From contig NC_059368.1 in assembly GCF_019703515.2 (NCBI RefSeq), positions 35,366,735 to 35,430,734 on the forward strand: a stretch of DNA of 64,000 bases, written 5' to 3'. Each line of letters begins with the position of its first letter. Within the stretch, counting starts at the first letter, position 1. A program made the translations under genes and the position numbers. The notes under the pieces are model-generated. The model was given only the letters and a program-made list of their open reading frames with translations. It had not been told where the DNA came from and searched no databases. This stretch comes from Myxocyprinus asiaticus. Its lineage: Eukaryota; Chordata; Actinopteri; Cypriniformes; Catostomidae. Below, piece after piece: positions 1-64,000 of the stretch.

Positions 1-430
1 GGCATTTGAAAAGATGTCATATAAGCGGCTTGGCAGGCTGGACGCATATGGTAAGAAATGGCACTGGTATTTTTCATTTCTGGAAGGCTCTCAGTGAGGA
101 CCATGTGGAGAGAGACAAAATTGTGGTAGTAATTGTGGATTCTGTTCTTTTCTCTTTGTTTGTTGATTTTATGTTTTTGATTATCTCAAATATTTTTTGT
201 TTGTTTGTTTGTTTATATGTGTGAATTGTGTAATTTAGGATTTGACCACAGGGATGTTTGTTGAGGGACAGGATGGGTTTGGGGAGAGGGAGCGGGAAAT
301 AATGGGGGTTAAAGTTGATTTTGTATATGTTTATTCTGTTGTTGTTGTTTTTTGTTTTGTTTTGTTTTTTTAATACAAGAATCAATATCAAATGTTAATA
401 GAAAAAAATAAATAAAATAAAATAAACTCA
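1..430 (+). other. Possible 3' end of a retroelement, low support
   Basis: A G- and T-rich stretch ends in an A-rich run of AAATAAAATAAA type around 398-427, followed by AATAAAGC. This looks like the 3' tail of a LINE-like copy on the + strand. The short open frame at 6-224 has no recognisable domain. I cannot assign a family, and a chance A-rich tract is equally possible. Confidence 0.2.
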
Positions 431-2706
431 AATAAAGCAGCACAAAGTGTTCCAACACAAGAATGTGTTTTACTAGCCATTACACATATTCCGAGAATGT
501 CATGACTGATTACTACATTTGCATATGTTAAATTGCCAGATACTTTCTCACTAAGTGACTTTCAAAACCTAATTGCCAAAATGCTAACCAAGATTATATT
601 TATGCTTCCCCCCCCTATCTATAATATAATGAGGGTGTGGAAAGAAGATTTCATTATACTGTTCATAAAAAGCTTTGGACACACATTTTGACCATTGTGC
701 TTTAATTTTTATATGACTATCCACTATTATATAAAACAATGATATGTTACAGTAGGCTTTTCTGAGTCCATCTTCCAATAAGGGTACAGCAAGTCAAAGT
801 TTATAATCTTGACAGGGGTACAGTATGACTTAATGTATGTAAGCCCAACGTGCTGTGACAATCTGAAGAGCGCAGTTTGTTATCTGCACCTCTGAACGAT
901 TACAACATCACCACCAAGTAGAGATCTCTATTTGTATTTATCAGTCAACACGCTCTCATGACGAAACGACACTAGGGTCCGCATTGTAGTGACATTTACT
1001 AATTCCATATTCAACTCATTTCGGAGCATTCCATTTCTTTACCCAAGGATACATTTTAAAATTAAATGATTTGAAAATTCAGGGTTGGTCGTTTTGCCAT
1101 CCGACAGGCTAGGGGGTATCAGAAGTTTACTGGGGGGCACAAGTAAACTCTAGGGTGGGCAATACCACCTCCCTCCCCCTTTCCCCCAACGGCCACCAGC
1201 CCTTTGACCCGACCAAGGGACTGTAATTGTATCTGCTTGTTAAGTTTTTTATATTTGTAAAAACTGGTTAGGTTTCGGTATAAAGGGATGGGTTATGTGC
1301 TCAAAAATGTCTACATAGTAGTGTAATGTAGATAAAATGATTGTGACTAAATTTACCTGTCTGTTACATGGTTTATATTGATGAAAAGTGGTTAGGTTTG
1401 AGGTTGGGGGTTGGGTTAGGGGATCAAAAATATCTATATAATTGTACATTGTTACTAAAATATTGTATTTCTAAGTATAATAAAACACACTGCCGTTAAT
1501 CGTGCAGTAATATCCGAAGACTGGTGAGCCTATAACGGAATCATCTGAACTCAGGAGAGTGACGTTGACGTTGCCTGTGATGTTTTCATGGTGCAGGAAA
1601 ATGGTTGCAATGGTGTAGCCTTGCTAATGAGACTGTCCTCTGTCACTAGGCATTTACTCTACAGATTTTGAGGGAAATTATGCATAATTCTGACATTTAT
1701 TCTGAATTTTATTCCAATTCTGTGGAAATCTGTGTTTTCTGTGGAGTTCTGTGGGTGCAGATTTAGTGTGGGCATAGTTATGTGGGTGTAGTTATGAGTA
1801 ATATAATATAGTAACTATTATTACAGGAAACTATTAAATATTTTAATTTATGCATTGATTCAAGGTTTGAATAAAAATTTGTCACATAGCAGGGCAACTC
1901 TCTCTGGGCTCCACAGATGGCCACGTTTTATCACCCATGAAAGTTATAGTAGCACAGTACTACTTTGTTTACTGTCCTTTCCGAAACAAATCAAGCTAGA
2001 GTTCCAAACCAAAATGCCCACTTCCTGGTGCTCCATCACCAAGCTAACACTAAAGACGGCTTCCTCAGATTACAGCTGTGAGAGATGGTTTAGTCACACC
2101 GGCGAGTGCCCCCACAACATTCCAGCAGCATGACAATGTACACTCCTCCCACTCATCTGTTCTTCAGCACTTCACTCTGAATTTCACTTCTTACAAATTA
2201 ACTGCTGCTGTCTTTTCAGCCATTTTTGACTGTTTTACTGTGAATTAAGTTCTCATCCATTTCAGCTAAGTCATCGGTTGTCTGTAATTCTTTCCTTTGT
2301 GCCTTAAACATGTTTTAAAGCAATAATCCAAGGGCAAATAAACAGCCTTGCAGAGAAACAGCCCCAAAGCTGGCCTGGGGTTCAGTGAGGTCACCTGAGA
2401 TGCTGGAACACAAGTAAAAAAAACATCTTATAGTTATGTTATGGTAAGTTTAAGGTATATTGCAAGATTTCTCCAGCCCAGGAGACTTGTGAAGTTGTCA
2501 CAGGAAATTACACAGGAAATCAGAGTATCAGTTTAAAATATTTTGCCACCCTTAATCAAACCAGATGTGACGAATTCTGGACAAGTGCCACAATGCGGTG
2601 AATGTTCATGCCCCGAAAATCTTCTGTGCCTTTGACATCACATTCCAGAAAATACATTTGCGAAGAAGTACATTTTGGTCTCCCTGCTGTTATGGTTAGG
2701 GTTAAG
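431..2706. other. No gene seen
   Basis: AT-rich intergenic sequence without an open frame that resembles a known protein. It holds short low-complexity pieces of the type GGTTAGGTTT and GGGTTAGGGG around 1265-1430 and a pyrimidine/purine-rich stretch near 1160-1200. These resemble interior parts of fish DNA repeats, but no boundaries could be drawn. Confidence 0.5.
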
Positions 2707-3187
2707 CCTAAAGTATATTTCAGTTTTGACGCAAACACTCAGCATCTGCATACAGTTGGATGATAACTTTTCAAAGTGTACTTCATTTCACTGTGAGCGC
2801 TTACACAGGCGGTTGGCACATGCGCGCATCTATGAGATACTGGACTATTTCTCCTCAGGAGTTTAGACCCATGAGATATCTTTATCTTCCTTCAGACTTG
2901 ATATACAAATGCAGGTATCTCCTGACCTCCTCACACATACACACACACGTTCTTGACGTGCACATCCAATGATGTTGTTTTCACCTTCTCCTGCAGTTTA
3001 CCACCGATTACATCTTCTTCTAGCACTTCTTTTTGACAGTAAAGACTCATTTGTGAGTGTTACCTCCTTGTTGCCTCCCACATGCATTCAGTGCTCACGC
3101 ACTCTGTTGATGACGAAATTTGCGTCACGTGTCCTGTAGACAGATGCCTAGCATTCGTGTCAGACCGAAGTATATTTTGGGCTTTAG
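2707..3187. mobile_element. MITE-like element with about 40-bp imperfect inverted ends
   Basis: The left end (CCTAAAGTATATTTCAG, followed by a TTTTGACGC-like stretch and CAGCATCTG) recurs in inverted orientation at the right end as CCCAAAATATACTTCGG with GGCATCTG further in. This gives about 40 bp of imperfect terminal inverted repeat around a roughly 480-bp body without coding potential. Both ends abut TTAGGG-like flanks, so the target duplication is unclear. Superfamily not assigned. Confidence 0.5.
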
Positions 3188-4152
3188 GTTTAGGGTTTTG
3201 GTAAGGAGTATATTAGCCTTGTGTGACCCTACGTCCTCCTGCGTGGACATTGTGTTTTGTCTTCGCAATACACTATGCATAATTTAATTTTATTTTAACC
3301 GACTGAACTGATTTCAGTTCAGAACACTCTGGGCTGTTACTAGTAAAGTCTTAAACTTTTGACGCACCGATTCATGTGACAATACAATATAGCACCGATC
3401 ATGGTGGAGTTTGTCTTTGGTAGAAACGCCAACAAAACTTCATGTGGTAAGAAACCTCATTAAGCTTTTACATTGAAATCTGTTTGAGTCAAAACACTAG
3501 AGTCTCTAGTTTCATCCGATATGCCATTTTGAAAATTTGAGAGATTTATCACGAAACGGCATGCTGTTAAACACTGTGACTACTTACAAGGACTATAGTC
3601 CTTTTTTTCCCTCTTAGAAATCCTATATTCATTGTGCATTATCACACTGAGAATCAATGGGTGCATCCAAAAGCTGAAAATGTTTGCTTTCAGAGGCTTT
3701 ATATGGAGTTAGGATGAAAATAAGGTGCATTTCGAACTGTTCTGAGACCAGTGCAGACAGACAGCACACTGGAGGTGAAGTCATTCACTGAATAGGGAGC
3801 AAGGGAGCATCCTATAGCTTTCTTATGCAACCAAGTGCGTTCACTACTAACATCCGACCAAGAGTTCAGTTTCAGGCTGCAAATGATGTTTGCACCTCTC
3901 AACATGGTTTGCAGACATGGGACAATGGTAATGAGTACTTAGATTTATAATTTATAATGCTAAATTTTATTTTAACATGGTTGGCAGTGATTGGATTATG
4001 CTGGCCATTACTTTAAATCAAAATTGATTATGTTAATTACTAATTGGTAAAGTGCTTCAGCACTGGCTATCACTTGTTTGTTTGACAGTGCAAAGAGAAA
4101 ACATTGAAAAAAAAAAAAACAATTGTTTAATGAACAAAAATTGTAACATTAA

Positions 4153-4270
4153 AGTCAAATCAAGTCAAATAATTTTTATTTGTATAGTTTTTCATTTGTG
4201 CTTTTCCCAGTACACAATGTTCCAACGCAGTTTTACAGAAATCAGCTGTAATGTCTGTAACGTCTCAAAA
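4153..4270 (-). repeat. Retroelement 3'-end fragment (minus strand)
   Basis: Read on the - strand, a body related to the one at 16820-16940 (shared phrases like CTGTAAAGCTGCTTTG and GAAAAGCACTATA) ends in a TTTGACTTGATTTGAC-like short-repeat tail. This arrangement is typical of LINE or LINE-mobilised SINE 3' ends in fish. Only the 3' end is present and no coding sequence survives. Confidence 0.45.
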
Positions 4271-5552
4271 ACATGAATAAACAACACTCCAGTGAAGATA
4301 ATAAACAATTTGATAAAGAAAAGAAAAAAAGAAAATCTTTCTTTCTATAGCTTGGTATTATTTAAAATTTTACAACTTAATCCCGCTGTCCCCATGTGAG
4401 GACATACATTTTTAAGAAAACTGTTTGCTCTAAAAAATATATTTTGCATGTTTAGGGACTACTAGTTACAAATCATAAAGGGAAATGAAATATGCACACA
4501 GCAGGGTCTCCGGAGGTTAATGTAATTACTACTCAAATATTTCCAAAAATTGGTCATGCTTTGGCTTTCACATCACATCATTCAAAGACGTAAGTTCTTG
4601 CGTCTGAACAGTATATCTCAATTGTAGTTCCATCTTCAGCCACTGGGTTGAGCTTCGATTTTAACAGGAAAACATTCGATGCTAATTTTTTAGAATGTTT
4701 TTTCTAAAAGCATCTTGACATACAGTAATATAAAGCTATAAATTCAATTTGTTTATCATAGCTTAGTTCTTTGAAGAATTTGATGAGAAACATTTTTTTT
4801 AACATTAAATCTCAACTTTTAATACAGATTTTGGTATCTAGGCATATCTGAGCACATATGCGATTTTTTGGGGTCTGGGCAGGAGATTTTGCTCAGAAGA
4901 AATATTTAAGAAGCAGAACTCTAAGTCTCAATTTGCTCTCCATTTAATCTAATTTCTGCCTAGAAGATACAACTATAAAAGTATTCCTACAGTTAACTTT
5001 GCTCTGTACCATTTTCTGTCTGTGTATTATACATAGCAGGACCCTTGCAGATATAACAAGTACATTTGGCCCATTTAAATCACACCAGATGTGTCTATCT
5101 GTTCCAGATCATTAAAACTCACAGCTGTGTTGGGGTCATAGACACAACAGTTTTGGGACAGCAATTTGTACAAGAATGTTTGACAACAAGATGGATTTGT
5201 ATGACAACATGATTGATTTTCTTTTGAAATTATGTATCTTTTATCTCCATTCAAAATGAGAGATAAAGTATGTAAGAGTAACAGGGTTTACGGGTTAGAA
5301 TTGCATCTATAGAGCAGAATTCCTTGAACACAGAGCACTTTTCTAGCCAAGAGCCTCTTGTGAAATAACATACCACAGTGTGTGAACCAAAATAGATCAT
5401 GGCATGCTGATAAATTTAACTCCCTTTTCCCATTATTTTTCTCTTTTGTTGTCCCTCTCTTGTTCAAGGGAATGTCTACACTAAAAAAACACCAATGAGA
5501 GACAATGAGTTAAGGTTTGAAAGTTAAAAATGTGTAATTTTTTAAATGTCAA
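4271..5552. other. No gene seen
   Basis: AT-rich sequence with no credible coding frame, RNA gene or terminal inverted repeat pair. Confidence 0.5.
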
Positions 5553-5563
5553 AATATAATATA

Positions 5564-5602
<39 letters not shown>
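5553..5602. repeat. (TA)n microsatellite
   Basis: ATATA/TAATATAAT-type sequence grades into a pure TA run of about 30 bases. Confidence 0.9.
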
Positions 5603-5604
<2 letters not shown>

Positions 5605-6040
5605 ACTGGCCCCCACAGAGTAGCATCACACATATGTGTTTCTGCAACATCCAGTTACATTACAAGCTTCCAGATTCAAATCGGATTTCGCGCAGACACA
5701 GGCTGCGCTGGTCAAGCACTTGTAATTTATATTCACTCAAACAGTTACTCATACAGTCTTTTGAAGCACAGAATAAATTTATTTTATATACATACATCTA
5801 ACTCATCAAAGTATCACGATAAAAGGTTTACAGCTCATACGCACAGTCAACACATCAAACTCGATCTTCCAATGCATGCAGCCATGTTTGTTTACATTAG
5901 CAGCGGTTGTCATTCGTCACATAAACAGCTGCTCAAAGAGTCTTTTCAAGCACATGATACATTTATTCGTAATACGTTAACCCCTCTACTGGCTGTGCAG
6001 TGTCACATTCGGAAAAAAACTCACTCTGGGGGGTCCTGCA

Positions 6041-6262
6041 GCTGACTCACTTTCTGTCTTCAAAAAACAGCTAAAAACACATCTTTTCCATGAGCACTTA
6101 ACCAGTCACGAAAAAAAAAAAAATTCTTGTTGCACTTTAATCTGTTTTGAAAGCTACAATTCTGATGCTATAAGTCTCTTTAAGATGATTCGCTTATGTT
6201 TTCCTCTTTTGTAAGTCGCTTTGGATAAAAACATCTGCCAAATGAATAAATGTAAAAATGTA
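6041..6262 (+). mobile_element. L2-clade LINE 3' remnant
   Basis: The first bases translate to ADSLSVFKKQLKTHLFHEHL, the characteristic carboxyl end of L2/CR1-type LINE ORF2 proteins. They are followed by a short 3' UTR with GTAAGTCGCTTTGGATAAAA and a tail of ATGTAAA repeats (about 6245-6270), both typical of teleost L2 elements. All of the endonuclease and most of the reverse transcriptase are missing, as expected of a 5'-truncated LINE copy. Confidence 0.75.
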
Positions 6263-7941
6263 AATGTAAATTTAGACCCTACTCATGAAAAGGTTAAGGG
6301 GGTTTAAGGAACCTGTAAAAACACCCCTACCAGTGGTTAAATTACTGTACAGCACATTTTTTTTTTTTTTTTTGCAAACATGAACTAAAGGACTTAACAA
6401 AATATTTGAGATTAGGGGGGACCAAATATAAAAGTTAATGAATCTGCCATTGAAAATTCCATTTTGATCTGAACATTGGAGAGACATGACACCCTTCAGT
6501 GACTATGGTGGTTATGGCCCTGCATAAACTCAATAGAGAAATGGTGATCTGTTAAGAATAAACATTTGATGATAAATCCCTGTTGAATAATAGTTCACTG
6601 ACATTCAAAAACAACATCATGTGCATCATGTGCAAAGAGTGGGTATGATGTTGATAATGAACTTATTGCTCTACTGTCATAAAAAGCTAAGAGAAACTGG
6701 ATTATTTTGGATTAAAAATGAGTTAACTGGGTTTGTGAGAACTGAGTGGTGATGAGTGAATCACTTCATCTATGACTAAACACATGCATGGCTTTGGTTT
6801 TGGCTGCTTACATAGTTTTAGGCAAGATGCTTTACACATGATTCAAGCCTGAATGTGGCCTGCTGTGACCTGTTTGCATCCTCCATCTGAGGATGCAGAG
6901 AGTCTGTATCATGCCAGTGTGATTTCAGGCCATCTCTGAGGCCATGGCCCCAGATGCCCATGTGGAGTAAACAAGGACAGGGGAGATTATAATAAGCATA
7001 TGCTATTAGCAACAGCTGCCCGTGGTCAGGTTCTCTCCGATTTCATATTTACATGAAAATAAGTTGGAATGGAATGGAATCGCTTTTCATCGTGTTTCAG
7101 AGCTGTTTCCGATTAGCAATACTGCTCTGAATAAAGCCCTAACCTGAACCAGGCATTTACATGTCAAAAAGCACTGTGGAGTAACACAGCTAACCGCAAA
7201 GTATTTTCTCGCTTCTCGCATCTAAACGATACTCAGGCGCCAGCAACATTAAATGTCCGTACAAAGAACTAGCCTTCTCTTGTCTTCATCCCATATGTTG
7301 CACATTACACAATAATCATATCCAGACTTGGAGCGAGGGAATGTCACCACCTTGCTTTCTGGTTTTATTTTCCATTGAAAATTCTACTCTCATAAGGGCA
7401 ACTCTATCTGACTCACGTTGCACTGACTTCACAGAATCATTTCAGCAATTAATCTCTAAGTTAATGTCTTAAATGGAATAGGAAGCAAAACATGACCTAT
7501 GGTCACGAGTGCGGCTATAACAGGACTAGTCCCTGCGGTCACCCACCCAAAAGACAAACAAAAATTAATTTGACTTGGCTGCGTGCGCTGGTTCAGGTCT
7601 GAGTTTGTTGGCAGTCCTGCTCTGAGTTTGTTGGCAGTACAGCTTGAGTATGACCTTTTGTTCTGTAAATTCAATCACATCCAGAAAACCTCATTTTATT
7701 GATGTGAAAATGCTTTAAAAACAACGAATGAGCTGTTGGGTAACTGATGGTCTGAAACAGGTAGAGACTCATGCAGAGATTATTATGGGATCCCTCATTT
7801 TCCCCTCGTATTCCAAACAAGGGATCCAGCTGAAGGAAAACAAATTTTCCATGGGTCAAGCTTAATAAGAAAAATGAACCCATCGGTCATGAATCTGTAG
7901 TAAAATGCAGAAAACCTGAAGGTGACCAACTCTCTAGATAG
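6263..7941. other. No gene seen
   Basis: Intergenic sequence without a recognisable coding frame. A homopolymeric T run lies near 6357-6373. No inverted-repeat pair or RNA gene was identified. Confidence 0.5.
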
Positions 7942-7949
7942 ATGTAGGA

Positions 7950-8353
7950 CAGTGATGTAGTAGTGTCTGAAGAGGTGGGCATACGGTGAATTTATGAATA
8001 AACTGTTTAGCATTGTATAGCTAGTATGAGTGTAGTAATGTTCATGTTAACACGTTATCTAGTATTACCATATGTAGCCTACATAAGAATTATACTGTAA
8101 TAATATACTATAATGTGCTTTTCTGTGTATAGTGAAATTGTTTTCCTACTTAAAAATATAAACTGAAATGATTTGATATCACAAAAAAAGGCACCACAGA
8201 CAATAGTAAAAGGCAAAAAAAAAAAAAAAAAAAAAAGACATTTGATGTATTAATTACGGGACAGTTGTCCAGCATCTGTGAAAAGAATCAAAAACTAGCA
8301 TGGGTGCAATAAAATGCAGTATTTTCACAAAGTTTAATTGCAAAAGTTAAATT

Positions 8354-8440
<87 letters not shown>

Positions 8441-8856
8441 TTAGCAGGGAAATAAATTTACAGTGCAAATTATGGTTACTCAAGAGATGTTGTAAATGTC
8501 ATTCCCTTACTGGAATGGAAAATATGATTGGTTAGCAAATATTCAATCGCATCTGAAATGAATGTTCTGATTGGTGGATCAGATTATTCGGACTGTCTGT
8601 CTTGCCCATGCTATCAGTTGCACTCCCGCAGCTCCGTGCGCGTTTAGAGAGAATCTCTGTACGCTTAAAAAAAACACACACACAATTCACTCAGTGGTTC
8701 TGCGGCATCACGTTAGTGATAGATTGAAAGTTCCAGGTCAAAAGACTACTCATTGTTCTGGCGGCCATTCTTATCATCACTTATTTTAGGTGGGCATACG
8801 AAAAATCATAAGAAACATAGGTGGGCATACGGCGTATGCCCTTCACTACATTACTG
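7950..8856. mobile_element. Non-autonomous hAT element with 8-bp target duplication
   Basis: The element is flanked by a perfect 8-bp direct repeat ATGTAGGA (7942-7949 and 8857-8864), the length made by hAT transposases. The termini are CAGTGATGTAGT at the left and the inverted CAGTAATGTAGT at the right. Just inside each end lies the same GGGCATACGG-type motif in inverted orientation. The interior has no transposase and includes a poly(A) run and an 82-bp (AT)n tract. Sequence and duplication length together make the hAT assignment strong. Confidence 0.8.
8357..8438. repeat. (AT)n microsatellite inside the hAT element
   Basis: A pure AT dinucleotide run of about 80 bases. It also produces a spurious isoleucine-tyrosine open frame on the + strand. 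Confidence 0.95.
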
Positions 8857-8967
8857 ATGTAGGATAGAGAAAATATGTCTAATAAATTATAACACACCCC
8901 TAAATATGAGAAATGGTTTGTTGTTTTAGATATTTTCTTCCAATAATCAGTTCCAGTTAAAACTGTA

Positions 8968-9442
8968 TGTAACAGGGTTAGGGTGGGCAAGGAGGAGGCG
9001 GGAACCGGCTGAACAGTCAAAGTAATATTGAATTTAAACAAAAAGACACAAACACAAATACACACACAGCAGCTGCATGTAGCTCTCTCTCTCCCGAACT
9101 GCCGCATCCAGCTGCATTTATCCCTCTCCTCGGCTGATTAGCTCTCTAGAGCTGGGGAGGGGAACAAGGGGAGGGGGAGGGGGGAAAAAAGAGGAGAGGG
9201 AAAGGGCGAGGTTGAGCGACAGAAAGAGATTGAGAGGAGAGAGAGAAAAAATTGCTCGCTGGTTCCCAGACACGCCGTCGCCTGGTCCTCGACCACTCCT
9301 CCACCCTCTGGCAGACGACAGCCGCTCCTCCCCGGGCAGACAGCAGCGAGTCCTCCGACCCCTGGCGGATGGAACGCCCCTCTGCGTTCTGGCGTCCGGT
9401 AGCGAACCCCTCCGCCCCTGGCAGCGCCTCCACCGCTCCAGG
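8968..9442 (-). mobile_element. Partial copy of a small LTR retrotransposon (same family as 54102-55241)
   Basis: Read on the - strand, the distal part (about 8968-9150) resembles the end of the 235-bp LTR at 54102, including the inverted boundary TGTAACA and the phrases AACCGGCT and AAAAAGACA. The part from about 9230 to 9442 matches the internal region of that element around 54540-54700 (CCTGGTCCTCG, ACTCCTCCACCCTCTGG). The primer-binding site and one LTR are missing, so this is a truncated relative. Short frames on both strands here are by-products of its GC-rich interior. Confidence 0.7.
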
Positions 9443-10058
9443 TGATTAACTATACCTGCGGTTACTCTGATAGGTCAGCTGTGTGAAAAAAACAAAAAAA
9501 CAATTCTCTTCCTCATGTGTAATGTTATTTAGTTGAATATATAGGAAACTTGTGTTAATGCTCATAATAGTTATCCTGAAAATGGCTGAATAGAATTTAC
9601 TTACTAAATTAAAAAAAAGGACCAGTTGGTTAATAGTCATTACAAAAATGTCCAAAAGAAACAGTGAAGCACAAAATATACACACATATAATAAATAAAT
9701 AAATAAATAAATAAATCAAACAAACATTTACATGCAGTGGAAAGCAGATTATACATCATCAGTGGTACTACCAAAACATTTCTCATAGTGTTTCAGGAAT
9801 CTGTCACTTTTCTTTTTTTAAGTAAAATGATCGGATTTGAGAAGTGCATAAATTTAAATAAAAAAATGTGAGAGAGAGAGAGATAGAGTAGGCTGCGACT
9901 TCGAAAACTTTTGTTTATGGAGGAAGAATTTTCCATATAGAATATAGTCCACTGAATCGTTTGAAGTATTACTACAGCAGCAAATATCTTTTAAATGAAA
10001 CGATTGGGCAATTTCAAGGGACGGTGCTTTCGTTGTCAACTGAGTAGTGGCACACACA
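9443..10058. other. Upstream flank of zfp36l1; no gene
   Basis: AT-rich sequence with an (AATA)n run near 9689-9716 and a short GA run near 9869-9885. It may hold distal regulatory elements of zfp36l1, but none can be defined from sequence alone. Confidence 0.4.
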
Positions 10059-10151
10059 CGTCACGTCAAAGCGCTGGTGAGAGACATGCGGAAAAGAGGC
10101 GTGAATAAACCCCGCCCACTCCGCAAGGAAGACGACGCAAGTTTTTATAAA
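10059..10151 (+). promoter_or_regulatory. zfp36l1: zfp36l1 core promoter: tandem CRE half sites, GC box, TATA box
   Basis: CGTCACGTCA at 10059-10068 holds two adjacent CREB/ATF half sites, CCCCGCCC at 10110-10117 is an Sp1/KLF-type GC box, and TATAAA sits at 10146-10151. Transcription would start about 25-30 bases downstream, near 10176, giving a 5' UTR of about 110 bases without an upstream ATG. A TATA box plus CRE-like sites fits the immediate-early, stimulus-induced behaviour known for the ZFP36 family. The start site is inferred. Confidence 0.6.
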
Positions 10152-10286
10152 GATTTGCGCGCAAGTTTTGGCAGGACAGAGGGGGTTCTCTGCGGGGCAG
10201 AATAATATCAAAGACCCTTCAAACACTAACAAACCATCTGTTTCTCAACTTTGAAGTATTTTCAACACCCCCCCGGTTTGACCATA

Positions 10287-12776
10287 ATGACTGCGACTGT
10301 TGTGTCTCCTTTCTTCGACTTCGAAGTGACGAATAATAAGGTAATTTAGTGTTTTTGGGAAGTTCTTTAAAGCGTTTCTATCAGTTTATTTAAACGTGGA
10401 ACAGGCCATATGTCGAATGTTTCGTAGTTTGAGATACATTCTGTATTCTACAGCGATGTCACACTTTTTTGGCTTATGTTTGTTAGAGCTGGACGGGAGG
10501 AGGGAATCTTGCGCGTGTTCTTGATCTAATCTTGTGGCTTCAATGATCTGCAGTCATCGATTAGGAAATCGATTAGGAAAGAAAGACATGCAGACTCTTA
10601 CTGTTCCCTTCGTTGTGTATATACATCATCAGGAAGTTCGTCGCACAAGTTATGTTGTGTATTTGCTTTTAATGCGAGAGGAGGCCACATGTTTAGTTTT
10701 CATTTAAATTAAAACAAGGAGTACTTAGTATATAGCATGGGAAACGTGTTTGTATTAGACTTTAATATATGTATTTCTAATTGACTTTTTATCCTCTTGA
10801 GTAACAGTGGTTTTAACCTAAAAATGAAAGCATTTTAAAATGGTTTCTTATATTGTCTTAATTTAGTTCTCTCTTTTACAATTTATTGGTTAGTTGTATT
10901 GGTATTATTATATAAGGTCTATAAGAATTTAAGTATTGTGCTGTGTGACCATGCAGCTGTGACATAGAAGCAAAATAGTTTCAACAGAACGCATTAAGGG
11001 GCGTTCACGCAGGACGCGTTTTGCATTCAAAAACAGCTAGACGCAACGGAAAGGAGACTCGTCGCGAGATTTTACACGGCATGCTGGGAAAAAACTGCGC
11101 GACGCAACGGTCGAAGACGCAAAGCGTTCGTCTGACGCATGTGCACACAGATCAACAACTAAAAAAATAGCGCAGAAGGGGCAAGAACGCATCCGCTGTA
11201 AACGATGAGTTTGCTTCATTTCATACGTAAACTACTTTAGTTCGTAAATTTACTATACTGGGAACCTGTCGTGATCAATGAGAGGGGTTATTATGTTCTC
11301 ATCCTCAACTGAATAATAAAATATCAGAAATATTTTTTTGTAATGCAAAGCCAGAATAATATGGGGGTTTAAAACGTAGTTGTAGCATTAATGTATGTGG
11401 CCTGAAGTCTTAAAGTTTCACATAAGTGGTGTGTAATGAATCATTACGGTATTGTGCGCCATTTCTGCAGTTACTGCGTAACATGCATGAGTCTCACACG
11501 GTCTAGATAACCTTTTACGGCTTAGTAAACCTTTCACTTTTTAAGAGACTGGGTAGGTTAAAACTGCAGGGCCATTAGTATTATCTTTTAAAAAAATAAT
11601 TGAAAAAAAATAAAAAATCCCCAAATCATAACTGCACACAGGCCTTTAGTGCACTGTAGGCCTGACCTGAAGACCACGGACATGTCATAAACTCTCACTA
11701 GCCACATCTGGAGCAAAGGGAGTCATATTTATGCCAAATATTTGAGATGTTCTTGTTTACTTCATTTTCAGAACAGTAAGGTGATGAACAACAACAGTAC
11801 TCTCTCCAGTCCCCACTTACAGTCTGTCCCCTCCACTGGTCCCAACACCCCCTTTACGCCCACCGGGTCCCTGCTGGACAGGAAAGTGGTGGGTAGCCCT
11901 TCAGTGGGACTCTTTCAGCGTCGCCACTCTGTTTCCGTTACCAGCTCCAAATCAACACAGAACCAGTTTATTAACAGTCTCAAGATGGATGGCTCAGCCT
12001 CCATGAGTGTGAGCAGCAACAACAAGGAGAACCGCTTTCGGGACCGGTCCTTCTCTGAAACCGGGGAGCGTCTAGGGCCAAGCAACATCACGTGCATTAG
12101 TGCCAACGGGAACAGCCAGGTCAACTCGAGTCGCTATAAGACCGAACTCTGCAGGCCCTTCGAGGAGAACGGCACTTGTAAATATGGTGATAAGTGCCAG
12201 TTTGCCCATGGGATGCATGAGCTTCGTAGTCTCAATCGCCACCCCAAGTACAAGACTGAACTTTGTCGCACCTTCCACAGCATCGGGTACTGCCCATACG
12301 GGCCACGCTGCCACTTCATCCACAATGCAGAGGAGCGCCGCGGACCCCCTCCTCTCTCCGCCTTTAACAAGATGGAGCGCCCTCGCCTTCATCACAGCTA
12401 CAGTTTCACCGGTTTCACGAGCTCAAGTGGCTCCCAGGACAGCCCGACCTCTGTCACGCCTCCGCCCATGTTTTCCACAGAGGACATCAATGAGTGGCCC
12501 AGCAACCCCTTTACTTACTCTAGTCAAGAGCTTGCCAACCTGTTTGGGCCCAGTTTAGGTGGTACCACTGTCCCCGAGCTGTCTGGACCTCACTCACCAA
12601 CTGCACCTTCCTTCTTTAGGCCCATGTCGGAGTCTCCACCCAGTCCCCCAGACTCCCTCTCTGATCAAGAGGGCTACCAGAGCAGCCTGGGCAGTCAGAG
12701 CGGATCTGAGTCACCAGTGCTGGATGCGACACGCCGCCTTCCCATCTTCAGCAGACTCTCTACCTCTGACGATTAA
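10287..12776 (+). CDS. zfp36l1: ZFP36L1-like tandem CCCH zinc-finger mRNA-decay protein (two coding exons: 10287-10340, 11772-12776)
   Basis: Encodes a 352-residue RNA-binding protein of the TTP/ZFP36 family, which binds AU-rich elements in 3' UTRs and recruits the CCR4-NOT deadenylase in the cytoplasm. Exon 1 gives [18 protein letters not shown] and ends at a GT donor (10341). Exon 2 begins after a pyrimidine-rich CAG acceptor (11771) in phase 0. Two C-x8-C-x5-C-x3-H fingers lie at about residues 145-164 and 183-202, each led by YKTELCR. Family phosphorylation motifs are RRHSVS (about 69-73), RDRSFSE (about 109-115) and HHSYSF. The end, [14 protein letters not shown], is the conserved CNOT1-binding tail. 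[10 protein letters not shown] and [12 protein letters not shown] fit ZFP36L1 better than ZFP36L2. The start has A at -3. An a or b fish paralogue cannot be chosen here. Confidence 0.93.
10341..11771 (+). other. zfp36l1: zfp36l1 intron 1 with a GC-rich insertion-like block
   Basis: The single intron (1431 bases) separates the short first coding exon from the rest, matching the two-exon layout of ZFP36-family genes. Boundaries are AAG/GTAATT and TTTTCAG/AAC. A CpG-rich block at about 10995-11205, beginning GGGGCGTTCACGC, stands out from its AT-rich surroundings and resembles one end of a fish MITE family; no matching opposite end was found. A short tandem ATCGATTAGGAA occurs near 10557-10578. 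Confidence 0.8.
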
Positions 12777-13929
12777 AGCCTACGCTCAGAGATCTTGGGC
12801 CCTTTATTGAGGGAAATCACAGAAAGAGCTGGTGAGAAAGAGAGAATAATTGTCCTCCTAGTGACCCCTTCCTCTCCTTGCCTTGTTTACAGCAGAGAAG
12901 TGGACGTACAGTGTTCTCGTAGCCACTGAGTCAAATCAGAACTCCTACTACCAGGTAGCATTTATCCACATGTTCTTAGACATCTCTAACATGCTTGACA
13001 TAAGAACTGTTCAGCTTGAGCCCTGTTCAAATGTCCAATCAGTCCATATTTACTTTTTTTACTTCTTGCCAATTCAAGAAGCATCTTTATCCAAGAATCT
13101 ACTATATATACTGTAGCGATGATGCTTTGCATACCTGAAAGTGCCACTTTTCTTTAAGAAAACTCTTGCAATAGATGAAATAGAAAGTGCCTATCATAGT
13201 TTTACAGTTTATGGACTTTTTCAACTTTTCCAATTACTTTGATTTTCAAAGATCTGGGGTAGAAAAGGCATAATGAAAAAAAATCGAACATCTTAGGTAA
13301 AGCTTTTTACGAGACATCCTGAAAAATACCTGTGTGTCTAGTGGTGCTAAATGTGCGGTTGCCATGGTATTTATCCCTAGAACATGTGATCCCTTACAGT
13401 AAAATTGTATCTGCTGGTTGGTGGATTATGAAAGAGAGGATATCTGAGAGAGAGAATGTCCATTCCCTCTGTTTATGTTACCACTAAAGATGTGACTTCA
13501 GTGGCCACTAACTGTTTAAATGTAAACAGATTATCGAGGTGTCTATCATTAATTCAATATTGTATTTCCCCTATTATTGTTGTTATAATAGTTATTATTA
13601 CATTATTACGATTATTGTTGGTATTTTCTGTTTGGAAATGAAAACTTTCAAACTGAAAGTTTTACTTAAGTTATCAAAATGTATTTATTGCTGATTGTAA
13701 GCATTTTTTATTTTGTTTATATTTATCTGGATAATGAAACAATAGAATATATTTTCCTTTATGTTAAATTATGATCTTCCGTATTAATCGTAAGATTGTG
13801 AAGACCTTTTTCATTAAGTTTCAACAGTTAATATATTATACTGCAATTACTTTTTTGTAACTACATTTTGATTTGTTTTTAAAGTGAAACTTAATTTAAA
13901 ATAAGAATGCAAAGAGGATGTTTTGCATT

Positions 13930-13938
13930 TTATTTATT
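13930..13938 (+). promoter_or_regulatory. zfp36l1: AU-rich element nonamer UUAUUUAUU, copy 1
   Basis: A perfect TTATTTATT in the 3' UTR. This nonamer is the established high-affinity site of ZFP36-family tandem zinc fingers, so the protein may act on its own transcript. Confidence 0.75.
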
Positions 13939-14303
13939 ATTATGTTTTCTCCCAAATGTTGGACTGCAGTATCAGGATGTTTATGCCTCTATAGTCCTTT
14001 ATTATTTGGCTCCGACCATCTAGAATGTAAACTGAGTTATCTTGACAATAACAGTCCTCTGCCTGTGATTTTATAAATCCAATGTTTAGACTGGCGTTCT
14101 CTTATTAAGACTCCTTATGGTATGAACAAATCACCAATATGCGTTATATCACCAATGGTCCAAACCTTTGTTTGCAGAATGATCTGTCATATATAAGGGA
14201 ATTGCTAAATATACATTTGTGTATTTATTTTGCCCAGATGAAACCAGGTTATGTACACCAGCATGCATTTGTTGTTTTGATTTGTTATGACTCATAAATT
14301 CTG

Positions 14304-14312
14304 TTATTTATT
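14304..14312 (+). promoter_or_regulatory. zfp36l1: AU-rich element nonamer UUAUUUAUU, copy 2
   Basis: Second perfect TTATTTATT, about 235 bases upstream of the poly(A) signal and 374 bases after the first copy. Confidence 0.75.
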
Positions 14313-14538
14313 TAGTGATTTTGGACCACAATTACTTGCTAAGTGCTTAACAGTACATTCCAAGAGTCTCGTACCTTTTAGGATCGTAATCCAGAGTCAT
14401 TCTATAGATTTTAGTACATATTTGAGGTTAACAGGATTGCCATTGAGAGCTACAGTTGAATGTCTCCTACAGTATGTTGGCAGCAATGGCTGTTCACATC
14501 AAAATGTTTTTTTGTAATGACAGATTGCAGTTTAAACC

Positions 14539-14544
14539 AATAAA
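14539..14544 (+). terminator. zfp36l1: zfp36l1 polyadenylation signal AATAAA
   Basis: A canonical AATAAA followed about 25-35 bases later by a TGTCTTTTTTTT-type U/GU-rich downstream element. A second AATAAA at 14818-14823 could serve as an alternative distal site. Confidence 0.75.
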
Positions 14545-14565
14545 ATACCTATTTATAAGCTAAAT

Positions 14566-15107
14566 GACTTTGTCTTTTTTTTACACAAATGACAAGCTTG
14601 GTTATTGTGACATAAGCACTTGGAATGGCCTCTCAGAAAGTGTTTATTATGTTGGCTTCTACAAACTTGGTTTAGTTTAGTTTCTTCCCCCCAAAATCCC
14701 TAAAACCAAGACCAGAATTTTTGACTGACTCTTAGAGCTTTCAAGCTATCCACCAAATTTGGTACAGACCTTCAGACTGTTGTGACTTGGGTTGCTATAA
14801 CTTTTATAACTAATCAGAATAAAGGTTTTCACACAGCGGGTGATCAAATATCCCCCAAATTCCATAGATTTACATTATCGGAAGGCCTTTAACCTCTTTT
14901 AATCTCCTTTTTCTTTCTTGCCTTTTTTTTAATCTATCTATCTGTCTGTCTGTTTTTCTATGTATCTATTCAGTATATATAGTATATAAACATTGTATTT
15001 TTTAATTAGTGATAAACTTTCAGACAAGCCGTTGTCAAGCCAACATCAAAGTTTGTCTTGACAAACTTTACCTATCTAGTTGTAAGCTGTGATATTAGTC
15101 TTCTTCT
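14566..15107. other. Downstream flank of zfp36l1; no gene
   Basis: No coding frame. A TCTA/TCTG simple-repeat patch lies around 14932-14972. Confidence 0.5.
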
Positions 15108-15437
15108 TTTTTTTTTTTCTCCCCTTTTCTCCCCAATTTGGAATGCCCAATTCCCAATGCGCTCTAAATCCTCGTGGTGGAGTAGTGACTTGCCTCAATC
15201 CAGGTGGCGGAGGACGAGTCTCAGTTGCCCCCTCGTCTGAGACCATCAATCCGCGCATCTTGTCTTGTTGAGCGCATTACCGGGGAGACGTAGCGCGTGT
15301 GGAGGCTTAACGCTATTCTCCGCGGCATCCACGCACAACTCACCACGCGCCCCACCGAGAGCGAGAACCACACACAGCGACCACGAGGAGCTTACCCCAT
15401 GTGATTGTACCCTCCCTAGCAACCGGGCCAATTTGGA
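15108..15437 (-). mobile_element. tRNA-type SINE body, 5'-truncated
   Basis: GC-rich body with a poly(T) run at its left edge (about 15108-15119), which is the poly(A) tail of a minus-strand insertion. I recognise the body (phrases such as AATGCCCAATTCCCAATG, GCATCCACGCACAACTCACC and CTAGCAACCGGGCC) as a SINE family common in cyprinid genomes. The tRNA-derived head with the pol III A and B boxes is absent at the right end, consistent with 5' truncation during retroposition. Family name not asserted. Confidence 0.6.
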
Positions 15438-16009
15438 TTTGTCCATTGTAGTGGATACCATGCAACAGTTAATAAAAACATGATTTGATCTGTATTTGCA
15501 CTAAGGGCATGGGGGAACCTTGAGGCACATGATATAAAATCTCATGCAAACAGCTGTGCTTGTTACTTCACAACATTTAGACTTTATCCCTGAAAAATTC
15601 TTGTTCCTAAAAGCCACAAACTCGCATTCCAGACTGAACCCAGTACAGCTGAACAGTATGAGACAGGAGGTGCAGCTAATGAACCAGCTAAAAGCTCAAA
15701 ACATTTTCCTGGAGAAGCACTCAAAGACAGGAAATCAAAATTCTGTCGGGACCCAATAGCAAGGATGTAAAAACCCCAAAACTATGACTTTCCTTGGCAC
15801 TGATGTCAGTGGCTTTTTTAATCTCTCTACAGCTTTCAGAAGCAATGGCAAAACCTGGCCTCCTTGAGAATAGCCAGTTTGTTACTGTAGCAACAGTCAG
15901 AAGGGTTCTTGTGCTGGGGACTAACAGTCTAAATGTTTGCTCTCCACGTCAGTAAACAAGCATCCTCGTTCTGCAAACACATTCAGTGCTGGCTAGGTTT
16001 TAGTTTTAA

Positions 16010-16545
16010 AGAGTACCTATTATGGTTTTTCAAATATTACTTTTCATGTAGTGTGTTATATAGCTGTTTGTGAATGTAAAAAATTCTGCAAAGTTTCAAA
16101 AATCAAAGTGCACGACAAATGGATTTATTGACTCCCAAAAGAAAGAACCGATTCTGAACACCTGAAACAAGTCGTTAGTAATTCCAGACTTACTTCCTGT
16201 ACTAACCTGCATAATTTGGTAACAAAAAACCCGCCTCTGGTCTTCACTGGCTGCTCGCGAACAGCTTTGACCTGCCCTCAAACACTACACTAAGCGGTAG
16301 ACCAATCACAACAGACTGGGACATCTGACCAATCAGAGCAGGGTAGGCTCTCTGAAAGGAGGAGTTTAGAATTAATCCTTTAGAATGGATCATTGAACGA
16401 GTAGTTTTTGACACTGGGAAAAAAAGGTAATGCTGCAATTTAAATTATGAGCAAAATAAAGTGTTTTTTGACCTTGGATGCATGTAAATCTATTGTATGA
16501 GACCTTTAAGACTTAGGCACATTCAAAAACCATAATAGGTGCTCT
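16010..16545. mobile_element. TTAA-flanked MITE
   Basis: Flanked by TTAA on both sides (16006-16009, 16546-16549). Termini AGAGTACCTATTATGGTTTT and, inverted, AGAGCACCTATTATGGTTTT form about 20 bp of near-perfect inverted repeat. No transposase is inside the 536-bp element. TTAA targets are used by piggyBac and Kolobok superfamilies; which of the two applies is not decided here. Confidence 0.75.
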
Positions 16546-16817
16546 TTAATATCAGAGAGAAAATACCACACTAAGTTCCTGAGGAAAAGCAGGGCTCTGA
16601 ACACAATCATCAGATTGCCATCTAAGAACCTCAAAGTGCAGCATTTTCAATACTTTGACTTTAAAGGAATAGTTCACTCAAAAAATTTGTAACATTTACT
16701 TACCAAACCTTTTACTTCTCTAGAACCCAAAAGGAGAATGTGCTGCTTTTTTTTTTTTTTCATAAAACAAAAGTGAATGATAACAGATACTGTTGAGCTG
16801 ACAAAAAAGTACCATAA

Positions 16818-16981
16818 AAAATGTCGTCATTTTTATATGTATATGTATAGTGCTTTTCACAACGCGTTTCAAAGCAGCTTTACAGAAAATTATGCTGTAA
16901 CAGAAAATTAAGCTGGAATCTCTATAATGTCTTAAAGTCTTCAAGCTTCAAGCTTCAAGCTTTAAAAAAAAAAAAAAAAAG

Positions 16982-17048
<67 letters not shown>

Positions 17049-17365
17049 TTTACATAAATAATTTGTCTTCAGGCCCCCAGTGATTATGTCAAAGGCAACT
17101 GTGGCAAGGAACACAAAACTCCACATGATGTAGTTAATGGAGAAAAATAACCATGGGGGAAACCAGGGTTATCCTCTGTGAAGTCCATCGTCATCGACTG
17201 AAGTGATGTCTGGCTGGCATAAGCTGCAGTTAGTAATCATCAATTAGTGACACAATGGTGGGAATAGGAGATCGGGCAGGACTGGAGCAGTATCTGGCAG
17301 TATCCCAAGGTTGAGACAGGGAAACGAATAGAATAATTTTATCGTAGAACATCCATATGATTACT
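16818..17365 (-). mobile_element. 5'-truncated retroelement with 19-bp target site duplication
   Basis: The insertion is bracketed by an exact 19-bp direct repeat, TGACAAAAAAGTACCATAA, at 16799-16817 and 17366-17384. A duplication of this length is typical of LINE-driven insertion. The 3' end, read on the - strand, lies at the left (GAAAAGCACTATACATATAC) and is shared with the fragment at 4153-4270. The interior includes poly(A) and (TA)n tracts and the phrase CTTCAGGCCCCCAGTGA. No coding frame survives. Confidence 0.75.
16962..17041. repeat. Poly(A) followed by (TA)n microsatellite
   Basis: An uninterrupted A run (about 16962-16980) followed by about 58 bases of TA repeat, within the retroelement insertion. 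Confidence 0.95.
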
Positions 17366-17635
17366 TGACAAAAAAGTACCATAATAGACATCCATATGAC
17401 TTGTACACTATATTCCAAGTCTTCTGAAGCCATATGATAGCTTTGGATGAGAAACAGCATATGCCACATGTCCAAACTGGTTATCATGAGACATGTGAAA
17501 ACCAATGGTGTTTTGCATCACTGGCATCAAATCTGGTGAGGATGAGTCAAAATAATTTCTTTGCGGTTATCAACATTGTGCCACAAATGCTGTCTATTGA
17601 GCTTAACTGGAACCTGGAATAGGTCCTTTAATATA

Positions 17636-18155
17636 CACTACCATTCAAAAGTTTAGGGTCACTTACTCATTCTTTATTTTATTTTTATTTTTTTCACATT
17701 TTAGAATAATAGTAAAGTCATCACAACTATGGAATAATAGAAATGGAAATATGGGAATTATGTTGAGTCTAAAAAAATCCAAAATAAATAAAAACGATGT
17801 TATATTTTAGAATCTTCAAAGTGGCCACACTTTGCCTAGATTTTGCAGAAATGTATTCTTGGCATTTTTTCAACCAACTTCTTGAGTTATCACCCTGGGA
17901 TGCTTTTTAAACAGTATTGAAGGAGTTCCCATCTATATGCTGGGCAGTTAGTGGCTGCTTTTCTTAATTATTCGGTCCAAGTCATCCATTTCAAAAATTT
18001 TCATTTTGTAATTAAATAAATTAATATGTTGGCACAATTATATTTTTGTCTACAAAACTAATTTCAAACATTTAAGCATACACCTTCAGATCAAAAGGTT
18101 TTAAGATCATGAGAAACATTTCAGGCAAGTGACCCCAAACTTTTGAACGGTAGTG
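17636..18155. mobile_element. Tc1/mariner-type MITE, complete
   Basis: 520 bp flanked by TA on both sides (17634-17635, 18156-18157). Termini CACTACCATTCAAAAGTTT and, inverted, CACTACCGTTCAAAAGTTT, followed by GGGTCACTT-like bases, form about 28-30 bp of inverted repeat. There is no transposase. A second copy in opposite orientation lies at 23060. Confidence 0.85.
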
Positions 18156-18737
18156 TATGTTGAATGGAAAAAAATCTAAATAAACATTCTGGCTAACACC
18201 TCCTTTTGTGTTTCACAGGGGGGAAAAAAAGTAGAAAAAAAGTAGAAAAAAAAAATTAATATGGTTTTAGAAAAACATGAGGGTGAGTATGTAAGAACTG
18301 GTAAGTAGTCAAGCATGGCAACAATCCAGCATTGGAGTTTGCCATTTTAGGGAAATATGCAGTAGCCTAAGTGTTATTCTGTCAAGAACATACAGGACAA
18401 TCAAATCTTCAGTTACCAGTTGGTTTCCATTCACATCAGGGCTGTGGGTCACAGGGCCTTTAAGAACATACATGGAATAAGGCCAGAGTCACAGTTGAGC
18501 AATACTTGAGCTGTAGACTTTGTAATTCCTCTATCAGCACTTTTTGTTACCCTGAGTTTTTCAGAGGGCAATGAGTAAAAACATCAGCGCTCAATGTTGA
18601 GTTTTAAGTGTCAGAAGCCTGACATGATTGGCACTAATGAGGTTGTGGAAGGGGCATTTTGGGGAGTTTTCAGTGAGGGGAAGGTGTGGTTGTTGATTTA
18701 ACCTTGAGACTGTGAAGTAACTGAATTTGTGTTCAAT

Positions 18738-19090
18738 GAGTCCATTTACATGCACACATATACGGTGATAACTCCCAAAAATCAACATTTAAAAAAAATC
18801 AGACAAAGCAAGAAAAGCATCTTTACATGAGATTAGAAATAATTGAGTTATTCTCTGTTTTTGACGTCAAACCATGAAGTGGCGTGCGCAAAACATGTGC
18901 GTACATTGGATAAGCTGGTAAGAAATCCGGTAAAGGTGTAAAATGCAATGTGAAATTGGCGTAATGGGCAAAAATCTACCCGTGCCGATCATTCATACTT
19001 AAGCCGTTTACGACCTTACACTGAAAAAGGAAAGCCGTTGTCAACTTATAAAGCATAATCGGTGTAAGAATGTGCATGTAAACATGATCA
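18738..19090. mobile_element. MITE with ATTTACATGCACA termini
   Basis: The left end GTCCATTTACATGCACA and the right end, inverted GATCATGTTTACATGCACA, bound a 350-bp non-coding segment. Target duplication not resolved; superfamily unassigned. Confidence 0.55.
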
Positions 19091-19469
19091 CTATCAAAAA
19101 AGAAACACTGGTGAAAAAAAAGAAAATAATCAAGGCTAATTTAAATCTACGAAGTCTACTGATTTGTGACTGGAAGAAGAATTAAATACTTTTATCTTTC
19201 AGCTTCTACAGCTAATATAAAGAATAATATTGCCCCACAAACAAAATGCAGTAACTACTGTACAGCAACACTGAAACTGAGAAGATGGCTTTTAAGGAAT
19301 GTTTCAATACGTTAAGTGCAATCAAAAGAATTTGTGGCATAATGTTGATAGCACAAAAAAATATTTTGGCTCATTCGCCGTTTATTTAAAAGAAAAAGAA
19401 AAAAGAAAAAACGGTTACAGTATAAGGCACTTATAATTGACGTGAATGGGGCCAGTCCATAAACATTAA

Positions 19470-20083
19470 AGGAATAGTTCAACCAAAAATGAAAATTCTC
19501 TCATCATTTACTCACCCTTATGCCATCCCAGATGTGTATGACTTTCTTTCATCTGCTGAACTCAAATTAAGATTTTTAGAAGAATTTCTCAGCTCTTTTG
19601 GTCCAGCTCTTTTTGGCAAGTGAATGAGTGCCAAAATTTGGACGCTCCAAAAATCACACAAGTCAGAATAAAAGTCATCCATAAGACTCCAGTGGTTAAA
19701 TCTATATCTTCAGAAGCAATATGATAGGTGTGGGTGAGAAATAGATTACTTTTACATTCTTCATGCATACCGCCTCCTAATGGGCAGGAAGAATAATTTC
19801 AAGCAAAATATGACTTGCATATCTATCTGTTTCTCACCCACACCTATCATATCACTTCTGAAGATATGGATTAAAACACTGGAGTCGTATGGATTACTTT
19901 TATGATGCCTTAATGTGCTTTTTGGAGCATCAAAATTTTGGCATTGAATGGACCTACAGAGCAGAAATATTCTTCTAAGTATAATTTGTGTTCTGCAGGA
20001 TCTTCAAAAAGTCAAACACTTCTGGGATGGCATGAGGGTGAGTAAATTATGAGAGAATTTTCATTTTTGGGTGAACTATCCCC
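19470..20083. mobile_element. TTAA-flanked palindromic MITE (AGGRATAGTTCA family)
   Basis: TTAA at 19466-19469 and a mutated TTAT at 20084-20087 flank a 614-bp element. The left end AGGAATAGTTCAACC runs through a long arm including CATCCCAGATGTGTATGAC. The right end is its inverted copy (GGGATGGCATGAGGGTGAG, then GGGTGAACTATCCCC). Same family as 34292-34939. Confidence 0.8.
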
Positions 20084-20087
20084 TTAT

Positions 20088-20276
20088 GGTTGCACTTTAT
20101 TTTACAGTACATGTACTTTCAGTATACTTACAGTGTACTTACCCAAGAAAGTACTGAGTAATTAGATAAATACAGTTTAGGGTTGGGGTTAGGTTTAGGG
20201 TTAGTAGTAATTACTGTAGTTGTTGTAATTATATAGTATGGAAATGTAGAACAGTACTGTAAAATAAAGTGCTACC
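20088..20276. mobile_element. Small MITE with CACTTTATTTTACAGTAC ends
   Basis: The left GGTTGCACTTTATTTTACAG and right GTACTGTAAAATAAAGTGC are inverted copies, bounding about 190 bp. The interior has TTAGGG-like motifs (20176-20205). These are not telomeric arrays. Confidence 0.6.
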
Positions 20277-20715
20277 AACATTAAAATAGACACTGTTTAA
20301 CATTATGTACGTAAGATGTAAACATTATGCATGTTAACATGATTTTAGTGGAATAAAATCAAGGATCTACTGGCGTTAAAGTGTTTACTAGATTACAGGG
20401 TTTAACAGCATTACATTGTCATGACAACGAAGTTATAATATTGAATATAATTTTACACAGATAAAACTTTTAAGCAATTTTATCACACTAATGTTAGCAG
20501 ATATAATGTTTACTTCTTATGGCCATACTTTTGAAACGGTGTGTAAATGTTTATGCACTGGCCCCATTCACTTGCATTATAGGTGCCTCACTTTACATGC
20601 AATTTCTGCATTATTTTTATATAAACAAAATCAATGTTTATATTTGGTATCAACAACACTATGCCACAAATGCTGTTGATTGAGCTTAACATTGTATTGA
20701 AACAGCAACATTCCT

Positions 20716-22965
20716 TTAAAGTCGATTTTGTAGTTTCTGCAATTTGCACACTCCATTTTCTCTGAATCTGAGCATAGTTGTTTTAAACCAGTGTCACTGG
20801 ACAGATCATAGTCTAAGAGATCTAATTTAGATCATAACACAATTTGACAAAATAGTTACTACGTTTTGCCTTTACTGTACATGCCAGAAGAAATCCCAGT
20901 GAAGGGTAAATGTGTCAGTCTTCAGTTCTTTTGTTTGGTGAGTTTGAGTTGGTGGGCTGAGTGACAAGGATGAGTACAGATTACCATGGACTTTGCACTC
21001 TGTCAGGATCACTTGACTCTCTGCTCTGATTTTACATTCTCAGTGAAAGTTCTCCCCCCTTCTTTCAAGAGCAAATATTTCATCTGGCACTAACTAACAC
21101 CAGTGATGTGATTACTAAAACTCCCGGTTCCTAAGAGAGCTGGTTTGCAGGGGAGTAACGAGAGTTTCTTCTCTGGAAGGAAGGAAAGTTTTCCTCCCCT
21201 CGCTGCAGGCACAGGCAGAGATATCACCACAGGCCAACCATTACACAGTCTGTCAAAACATGTCAGCTGCCACAACCTATCAGACGGCTTATGTGAGGAG
21301 GAGAGATATACAAAAAGAGCATGAAAGAGAGAGATAGACCGAAAGAACACCTACTCAGTACTGCAGACAACTTGTTGGGACTTTATCTGCTATAACTATA
21401 GATCTCATTTAGATGTCATAGTCCTTTGGACTGTCAGCAAAATCATGCTCATGAAATTGGAAATCAATTAAGACCTGAAGACCTTCAAGAAATTATTGAA
21501 TTCATTAGTTTGCGAAGTTGGCATTCATACTTGGGATTCCTGTGACATTAAATAGGGGCCGGATTTATGAAACATTATTAACTCTTTTGTTTTGGAGAAA
21601 ATTGCATCTTTTATGAGGGGTTTTCTGTTCATCAAGTACTTAACATTTTAACAAACTTCTTATAATTTACCCTAAGAATGTTTATGTCATTTCTTTTCCT
21701 TAAGATTTTCACGAATCCGTTCCCAGCAGTATTTTACACACAGTGAATCAGTTTTTCTTTAGATCACTTTTATAAATATAGTATAGTAGGACAAAGCATA
21801 TGGAGAATATGTGTCAATGTTTATATGTGCACACAGCCAAAAGCAAAACAACTCGAAAAAGGAGGACTCACTCAAAATAACACCATTGTTCATCTAATCA
21901 GCCAATCTTCCTTTTAAGGCAGAGAGGAACCATGGGAACATGAGTCATGGGAATAGAAGCCATGGCAACGGCCAGTCAGGGTCAAGAAGCATTTGTCCAA
22001 GACTGCTGTCCTATCATGCAACCAGCGCAAGGAAAATTAACTCTGTCAATCAATAGCTGACTGAGGTTGCAGATTTCTAACTAGATGAAAAATGAGGAAA
22101 TGTTCTACGAAGGGGAGGCTCGGCCATCGACCTGTGGAGTCCGCTCTGTCCACTTGGTGTCATTGTGTCAGTCATTCTTTGTAAACAAAGAACAATCTGT
22201 GAGAACAATCTGTGCTGATCCACCGCATGTTCCTGCAATATTTAACCATGGCTTCAACTACACATAACCTAGTTACCTTTACCTATATGTAACTGAAAGA
22301 AATCAGAGCAATTTTTTGTCTTTAATGATGCTAGGAATATCAAAGCTGGGTGACAAATATTAAATCCCATGCCCATAGATAGTTTCATAACACAAATTTA
22401 TCTCTACAATTTCAATTGCATCAGGCAAATAGAAGAGTCTTTTTAGTTCAACAAATGACCATCAAAACAACCTTGATGTACAAATGCATAATCAAACTTT
22501 GTTATCTTCAGATAATAGATGGCATTGAGAGCTTAAATGACTCAGAAAACATTGGTCACTTCACATGTTTATTGGCCTTAAAAATAACTGTACAGGACAA
22601 TAATGGTCACTGAGTTCTGCAGCCAAGGGAGTTCTCAGCATGTAGAGGGTGTGTCCTGGGATAGGTTGTAGCTGAACCCCGTCCTCACTCTGATTGGCTG
22701 CAGCTCCAGATTAGTTCCTTGATTTAAAGAACTTTCATGGTCATCACCCCCTAGTAAACATAAAAGAATGAAACTGTTAAACACAGTTTATATTTCCATT
22801 TTATCGGGCTGAATTTTAACCGTAGAATTTCTGACCTGGTATCTTCTTTAAACACAAAAACCCTTGATAGTCAGACTGATCTCACTGTGAATTAAGTGAG
22901 AGTAGCTCAAAAGTTCTTCTCCTCAAATCAGTCCATGTTTACTGAAATTCGAATTAAAAGATTTT
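20716..22965. other. No gene seen
   Basis: Over 2 kb without a supported gene or repeat boundary. Open frames at 21090-21350 (-) and 22085-22267 (+) are short, lack domains and have no splice or codon support. Confidence 0.45.
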
Positions 22966-23016
22966 TAAGATCATGAGAAACATTTCAGTCAAGTGTTTCA
23001 AAAGGTTTGATTGGTA

Positions 23017-23019
<3 letters not shown>
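22966..23019. mobile_element. End fragment of the Tc1-type MITE family
   Basis: The phrase AAGATCATGAGAAACATTTC and a degenerate TTTGATTGGTAGTG match the right end of the MITE at 17636-18155. Only the last 55 bases remain, directly before a TA repeat. Confidence 0.6.

Positions 23020-23022
<3 letters not shown>

Positions 23023-23059
<37 letters not shown>
23023..23059. repeat. (TA)n microsatellite between two MITE ends
   Basis: TA dinucleotide run lying exactly between the terminal bases of two Tc1-type MITE copies, whose target duplication is TA. Confidence 0.9.
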
Positions 23060-23060
<1 letters not shown>

Positions 23061-23556
23061 TACCATTCAAAAGTTTGGGGTCACTTGCCTGAAATGTTTC
23101 TCATGATCTTAAAAACCTTTTGATCTGAAGGCGTATGCTTAAATGTTTGAAATTAGTTTTGTAGACAAAAATATAATTGTGCCAACATATTAATTTATTT
23201 AATTACAAAACTAAAATTTTATAAAAATAAATAAATAAAATAAAATAAATGTTTTTGAAAAGGATGACTTGGACCGAATAATTAAGAAAAGCAGCCACTA
23301 AGGGACCAGCATATAGATGGGAACTCCTTCAATACTGTTTAAAAAGTATCCCAGGGTGATACTTCAAGAAGTTGGTTGAGAAAATGCCAAGAGTACATTT
23401 CTACAAAATCTAGGCAAAGTGTGGCCACTTTGAAGATGCTAAAATATAACATAGTTTTGATTTATTTTGGATTTTTTTTAGTCAAAACATAATTCCCATA
23501 TTTCCATTTCTATTATTCCATAGTTGTGATGACTTTACTATGATTCTAAAATGTGA
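23060..23556 (-). mobile_element. Tc1/mariner-type MITE, truncated, inverted relative to 17636
   Basis: Begins CTACCATTCAAAAGTTTGG and follows the reverse complement of the 17636-18155 copy for almost its full length. It stops at AAAATGTGAA, where the last terminal repeat should follow but another repeat begins. Confidence 0.8.
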
Positions 23557-24623
23557 AGGGTACATGGTTATGCTGTGTTCCATTCAAGTTGGATGTGGGA
23601 TATTCCTACTTGATATCTCAGACCATAAATGCATTCCATTCCCCGAAACTCGGAAGATGACGTTTAAGGAAACAAAACTGCAACACTCCCATTAGCTTAG
23701 CAGGGGTTTGACTCTCGTTAGAGATGTCTCCTAGCAACCCAACTGATAAACAATACTGCAGCGCTAGTATTTGTGCTTCAGGTGTACGATTATCAAAACA
23801 GATTATAATGTTTTATACACCTGTTTCTGCAGGCATTTGTTAAACAAGCTTTAATATCGTGTAATGTGGAAATGAACTCATTTATCGATATTACTTAATA
23901 AAGTGAATGTTTATCACTTACTTTGTATATCTCCCTGAGTGTCGACATGTTTGTGTGACATCATGCACCTGCATTGTGCATGATGTCACAATGCAGGTGC
24001 AAGTTGAGAATTTCTGCACGAGCCTACAAGTTGTAATTCTGACTTCAAGATGCATTCCATTGCACTTTTCCTATTAGGAAGTGCTGAAGTAAGAATCTGA
24101 CTTTCCGAGTTGAATGGAACGCAGCGCTACTTTTGAAAACTTGATCTGACACTGAATGCTCAAGCAGCCTAATTTACACTTAGAAAACTCCTGATGTTGC
24201 TATAACAATGCAAAAAGCACTTACCAATTTACTTGAAGTGAATGTGGAACATCTCATGTTTTTAAATCCATAAGGATCTCTTTCTCAACGGCAATACCAG
24301 CAGTGATGACAGCCGTCTCGTCAGACAGCTTGATCTTACGCTTTTCGCTCTTGAATTACGTGCAACACTTAAAGCGTGATTGCGTCACTCAAGGCCAGCT
24401 AGAAGGCCTCGACTGGGACATATCCTAAAGATCACTCCCACCAAGAACAAATAAATCAATCTGATTGGCTGATGAATCTGACAATCTGACTTTAGTTGCC
24501 CATTCATTTACACTGTTGAGGGATTCTGTGGAAATTCTGAAGCCCTGATGGGGTGGAGCTCAAACTCACACGCAGCTTCGGCATCGAGCTTTGGGTATGT
24601 GATTTGTGAAACACTTTACTTGT
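23557..24623 (+). repeat. Dispersed repeat, copy 1 (inverted copy at 30760-31312)
   Basis: The segments 23557-23570 and 24127-24623 together match the reverse complement of 30760-31312, including GGGTACATGGTTA, CACTGAATGCTCAAGCAG, GATGTTGCTATAACAATGC and GGGGTGGAGCTCAAACTCAC. The intervening 23571-24126 is a later insertion. The right end is interrupted by the retroelement tail at 24624. Nature of the parent element unknown. Confidence 0.75.
23571..24126. mobile_element. Nested MITE, possibly PIF/Harbinger
   Basis: Termini CTGTGTTCCATTCAAGTTGG and, inverted, CTGCGTTCCATTCAACTCGG flank 550 bp of non-coding sequence. Because the inverted relative at 31.3 kb lacks it (there GGTTA runs straight into CTTTTC), the insertion boundaries are visible. 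The outside triplets TTA and CTA could be a mutated 3-bp TWA duplication, as made by PIF/Harbinger elements. Superfamily tentative. Confidence 0.6.
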
Positions 24624-24945
24624 CAAATCAAATCAATCAAATCAAATCACTTTATTGTCACACAGCCATATACACAAGTGCAATAGTGTGTGAAATTCTT
24701 GGGTGCAGTTCCGATCAACATAGCAGTCGTGACAGTGATGAGACATATACCAATTTACAATAACATCAAATGAACACAGCACAATTTAAACATCTGATAT
24801 ACACATAATTACACTCAACAATATACAAATAATAACATACACTGTACAGTATACAATACGCACTATATAGATACACATTATTCAATAAAAATAAAAAATA
24901 AAAATATATAAAAAAGTAATTATAGTATATATAGAATGTACAGTA
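24624..24945 (-). repeat. Retroelement 3' end with TTTGAT-repeat tail (minus strand)
   Basis: On the - strand the sequence ends in repeated TTTGAT units (24628-24652), preceded by a TGTGACAATAAAGTG-type end. The rest is AT-rich non-coding. It interrupts the repeat copy at 23557-24623 and abuts the DIRS fragment. I recognise the body as a common fish retroelement 3' region; family not assigned. Confidence 0.5.
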
Positions 24946-25476
24946 TTGTACGATATGAGACCACTTCAGCACTGGCTTCAGACTCGAGTCCCGAGATGGG
25001 CATGGCACCACGGGACACATCACGTGGTCATCACGCTGATCTGTCACCGCCTCTTCAGCCCTTGGACCGACCTTGCATTTCTATGGGCAGGGGTTCCCCT
25101 AGAGCAGGTCTCCAGGCACGTCATGGTTATGACGTATGCCTCCAAGATGGGCTGGGGCGCACAGGCACACAACGGGCACAAAGCCACCGGCTCCTGTACT
25201 GGCACGTGGCTGCGTTGGCACATCAACTGCCTTGAGTTGTTTGTAGTACTGCTTGCCCTGTTGAGGTTCCGGCCGTTGATCCAGGGCAAGCACGTGTTGG
25301 TCCGGACAGACAACACGGCGACGGTAGTGTACATCAACCGTCAACGCAGTCTACGCTCCCGTTACATGTCAAAACTCGCCCGCCGTCTCCTCCTCTGGAT
25401 TCACCAGCGCCTCGAGTTGCTACGAGCCACTCACATCCCGGGCGACCTCAACACTGCAGCGGATGTGCTGTCATGA
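24946..25476 (+). pseudogene. DIRS RT connection/RNase H fragment
   Basis: The open frame of about 176 residues begins MYDMRPLQHWLQTRVPRWAW and continues into a DIRS RNase H domain with HINCLELFVVLLALLRF (acidic Glu), VRTDNTATVVYINRQ (acidic Asp) and a final IPGDLNTAADVLS. The first catalytic aspartate, expected in a TDAS-like motif, is a tyrosine (MTYASKMGWG), so the nuclease would be inactive. All polymerase motifs upstream are lost. It ends in a stop overlapping the recombinase frame by 4 bases. Confidence 0.85.
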
Positions 25477-26577
25477 CAGGTTACACTCAGGGGAGAGTGA
25501 AGACTCCACCCCCAGGTGGTCCAGCTGATTTGGAGTCGATTCGATCAAGCACAGGTAGACCTGTTTGCTTCCCGGGAATCCTCCCTTGCCTGCTTTGGTA
25601 TGCCCTGACTGAGGCACCCCTCAGTATAGACACACTGGCACACAGCTGGCCCCCTGGACTACGCAAATATCCATTTCCCCCAGTGAGCCTACTTGCACAG
25701 ACCCTGTGCAAGGTCAGGGAGGACGAGGAGCAGATTGTCCTAGTAGCACCCTACTGGCCCACCCAGACGTGGTTCTCGGACCTCACGCTCCTCGCGACAG
25801 CCCCCCTGGCGAATTCCCCTGAGGAAGGACCTTCTTTCTCAGGGACGGGTAACCATCTGGCACCTGCGACCAGACCTCTGGAATCTCCAAGTCTGGCCCT
25901 TGGACGGGACGTGGAAGACCTAAGTGGCCTACCACCCGCAGTGGTAGACACAATCACTCAGGCTAGGGCTCCCTCTACGAGGTGCCTGTATGCCTTGAAG
26001 TGGCGTCTGTTCGCTAAGTGGTGTTCTTCCCGACGCGAAGACCCACAGAGATGCACAGTCGGATCGGTGCTTTCCTTCCTGCAGAAGAGGCTGGAGGGGC
26101 AGCTGTCACCGTCCACCTTGAAGGTGTATGTAGCCGCCATTTCGGCACATCACGAGGCAGTGGATGGTAAGTATTTGGGGAAGCACGACTTGATCATCAG
26201 GTTCCTGAGAGGCGCTAGGAGGTATAATCCCTCCAGACTGTGCCTCATGCCCTTGTGGGACCTCTCTGTAGTCCTTTGGGGTCTACGGCCAGGATGTGCC
26301 ACCCCCCGTGGGGTTACGAGCCCACTCTACTGGGAGTGTAGCGGCCTCCTGGGCCCTGACCAGTGGCGGCTCTTTGGCAGACACATGCAGAGCAGCGGGC
26401 TGGGCAACACCCAACACCTTTGCGAGGTTCTATAATCTCTGGTTTGAGCTGGTATCATCCCATGTGTTGTCAGGCCGAACAGGTAAGTTCCGGGACAGCT
26501 GGCCGGGTGTACCACTTGCGCCTTTCCCCTCCCATGAGGTGAAGACATGCGCTTTTGACTCCCAGTCGTGTTCATAA
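25473..26577 (+). pseudogene. DIRS tyrosine recombinase, frameshifted and internally deleted
   Basis: The N-terminal core-binding part is readable (LPPAVVDTITQARAPSTRCL, then WRLFAKWCSSRRED and SPSTLKVYVAAISAHHEAV). After PLWDLSVVLWGLRPG the sequence jumps to another frame, starting at 26296, with the C-terminal catalytic end (GLRAHSTGSVAASWALTSGG, WATPNTFARFYNL). The block with the first catalytic arginine is missing. The H-x-x-R motif reads HSTG, so its arginine is lost too, while the terminal tyrosine (FARFY) remains. Earlier indels are likely near 25500-25560. Non-functional. Confidence 0.85.
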
Positions 26578-27186
26578 GTTGTGATCTCTGGATGACTTTC
26601 CTCCTTAGCCCTGTGGCAGACAAGTTTACGGAGAAACTCGCTGCAGGCCCAGTACGTGTGCTAATTAGGCCCTGTACTGAGGTAGGTGCTCCACATGTGG
26701 TGGTTCCCCGTAGGTGACCCCATGTGATAACTTCCGCTAAATTGTTTCCCTGTCGGTAAACTGCGTCTTCCTTGGGCAGAGGCCCCTCTGCCCCCAGTCA
26801 CCATGTTTGTAGAAACTCCTCCCTCCTCGGGTAGGACCTACCATGGGACTTCTCCACATGACATACTTCCGACAACACTTGGTAAGACCATGTGACGTAT
26901 TTCCACTAAAAATACCCCCCCCCTTTTTTTTTTCTCTGGGCGGGGTGTGGTCTCTACTGTGTCTTCCCCCCCCCCCTACGTAGACATTATGGCCCCCAGT
27001 TGGTTAACAAATTCCACTCTTTTTGGCTGGGCTAGCCTGTCCCTATTTTTTGGGCAGTCGACTTGTTCCCGAAGGACCGTTCGACGCTCATAAGAGTATT
27101 GGAGGAGGTTATGTGATGGCCTGGTGCGCTGGCTACGAGGCACACAGCAGTCTGCCCATCTCGCACCGCTAGTCCACATATAGGGA

Positions 27187-27567
27187 CCCCTAGTGTCACT
27201 ACATCGACACAATGTCGAGTGAGTGACAGATAGGGAACATCCTGGTTACTTTCGTAACCTCCGTTCCCTGATGGAGGGAACAAGACGTTGTGTCCCTCTT
27301 GCCACAACACTGAACTATCCGCTGAAATGGCGGGACCTTGTCTCGGCTCCTCAGCACAAAACCTGAATGAGTGGTTGCATACCAGCTCCTTTTATACCCG
27401 TATGTCCAGGGGAGTGGCATGCAAATTCCACTCGCCAATTCCCATTGGCCTTTTTTAAAAAAGCAGAGGTGTTTGGGGCTTCCAAGAGTTACCCCTAGTG
27501 TCACTACATCGACACAATGTCTCGTTCCCTCCATCAAGGAACGGAGGTTACTAAAGTAACCAGGACA
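27187..27567 (+). repeat. DIRS terminal-repeat region with internal inverted and direct repeats
   Basis: The phrase TAGTGTCACTACATCGACAC occurs twice in direct orientation (about 27189 and 27492). A block at 27239-27282 (CTGGTTACTTTCGTAACCTC) is repeated inverted at 27524-27567. Read on the - strand there is GGTATAAAAGGAGCTGG, a TATA-type promoter. The same terminus appears with the same + strand reading at 42685-42810, although that element is coded on the other strand. That is what inverted terminal repeats predict. Confidence 0.7.
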
Positions 27568-27584
27568 TTTTCATTTCATGTGTT

Positions 27585-28192
27585 AAACATCTCCAGTTCT
27601 TAAGTTGGATTTTCTGTTTCATCTGATATGTGTATGTTTTGATTGCCGATCCGGCGCTGGAATGTGTTATTTTGAATTTATGATAAATGTTTGTTGTGGC
27701 TGTTATCAGTGTCAATTAGTGTCAGCAGTTTTTTTCTGCAGCTCATGCTCTTTTCTAGGAAATAGAAAAGCGAAATATGTCCCGCATTGTGATTGCCTTC
27801 TCGGCCGTATTGTTTGTGTGTATGTAGAGTGTGTGTTTTGTCTTTATCTCTCTCTCTCTCTCTTAATCGCACTCAGGTGTGGGATAACCAGGTGAGCTGA
27901 TTGTTAATGGGGAGCACCGGCACGCAGTGTGTTTCCTTTCTATATAAACTGAGTGTTTCATGGCTGGGTTGTGCAATGGGTGTTCGTGAGCTTTGCCATC
28001 TTGGTCACTGATGCTCTCGTGCAAATTCCCGCTGCTGGAGCAGAGTTTGTGTTTGTCGCTGTCTGAACTTCGGAGTTCACTGGTTTAAAAAAAAATAATA
28101 ATTCAAATATAGAACGGTCAATAAATGTGTCTGTGTTTCCGCTACTCACATCTCCCCACATCTTTTAATGCATTTTATTTTTAAAGTGTAAC
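27585..28192 (+). mobile_element. LTR-like sequence, tentative
   Basis: The stretch begins TGTTAAAC and ends GTGTAACA, a TG...CA-type boundary. It has TATATAAAC near 27940 and AATAAATGTG near 28120, in the promoter-then-poly(A) order of an LTR. No internal region, partner LTR or target duplication was found, so this may be coincidental. Confidence 0.3.
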
Positions 28193-29069
28193 ACCTATCC
28201 ACTGACATACAGATGCAATCTTGGTTTATTACAATAACACTTTATATTTGGGTGAATTAGAAACCAGAACCTCTAAAAACTAAATGCAAAAAGTAACCAC
28301 TCGACCAATCAGTCATGTTCTTGATTAAACTGCTGATCTATGTGTTAATCTACTGACTAACAAAATCCCAAGACTGATAGTGGCAGACGTAGAGATTAAA
28401 TGACCATATAATGTGAAATATCTATTTAAGTGATTGAATAGGTCATTAAGAACGACTGTTTATCAAAATTGGTGATTTAAAATAATCTCTTATTGTGCAT
28501 AAAATAATTAATATTCATGAGTTTAGGAATATTACACAGCACTGCCACCCAAAGTACTGTTTTCCTAGAGTTTATTTTTATTTTGAACTAACTTTGTGTT
28601 AATGTTCCCTTTCAAATGGCTTATTCCAGCTGTTAAAAAGTTGATAGGCCTACAGGATTTTATTAGTAGAATAACATTGGATATGCATGCACTCTCCATC
28701 CATGCATACACTTAAAAACAAATTGTCCTGCATAATGTGACGTTTATTCCAGATTGCCAGTTTTATGCCAAGCTAGAATTTGTTGATGTGTTTAATAGAC
28801 AATGTATTGGTACTCTGGAGATTATTTTTTATTTTTTTATGTTGCCAAATCAGTAGCAAAATTGTTACTATGTGGTTCCTGTGGAAATGCAGTTGTATCG
28901 CAAATACATGGATATTTATAATTTGATTGTGACTAATTAATGAACTAGTACTTATTGCAATGAAGCTTGGTACCTTAATCCATAAGATCTACGCATGGGC
29001 GCTTGCTTTGGTGTTGCCACCCCTCACAGTATATAGTACATAGTACAAATAGACGAACTCTAATTGTAT
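28193..29069. other. No gene seen
   Basis: AT-rich sequence without a supported feature. Confidence 0.5.
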
Positions 29070-29366
29070 GTGTTTGTATATGGCCATATACCAGATTTAA
29101 ATATCAGAAAATGTAAATATTGCAACAGTCCTAATTATTGAATCCTCATATATCTTTTTAGTTTACAGATTTATTGTATATCTGTTTTAACCTTAGATAT
29201 GTTTTCTTGCATTACCTAACTGCACCATAATTTGATGACCAAACATTCGTTGTGGCAATGTATTTGATTACGTTGTGACAACCGGAAAAGTGAATTTTCT
29301 ATATTCGGTGCCGGTCCGTCATTACGACGTTGTGGCAACATCGAGGAACAATAGTTCTAAGTATGT
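29070..29366 (+). repeat. Local duplication, copy A
   Basis: Shares an alignable stretch with 31556-31720 plus 32105-32275, including CCAGATTTAAATATCAGA, TACAGATTTATTGTAT, ATTTGATGACCAA and GTGACAACCGGAAAAGT. Direct orientation. It ends at CAATAGTT, which corresponds to the uninterrupted integration site of the solo LTR in copy B. Another short related piece is GAACTCTAATGGTATTTGTT near 30548. Confidence 0.7.
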
Positions 29367-29460
29367 GTAACTACGTTCTTCAGGTAACTATGTTTATCAA
29401 AAGAACGACAGATAAAGTTAAAGATCCGTTTAAGATGGCTAGCAAAATAACGTCTGTATC

Positions 29461-29760
29461 TTAGAAATAACAGCTTGTATTAGGGAGCAATGACGTCACT
29501 CTCCACCCCATGTGGTCCAAATCGCCCCGAACTGGTGTGTCGTTCGTTTGTGCTGATTTGTACCATTAAAAGAAACACTGTAACTATTTATCTTCCTTAG
29601 AAATAGCATGAAACTTTTCGGAAGCAGTGACGTCACTCCAAATCGCTCCGAACCGGTGTCATTCGTGTTCGTGTTGATTTGTGCTGTTAAAAGAAACATC
29701 ATATCATATTCTTTGTATTTAACAAGATAGCTTTAGGGAGCCGTGAAATTATTCCAAGTT
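29461..29760 (+). repeat. Tandem repeat, unit about 136 bp, each with a CRE octamer
   Basis: Units begin TTAGAAATA at 29461 and 29597. Both contain a perfect palindromic TGACGTCA (29491-29498 and 29628-29635), then CAAATCGC(C/T)CCGAAC and TTAAAAGAAACA. A third, degraded start is visible near 29730 (TTAGGGAGCCGTGAAATTA). No gene is adjacent. Confidence 0.65.
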
Positions 29761-30759
29761 TTTTCGCAAGTGAACAGCCACAGTATTCAGCTCTGAATAT
29801 GTTTGTTAGTTTTAATTCTGCTAGAAGCTGCCACGACTTGTGTTGACGGTGTTTTTGTAATTGCACAGTCCTGTATTTTAGCTAATATTCAAAATATTTG
29901 TTTGAAAATTCAGCGCAATGTTTGAAATCATGTTACGTGCCATTCACTTGCTTGAATGCATTTGTTTTTGCACTAAAATTATATGCACGCCACAAAAGAG
30001 CAAAACCTATGTGTCTCAACTCGAGACGTTTAACAGTTTAAGTTCTTTTTAACTTGACATGGCATCTAAAAACACATTTATAATACAGCGCAGATGGACA
30101 CATAAAAACGCTCAATGTGAATGGCCTCTCAGTGTAAGACTAGAACTCTGTAGAAAATTTTGATCACACTTGCCTATTCTTTATTATTTGTTACTGCATA
30201 TCTTCACCCTGCATGCTGAGAATGAGACACAACACCTGCATTTATACAAAGAATCCCTAACCTTCACTTAAAATCCCCATTAGATGTGTAATAAAATGTG
30301 ATTAGTATTTGAAGTGCTATTAATACAGTAGGCTTCGAATCTGAAAATGGCAATATATACTGAACACTTGTATGCTGAAAGTAAGTGTTCATAAATGCTT
30401 TTACTGCTATAAAAATTTCAATTATATACAGTAGATATATGCAATATACACAATATGACAATATGACAAAAATGACAATTTTCATATATGTAAACATTTT
30501 TAAACACTTGTGGAATTTAAATGTGTACAAAAATACTCAAATATATGAACTCTAATGGTATTTGTTCCTATATGGCCAGTGGCAATTTCTCAGGGCCATC
30601 AAAGCCTTCTCTGCTGGCATAACATGTCTAATAAATAAATATGTTTTCATCCTTTCATTCTCATTGACCTTTTTGCATATGTATTTTCAATTGCTTTCCA
30701 CTCCTAATTAATCTACAAATGAATAGCAAAAAAACAACCAAAAAAATTATCCAATTCCT
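29761..30759. other. No gene seen
   Basis: AT-rich, no supported gene. A short copy of the 29045-29085 phrase occurs at about 30547-30582. Confidence 0.45.
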
Positions 30760-31312
30760 CGATGCTTACAAGCAAAGTGTGACAACTGTTTCACAAATCG
30801 CATGCCCAAATCCATGCTCGTTAGCCGAAGTAGCACGTGAGTTTGATCTCCACCCCGTCAGCCCTTCAGAATTCCACAGAATCCCTCATCACTGCAGTGA
30901 ATAGGCATCTAAAGTCAGAATGTCAGATTCATCAGCCATTCAGGTTGATCTATTTGTTCTTGTGGGTGTGGTCTTTAGGATATGTCCCAGTCCAGGCCTA
31001 CTTGCTGGCGTTGAGTGACGCAATTACACTTTAAGTGATGTAATTTGAAAGCGAAGAGCGTGAGATCTTGCTGAGGAGTCGGCTGTCATCACTGCTGGTA
31101 TTGCCATTGAGAAAGGTATCCTTATGGATTTACAAACCTGAGATGTTCTGCATGATCTTGCGATTGATTAATTAAACAGGAAAGGAGGGCTGATTTTCAT
31201 TCAAGCAAAATGGTAAGTGCTTTTTGCATTGTTATAGCAACATCAGGAGTTTTCTAAGTGTAAATTAGGCTGCTTGAGCATTCAGTGTTGGACCAAGTTT
31301 TGAAAAGTAACC
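30760..31312 (-). repeat. Dispersed repeat, copy 2 (inverted relative to 23557-24623)
   Basis: The reverse complement follows the copy at 23557-24623 and lacks its 556-bp nested insertion. One terminus is AGGGTACATGG (at 31312). The other end extends farther than copy 1, past GATTTGTGAAACAG. Small open frames at 30719-31034 lie inside and are not credible genes. Confidence 0.75.
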
Positions 31313-31555
31313 ATGTACCCTGACGAAACAAAGTTATTGCAAGCAAAATTTAAATCGCAAATATTATTTTTCTTGGTATTAGACCTACTTGGTTCTGGCT
31401 TTCGTGCGTGGACGTGTTTTTAAAATGTCCATTGGTATTATTAGTTGACTGCCACGTAATGTATGATGGGCGTACGGTGTCTTATTCATTGTGAAACTGT
31501 GTTTCCTTAATGGCATGAATCGCACTGAAGGCCTAGACTTAAAATGCACGGGCCG

Positions 31556-31784
31556 CGGCTGTATATGGCCATTTACCAGATTTAAATATCAGACAATGTA
31601 AAAATGGCAACAGGCCTAATTACTGAATCCTCATTTGTGTTTATAGCTTACAGATTTATTGTATGTCTGTTTTAAACTTGGATAAGTTTTATTGCATTCT
31701 CTGAGGCAGAAAATTATAATACAAAAATAATTAAGGGTCCTTCAATACCCACAGCTTTCACCTAAATTTTATAAAAAAAAAAAA

Positions 31785-31863
<79 letters not shown>

Positions 31864-32275
31864 TTTGGTTGCTAAATGCATATTCAGTTATTATGCACTA
31901 AAATGTTTACATGTAATTGCATTAATTAACACAATTACAGGTGTATATAATGATGATTTGTGAGTTTTCACTGCAAAACAACCCAAAAAAAATAAAATAA
32001 CAAATGAGCAAATTGCATTGCAAAAAGCAGCAGCAAATTCAGCCATTTTGTAATTACAGCTAGCCAAATTACACTATTAGTTATTTAGTTATTTTATTAA
32101 ATTAGTTATTTCCTAACTACACCGTAATTTGATGACCAACCTTTAGTTGTGGCAATGTAACTGATTATGTAGTGACAACCGGAAAAGTTAAATTTCTGTA
32201 TTCGTTGCCGCAATGTAACTTTGGAGTGGTGCCAGTCCATCATGACGACATTGTGGCAAGGTCGTGGTTCAATAG
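31556..32275 (+). repeat. Local duplication, copy B, with a 380-bp insertion
   Basis: Direct-oriented partner of 29070-29366. Between about 31722 and 32105 it contains extra sequence absent from copy A, including a (TA)n/poly(T) tract. It ends at a solo LTR insertion. Confidence 0.65.
31791..31866. repeat. (TA)n followed by poly(T)
   Basis: About 55 bases of TA repeat and about 20 bases of T. Confidence 0.95.
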
Positions 32276-32903
32276 TGTCGGGGGGGGGGACCCAAAAGCA
32301 GAGATGACGGTTCAATGGTTTTATTAACAAAGTTCTTAATGTCAAGATAAGGCGCACCTGGCGCCGGCTGCAGAAGGCTGAAATCCAGCGAGCCGCAATG
32401 GGCTAGTGAAGGGTGTGTTCGTATGATAAGTGTTTGCTTTGTTGAAGTCAGGAACAATCCGAAGAGAGTCCGTTGAAGCTGGTGTGTTGCGAAGCAAAGC
32501 CCAGATGATATAGTCCCCGAGACATGGGCAGAGACCGAGGAATCCTCCTCCACATGAACTGGGCACAGAACTGGCGAGGGTGACGGCAAGCAGGAAGGTA
32601 ACCGCACCTCTACAGAGGGGCAACCAACAGACACACGAGCATGCTCTAACTACACGAGTTAACATGACAGTGAACAATAAAAGGGAAAATAATGAGGTGA
32701 CACATAAGGAATAAGTAGGGAGTGCAATCAGAGTGAAGCAGATGGTAACGGGCGAGTAAATCATTGCTGTGATCAGCATCTCCCCGAGATCGATCACCGC
32801 TCCCATGGAAATGCTGATCGCATGCCGGCTCCACCTGTGAGACACGAGGGAGAGAGAAAAACAAACAACAGTATGAGCTGGCACAAATGCCGGAACCATG
32901 ACA
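32276..32903 (-). mobile_element. Solo LTR with 5-bp target duplication AATAG
   Basis: The 628-bp block starts TGTCGGGG and ends CCATGACA on the + strand, giving TG...CA boundaries, and is flanked by AATAG at 32271-32275 and 32904-32908. Read on the - strand it contains an AATAAAACC poly(A) signal about 50 bases from its end, as an LTR R region would. No internal coding region or second LTR is present, so recombination between two LTRs is the likely origin. Open frames of 185 and 121 residues on the - strand lie wholly within the LTR and show no domain. Confidence 0.8.
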
Positions 32904-32908
32904 AATAG

Positions 32909-33375
32909 TTGTTTGTTGGTAACCAGTTGGTAATTTATGCTTTAAATAATCATTCAATGGGCAAACATGCAGTATTCTAAACTAATGTATGTCCTCATTT
33001 GCCCTACATTAATTTAGAGGCTATTTAAACAGTTGTGCGTATGAATAATGAATGCAGATTCAAATTTAATGTACTTCATTTATTTTGACACTGCACAGAG
33101 AAAAAAATGCAACAACAGAATTACAATGAAATTACAAGCCTAAATGACTTCTGTGCTCATATTAAAATCTACTTAGACTATCTTAACACCTAATGCCATG
33201 AATTACATTTGTTAATTTAATTTAAAGCTGGTTTATGAAAATAAAAAATGGTAAATAACTTCATTACAATATAATCTTTAGATCTACATATTTGTTTCAA
33301 TAAATAATTATATTAAATTATAGCAAAAATATCAAATTAATCAGCAAAAATTAAAAAATACAATTAAAAATAGAT

Positions 33376-33426
<51 letters not shown>

Positions 33427-33639
33427 TGATTGATTGATTCTTTGAATGGTGATTCATGAGACTGTCACCACATTTAGACAACATTATGCCATCGAAGATG
33501 CTAAATTGTGAACAGATTTTTAAATATCGAACGGTGTTGCCATGGAGATTCACTAAATTAATGGCAAAAATAGGCAAACAGGAAGTGTCTCATATCTTCT
33601 GCGTGCATTGTGTGATTTAGATTAAAATTGAGTTGTATG
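32909..33639. other. No gene; contains a GATA microsatellite (33374-33427)
   Basis: AT-rich sequence with about 13 GATA units followed by three GATT units. No coding frame. Confidence 0.7.
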
Positions 33640-33987
33640 TTTTTTCTTGGGGGCTATTCACATGGATGTGGCTATTGTGGGTCACGGTCATAGTGCCACC
33701 AACTGGCAGCAGGAGGTGTGGCACTTACAACAGACTTCGAAAAAGTTATCTTACATTAACCCAAATTGCTTAAATTGTTTAGACACTGCTGATGGAAAAT
33801 TTTGTGAAGTTGTAGTCAAACTGGAATGGTGGCATATACCTATTACTCATTGTATGATTAGGGTCCAAGTTTACATTAATGTTGAGTTGTTGCTGTGTCC
33901 AACTTGCATTGTTTTCCGAAAGCCAACAGGTGGAAATGGACCCATGGTGCTTGGGTCCGTCATTGCTGCCCGCAGCTATATTTATTA
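33640..33987 (+). repeat. Probable interspersed repeat, unassigned
   Basis: Contains phrases (GTGCCACCAACTGGCAGCAG, GGTGCTTGGGTCCGTCATTG, CTGCCCGCAGCTATA) that I associate with a widespread fish repeat. The open frame at 33647-33988 has no recognisable domain. Boundaries uncertain. Confidence 0.35.
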
Positions 33988-34287
33988 ATTGAAATTCTGT
34001 CATCATTCACCATGATGTTGTTCCAAACCCGTATGACTTTCTTTCTTCCATGCAACACAATAAGGAGATATTAGACAGAATGTTTGCCTGAGTCACCATT
34101 TACTTTCAGTGAATGTGTTTTTTTTTCTCCATATTTTGAAAGTAAATGGTGACCGAGACTATCAGTCCCTAACATTCTGTCTAACATCTTTTGTGTTCCA
34201 CAGAATACAGAAGGTCACATGGGTTTGGAACAACATGAGGGTAGGGAAATGATGACAGAATATTAAAATTATGGCTGAGCTATCACT
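33988..34287. mobile_element. TTAA-type palindromic MITE, left end truncated
   Basis: The left arm (AATTCTGTCATCATTC, GTTCCAAACCCGTATGAC) is mirrored by the right arm (GGGTTTGGAACAACATGAGG, GATGACAGAATATT). The right end meets TTAA at 34288-34291, which it shares with the next element. The left terminal motif is missing. Confidence 0.7.
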
Positions 34288-34291
34288 TTAA

Positions 34292-34939
34292 AGGGATAGT
34301 TCACCCAAAAATGAAAATTCTCTCATCATTTACTCACCCTCAGACCATCCCAGATGTGTATGACTTCCTTTCTTCTGCAGAACACAAATTAAGATTTTTA
34401 GAGGAATATTTTAGCTTTGTAGGTCAGTACAATGCAAGTGAATGTGTGCCAAAAATGCTCCAAAAAGCACATAAAGGCAGCATAAATGTAATCCATAAGA
34501 CTCCAGTAGTTAAATCCATATCTTCAGAAGTGATATGATAGGTGTGGGTGAGAAACAAATCAATATTTCAAATTTTTTGCTAGACATTCTTCTCCCTGCC
34601 CAGCAGGGGGCAATATGAAGAGAAGAATGTGAAAAACACAAGGAGAAGAATGTGAAAGTGATCTGTTTCTCTGTTTCTCATCCACACTTATCCCATAGCT
34701 TCTGAAGATATTGATTTAATCACTGTCTTATGGATTACGTTTATGCTGCCTTATTTAAAAAAAAATAGCTTTAAAATGTTGGCACCCATTCACTTGCATT
34801 TTATGGACCAAAAGAGCTGAAATATTCTTCTAAAAATCTTCATTTGTGTTCAGCAGAAGAAAGAAAGTCATACACATCTGGGATGGCATAAGGGTGAGTA
34901 AACGATGAGAGAATAACATTTTTTGGGTGAACTATCCCT
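34292..34939. mobile_element. TTAA-flanked palindromic MITE, complete
   Basis: TTAA at 34288-34291 and 34940-34943. Termini AGGGATAGTTCACCC and its exact inverted copy. Long arms include CCATCCCAGATGTGTATGAC. 648 bp, non-coding, same family as 19470-20083. The 75-residue frame at its left arm is the translated arm only. Confidence 0.85.
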
Positions 34940-35918
34940 TTAAGGGCTCTTGTCAGATCTGGATGAACTTGTCAAAAAGAAGAGAGGTTTAGAAACCTTT
35001 CTAGTAATTATTACGGTGAAAATGTCCCACAGGGACTTAATACAGTATATTATGCTGAAATATAAACCAAAGCAAGATCATATTTTATTAATGCCTACTT
35101 TCACTATTTCAAAGCTTTTAAAGTCCTGCGTGGATTCTTATTTCAGTGTAGTTACAGTTTTCAGTGTCTAAATAATTTAGATCATTAGTTCTGTACAGCA
35201 GTACTGCCACTACCCAAAACGCAGAGTATGAAGCCTGGGTAGGGCACCCATCCCGGTTACAGAACACTCGCTGTGTCTGAAACCGGCCCCTATCCACTAT
35301 ATAGTGCACTATTTTGGGTATCTGCCATTTTGTAGGAGTGTCTGAATTCTGAGTGAGCCACTTGTTGCCTACATTTGTTCACTCATTCTTACCCACAATG
35401 CACTCTAATTTTGAGTGTACATTTGATGCACACTCGACAACGGTTAATTGCCCATAATCCACCGCGTGGAAGACGTACGAGCTGGGAGTTTACTGCTTCC
35501 TTCACTGTGGCAATGTTTTATTTCATGCTGAATGTATTAAATTACTTTTTGACAAATCATTACTTGATTAAAATAACATAATAACATATAGAGAGGCAAA
35601 ACATACATTTTAAAATGTACTCTTTATTTATATTTATACAGAATGTTGCCATTAAGCTGAAGAATTCTTTATTTACTAAATAATTAACTGAGGTGATATT
35701 ATATTTTAACTCAGGAGACTGCACACAGTGGAAATGATAATTCTGTGGATGATTTAAATATTTGGTTATAGCATGTAGGTTATGATAACTTTGGTGCTGT
35801 TTATGATCGGATGAGAAATGCTACCCAGCTTGTATTGGAGTTTAAAGACACTAAAGTAAAACAAATAAATACAATAATGTACATTTGATAAAATGTGTTT
35901 ACTCTTTATATTAACATA

Positions 35919-37530
<1,612 letters not shown>

Positions 37531-37795
37531 TATATATTAAAAATGACAAACAGAATGAAGATTAATTGTATTAATATATTATTTAATAAGAATAACAAGT
37601 AAGACCCAAGTATTTTAAAAGTTCATTTGTGATGTTGTTTCTGTGACAGCCCCAGAGCTACGACACTTGGTGTATAGGTCATTGTCCGAATTCATTCACT
37701 CATTTCGTTCACTCACTGTTGAGATATAGTGCACTAACTGCCATTCACTATATAGGAAATAGTGAATGAGTGAACGATTAAGGACACAGCCACTC

Positions 37796-38399
37796 TCTTC
37801 GCCATATGATGGCCTCGTGCCTGCACATATCTCACACGCCCCACGCACTTCTCTGTGCATGCGCAGAAATGCTGTCTGTTCGCGCTCCAGTTGTCAATCA
37901 CGCGAACGGCAGAGCAAAAGGCATTACATTTAACTTAAATGTTTACATGGATTTATACAGTTAATCAGCCTGAAATAGCTGTGATAGCTGCGCAGGGTAA
38001 ATGCATAAATGCTGCTCATGACATGCGGGACGTGGGACAAAGCGTACTGATATATAGCTGCAGATTAAAAAATGTACACTTAAAAACTGATGTCATAAGA
38101 GCCCATTTACAGAATCACCCTGAAAATGACCATCAGATTACGCAGAAAAGCCTGCATTAGCATTAGAGCCACAACTTACCTCAGATTGCTGCCATAAATT
38201 GGAGCTTCAAATTTAATCTTGAAATATCTGCTTGTCTTTGTGTTAAATGAAGGCACTGCATGATGAAACTATTATTTTTTCACTATGTGGAGTGAGGAAA
38301 GTGTTTCACTTTGTTTGAAGAGCATGATGCTGCAGCAGTGATGGACTCGGCTTGAGTAACAGTCTGTGACAGCACGCGCAGCTGTGTGAACTTCCGCTA
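37796..38399. other. No gene; possibly interior of a hAT element
   Basis: No supported gene. It may belong to the hAT element whose end lies at 38643, but the other end could not be found. Confidence 0.3.
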
Positions 38400-38643
38400 T
38401 CGTAAAAGTCCATTCAATAATCTCTCAATAAATTACACATTAATTAAAATGAAACTCAGTAATGTAATGACAGGAATGCTGCCCATTGTAAAGAAGTAAA
38501 TGTAAATGTTTTCATTAGAAATTTACTTGAGTGAGAGTAAAAGGTTCCTAATTTTAAACCTACTCTAAAAAGTAATTTTTCCCCAAAAAAGTTTCTCAAG
38601 TAAATGTAACGGAGTAAATGTAGTGCGTTACTACCCACCTCTG
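38400..38643 (-). mobile_element. One end of a hAT-type element
   Basis: Read on the - strand from 38643, CAGAGGTGGGTAGTAACGC is a hAT-type terminus of the Tol2-like class. It is followed by alternating TTACTTGAG-type motifs. The matching opposite end and 8-bp duplication were not found, so extent is a guess. Confidence 0.55.
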
Positions 38644-38762
38644 CTCAGCACCACCCGCACTTACCACTGGACATCCACGTTGAATTCGTCCCCTCAAAAC
38701 ACAGAGATGATCAAAGCTTCCCCTCACTCACAGCACTTCAATCTAAAAAACAAGCCTCCATA

Positions 38763-39051
38763 TGTTACACACACCTGGCTCTTGGCAGGCAACATGAAGA
38801 AGAGGCAGTACTCAAATTAGCATAAAGAAATACATTTATTTAAAGGAAAAAATAAGGTTTTCAAAGCATCCAAATAATAGTCAAACGAGCACTCAAAAAG
38901 TACTGGAAGCAAGGGGAGAGACCTAGCACTGGAAGGAACAGATATTTTATCCTCTTGCAAATCAGCAGAGCAATCAGGAAAGCACCCATACCTGCTGCCA
39001 CTCTGCGAGGAGAAATGGAACACAGAGAAAACACCAGACAGGTCCGTCACA
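38763..39051 (-). mobile_element. Short solo-LTR-like block, tentative
   Basis: On the + strand it begins TGTTACAC and ends CGTCACA. Read on the - strand there is ATAAAATA followed by AAATAAATG, a promoter then poly(A) arrangement like an LTR. No target duplication is visible. Confidence 0.35.
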
Positions 39052-41345
39052 ATTTTTAGTTTTCATTTGCATTACGCTTACATGTTGTCAAAAGTATGGT
39101 GAGTAAAAACAAAAATGTACTAGCCACTGGCGATTCTTTCTACAACGTGTCTGTAGAGGGTTGAACGAGTTATCAGTAGCGCCACAGAAAAAGGTAAATG
39201 TAAACACAGTTAAATTGATGCAAAAATGTCTAATGGGAAATTGCACTTGTCAGTATCTTGGCAGAATGGGGTCAATGTCAGGGTCTCTGAAGTCTCGCTA
39301 GCAGCATGCCGAGTTTTCTGTGTGATGAGTTTAGACCCCAGTACAGTAGGTGGCTCATGTTTCTAGTAAATGCTCAAAGAATTGGTCCAAAAAAGACTTG
39401 ACCAGAAAAGGGCTAGCTTACACAGGCTGACATCATGAAGATACTGTATTATACACACTTTTATACAGATAAACAATATAGACACAGGCACCTATTTTAG
39501 TCAAAGTTTGGGGAGGAAATAGAAGCTCCACAGCCTTTAAGTTGAAGCTTCATTATAGTCTGTTGTACTAGACTTGGTAAGGAAGAGAAGCAACTAAATG
39601 AGCATCATGAATTCTTATAAAACCAAAACAAACATACTCCTATTGAGTGGTTGAGGAAATAGAAGGCTAAATTTAATGTGACCAGATTTGTGGGGGAAGA
39701 CAATGTAGAACAGAGTTAAGCTATGTTTTGCTACTGTCATTCCTGTGGCTGTTATGCTTATTATGAAACCAACTTGATGACCAAGCTTGGCTTTTCATGA
39801 GAACATTGTCTCCCATGAGGCTGGGTGCTTGTCTCGTTTCATTTTCAATCCAAACCTCATGATGGGGCCCCAGAAAAAAGGCAAGTAGATGATATGAATA
39901 TCAAGCTTTAACACTCGTAAAGACTTGTGTACTACTAATGTGCAACAGCTCTGTAGAGTGATATCAGCGTCCCACACACTGGCAGCTTCCATGCTTGAAG
40001 TAATAACAGGCATGACTGATTTCTCCACTTCCCCGTAACAATAACAACCAGCAAAAACACATGATCTCGAAAACTGAGTTGGTATTGGACGAGTCCTTCG
40101 AATGATCTAAACTAAGACTGGTGATTTTGCATAAGCCAGCATATGACTATTTGTCTGGTATCCCAAAGTTTTAAGTGGGCCTGAACATACTGCTTACAAA
40201 TATAGTTATTTACTTTGTATGGTTCAGTTTCCATTACATCATTGCACACCACAATGAAAGTCTGATCACAAAGTCTGATCCCATCCCTGTACTAGGGCAA
40301 CTATTCCATCTGCAGATAAGCAAACCCATAAACATACTTGACCAAAGCACTGACGGATGTTGACTGGAATATACTAACAAGCCTCTAAATCAGACATAAT
40401 GAATTTGTTTCGAGGGGAAGCACCCTGATAATACCGTCAAGCAGAGCAGTCAGGAAATGCTCTCCAGCAAGTAGGCCACTCATACTCATGTGCTCTGCAT
40501 TTTCCATTTGACTGCCTCTGTATAGTACAGCCTCTGTAATCGCACCAGCAGCTTGAGACGAACCGTAAATGTTTACATATGCCTACAAGGGGGCCGCTCC
40601 AAATTCACTTCATATCCAGCCATTCTCTCACCCTTTGTAAACCTCAGACAATCACACACTGTGCTGTTAACAAGAATAGATGAGAGCTATTATGCCTTTT
40701 TATTACTTCATAAAGAAGAACACATGGGGGCCTAGCATAAGTGGTGAGACAGGAAATAACAAATGGAAACCTGTAGCTCAGGAGGGGTGTACATGGCCTG
40801 TTACGCTTGCCGTTTTCCTTTTTACCTACTAAGGACCGACATACAACCATAAATAAGTGATATGGTTAGCAAGGCCTGGCTCACTGAACCAGGACAGGTA
40901 CAGAGGGAACAGGAGATAACTCCCTGTTGAAGTTTCTCGTATTTGACCCCCACAACTCTGCCGCTTTGATTTATGGAGCTCAGATGGAGTCTGGAGGGCT
41001 AGGAGGAGGAGATAAAAGGTTTCTTGAAATGAACACCTTAGTGAAACCTGCTGTAGTATACATTAACACAGAAAGGGCCCCTCCACCTGGAGCACTGCAG
41101 TACAGAACACATCTCATTAGGTGTCTCATTAGGTCTCTTGAGAACCTGTCTGCCTTCACTCTGTACGTTTACATACGTAATTACAAGAGCGACAATGTTT
41201 TTGCATATTCAATGTACAGTATATTTGGACTGTCTGTCCAAGTATACATGACACAAAGCGTAATTGAATATTTGAATGAAGGATGTTAGCAAGTGTTAAA
41301 TACATGTCGCCCGTCAACTCAGGCCAATTGTGATCCGATTACAAC
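39052..41345. other. No gene seen
   Basis: About 2.3 kb without recognisable genes or repeat boundaries. An open frame of 120 codons at 40927-41289 (+) has no domain, uneven composition and no splice context; treated as chance. Confidence 0.45.
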
Positions 41346-41801
41346 ACAGTCTCATGACAACTCGTAAAAAAATTGCACGAGATGGCAAAATTGTAAGATA
41401 TCTTACGACTTGTCTCATGCAAAAAGTCTCGTTTCAGATGGCAATGTTTTCTTTCTTCTGTGGTACAGAAAACTTATTTTCCTATTAAGATCATAGTTAG
41501 GTTTAGGGTTTGGGTAAGGGGGTAGAGTTTATGGTTAGATTTAGGGTTGGGGTTTTGAGTTGGGTGAAAAAACATTAGAATGCTTGTTCAAAACCCATAT
41601 GTTCACTTTCTTTTTTTTTTCACAACAGTGATCTTCCTTTTAAAATCAGGTTTAGGTTCACAGTTTGGGTAATAGTTTAGGCTTTAAGGTTAGATTTAGG
41701 TTAGGGGTTAATCTTAGAAAAAATAGTAAAAACATCATTCGTTTTTGTACAATTTTTCACAACTTCGTATCTTGTACTATTGAGACTTGCCATGAGATTG
41801 A
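41346..41801. mobile_element. MITE with TCTCATGRCAA termini
   Basis: The left CAGTCTCATGACAACTCGTA and right, inverted CAATCTCATGGCAAGTCTC, plus an inner TTTTTCACAACTTCGTA/TACGACTTG pair, form imperfect inverted ends. The interior has TTAGGTTTAGGG-like phrases. Non-coding. Confidence 0.55.
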
Positions 41802-41805
41802 ACTT

Positions 41806-42450
41806 TTAAAGTGCATGTAAACATACTGACTGTTGAAAAGACCAGGGGCCCAGGAACCAATCATTGAGCCACGAGGGTTCAGGGGAGAGTGGAGGGTTCC
41901 ACTCTAGCCTGACGCTCGCGGCTGCCCAGGAAAGCATGTCCGTCATCTCCACGCCGGCTTGAGACTGGGCGACCACACCCGAAGGAGGGAGCCCAGCCGA
42001 GGCGTCTGCATCAGAGTGGATGAGCCTGCTCTCAGATGCTGCGCTCGATAACTCATCGTCTTCCTGGGCTCCGAATAAGAGGTTGAACTTGCCGTGAGAC
42101 GAGCCGACCGGGGCAAGCAAGCGTGCTGGGGAATGGGAGGTCCGTGGGGGTTTTCCCAGTGGAGGTGCTCCCACTGAGGTCCCCAAATTGCCCCCAGTGC
42201 TAACCGGCACGGCCTCATAGCCGTAGGTAGAAGGACCGAGGCGGGGAGCCGCTGGGGTGGCTTGCTTTTTTACAAATGCAAGCCACGACCGCAACGTTGC
42301 CATGGTCATGTTCTCGCAATGAGGACATGATCCATCCATGAACAATGTCTCCGCATGAGCAGCGCCCAGACATGTAAGACAGCGATCGTGGCCATCAGAA
42401 GCGGAGAGATAACGACCGCAACCAGGAATAACACACAAACGGATAGGCAT
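41806..42450 (-). pseudogene. DIRS gag-like ORF, truncated
   Basis: About 214 residues from MPIRLCVIPGCGRYL. Cysteine pairs C-x4-C, C-x2-C (RCLTCLG) and C-x2-C (CPHCENM) in the first 60 residues form a zinc-binding N-terminus typical of fish DIRS ORF1. The rest is rich in proline and serine. The open frame extends further upstream to 42564, but this ATG begins the family-like part. The C-terminal half is missing. Confidence 0.7.
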
Positions 42451-42810
42451 CTTTAAAAAAACGTTCCATGTGTGCCGCTCTTTTAGAATGAAAATATACT
42501 CTTTTTTGAATATACTCTTTTTGTTATTCTGCCGAAGTGCGCAGGGGCATTCTCTGCACTCCATGGGTGCAGAGGGGGAGAAGCTGCTGAAATGCGCTGT
42601 AAAATCCAGCAGATGAGGTGAATGAACTCGCGGATGAATTCAGCTTCAATGAATAGAACTGCTCGGCTCCGAAATTAAAATCTGAATGAGTGGTTGCATA
42701 CCAGCTCCTTTTATACCTGTATGTCTGGGGGAGTGGGAATTTCCATTGGCCTTTTTTCAAAGATCAGAGGTGTTTAGGGCTCCCAAGAGTGACCCCTAGT
42801 GTCACTACAT

Positions 42811-43077
42811 TAATTAATTTATTTAATTAATTTTTAATTATATTTATTTATCACACATTATACATTTGCACATATATAGTGAAATTCTTTTTTTCCCACA
42901 TATCCCAGCTAAGCTGGGGTCAGAGTGCAGGGTCAGCCATGATACAGCACCCCTAGAGCAGATAGGGTCAAGGGCCTTGCTCGAGGGCCCAACAGTGGCA
43001 TCTTGGTGGTGCTGGGGCTTGAACTCCTGACCTTCTGATTAGTAACCCAGAACCTTAACCACTGAGCCACCACTGGC
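42811..43077 (-). mobile_element. tRNA-derived SINE, full length, fused to U2
   Basis: Read on the - strand, the head TGGCTCAGTGGTTAAGG fits a pol III A box, and GGAGTTCAAGCCCC fits a B box, at tRNA-like spacing. The body includes ACTGTTGGGCCCT, CTTGACCCT and CCCCAGCTTAGCTGGGATA. The tail is a TAAATAA-type AT run (42811-42850). Directly upstream on the same strand is U2 snRNA sequence. Confidence 0.8.
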
Positions 43078-43248
43078 CCAAGATACTGCAATACCAAGTC
43101 GATACGTGGAGTGGACGGAGCAAGCCCCGCTTCCATCTCCCAGGCCCAAAAAGCAATTTAATATATGGTCCCCGGATAGGAGACGTATCAGATATTAAAC
43201 TGATAAGAACCGATACTACACTTGATCTTAGCCAAAAGGCCGAGAAGC
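43078..43248 (-). ncRNA. U2 snRNA retropseudogene (5' about 170 nt)
   Basis: On the - strand, GCTTCTCGGCCTTTTGGCTA begins at what would be U2 nucleotide 4. The branch-site recognition sequence TGTAGTATC and ATCAGTTTAATATCTGATAC follow. Later blocks are TATATTAAAT, GGGAGATGGAA, GCTTGCTCCGTCCACTCCAC and TTGGTATTGCAGTA. About 170 of some 187 nt are present; the 3' stem-loop is replaced by a SINE. Scattered substitutions include A to C in the Sm site (CTTTTTGG). There is no snRNA-type promoter, because the upstream sequence is DIRS. Non-functional. Confidence 0.9.
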
Positions 43249-43304
43249 CTTTTGGCACACATCGACACATCGACACAACGTCGAGTGAGTGACAGATAGG
43301 GAAC

Positions 43305-44617
43305 AGACAGTAAAATGGCAGACACTGCAGGGCACATTCAGTAATCAAACAGACCATTACAAAGACTGGTGATGGTCTGTCTGGATAGTTTTTAATCAGA
43401 AACATGGTACTGTACAGAAAAGAAAATTTCTAAGTTACATGCGAAACAACAAATGTGCTGCCTGCCCCATTTACCGGTAATCCTGACGCAAAACTCAACG
43501 ATAACCCCGTTCGTGGTAATGAAAAACATTATGAAAAATACAATTGCCATTCAGCAGTGTAGTGGTATTGTAGGTCGAATATAAAACAAAAAGAAGCTTA
43601 TACATTGCATGTTTTATTTCATTTTTAAATTTTTTTTAAAGCTCTGATCCGGCGATGTCAGATAGGGTTTTACACTGCAAAAACACTTTTCTTAATTACT
43701 GTCTTTGTTTAGCTTCCAGAATTTTTTTTTTTTTTAACGACCTGAGAAGCATAAATGCGTAAGTTGGGTTAGGTTTATGCTTAATACACTAAAATATTTA
43801 TTCTGTCAACAAGTCTTTACTACAATTATGTTTCTTAGGTAAAGTTATCTAAAAGATGCTTAGATATTTGTACATTAAATCAAGAATGATAAAGAAATTA
43901 TTTTTAGCAGCAGCGTCTATTCACATGCAACATCATTTAGGCTTCAGTCTGTATTATTCAAGGAGCTCTAAAATACCTGGAGAGAGCTATAGGTTAGCAT
44001 TCCCATTCATCTCTATTGCGGTGCTCAGCTGGCGTGGGGTCCCCCCCCCCGACTCCCCTGGAAATATGCACAGTCTTGGCACCATGTGACTTGCTCTGCA
44101 GCTGCAGAAAAATTACATCCTGACAACGCTCACAACGTGCACACGGTAATGGTAGGCTACAGTAAGGTGAGTGTGGTCTGGGTGATCAAATTAGACAAAA
44201 AGTGAATTAAATAACTATAAATAAATTACCAATGGAATTTTACACCAGACCTTGAAAAGTGACGATTAGCACAATTAAAAATGGATTGATGTACGGTCTC
44301 ATGAATTATGCATTACAATTGAATTCATGTTTTGAATGTGTTTTTTAGCATGTTGCTATAATCAATATTGTTTAAATAACCATGACACAAGACTGCAAAA
44401 TCAAGAGTTCCCGTTTGTTTAGTAGACTACTCAGATTAAATCTACGCCAAGTTTTATACATAAGGCCCAAGGATTGCTGGTTACCAGCATATGCTGGTGT
44501 GCTGGTGTCCCCACCAGGCTTCTTAACTAGCTTAGCTAGTTAACCAGCAAGCCTCCCTTGGTTGATGAGCTTCATAACAAAGTCCATGGTCTTCTCAGCA
44601 GGGTTGCCTGAGAACAT
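43305..44617. other. No gene; 16-bp palindrome ACCAGCATATGCTGGT near 44477-44500
   Basis: No supported coding sequence. A perfect palindrome with neighbouring GCTGGT repeats near 44475-44550 resembles a fish repeat terminus. Homopolymers lie around 43720-43736 and 44041-44050. Confidence 0.45.
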
Positions 44618-44620
44618 ATA

Positions 44621-46224
<1,604 letters not shown>

Positions 46225-46226
46225 TA

Positions 46227-47764
46227 TCTGAACTTGAGTTGCATGTTCTGTATTAAGTCTTATGAAACAGTCGCCATTTGTAAACCTTCTTTATTCATAG
46301 ACCTGAGCAGTTCCAGGTGAAGTAAAAAAATAAATAAAAAAATAACCTGCAATAATCAAACCAAGCTTCTAAGTTACAGAGAAGGAGCACTTGCAACTGA
46401 GCTGAGCAGCCTGAAAAACTTCTCAGCCCATCATGGTAGATTTGCCCCACAGAACCACAGCAGCTAAAGGCATCCAGATCCAACGCTGATTGCTAATAAT
46501 GAGTCAGTGCGGTACTGGCCAAGACACATGGTACAACTCTGTAAAACTCCCTCCAGTCCTTACCATGCTGGAAACACTGAGTCAGCCAAAGCCTTTTGTT
46601 TCAAGTTTAGTTTATCAGTGAGAAGATAATGTGAAGTTACAGCTTGCTGGGTAAAGAATGGTGTATTTGCTTTACCCAGGCTTCAAATAAGTTGATTGGC
46701 TTTCCTAGAAAAACAGGCCATAAGTCTACACTCAAAAAAAGATTTTAACCTGTTTTAAAGATGTACACATTTCAATTTAATAACAAAATTCCATCAAATT
46801 AAACTGTGTAATTTTTAAGAAAATTAAATTAACAAAACTTAAAATATTTAGGTTCTTATTTTATTATTTTGTTACAGATTACTAACAAATTCAATTAAAT
46901 TTGATGGAATTTCATTATGAAATTGAAATGAGTAAATAAAAAAACATTGAGAGTAGGATCCTGCCATGCTTTCCTGGCAGGATGCAGAGTTCATGTTCCT
47001 GCAGACCCCATTGAACTAGCAAATACTCAAAGTTGCCTGGCAAAGGGGCAGCTTAATAAGGGCCTTGTTTTGTCCTTTGTGTGCCAAGGCTGGGGACATC
47101 AGCAAAAAAATATTTAGTTCAGAAATGCTCCATTTCCTCAGTGGAGATTTAAGGACACTGTGCCTGTTTAACAGAGCCAAAATCTGAGGAACAGAAAAGG
47201 GGATTGCAGTTGTGTAATTGCCCTTACATAATCTCAATGTAAATTAAATGAATTTAATGATAATCACCATTGACAGTTAACACCATTGTTAAAGTCTTGT
47301 TTTTAATGGGAGGCAGGGTCAGGACAGTTCACGTGGCCCAACTTAACCTCCTCCCTCAAACTCATTCATTATAGGGACAGGCCTTATGAATTAGGAAGAA
47401 GAATCCAAGTGACATGCTTATGTCCAGGTCTGACTCACAGCCCATATTACTTTCAGGAGATTGGGTTTTGGTGCCCATGTATGCAATGCCCTCTGCTGCA
47501 AGAGGAACTCTAGGTTCTGGGATTACGGACATTTTCAGCTGTGACAAGGTTAGTCATTGTGTTTAGCACTTAAATAGAAAGGGGTTTTCTGTTCAACAAT
47601 GACACTCACATATTAAGTGAAGACAGAAATCTGCACATGTGCATATATACACACACACACATGTTCACTGTGTCTCTATGGCCACTGGTAAACCAGCAGC
47701 TGTGAATAGAATGAATGTAAAGGGAAACATGGCTAAGGCAGAGTTTGTTACTTCCATATTCATA
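46227..47764. other. No gene; one small MITE inside
   Basis: Intergenic sequence; the only recognisable structure is the inverted-repeat element at 46728-46956. Confidence 0.5.
46728..46956. mobile_element. Short palindromic MITE
   Basis: The left arm (TACACTCAAAAAAAGATTTT, ATTTCAATTTAATAACAAAA, TTCCATCAAATT) and right arm (inverted TACTCTCAATGTTTTTTTAT, ATTTCAATTTCATAATGAAA, TTCCATCAAATT) mirror each other over most of the 229 bp. A related half-copy lies at about 62505-62580. Confidence 0.6.
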
Positions 47765-47766
47765 TA

Positions 47767-49331
47767 CAGGTGCATCTCAATAAATTAGAATGTCGTGGAA
47801 AAGTTCATTTATTTCAGTAATTCAACTCAAATTGTGAAACTCGTGTATTAAATAAATTCAGTGCACACAGACTGAAGTAGTTTAAGTCTTTGGTTCTTTT
47901 AATTGTGATGATTTTAGCTCACATTTAACAAAAACCCACCAATTCACTATCTCAAAAAATTAGAATATGGTGACATGCCAATCAGCTAATCAACTCAAAA
48001 CACCTGCAAAGGTTTCCTGAGCCTTCAAAATGGTCTCTCAGTTTGGTTCACTAGGCTACACAATCATGGGGAAGACTGCTGATCTGACAGTTGTCCAGAA
48101 GACAATCATTGACACCCTTCACAAGGAGGGTAAGCCACAAACATTCATTGCCAAAGAAGCTGGCTGTTCACAGAGTGCTGTATCCAAGCATGTTAACAGA
48201 AAGTTGAGTGGAAGGAAAAAGATGCACAACCAACCGAGAGAACCGCAGCCTTATGATTGTCAAGCAAAATCGATTCAAGAATTTGGGTGAACTTCACAAG
48301 GAATGGACTGAGGCTGGGGTCAAGGCATCAAGAGCCACCACACACAGACATGTCAAGGAATTTGGCTACAGTTGTCGTATTCTTCTTGTTAAGCCACTCC
48401 TGAACCACAGACAACGTCAAAGGCGTCTTACCTGGGCTAAGGAGGAGAACTGGACTGTTGCCCAGTGGTCCAAAGTCCTCTTTTCAGATGAGAGCAAGTT
48501 TTGTATTTCATTTGGAAACCAAGGTCCTAGAGTCTGGAGGAAGGGTGGAGAAGCTCATAGCCCAAGTTGCTTGAAGTCCAGTGTTACGTTTCCACAGTCT
48601 GTGATGATTTGGGGTGCAATGTCATCTGCTGGTGTTGGTCCATTGTGTTTTTTGAAAACCAAAGTCACTGCACCCATTTACCAAGAAATTTTGGAGCACT
48701 TCATGCTTCCTTCTGCTGACCAGCTTTTTAAAGATGCTGATTTCATTTTCCAGGAGGATTTGGCACCTGCCCACACTGCCAAAAGCTCCAAAAGTTGGTT
48801 AAATGACCATGGTGTTGGTGTGCTTGACTGGCCAGTAAACTCACCAGACCTGAACCCCATAGATAATCTATGGGGTATTGTCAAGAGGAAAATGAGAAAC
48901 AAGAGACCAAAAAATGCAGATGAGCTGAAGGCCACTGTCAAAGAAACCTGGGCTTCCATACCACCTCCGCAGTGCCACAAACTGATCACCTCCATGCCAC
49001 GCCAAATTGAGGCAGTAATTAAAGCAAAAGGAGCCCCTACCAAGTATTGAGTACATATACAGTAAATGAACATACTTTCCAGAAGGCTAACAATTCACTA
49101 AAAATGTTTTTTTTTATTGGTCTTATGATGTATTCTAATTTTTTGAGATAGTGAATTGGTGGGTTTTTGTTAAATGTGAGCCAAAATCATCACAATTAAA
49201 AGAACCAAAGACTTAAACTACTTCAGTCTGTGTGCATTGAATTTATTTAATACACGAGTTTCACAATTTGAGTTGAATTACTGAAATAAATGAACTTTTC
49301 CACGACATTCTAATTTATTGAGATGCACCTG
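47767..49331 (+). mobile_element. Tc1-like transposon, nearly intact, 201-bp inverted repeats
   Basis: 1565 bp flanked by TA (47765-47766, 49332-49333). Terminal inverted repeats 47767-47967 and 49131-49331, both starting CAGGTGCATCTCAATAAATT, differ at only about 2 of 201 positions by eye. The single gene inside is open apart from one frameshift. This is the youngest-looking transposon in the window. Confidence 0.92.
48066..49050 (+). pseudogene. Tc1-like transposase with a single frameshift and Glu-to-Asp at the third catalytic position
   Basis: Begins MGKTADLTVVQKTIIDTLHK (HTH). The frame shifts by one at an A run around 48216-48220 and then reads from KRCTTNRENRSLMIVKQNRF to the end, TKAKGAPTKY-like, stop at 49048-49050. 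First aspartate in LFSDESKF, second in QEDLAPAHTAKS. The third position, normally Glu in Tc1, reads NPIDNLWG, codon GAT at 48862-48864. The second and third residues are separated by 34, so it would be DD34D. Full length, about 328 codons. Could encode near-functional protein only if frame correction occurred. Confidence 0.88.
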
Positions 49332-49333
49332 TA

Positions 49334-51715
49334 GATGCGTGTGTGGCTGGAATACAGAGCAGCAGCTGCAGTCTAAGAGGAGAGCAGATGATGCTTCCTA
49401 AAAGACAAAATGCCAGTTCTTGTTCGTCTTTTCTCCATTTGATCACGCAAGAGGGAATGAATTCCGAAGAAATTACCCAACACCTGGGTAAATCAGTAAC
49501 TGAGAATGAACCACCTCTCTCACAAACACAGGGTGGGACAATTCATCACTGACTGACAAAACTAAAGCATGAAGCTCAAACAAGCCAATTTTTTGCAGGC
49601 AAATTTGTCAGATTCTAATTGTTGATTGCAGACAATTTTGAAAAACCCAGAATCCACGAAAAAGAAAGTTAAAGTGGAAAGGAGGTGCACTAAAAGAGAA
49701 AGAGAGTGGAAGAGGTAGACAGAGAGAGCAAGAGAGAAAGTAAAACTGGGACTGAAGTAAGGAGGAACGCAAATGAGTGTTAGGAGAAGGAGGCAAAGAA
49801 ATAAAAGAGAGAGAGAGAGAAAGAGAAAGACGAGAGGGGGAGAGAAAACAAAGCTGTCTTTGTGTGAGGCGCTGAGAGAGTGGAGCAGAGCCAAGGCTTA
49901 GGGGGTGTTTCACAGAGTACACTGACTGCATTCCTGCAATGTGATTATGGCCGCATTTAATTTATTCTCCTGCAGGAAACACACTTAACTCTTCACTGGT
50001 TGTAATCTCCTCCATTCTATCTTTTCTCTTGAATTATATTGTGAGCAAGTATAATATTTCCCTTAAATGCATAAAACTGTTTTGTTATGACCTGCCAAAA
50101 TAACCAACAACAGTCTCTGTCTGATTCCTGGTGATTGCCTCACAGTCATTCATTGACTTTGCTGTAACTGTTGCGGCATTGGAGAGGACTAAATCCAGGC
50201 TAATTCGGTTTGTGTCTGAAGCGATTATGCTGGGGATTCCCAGCGCTGGTTATTCTTTTTGGGCACAAAGACAGATTTGAGGTGATTTTTTTCTTTCTTT
50301 TTTTTTTTTGCACTTTCTCTTGGTGGCTGGAAGAAGTATCTGCTGAGGAAATGTTTTGGAACAACAACTCAAAATGTGCTAATGCACTCTTGGACATGTA
50401 CATGCCTCATATTCTAGTATGAATGTTTAGAGAAGAACCTGAAAAATGCATCTGTAAGACACAACTAGAGCTGTACAAATGTATCAGCCAAACATCAGAA
50501 TCAGACGATTAAAAGCAATTATCTGCACTTTTCGGTTTTTGACAGAGATAAAACCACGAGGGAAGGATGGAATATGTATAAATAATCTAAAGTAAAAAAA
50601 ATACAGCTTTATTCTGTATATCTAAAAAAAAAACATTTGTTCTGCAAATTTCACGCAGGCCTTTAGCTAGGTAATTTAAAGGTATATTGTAAAAGATCTA
50701 CACACCAACAACGTCTTGTGCAAAGCATTGTTCTCCAGCCTGTGAAGAGCTGGGTAGTTATTTAAATTAGACGGGCCAAACTCGCTGATCATGGCTGCTG
50801 ACCTCTTTGGTTGGGTATGATTCCCAAGTCCTAGAGGACCACACACAGGCCTGACAGTTAAAAAAGACAGACAGTCTCTATTTGGATGGACCCACCCATG
50901 TTCCCATTATGATTCAATGTGTTTACCGAACAAAGAGAGCGGGAAATTAGATAATGAAGAAAGAGCAGCATTACTGGGGTTGACCATTCCCGAGGCCACA
51001 AATATGGTAGCAATATCATTCTCAAGCCACCTCTCTATGCAATCTTCCACACTCCCCTCCAAGTGAACAACTGTACTGATCTGTAATAAGTTGCATGACT
51101 TGGAAAAATAGAGCAATTGAGAGAAAGAGAGAAGTGGGGTGCAAATAAAATCCCCTCTCCAAAGGATCAAAGCTGAACGTGGCGATTTAATTCCAAGAGT
51201 ATATTGCTGTTCCCAAAGGCTTCCCCTTGCCTCCTGCCTATTACCCTTCTCATTAAAGACTGTCTTAAGCTGTAGTGTAGCAACAGGAGCTGCATTTTTC
51301 CAGAAATCTTATTCCTGCGCATTACGGAAAGAAATTTATGTTAGTCAGAACCACAATTCAATGAGGGCGAACCAAAGACTCTTATCCAAGTGAGCTGCCA
51401 TTTAAAGGTATTGCATAAAAGTTTTCAAACAGAATGTAATGGTGCATGGGTGGGGCTAAAGACAATTATAGTGTCCCATTGTTTTATCTATGCTAGCACA
51501 GCTGAAATGTGGCATCGGAGGAAAAACTTTTTTAGGGAGGCCAAGCCACAGTTTCCACACTCTAAAGTATGCATGGGCAATCGACAGTTAAAATCATTAT
51601 GATACACTATCAAAAGCAATACAGACAATAATCTGGAAGTTTGTACACCAGTTTATAAGATTTATTTATTTATTTATTATTATCAGAGGTGCTAAAACGG
51701 CATGGTTCCTACAAG
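49334..51715. other. No gene; polypurine tract at about 49665-49850
   Basis: The + strand is strongly purine-biased (GA-rich) across roughly 185 bases, which yields two leucine/serine-rich antisense open frames that are composition artefacts. Remainder shows no supported feature. Confidence 0.6.
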
Positions 51716-51719
51716 TTAA

Positions 51720-52140
51720 AGAAATATTCCCAGTTCAATACAAATTAAGCCCAGTCGACAGCATTTGTGACATAATATTGATTACCACAAAAATTTATTT
51801 TGATTTATCCCTCTTTTTCTTAAAAAAAAAGCAGAAATCTGGGCTACAGTGAGGCACTTACAATTTAAGTGAATGAATGCCAGTTTTTGAACGTTAAAAT
51901 ACTTGTAATGTATTGCATGTAAATATGATTTTAGTGTGACAAAATCGCTTAGTGACCTTTTCCGTGTAAAGTTATAGCCAATTTTACAACTTTGTTTCCA
52001 TGATGATGTAGTCAACAAACCCTAAAACCCTAAAATGACTGTAAAAATTTCAATTTAAACAACTTTACAGCTCAAATAATACATGAGATTTAACAGAATA
52101 ATTATTGTAAGTGCTTTTTTAAAATGATAAGCTTCACATT
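51720..52140. mobile_element. Half copy of the TTAA palindromic family at 19296
   Basis: Follows TTAA at 51716-51719 with TTCCCAGTTCAATACAAATT and GACAGCATTTGTGACATAAT, as in the arms of 19296-20715. It continues through AGTGAGGCACTTACAATTTA and GTAAAGTTATAGCCAATTTT. The right terminus is missing or diverged. Confidence 0.6.
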
Positions 52141-52943
52141 TCTTACTGATCTGACTGATCGTTAAGAATTTAATACAGAACTACATATAAGCAAGCTAAA
52201 CCACTTATGTTCCTATTGTTGAATGAAGCAGAAATATCCATCTTTGCTCTTAGCAATAGGTCAAGAACCAAATATACAATACAAAGCACTGTTTTGATGT
52301 TTTGACTGCAATCAGCTCCTAGCTAAGAGTTCATCAAGAGTGCAACATTCACATACAGAATCACAGAAAGAGCAAAAGGCTGTGAATCTGATGCAGCAAG
52401 GGTATAATTCATGTTGACACCATAAGGACTTAGAGGAAAAGGAACATATATAGAAGGCAACCAGCAACTGGAAAATACTAATCATTTGTTTAAGGGGGTT
52501 AATTTGATGAGGAGGTATGTTAGGAAACAGAATGAGAGAGAAAGAGTGAGTGAGCCAGAGAGTGGGAAACAGACAGCTAATCCTCACAAGCAGCTGTTGT
52601 GTTCTGACCTACACCAAGCAGCCGTCTGTGACCTCACTAACACTGGTGTAAAGGTTAATGATTAAAGGGCATATAGTACACTACCACTTATCTCTCAGGT
52701 ACAGATAAGTGTATGACAACCCCCATGACAATACAGGTAGGTCATCTCAGATTTCCACTGCAAACCCACCCAGAACCACTCCTTTGAGGATGAGGGATGT
52801 TAATTTTCTGTATTGAATTCAAGTCTTACTTCAAATACTGAACACTAAGCAATGTAATGCCCACGATTTAAAAAATAGGCTAGTTTGAAAAGAGGCTGGA
52901 CCATTAACAACTGTCCAAGGCATTGCTGAGGTCACACCCATTG
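52141..52943. other. No gene seen
   Basis: No supported feature. Confidence 0.5.
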
Positions 52944-52951
52944 GTCTAATC

Positions 52952-53494
52952 TAGGGATGTGTAAAACTACCAATTTTCATAATCGACTAGTCAGTCGGTC
53001 ATTTAAGCGACCAGTTGCCTAGTCAGTGTTAAAGTAACCCACTTATAATTTGGCTGCTTTATGGTCACCAGACCCCAATTACACACATTTTATCATTATA
53101 TACAGTATAGGGACACTAAGCATAGCACTTTAACAAAGTATAGTAACTAAGGGATATTCAGTAAAGAAATAAGCTAGACAACTACATCCTCTCACTGCAC
53201 AAAACTATCATAGTAACAAATAGGAAAGTCTCTGAAATAAAGCAGCACAAAACTGCTCATACACATCCCAGACACAAAACGACAAGCTTCAATTATTTAA
53301 CTGGAGCGCTTGGAGTCACAGGGCGATCCTTGCTTCACATTCAAATGAGCATGAGTGTAAGATTATCAATTATGTTGGTACACAACATCTAGTTCACAGC
53401 ATCCAGCAGTTTGATAAGCCTTTTTTATGGCAACAATTTATTAAAGCCATTGTTGGCCGACTTGTTAATTGGTAGGCCACCATGGTCATCACTA
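52952..53494. mobile_element. hAT MITE with 8-bp target duplication
   Basis: The perfect direct repeat GTCTAATC lies at 52944-52951 and 53495-53502. Termini TAGGGATG and inverted TAGTGATG, with CTACCAATT inside both ends. 543 bp, no transposase. The duplication length and terminus fit hAT. Confidence 0.8.
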
Positions 53495-53502
53495 GTCTAA
53501 TC

Positions 53503-54096
53503 CTCACACAGGTGAAGACTTCTGACACCTGATGCACCAAATCTATGCTTAACCTTTAAATCTTGTATGTGAAACTACCAGCTTTGTAAAAATGTTAATA
53601 TTTAATACCTGACTTTCAATGTAGAATAATGAGTAAGCTCTTAAAAATAGTTCTTGACCAGAAGGAAAAAGCACAAGACCACAACCAAAATGACAGCAAA
53701 CTCATCAACAGTCCAGAAAGGCAAGTTAGTTACAAGTCACAAGTAAACAGCGTTACTGACTTTTGCCATCCCCAAGGAAGAAGATCTGGGACATCAAGGG
53801 TGCATCTCAATTCTGCTTCCTTAGCTACACCACACATCATAAAACGCCTGCAGCTGGTTGCAATAAACCTCTTAAGAAAACTCTTAGTGGCAGTACCATT
53901 ACAACACCCTGCTCTTCTTCTTCAAAAGGGGTTTTCTTGCAACTGGGCATTGAACTCCAATGAACTATAACAGCTTCTCAATCCTGGTCATGGAAAACCC
54001 CAACACTGCACATTTTGAGAGAAACATCCAAAATGTGCAGTCCTGGGCTCCTTCAGGACTAGGACTGAGAAACACTGCACTATAATACCGCGGTAT
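53503..54096. other. No gene seen
   Basis: The open frame at 53629-53970 has no domain and no splice context; not annotated. Confidence 0.45.
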
Positions 54097-54101
54097 GTGA
54101 T

Positions 54102-54336
54102 TGTGGCAGGGCGTAGGGCAGGGCCAGGTCGTGATTCCGCACACCCGGCCCCTAATTAGGCTGATAAAGCCCGAGAGGGATAAGGCCGACTGGAGACGGC
54201 GGTGCGACAGAGAAAGAGTTACGGACAGCTGTCCGACAACTGTGTGTGTTTGTCTTTTTGGTTTCGTTTATCATTAAACTATTATTTATATTGTAAAGCC
54301 GGTTCTCACCTCCTCCTTTCCATTGAATGTGTTACA
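54102..54336 (+). repeat. 5' LTR of the TRIM-like element
   Basis: 235 bp, from TGTGGCAGGGCG to AATGTGTTACA. It differs from the 3' LTR at roughly 17 positions by eye (about 7%), with no length difference. Confidence 0.92.
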
Positions 54337-55006
54337 CTGGTGCTGAAACCCGGGAAGGAAGAGGGTTGCGCCGTAGCAGAGCCCTCACCACTACCATCCA
54401 CCCCAACAGAGCAGCTGCGGCCATCCGCTGGGGGATGGAGGAGCCCGGCCGCCTGAGAATGGAGGAACGGCCACCTACTGCGAGGGGAGGATGGGCACCT
54501 AACCGACTGCTTGGAGTGGTCAGGGCTGCTGCCAGTGGCGGGGGAGACCCCTACCATCCACCGAAAACATGGCGGGGCGTTCCGTCCACCAGGGGCCGGA
54601 GGACTGCCTCCGTTCCGCTCGTGGAGGTGCGGCTGTCGTCCACCAGAGGGTGGAGGAGTGGCCGAGGACCAGGCTATGGCGTATCGGAGAACCGGCTAGT
54701 AAATAATATTTTTTTTTCTCTCTCTCTCTCCTCTCTCTCTCTCCTGCTGCCAATCCGCGATGGCTTTTCCCTCTCTTTTTAAATATTATTTTTTATTATA
54801 TTTTAAGTTGGTATCATCACCATTACGGTGTGTATGTACAGTGATTTTTGTTGTTGTTTTCCTTCCCCTTGTCCCCTCCCAGTTCCAGGAAGGTGGGGAT
54901 GACCTGCCGGCAGATGGGGCCAGAAGGGCACGCCTACCCCCAGGGAAAGAGGGAGGGGATGTACGTCATGCCGGGGGCTCTCCGGCCTGAGAGAACGAGG
55001 GAGGAA

Positions 55007-55241
55007 TGTGGCAGAGCGGAGGGCGGGGCCGGGTCGTGATTCCACACACCCGGCCCCTAATTAGGCTGATGAAGCCCGAGAGGAATAAGGCCGACCAGAG
55101 ACGCCGGTGCGACAAAGAGAGAGTTACGGACAGCTGTCCGACACCTGTGTGTGTTTGTCTTTTTGGTTACGTTTATCATTAAACTATTGTTTATATTGTA
55201 ATGCCGGTTCTCGCCTCCTCCTTTCCATTGAATGTGTTACA
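55007..55241 (+). repeat. 3' LTR of the TRIM-like element
   Basis: 235 bp, from TGTGGCAGAGCG to AATGTGTTACA; followed by the second GTGAT. An AT-rich ATTAAACTATTG stretch lies near its 3' part. Confidence 0.92.
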
Positions 55242-55246
55242 GTGAT

Positions 55247-57784
55247 GTTTAACATTACCAAGACCATTTCAATTAGCTGTTTAAAGGACTTTTGCTGTTC
55301 AAAGCACTCCAAATCTCAGTATTTGTACACATCAATGGTGGAAAAAGTGATAACTGTGAATGATGACAGCTATGTTTTCCTCATCCTGCATGTCTCCTAA
55401 CTGATCTCTTTACACACTCTGGTACTGTAGACGATATGGAGTAGGTGACTCATCAGCTAGTACAGACGTTGACAGATAGAGCCAGGAGCAGTCACCACAC
55501 CAGGTGGCCCATTGCCTGGGACAAGCCATGCAGGAATCTGCACATTGGCAGATGAAAAGGTCTCTCATATTGGCAAATGCAAAGGTAGACATCACTGCAT
55601 CCAGGAGAGTGGTTGTTTGAATATGGGCACAGTAAAAACTGTGGAAAGAGAATGATGAAGAAATCTGCTTCTAGATGAGGAAGCTGATAGAGAAGATTTT
55701 CCCAATTTCCTGATGAGCCAGTTTCAATTGCTGGATGTTCTTTTACAAAAGAAAAGAAAATGAATGCCTCTGACACTGAAAGAAGGTCTTGATGGTCAGT
55801 GAAATCACTTCTAAACTTCCTGGTAGCATTATCCATCATCAGTATATAATTTAAAAACAATCCACATAGATCTGAAAGAGCTGCCAATGGCAACCAAATA
55901 TATCTCTGTGGTGGTGGATTATGTCACATGATGGCCAAAAGTTGTGCTACAATGAAAAGCTACATTCATATTCATTTCATGGATTGACTGGGTCATGCCA
56001 CTGGCCATGCACATAGTGGAAGTCTGGAGTGCCTACATTAGATCTGCACAATCACATGAGTTTCTTCCAGATAGGGGCACTGTCACAGAAAGTTCAGTTC
56101 AGTTTGGACTTGTGACATACCATGTGCTATTTTTGTCTGTCATTAGTTTGGTACCTCTGGTAGAAGCACACTTATCTTCCCCAAGAACCAAGGTGGGACT
56201 AGTCTACTGAATCAATTAAATTAGATAATAATAGTATCAAGTTAGATCTGATCCACTCTGCATTTGCCACAGGGGCCCAAGAATAGATCATCTTCAGTAA
56301 GTAGCACTCCATTCATCATTAGCAGGATATCAAAGGCCTCATTTACACCTGGATTTTGGGCGATCCATTTGAAACGGGACAATGCTAAAGACAGGTGTAA
56401 ATGGGATCCAAGGCATTTAGAGATTTGTCCACTTTAACTTCATTCTAAGGTGGTCAAATGTGATCGAAAACACATGTGAGCACCATCAGCACGGTAGTGT
56501 AACACTCATCTGTTCGAATGAGTTTGAACAGCAGCAACGTACCACCCATTTGCCTGTCAATCAACCGCCGCGCAACAAAAAAAGTTTGAAACTTTGCCAG
56601 TTACATGCGGCATTAAAAAGAAATATCCATCCGATCTGAATTTTTTTTTAAATTGCATACATTTGCATGCACAAGAACTTCACAGAACTTCTTCAGTGTG
56701 CCAGATGTTCACATGCAGTGACAAAGATGAGAAGCACACACATCTGAAGCTCTAAAATAACAAAGAATTCTGCTAGAAATGTCATGTTTGTGTTTAGATT
56801 AAATTCAAGTTTAATTGTGAGAAACAATTAAGTGTTTTGTTTTAGCAACTTCAGAGACCATGCCTCTAAATCAGAACACAAATTTTCAAAAGAGATGCAT
56901 ATACACCTGTCCACTTGTGATCAGTAAAGAGACAAGTTCTTGACATGATGCGCTACAACATTACCTTCGCTTTTCCAAGCAGCGGTTCTGCCAAGTGCAA
57001 AGGAACTGCCATAGGCTATTGAAGAAAAGGTTCGAAGAGTTGAGACAACAGTCACATCTTTGCTCCATCTGAACAATTCTAGTGTCCAACCTGCATAACA
57101 CCAACCAGTTCTGTATTGACTTGGCCTTCAATAATCACTTGTCAAGACACTTCTCAAAGCATGATGTGATAAACTGCAAGTAACAGAAGAAGAAGAGAAA
57201 GGCATTAAAAGCAAGAAGTCCCATTACCACAATAATGTGTCATGATCCCTACGACTGGATATTATTTCAGAAATTCAGACAGAAGGAAATGGCAATATAA
57301 TAACTCATTTTGTTTGAGTAATGACTAATAGACAGTATAGATCTGACTCTTGACTTTGTATTAACTGGTCCATCACTGCAAAAGACATATCCTACAAATA
57401 TATTATTACACTAAAATAGAAGACAAAATGGGTTTGCACATAAAATCTTTAACACTATATCACATATGAGTCTTTCACATCTCAGTGACAAAGTGTTTCA
57501 ATATACAGTACATTAGACTTGCTGACAAGTTCTAAGTTGTACTCTGTTTTCCTTACCGATAGATGCTGGACTTAAAATGAATCCTGTTAGGCTAGATCAT
57601 TATAACATAAAGCTTAAGAATTTTGTCCTCCAAGTGGCAAATGGCAAAGTTTTGGAGATTAGTTGCTAATCTGTTCCCACTACGGAAGGACTCAGTGTCT
57701 ACGTAACTGGTTAATAAGACATATGAGGGACACAAGTTTCATTTGATTTTTTCTCTGTTGAGAGCTTCACATATAAATAGTACA
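55247..57784. other. No recognisable gene
   Basis: The longest frame, 133 codons on the - strand at 55492-55893, and an overlapping cysteine-containing frame at 55410-55595 do not resemble any family I know. Base composition here is slightly less AT-rich than around it, so a decayed gene is possible but unsupported. Confidence 0.35.
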
Positions 57785-58284
57785 GTATACATCAAGGGTC
57801 GGCAACCTATGGAACACGTGCCATCATTGGCACGTGATGGCGTAATGACTGGCACATGACAGCGAGAGAGAGGAACTAGTATTTTATTTATATGAAGTCC
57901 TTCACACCTGCATGCCAATCTATCTCTTGATGTAATGTATCCTCATAACCATGCAGCATTACCGTATGTGGTTATGAACTGAATGGAAAGCTAAGCACTA
58001 TTAAAATGTGACAAGACTGCGCTAGACAGCAGATGAGCATAGTGCGTGCAAATAATTCGTGCATCACGAGCCGCTAATGCCGAGGACGCCGCAGATCAAT
58101 TCAGGCAACACATGAAAATGCGTTGCTTTGCGTCAGTTACGCTGCGCTATTGAGCAGATGACATCCTTAATTTTTTTATTTTATTTGTTGCTTTTTGCTT
58201 TCAAGACTACACTTGACGTAAATAAGAAGATATGCAATCAATGTTTGAGATTTCTAATACAGCATAGATGCTACTTAAACCACA

Positions 58285-59049
58285 ATAGAGCGCAACAGTG
58301 ACCGCCTACTTTTTCAGCTGTCTGGGTTCCAGAAGTATTTTTCCCATTCATTTCTTTCATAGACTTTTCATAAAATCCTCCATAAAAGAGTTGTAAAGCT
58401 TGAACCAAACCAATCAGCTCCGAGGTGAATCGCAACATTACAGACTTTGTTTTAAGGCAAAAAGTATTTGAAAATCCAGCAAAAAGACAAAGGTACAAGT
58501 CTGTGTACTTACTGTCTTTCATGAGGGCACAGACTACAATCTCATGAAGCATTGCAAATGATGTAATCGAATATAAACTATGGAAATATAGAAAACTCTT
58601 CATTTTATGTTGTTGATAAGCACAGAAACAATATTTATTATGTTTATTGCTAAATATTCCATTATACACAAATATATAAGTAGTATGAGAGTGCAGGGAG
58701 ATCTACTCATTTGCATCATTCAGAGTGCATCATGGGTCGTGCGGTCGCTTCCGGGCTTATTTCGCGGGCATTGTTGGCTGCGGTTCTCTGACTGGTGAAG
58801 CTTTCTCTGCTGGATCGCGGGTAATGTAGTTGTGCAACAGGAATTCCACTATTAAAAACTATTTTTACACAATGAAGTTGAAATAACGCAAACGAATGGC
58901 TTCAATGGAAGCATATACCATCGATGAACAACCTCAAAGCTCATGGTAGGTCTGTCTTTAAAGGTTTATAAGTTAGCGTTGAAAATCAATTAGTTTACAG
59001 AAGAAATGAATGGGATTTTTACTTCCGGAAACAGACTGTTGCGCTCTAT
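58285..59049. mobile_element. Nested MITE with ATAGAGCGCAACAGT ends
   Basis: ATAGAGCGCAACAGT at the left is repeated exactly inverted at the right. Next to both ends are TCCCATTCATTTCTT-like phrases in inverted orientation. Non-coding 765 bp; the 132-residue antisense frame is not credible. No target duplication recognised. Confidence 0.7.
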
Positions 59050-59507
59050 GATGGTGACTAAATCTACATTATAAAGGAAAAGAACAAACACAAAAGTCTG
59101 ATTCAAAATCTAAATGAAACCTGGAAGTTTCAGGATTTAGAACATTTGATTACATAAAATGAATAAGAAATATTTAAAATTCCAAACAATTTCTAGGTCA
59201 CCAATAAAATAAGCATTTGTTAACTGCTTTTGTACAAAAGGAAGGTCAGATTTCCTTACTTCCATTAGAGCACTCATGATGCTCTATGGAACATTCCATA
59301 ACATGGATGATCAGGTTTTGGGATTTTTTTACTCAAACTGCTAATAATATAATTTGTAATGAAAAATATGCTGCATTAAATTTGAAAAATGCAAAATAGA
59401 AGCATTTTTATAATGCACTGACCAAAACGTACCAAAAAATTTAGCTAAGTAAAAACATAATATATTTAACAAAATAAATATATTTTAAATGACTGAATTA
59501 ACCTTAA

Positions 59508-60737
59508 AGGTGCAGTATGTAAGATTCAGAAACCCTTGTTATTAATGACACCTGTGGCCATTAAGTGAACTGCAGCCAGCTACCTGTTGCTCATGCTCAC
59601 GCTCTTGCATACACTCCATAGGGATGCGAGCGAGCAAGCATCGACCAAAACAATGACGTAACGTACAAAGAGACTGAACGTGATTCACTGGCATCATGCT
59701 GACAGATGAAGTAGCATAATTAAAATTACACAGTTATGATTGTTTTATTACAAATTTTGAGACTGTATATTATATTTAAAAAACAAAGTGTGGATATAGG
59801 TCTGACTATGCGAGACTGTAGTTTGAAGTAATTACTTTTTTTGCATGATACATTGACTGCATTTATACGATAGCCTATGTCGGCGTTAGCTAGCAAGCCA
59901 GCTTTATCAATAGCTGATTAGTTAAATTTGGTGGATGATGACAGTAGCTGTTTATAAAATAGACTGTACATTATAAATATGTTGACACAATTCAGTATTG
60001 ATGTGATTCCATCACAACTGTCATTTTGATATATCGATGCGCTATTGTTTTATAATAAAAGAATGTATATATTTTCTGTATAACCAAATTACGTTACACT
60101 AATGAATGGGTCTTTTTGCATTATCTTAAACACTGTTTAGCATTCATTTCATGTGTTATTGTAGTTTAGCTGAAATTACACAGATCAACCCTTATGGCAC
60201 TATATTTCACATGCTTTGCAGTTACGCAAGCTTACCTCTCCAATAAGAAGAACACCAACTCAGGGTCGGTTTTGATCCCCAAAACCAAATGAAGGTCCCT
60301 CCAGGAATCAAATGCCCTGCCAGTTCACTCACATTCCCACTTAGCCAGATGGGACTTAGTAGATAAATGTTTTTTTGGTTTTTTGGCTTACTCTAAGTTT
60401 GTGTAGGAGTCAGTGTTGTGCTGGGAGCTCGACATTTGCTGGATTCCATCACTAAGATAACGTTACCTAGTGTTGCAGTTTGTTGTCACTGTTGAATAGC
60501 GGAAGAGAAGCTATTACTGTCTGAGGCAAGGCTCTCGGGAGTGCACATAAACGTCACATCCTTTGGATTTTCCCGGCAAAAGTGACCCGCTCCTTTCGCA
60601 TGAAAATTAGTCTACAGGCTTTAATAGGCAACTTAGGAAGTCCGGGAAGGGCTCATTTTTTAAGTTGCATTACAAGCTGTTCACACATTGGCAAAAAAAG
60701 GGCTAATATTACATAAATATTGTTACATATTGCACCT
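59508..60737. mobile_element. Nested TTAA-flanked element, 1.23 kb
   Basis: TTAA at 59504-59507 and 60738-60741. Termini AGGTGCAGTATGTAA and inverted AGGTGCAATATGTAA. No transposase frame. Same target preference as the elements at 16010, 19470 and 34292 but a different terminal sequence. Confidence 0.8.
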
Positions 60738-60908
60738 TTAATACATTGGGTTAAACAACAACAACAACAAAAATAGACTAGAACAAAGAAATAGTACCAT
60801 ACATACTGTACATATGTTCGTATGGGGGAATTCTTTGGCACAGTGATTGACAAGGACAATTAAAAATGGCACTTCATATCAAAAAGCTTGCTGACCTCTG
60901 GTATACAG

Positions 60909-62908
60909 TACATTGTTGTACATTTTTGAATCCTCAGTTTCTTATCTCATTATCTGTTGAGTTATTAAATGTGTACTCCTGATGTTTATTTAGGCGTGAA
61001 ACTCTAAGCTCATTCAAATGAATCAGCATGTGCTGAATAAGACCAAGAGGTGTGAGAGACATATTCATGATTAATGTCTGCATGCTTCTGTCATGGTGCT
61101 GAAGTGTTTACTGTAACGTATGAAAGCAGGTCTGAGTCATTTCTCAGTCATGGAGAGATAAATAGGGTGGCCATATGGAGACAGAGAGACAGGCAGACAC
61201 AAACACACTGTGCTTTCCAGCTCTTCTATTATGCAGTGACAGCATGTTCCACATGTGCTTCATGTTGAGTCCCAGCAGACTGTTAAACATTCTTATATCA
61301 ATAAGTTATATCACAGGCATGCAAGATCTTTGGTAATTTCCCTTTTGTTCCTTTTTCTCCTATCGACACTGCCTTCTATATTTGAGAATCCATCTTTGTT
61401 CAACTTTCTCGTCAATGAAGGAAAAACGTATCTACTGTGGTAGTGATTCCCCATTCCATGAGGGTACTATAATTTGAAAATATTTGGATTATGCTCTGTT
61501 AAATCTATAAAGCATACAGTTTATTGAGACTAAGTTGGATTTGATTTACAGTATAAATACAATTACTGTTAGGTGTTTTCAAGACACTTTCTCCATGATT
61601 GTGAAGGACAATCAAGATCAGGTCTTTACTTAAATGGACAGAAAGCTACTTGTTGGGTCTGTTTTTCATCAGCAGTATTAACTGTTTATCATTTGAAACT
61701 GAATTATGGTAATAATGGCCATGTTAATGATATTAATGGTAATGCTGAATGATATTCAATGTCAGTATGAGTTAAGAGCTACATATTTGGTATCGATGAA
61801 AGGGAACTTGAACCTTACTGATGGAGCTGTTGGGTTACATAAGAGGCTGTACTATGGTAAGTGTGATAAATGCTGAAAAAATGTTCATGTCTTTCAATTT
61901 TCTGACAAGACCTTATTTAAGACACTCAATGGTTGTACTTCTTGCCAAAAAAGTTCAACCTGTGGCTTATTGTGAAGGTTAAAACTCTGAGATGAACTAA
62001 TCAATTCAGAACTATCCACTTAAATTGAATCCCACTCAAGTTGAGCGGGCCTGTTGACATGCGTTTTGGCAGGGCTTTTCTTCTTGGAAAGTCACGGAAA
62101 AATGTTTCATGGCACGTATGGCAAAGGAAGTCATGTAACATAGAGGGATATCTACCCATAATAAGAGCAATATGCAATGAGCAGAAATGTAATGAGATCA
62201 TTTAATGAGATGGATAAGGAGGCAAGAGTGGGCCGGGATGTTCTTTTAAACTTTCACATGCAGACTAACATAGGACAAAAATAACTGGATGATTCCACAG
62301 CTGGGGGGAGGATGTGTTTGTTACAGATGAAAAAGAGGGATTTGTGGTGTCAGTTATTTCAATAATTTGTGTTAGTATTTTTGGCATCATGTACACAACA
62401 ACAATCAATAAGAATGATTATATCTGGTCTAAAATGAAGTTCAGAGACGTAGTATGGGGGAAAACCTCTGTAAAAAGCTTGGTTAGGGTAACTCTCATGA
62501 AACCTACACTCAAGATTTACGCATTACAATTTCATAACAAAATTCCATCAAATTGTGTAATGTTTCACAAAATTAAGACAACATACTATTTAAACTGTAA
62601 AGTATTTATACATTATAGTAGAACTCCCTTGGTACTGCCTTTCATTTACACAGATTTAAAGTGTTAAAATCATTGTACAACAGCTTTTTTTTCTCTGTAA
62701 TTCGATACGATAATGAGAATCATCTTTGAAAACTATAGGAATAGTAAAAGTAGAATGGTCAGATGTGTTACGATAATGACAATTTGGAGGTAAAATGTGC
62801 TTTAGTATCCTGAAAAGAAAGTCAGATGCAAAAACTCCTAAACTCCTTCTCACCCTCATGTCAACTGATGTCACTGAATTTTTTTGTGAATTAGGACTAT
62901 ACAGTATA
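60909..62908. other. No gene; half-MITE near 62505-62580
   Basis: No supported coding frame. TACACTCAAGATTTACGC and AACAAAATTCCATCAAATTG near 62507-62555 resemble one arm of the MITE at 46728. Confidence 0.45.
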
Positions 62909-62910
62909 GA

Positions 62911-64000
62911 CAGTGCATTCAGAAAGTATTCAGACCCCTTCATTTTTTCCCCATTTTGTTATGTTGCAGCCTTATGCTACAATGCCTTAAATTATAATTT
63001 TTTCACATCAATCTACACTCCATATCTCATAATGACAAAGCAAAAACCAGATTTTTGATAACTTTAAACATTTATTAAAAAGAAAAAACTGAAATATCAC
63101 ATTGACATAAGTATTCTGACCCTTAACTCAGTACTTAGTTGAAGCCCTTTTGGCAGCGATTACAGCCTCAAGTCCTTTTGGTTTGATGCGACAAGCTTTG
63201 CACACCTGGATATGGGGATTTTCTGCTATTGTTCTCTGCAGATCCTCTCAAGCTCTGTCAGGTTGGATGGGGACCACTGGTGGACAGCCATTTTCAGGTC
63301 TCTCCAGAGCTGTTTGACTGGGTTCAAGTCAGGGCTCTGGCTGGGCCACTCAAGGACATTCACAAAGTTGTCCCTAAGCCATTCTTGCGTTGTCTTGGCT
63401 GTGTGCTTAGGGTCATTGTCCTGTTGGAAGGTGAACCTTCGGCCCATTCTGAAGTCCTGAGCGCACTGGACCAGGTTTTGATTAAGGATATCTCTGTATT
63501 TTGCTGTGCTCAGCTTTGCTTCAACTCGGACCAGTCCCCCAGTCCCTGCCGCTGAAAAACACCCCCACAGCATGATGCTACCACCACCATGCTTCACCGT
63601 TGGGATGGTATTGTGCAGGTGATGAGCAGTGCCTGGTTTTCTCCAGACATGACGCTTGGAATTGAGGCCAAACAGTTCAATCTTCGTTTCGTCAGACCAG
63701 AGAATCTTGTTTCTCACAGTCTGAGAGTCCTTTAGGTGCTTTTTTGCAAATTCCAAGTGGGCTTTCGTGTGTCTTGCACTGAGGAGAGGCTTCCATCTGG
63801 CCACTCTACCATAAAGCCCAGATTGGTGGACTGTTGCAGTGATGGTTGTCCTTCTGCAAGTTTCTCCCACCTCCACCCATGATCTCTGGGGCTCAACCAG
63901 AGTGACCATCATGTTCTTGGTCACCTCTCTTACCAAGGCCCTTCTCCCCCAATTGCTCAGTTTGGCTGGGCGGCCAGCTCTAAGAAGTGTCCTGGCATTC
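62911..64000 (-). mobile_element. Tc1-like transposon, cut by the window end
   Basis: The terminus CAGTGCATTCAGAAAGTATT begins at 62911, followed by about 200 bases of terminal region in which GTATTCTGACCC (near 63110) repeats the outer GTATTCAGACCC, the IR/DR pattern. The gene is on the - strand and runs off the right edge. Family differs from the other three Tc1 elements. Confidence 0.9.
63128..64000 (-). pseudogene. Tc1-like transposase, C-terminal part, catalytic Glu replaced by Lys
   Basis: The frame is open from the window edge (reading NARTLLRAGRPAKLSNWG, about 64000-63946) through LYGRVARWKPLLSARHTKAH, the first aspartate (ILWSDETKIELFG), HVWRKPGTAHH and the second aspartate ([18 protein letters not shown]). 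The third catalytic position reads NPVKQLWRDLK, a lysine at 63313-63315. A TAG at 63226-63228 ends the frame early. Beyond it, the usual C-terminus is recognisable up to TGA at 63128-63130 but with indels. The N-terminus lies outside the window. Confidence 0.9.

Follow-up and report, generated by a model that had tools for sequence, protein, structure and literature searches.

A U2 snRNA–SINE fusion within a DIRS-like terminus of Myxocyprinus asiaticus, probably a one-off chimeric retrocopy

The DNA analysed here is a stretch of 64,000 nucleotides of Myxocyprinus asiaticus contig NC_059368.1, hereafter called the window. The frame at 11766-12776 encodes a ZFP36L1-type protein, with a Pfam Tis11B_N domain and two zf-CCCH stretches. 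Among the best 120 of its 3061 protein matches, it reaches 93% to a Cyprinus carpio cluster, 91% to Xyrauchen texanus and 85% to Danionella cerebrum, the other named matches being at 77% or less. This pattern supports a cypriniform fish as the source. The locus of interest lies further along, between 42811 and 43256, where U2 snRNA sequence and a SINE are fused within a DIRS-like terminus. Its features are all carried by the minus strand and are listed below.

42738..42810 (−): 3′-side flank of the insert, a DIRS-like terminal sequence (73 nt, 90% to 27437-27509)
42803..42810 (−): 3′ copy of the candidate target-site duplication, reading CACTACAT on the plus strand, with ACAT at 42807-42810 as its exact part
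42811..43080 (−): tRNA-type SINE, 270 nt including the tail, with putative Pol III A and B boxes and an AT tail
42811..42862 (−): AT-rich 3′ tail of the SINE (29 A, 20 T, 3 G and 0 C in 52 nt)
43015..43024 (−): predicted Pol III box B, GTTCAAGCCC, exact to the consensus GWTCRANNCC
43059..43069 (−): predicted Pol III box A, TGGCTCAGTGG, exact to the consensus TRGYNNANNNG
43081..43248 (−): U2 snRNA nt 4-171; 152/168 to human U2, RF00004 at 145.4 bits, the Rfam structure line placing the cut within the stem-loop IV loop
43249..43256 (−): snap-back, an inverted copy of 43231-43238 that completes the hairpin GCCAAAAGGC-CGAGAA-GCCTTTTGGC (43231-43256)
43256..43262 (−): 5′ copy of the candidate target-site duplication, reading CACACAT on the plus strand, with one base in common with the snap-back
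43259..43274 (−): two tandem copies of the 8-bp unit ACATCGAC in the 5′ flank, where 27201-27208 and 27506-27513 each have a single copy
43267..43305 (−): 5′-side flank of the insert, a DIRS-like terminal sequence identical to 27201-27239 at 38 of 39 nt

The first-pass annotation had described about 170 nt of U2 and a SINE placed head to tail on the minus strand, sharing one AT-rich tail and interrupting a DIRS terminus whose intact form lies near 27.5 kb. This observation is confirmed: the U2 part measures 168 nt without gaps, the two parts have the same sense and meet at a direct junction, the only tail is that of the SINE, and the interrupted sequence is found unbroken elsewhere in the window, as detailed below. 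The outer ends proposed at 42811 and 43256 are consistent with the comparison of the flanks. The U2/SINE junction, formerly set near 43078, is now placed at 43080/43081.

Positions 42788-42810, at the 3′ side of the insert, are identical to 27182-27204 at 22 of 23 positions, and the two flank matches in 27182-27239 overlap by ACAT. Because the left and right flank matches adjoin there, 27182-27239 spans the insertion point unbroken. The joined flanks also match 27479-27516 (89%, with one gap). Both stretches are paralogous empty sites located within the same window. The frames at 24895-26435, situated 0.75 kb from 27182, contain an RT_RNaseH domain that scores above the cut-off (29.8 versus 24.8 bits) and a phage-integrase N-terminal domain that scores below it (18.5 versus 22.3), and the ORF at 41806-42639 has no Pfam match. 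The RNase H domain and the weak phage-integrase domain fit a DIRS element without amounting to proof of one. A 55-nt inverted repeat (27240-27294 and 27511-27565, 93% complementary) adjoins the DIRS-like terminal stretches; the copy that carries the insert ceases matching at 43305, ahead of where this repeat would start.

The match of the Rfam U2 model (RF00004) at 43057-43251 on the minus strand scores 145.4 bits, the gathering score being 46 (E 7.9e-30), and it is the sole Rfam match at the gathering threshold within the 64-kb window. Past 43081, that is beyond nt 171 of U2, the alignment goes through a 4-base insertion and then continues on SINE letters. The Rfam span of 1-192 therefore overstates the U2 part, and a U2 sequence reaching the end of the model was rejected on this ground. 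When compared with human U2, nt 4-171 (43248-43081) are identical at 152 of 168 positions. The 16 differences are unevenly distributed, with one among the 59 positions of nt 4-62 and 15 among the other 109; the probability of finding at most one difference in nt 4-62 by chance is 0.007. This unevenness suggests that many of the differences belong to the fish's own U2 or fall at weakly constrained positions, rather than reflecting an even decay after insertion. A functional U2 gene was considered and rejected: the 3′ stem is absent, DIRS sequence occupies the place of the promoter, and nt 99, which I take to be part of the Sm site, has a changed letter. A 74-aa frame runs across the junction, and a protein search with it gave one hit among 2 candidates (E 0.65, 26% of the query) that, by eye, aligned only with the U2 letters.

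On the SINE side, the predicted A and B boxes are 34 nt apart, and 11 nt separate box A from the U2/SINE junction. A SINE 5′ end is expected at such a place. A or T make up 49 of the 52 nt of the tail, and the SINE sense strand has no run of four T. The element had been annotated as tRNA-derived. Its exact A and B boxes agree with this description; ARAGORN finds no tRNA gene in the window, so the label rests on the boxes, and the predicted fold of the SINE head is not a cloverleaf. A second copy of the SINE was sought in the 64-kb window and not found. The 3′ part of the SINE is predicted to fold better than its shuffled versions (z −2.95, 0 of 200 as good). A GGATA motif is present at 42905-42901, outside any hairpin loop of the predicted fold; the available text of a paper on a cyprinid SINE ties this motif to recognition by an L2 enzyme (PMC2653535). 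With an L2-type tail defined as a 3′ hairpin bearing GGAUA in its loop together with an L2-derived end, an L2 recognition hairpin is not taken as proven for the present SINE, whose GGATA is not in a loop.

If U2 and the SINE had been inserted separately, each might be bounded by a duplication of its own, and the first-pass annotation had named such separate duplications as the sign of two independent insertions. None was found. Neither a duplication nor a tail lies between U2 and the SINE, at most 2 exact bases being common to the junction and an outer flank over 13 junction positions, and the 4-base words that any two of the three boundaries have in common are at chance level (0.888). It is thus very unlikely that a SINE entered the DIRS terminus and that a 3′-truncated U2 retrocopy later landed at the SINE 5′ end, or that the two arrived in the reverse order, since the second insertion would have had to strike the end of the SINE exactly, in the same sense and without a duplication. 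Such a history would draw support from the imperfect outer duplication and from human DNA, in which 3′-truncated U2 retrocopies are the rule: 57 of the 58 characterised human U2 copies are 3′-truncated, no copy belongs to the poly(A) class, and a link to a retrotransposon is noted for one (PMC4476161, available sections). According to the same sections, on the other hand, 3′-truncated U6 copies went undetected in platypus, where a stringent L2 acts.

The only exact repeat around the whole unit is ACAT, which is no better than chance, and a clean long target duplication was rejected because exact words do not exceed 4 bp. The longer candidate pair, CACTACAT and CACACAT, agrees at 7 of 8 positions with one indel, and 66 of 20,000 random pairs were as good; this randomisation test, like the one applied to the hairpin below, was framed after the sequence had been seen. 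The pair gives a weak indication of a duplication around the whole unit. How it is read depends on the extra ACATCGAC unit of the 5′ flank. If this unit was there before the SINE and U2 arrived, the 7-of-8 duplication directly adjoins the hairpin. If it arose later, the duplication is reduced to ACAT, and 10 bases (43257-43266) between the hairpin and the DIRS sequence are left unexplained.

The other end of the unit has a distinctive structure. Just past the U2 5′ end come 8 bases (43249-43256) that form the reverse complement of 43231-43238; a perfect 10-bp hairpin with a 6-nt loop therefore spans 43231-43256. When 20,000 random 12-nt flanks taken from the window were set next to the U2 end, five produced a stem of at least 10. 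Perfect 10-bp hairpins with loops of 3-10 begin at 158 places in the window, and long runs account for 149 of these. Hairpins as such are therefore not rare, and it is the placement of this one at the U2 end that is telling. Its simplest origin would be that the end of the cDNA folded on two bases and copied 8 more before being joined to the target. The inverted U2 copy that completes the hairpin is new in this analysis.

These observations lead me to propose, with a probability of roughly 0.7, that the insert is a one-off chimeric retrocopy produced by one target-primed, LINE-driven insertion, in which a template switch from SINE RNA to U2 RNA was followed by snap-back. The reverse transcriptase of a LINE, perhaps an L2-type one, would have begun at the AT-rich tail of a complete SINE RNA and copied it to its 5′ end. 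It would then have jumped to nt 171 of a U2 snRNA, within the stem-loop IV loop, and continued as far as nt 4. The 3′ end of the cDNA, which reads ...GC, could at this point have folded back onto the GC located 8 nt upstream and gained 8 nt (CTTTTGGC), which completed the 10-bp hairpin, and the hairpin-ended cDNA would finally have been joined to the DIRS target. The template-switch reading is favoured because the two parts have the same sense, a direct junction and one tail, because empty sites exist, because of the hairpin and of an outer duplication with an indel, and because the junction falls at the expected SINE 5′ end while U2 is cut in a loop. A single switch event would explain at once the order of the parts, the sole tail, the direct junction, the near-complete U2 5′ end and the hairpin. 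The first-pass annotation had left the choice between a one-off switch and the founder of a new family; I take one chimeric insertion, made by template switching, to be the best explanation. Against the one-event reading, the exact duplication is only ACAT, its longer form needs an indel, and the flank has an extra 8-bp unit. The U2 part, 3′-truncated with a near-complete 5′ end and in the same sense as the SINE, also differs from its counterparts in platypus and human chimeras.

A single reverse transcription might also be imagined on an RNA in which U2 RNA and SINE RNA had already been joined end to end. Primary Pol III transcripts carry a 5′ triphosphate, a poor end for ligation, and I find this route scarcely credible here, although its product and that of template switching are inseparable from sequence alone. 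RNA ligation is nevertheless one of the two routes proposed for U6/LINE-1 chimeras (PMC13174262, available text).

The founder alternative can be weighed from the layout of the promoter. Pol III transcription starts near its internal boxes, and T runs terminate it. Transcripts from the promoter of the SINE itself would begin near 43080 and leave U2 out, and the T5 run found inside U2 at 43152-43148 would stop Pol III. A self-propagating family is therefore disfavoured, unless it relies on an outside U2 promoter, and this layout argues against the insert being the founder of a new family. An outside promoter could be provided if, for example, a SINE sat at nt 171 of a U2 gene and read-through from the U2 promoter gave a fused RNA that was repeatedly inserted by a LINE. 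That the insert was copied from a composite U2-SINE family of this kind is unlikely, no other copy being present within the 64-kb window. It would, however, account for a U2 part that begins at nt 4, near the true 5′ end, as would a transcript from the U2 promoter, and the fused RNA would require no template switch; moreover, SINEs with U1- or U2-derived parts exist (cited in the available text of PMC13174262). That the insert descends from, or itself founded, a cypriniform family of U2-headed tRNA-SINEs arising by read-through from a U2 gene with a SINE at nt 171 seems to me quite unlikely.

The junction pattern and the SINE-body pattern each gave 0 matches in viral contigs and 0 in genome contigs, the SINE-head and U2 patterns gave 0 and 0 in viral contigs, and blastn of 42850-43256 against phages and plasmids returned no match. 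Because these are not fish-genome collections, the zero counts say little about copy number. The insertion is presumed to have occurred once. Crocodilian SINEU elements are said (by Kojima, in 2015) to form multicopy families with a U1- or U2-derived 5′ end. They resemble the present insert in having U1/U2-derived sequence at the 5′ end of a SINE; they differ from it in being multicopy, where one copy is known here, and the insert has a tRNA-type promoter behind U2.

Chimeras between snRNAs and retroelements are already on record. The available sections of PMC4476161 describe platypus U6 chimeras whose partner is L2 or Mon-1; of 40 chimeras, 72.5% have duplications of 1-9 bp, and almost all those with L2 are 5′-truncated. 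In Anolis, U6 is joined to L1, L2, RTE and AnolisSINE2, including six U6-AnolisSINE2 chimeras. They also report that the 3′ truncations of human snRNA copies nearly always fall in single-stranded segments, that human 3′-truncated snRNA chimeras are inverted with respect to L1 and ascribed to twin priming, and that one U6atac-Alu chimera has a 14-base duplication. U2 is among the snRNAs that form LINE-1 chimeras (PMC13174262, available text), and the accessible part of PMC2104539 mentions a fungus in which a non-coding RNA forms chimeras with both a SINE and a LINE, together with the mouse chimera B2-U6-L1.

The U6-Mon-1 chimeras of platypus and the U6-AnolisSINE2 chimeras are like the present insert in that an snRNA is fused to a SINE presumed to rely on L2 for its mobilisation and that template switching has been proposed; U6-Mon-1 is also alike in its small duplications (PMC4476161, available sections). 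By contrast, the insert involves U2, in a cypriniform fish, with a 3′-truncated U2, a self-copied 5′ hairpin and a role for L2 that is possible rather than established. Mammalian snRNA/LINE-1 chimeras are likewise bipartite single-event insertions with an snRNA part (PMC13174262 and PMC4476161, available text). Here the 3′ part is a SINE and both parts have the same sense, whereas the human 3′-truncated chimeras are inverted. As to the SINE itself, the HAmo SINE of cyprinids also has a tRNA-type promoter and short AT-rich 3′ repeats, and it is described in the available text as a tRNA-Lys-related element with a 150-bp consensus, TAAATG repeats and a LINE2 tail (PMC2653535). The present SINE, with 270 nt and another AT tail, is set apart from it by description only.

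No U2-SINE chimera in fish was found in literature titles and abstract openings, mostly of papers outside subscription, nor in the available parts of PMC4640811, PMC5753468, PMC7922186, PMC13011446, PMC6951006, PMC3292006 and PMC10886601. The novelty is lower than the first-pass annotation estimated, since fusions of snRNAs to presumably L2-mobilised SINEs have been published for platypus and Anolis (PMC4476161, available sections). Taken as a single event, the insert contributes modestly to what is known of the process, by bringing U2 and, within the reach of the literature search, a ray-finned fish into the record of snRNA-SINE chimeras. It also seems to retain the final step of the reaction, in which the end of the cDNA copies itself before being joined to the target, and, if further copies exist, it would offer a case for how SINEs gain new heads.

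The window contains other mobile or repeated sequences. Two frames are of the Tc1/mariner transposase type, one at 48208-49050 on the plus strand (DDE_3 and HTH_Tnp_Tc3_2, 280 codons without a stop) and one at 36667-37158 on the minus strand (HTH_Tnp_Tc3_2 and a Sleeping Beauty-type HTH). An inverted repeat of 165 nt (34288-34452 and 34779-34943, 87% complementary, 326 nt apart) perhaps represents the ends of a short DNA transposon. Finally, two direct-repeat families, one of 139 nt (29075 and 31560, 88% alike) and one of 103 nt (29211 and 32108, 86% alike), follow each other in the same order and occupy 29075-29313 and 31560-32210.
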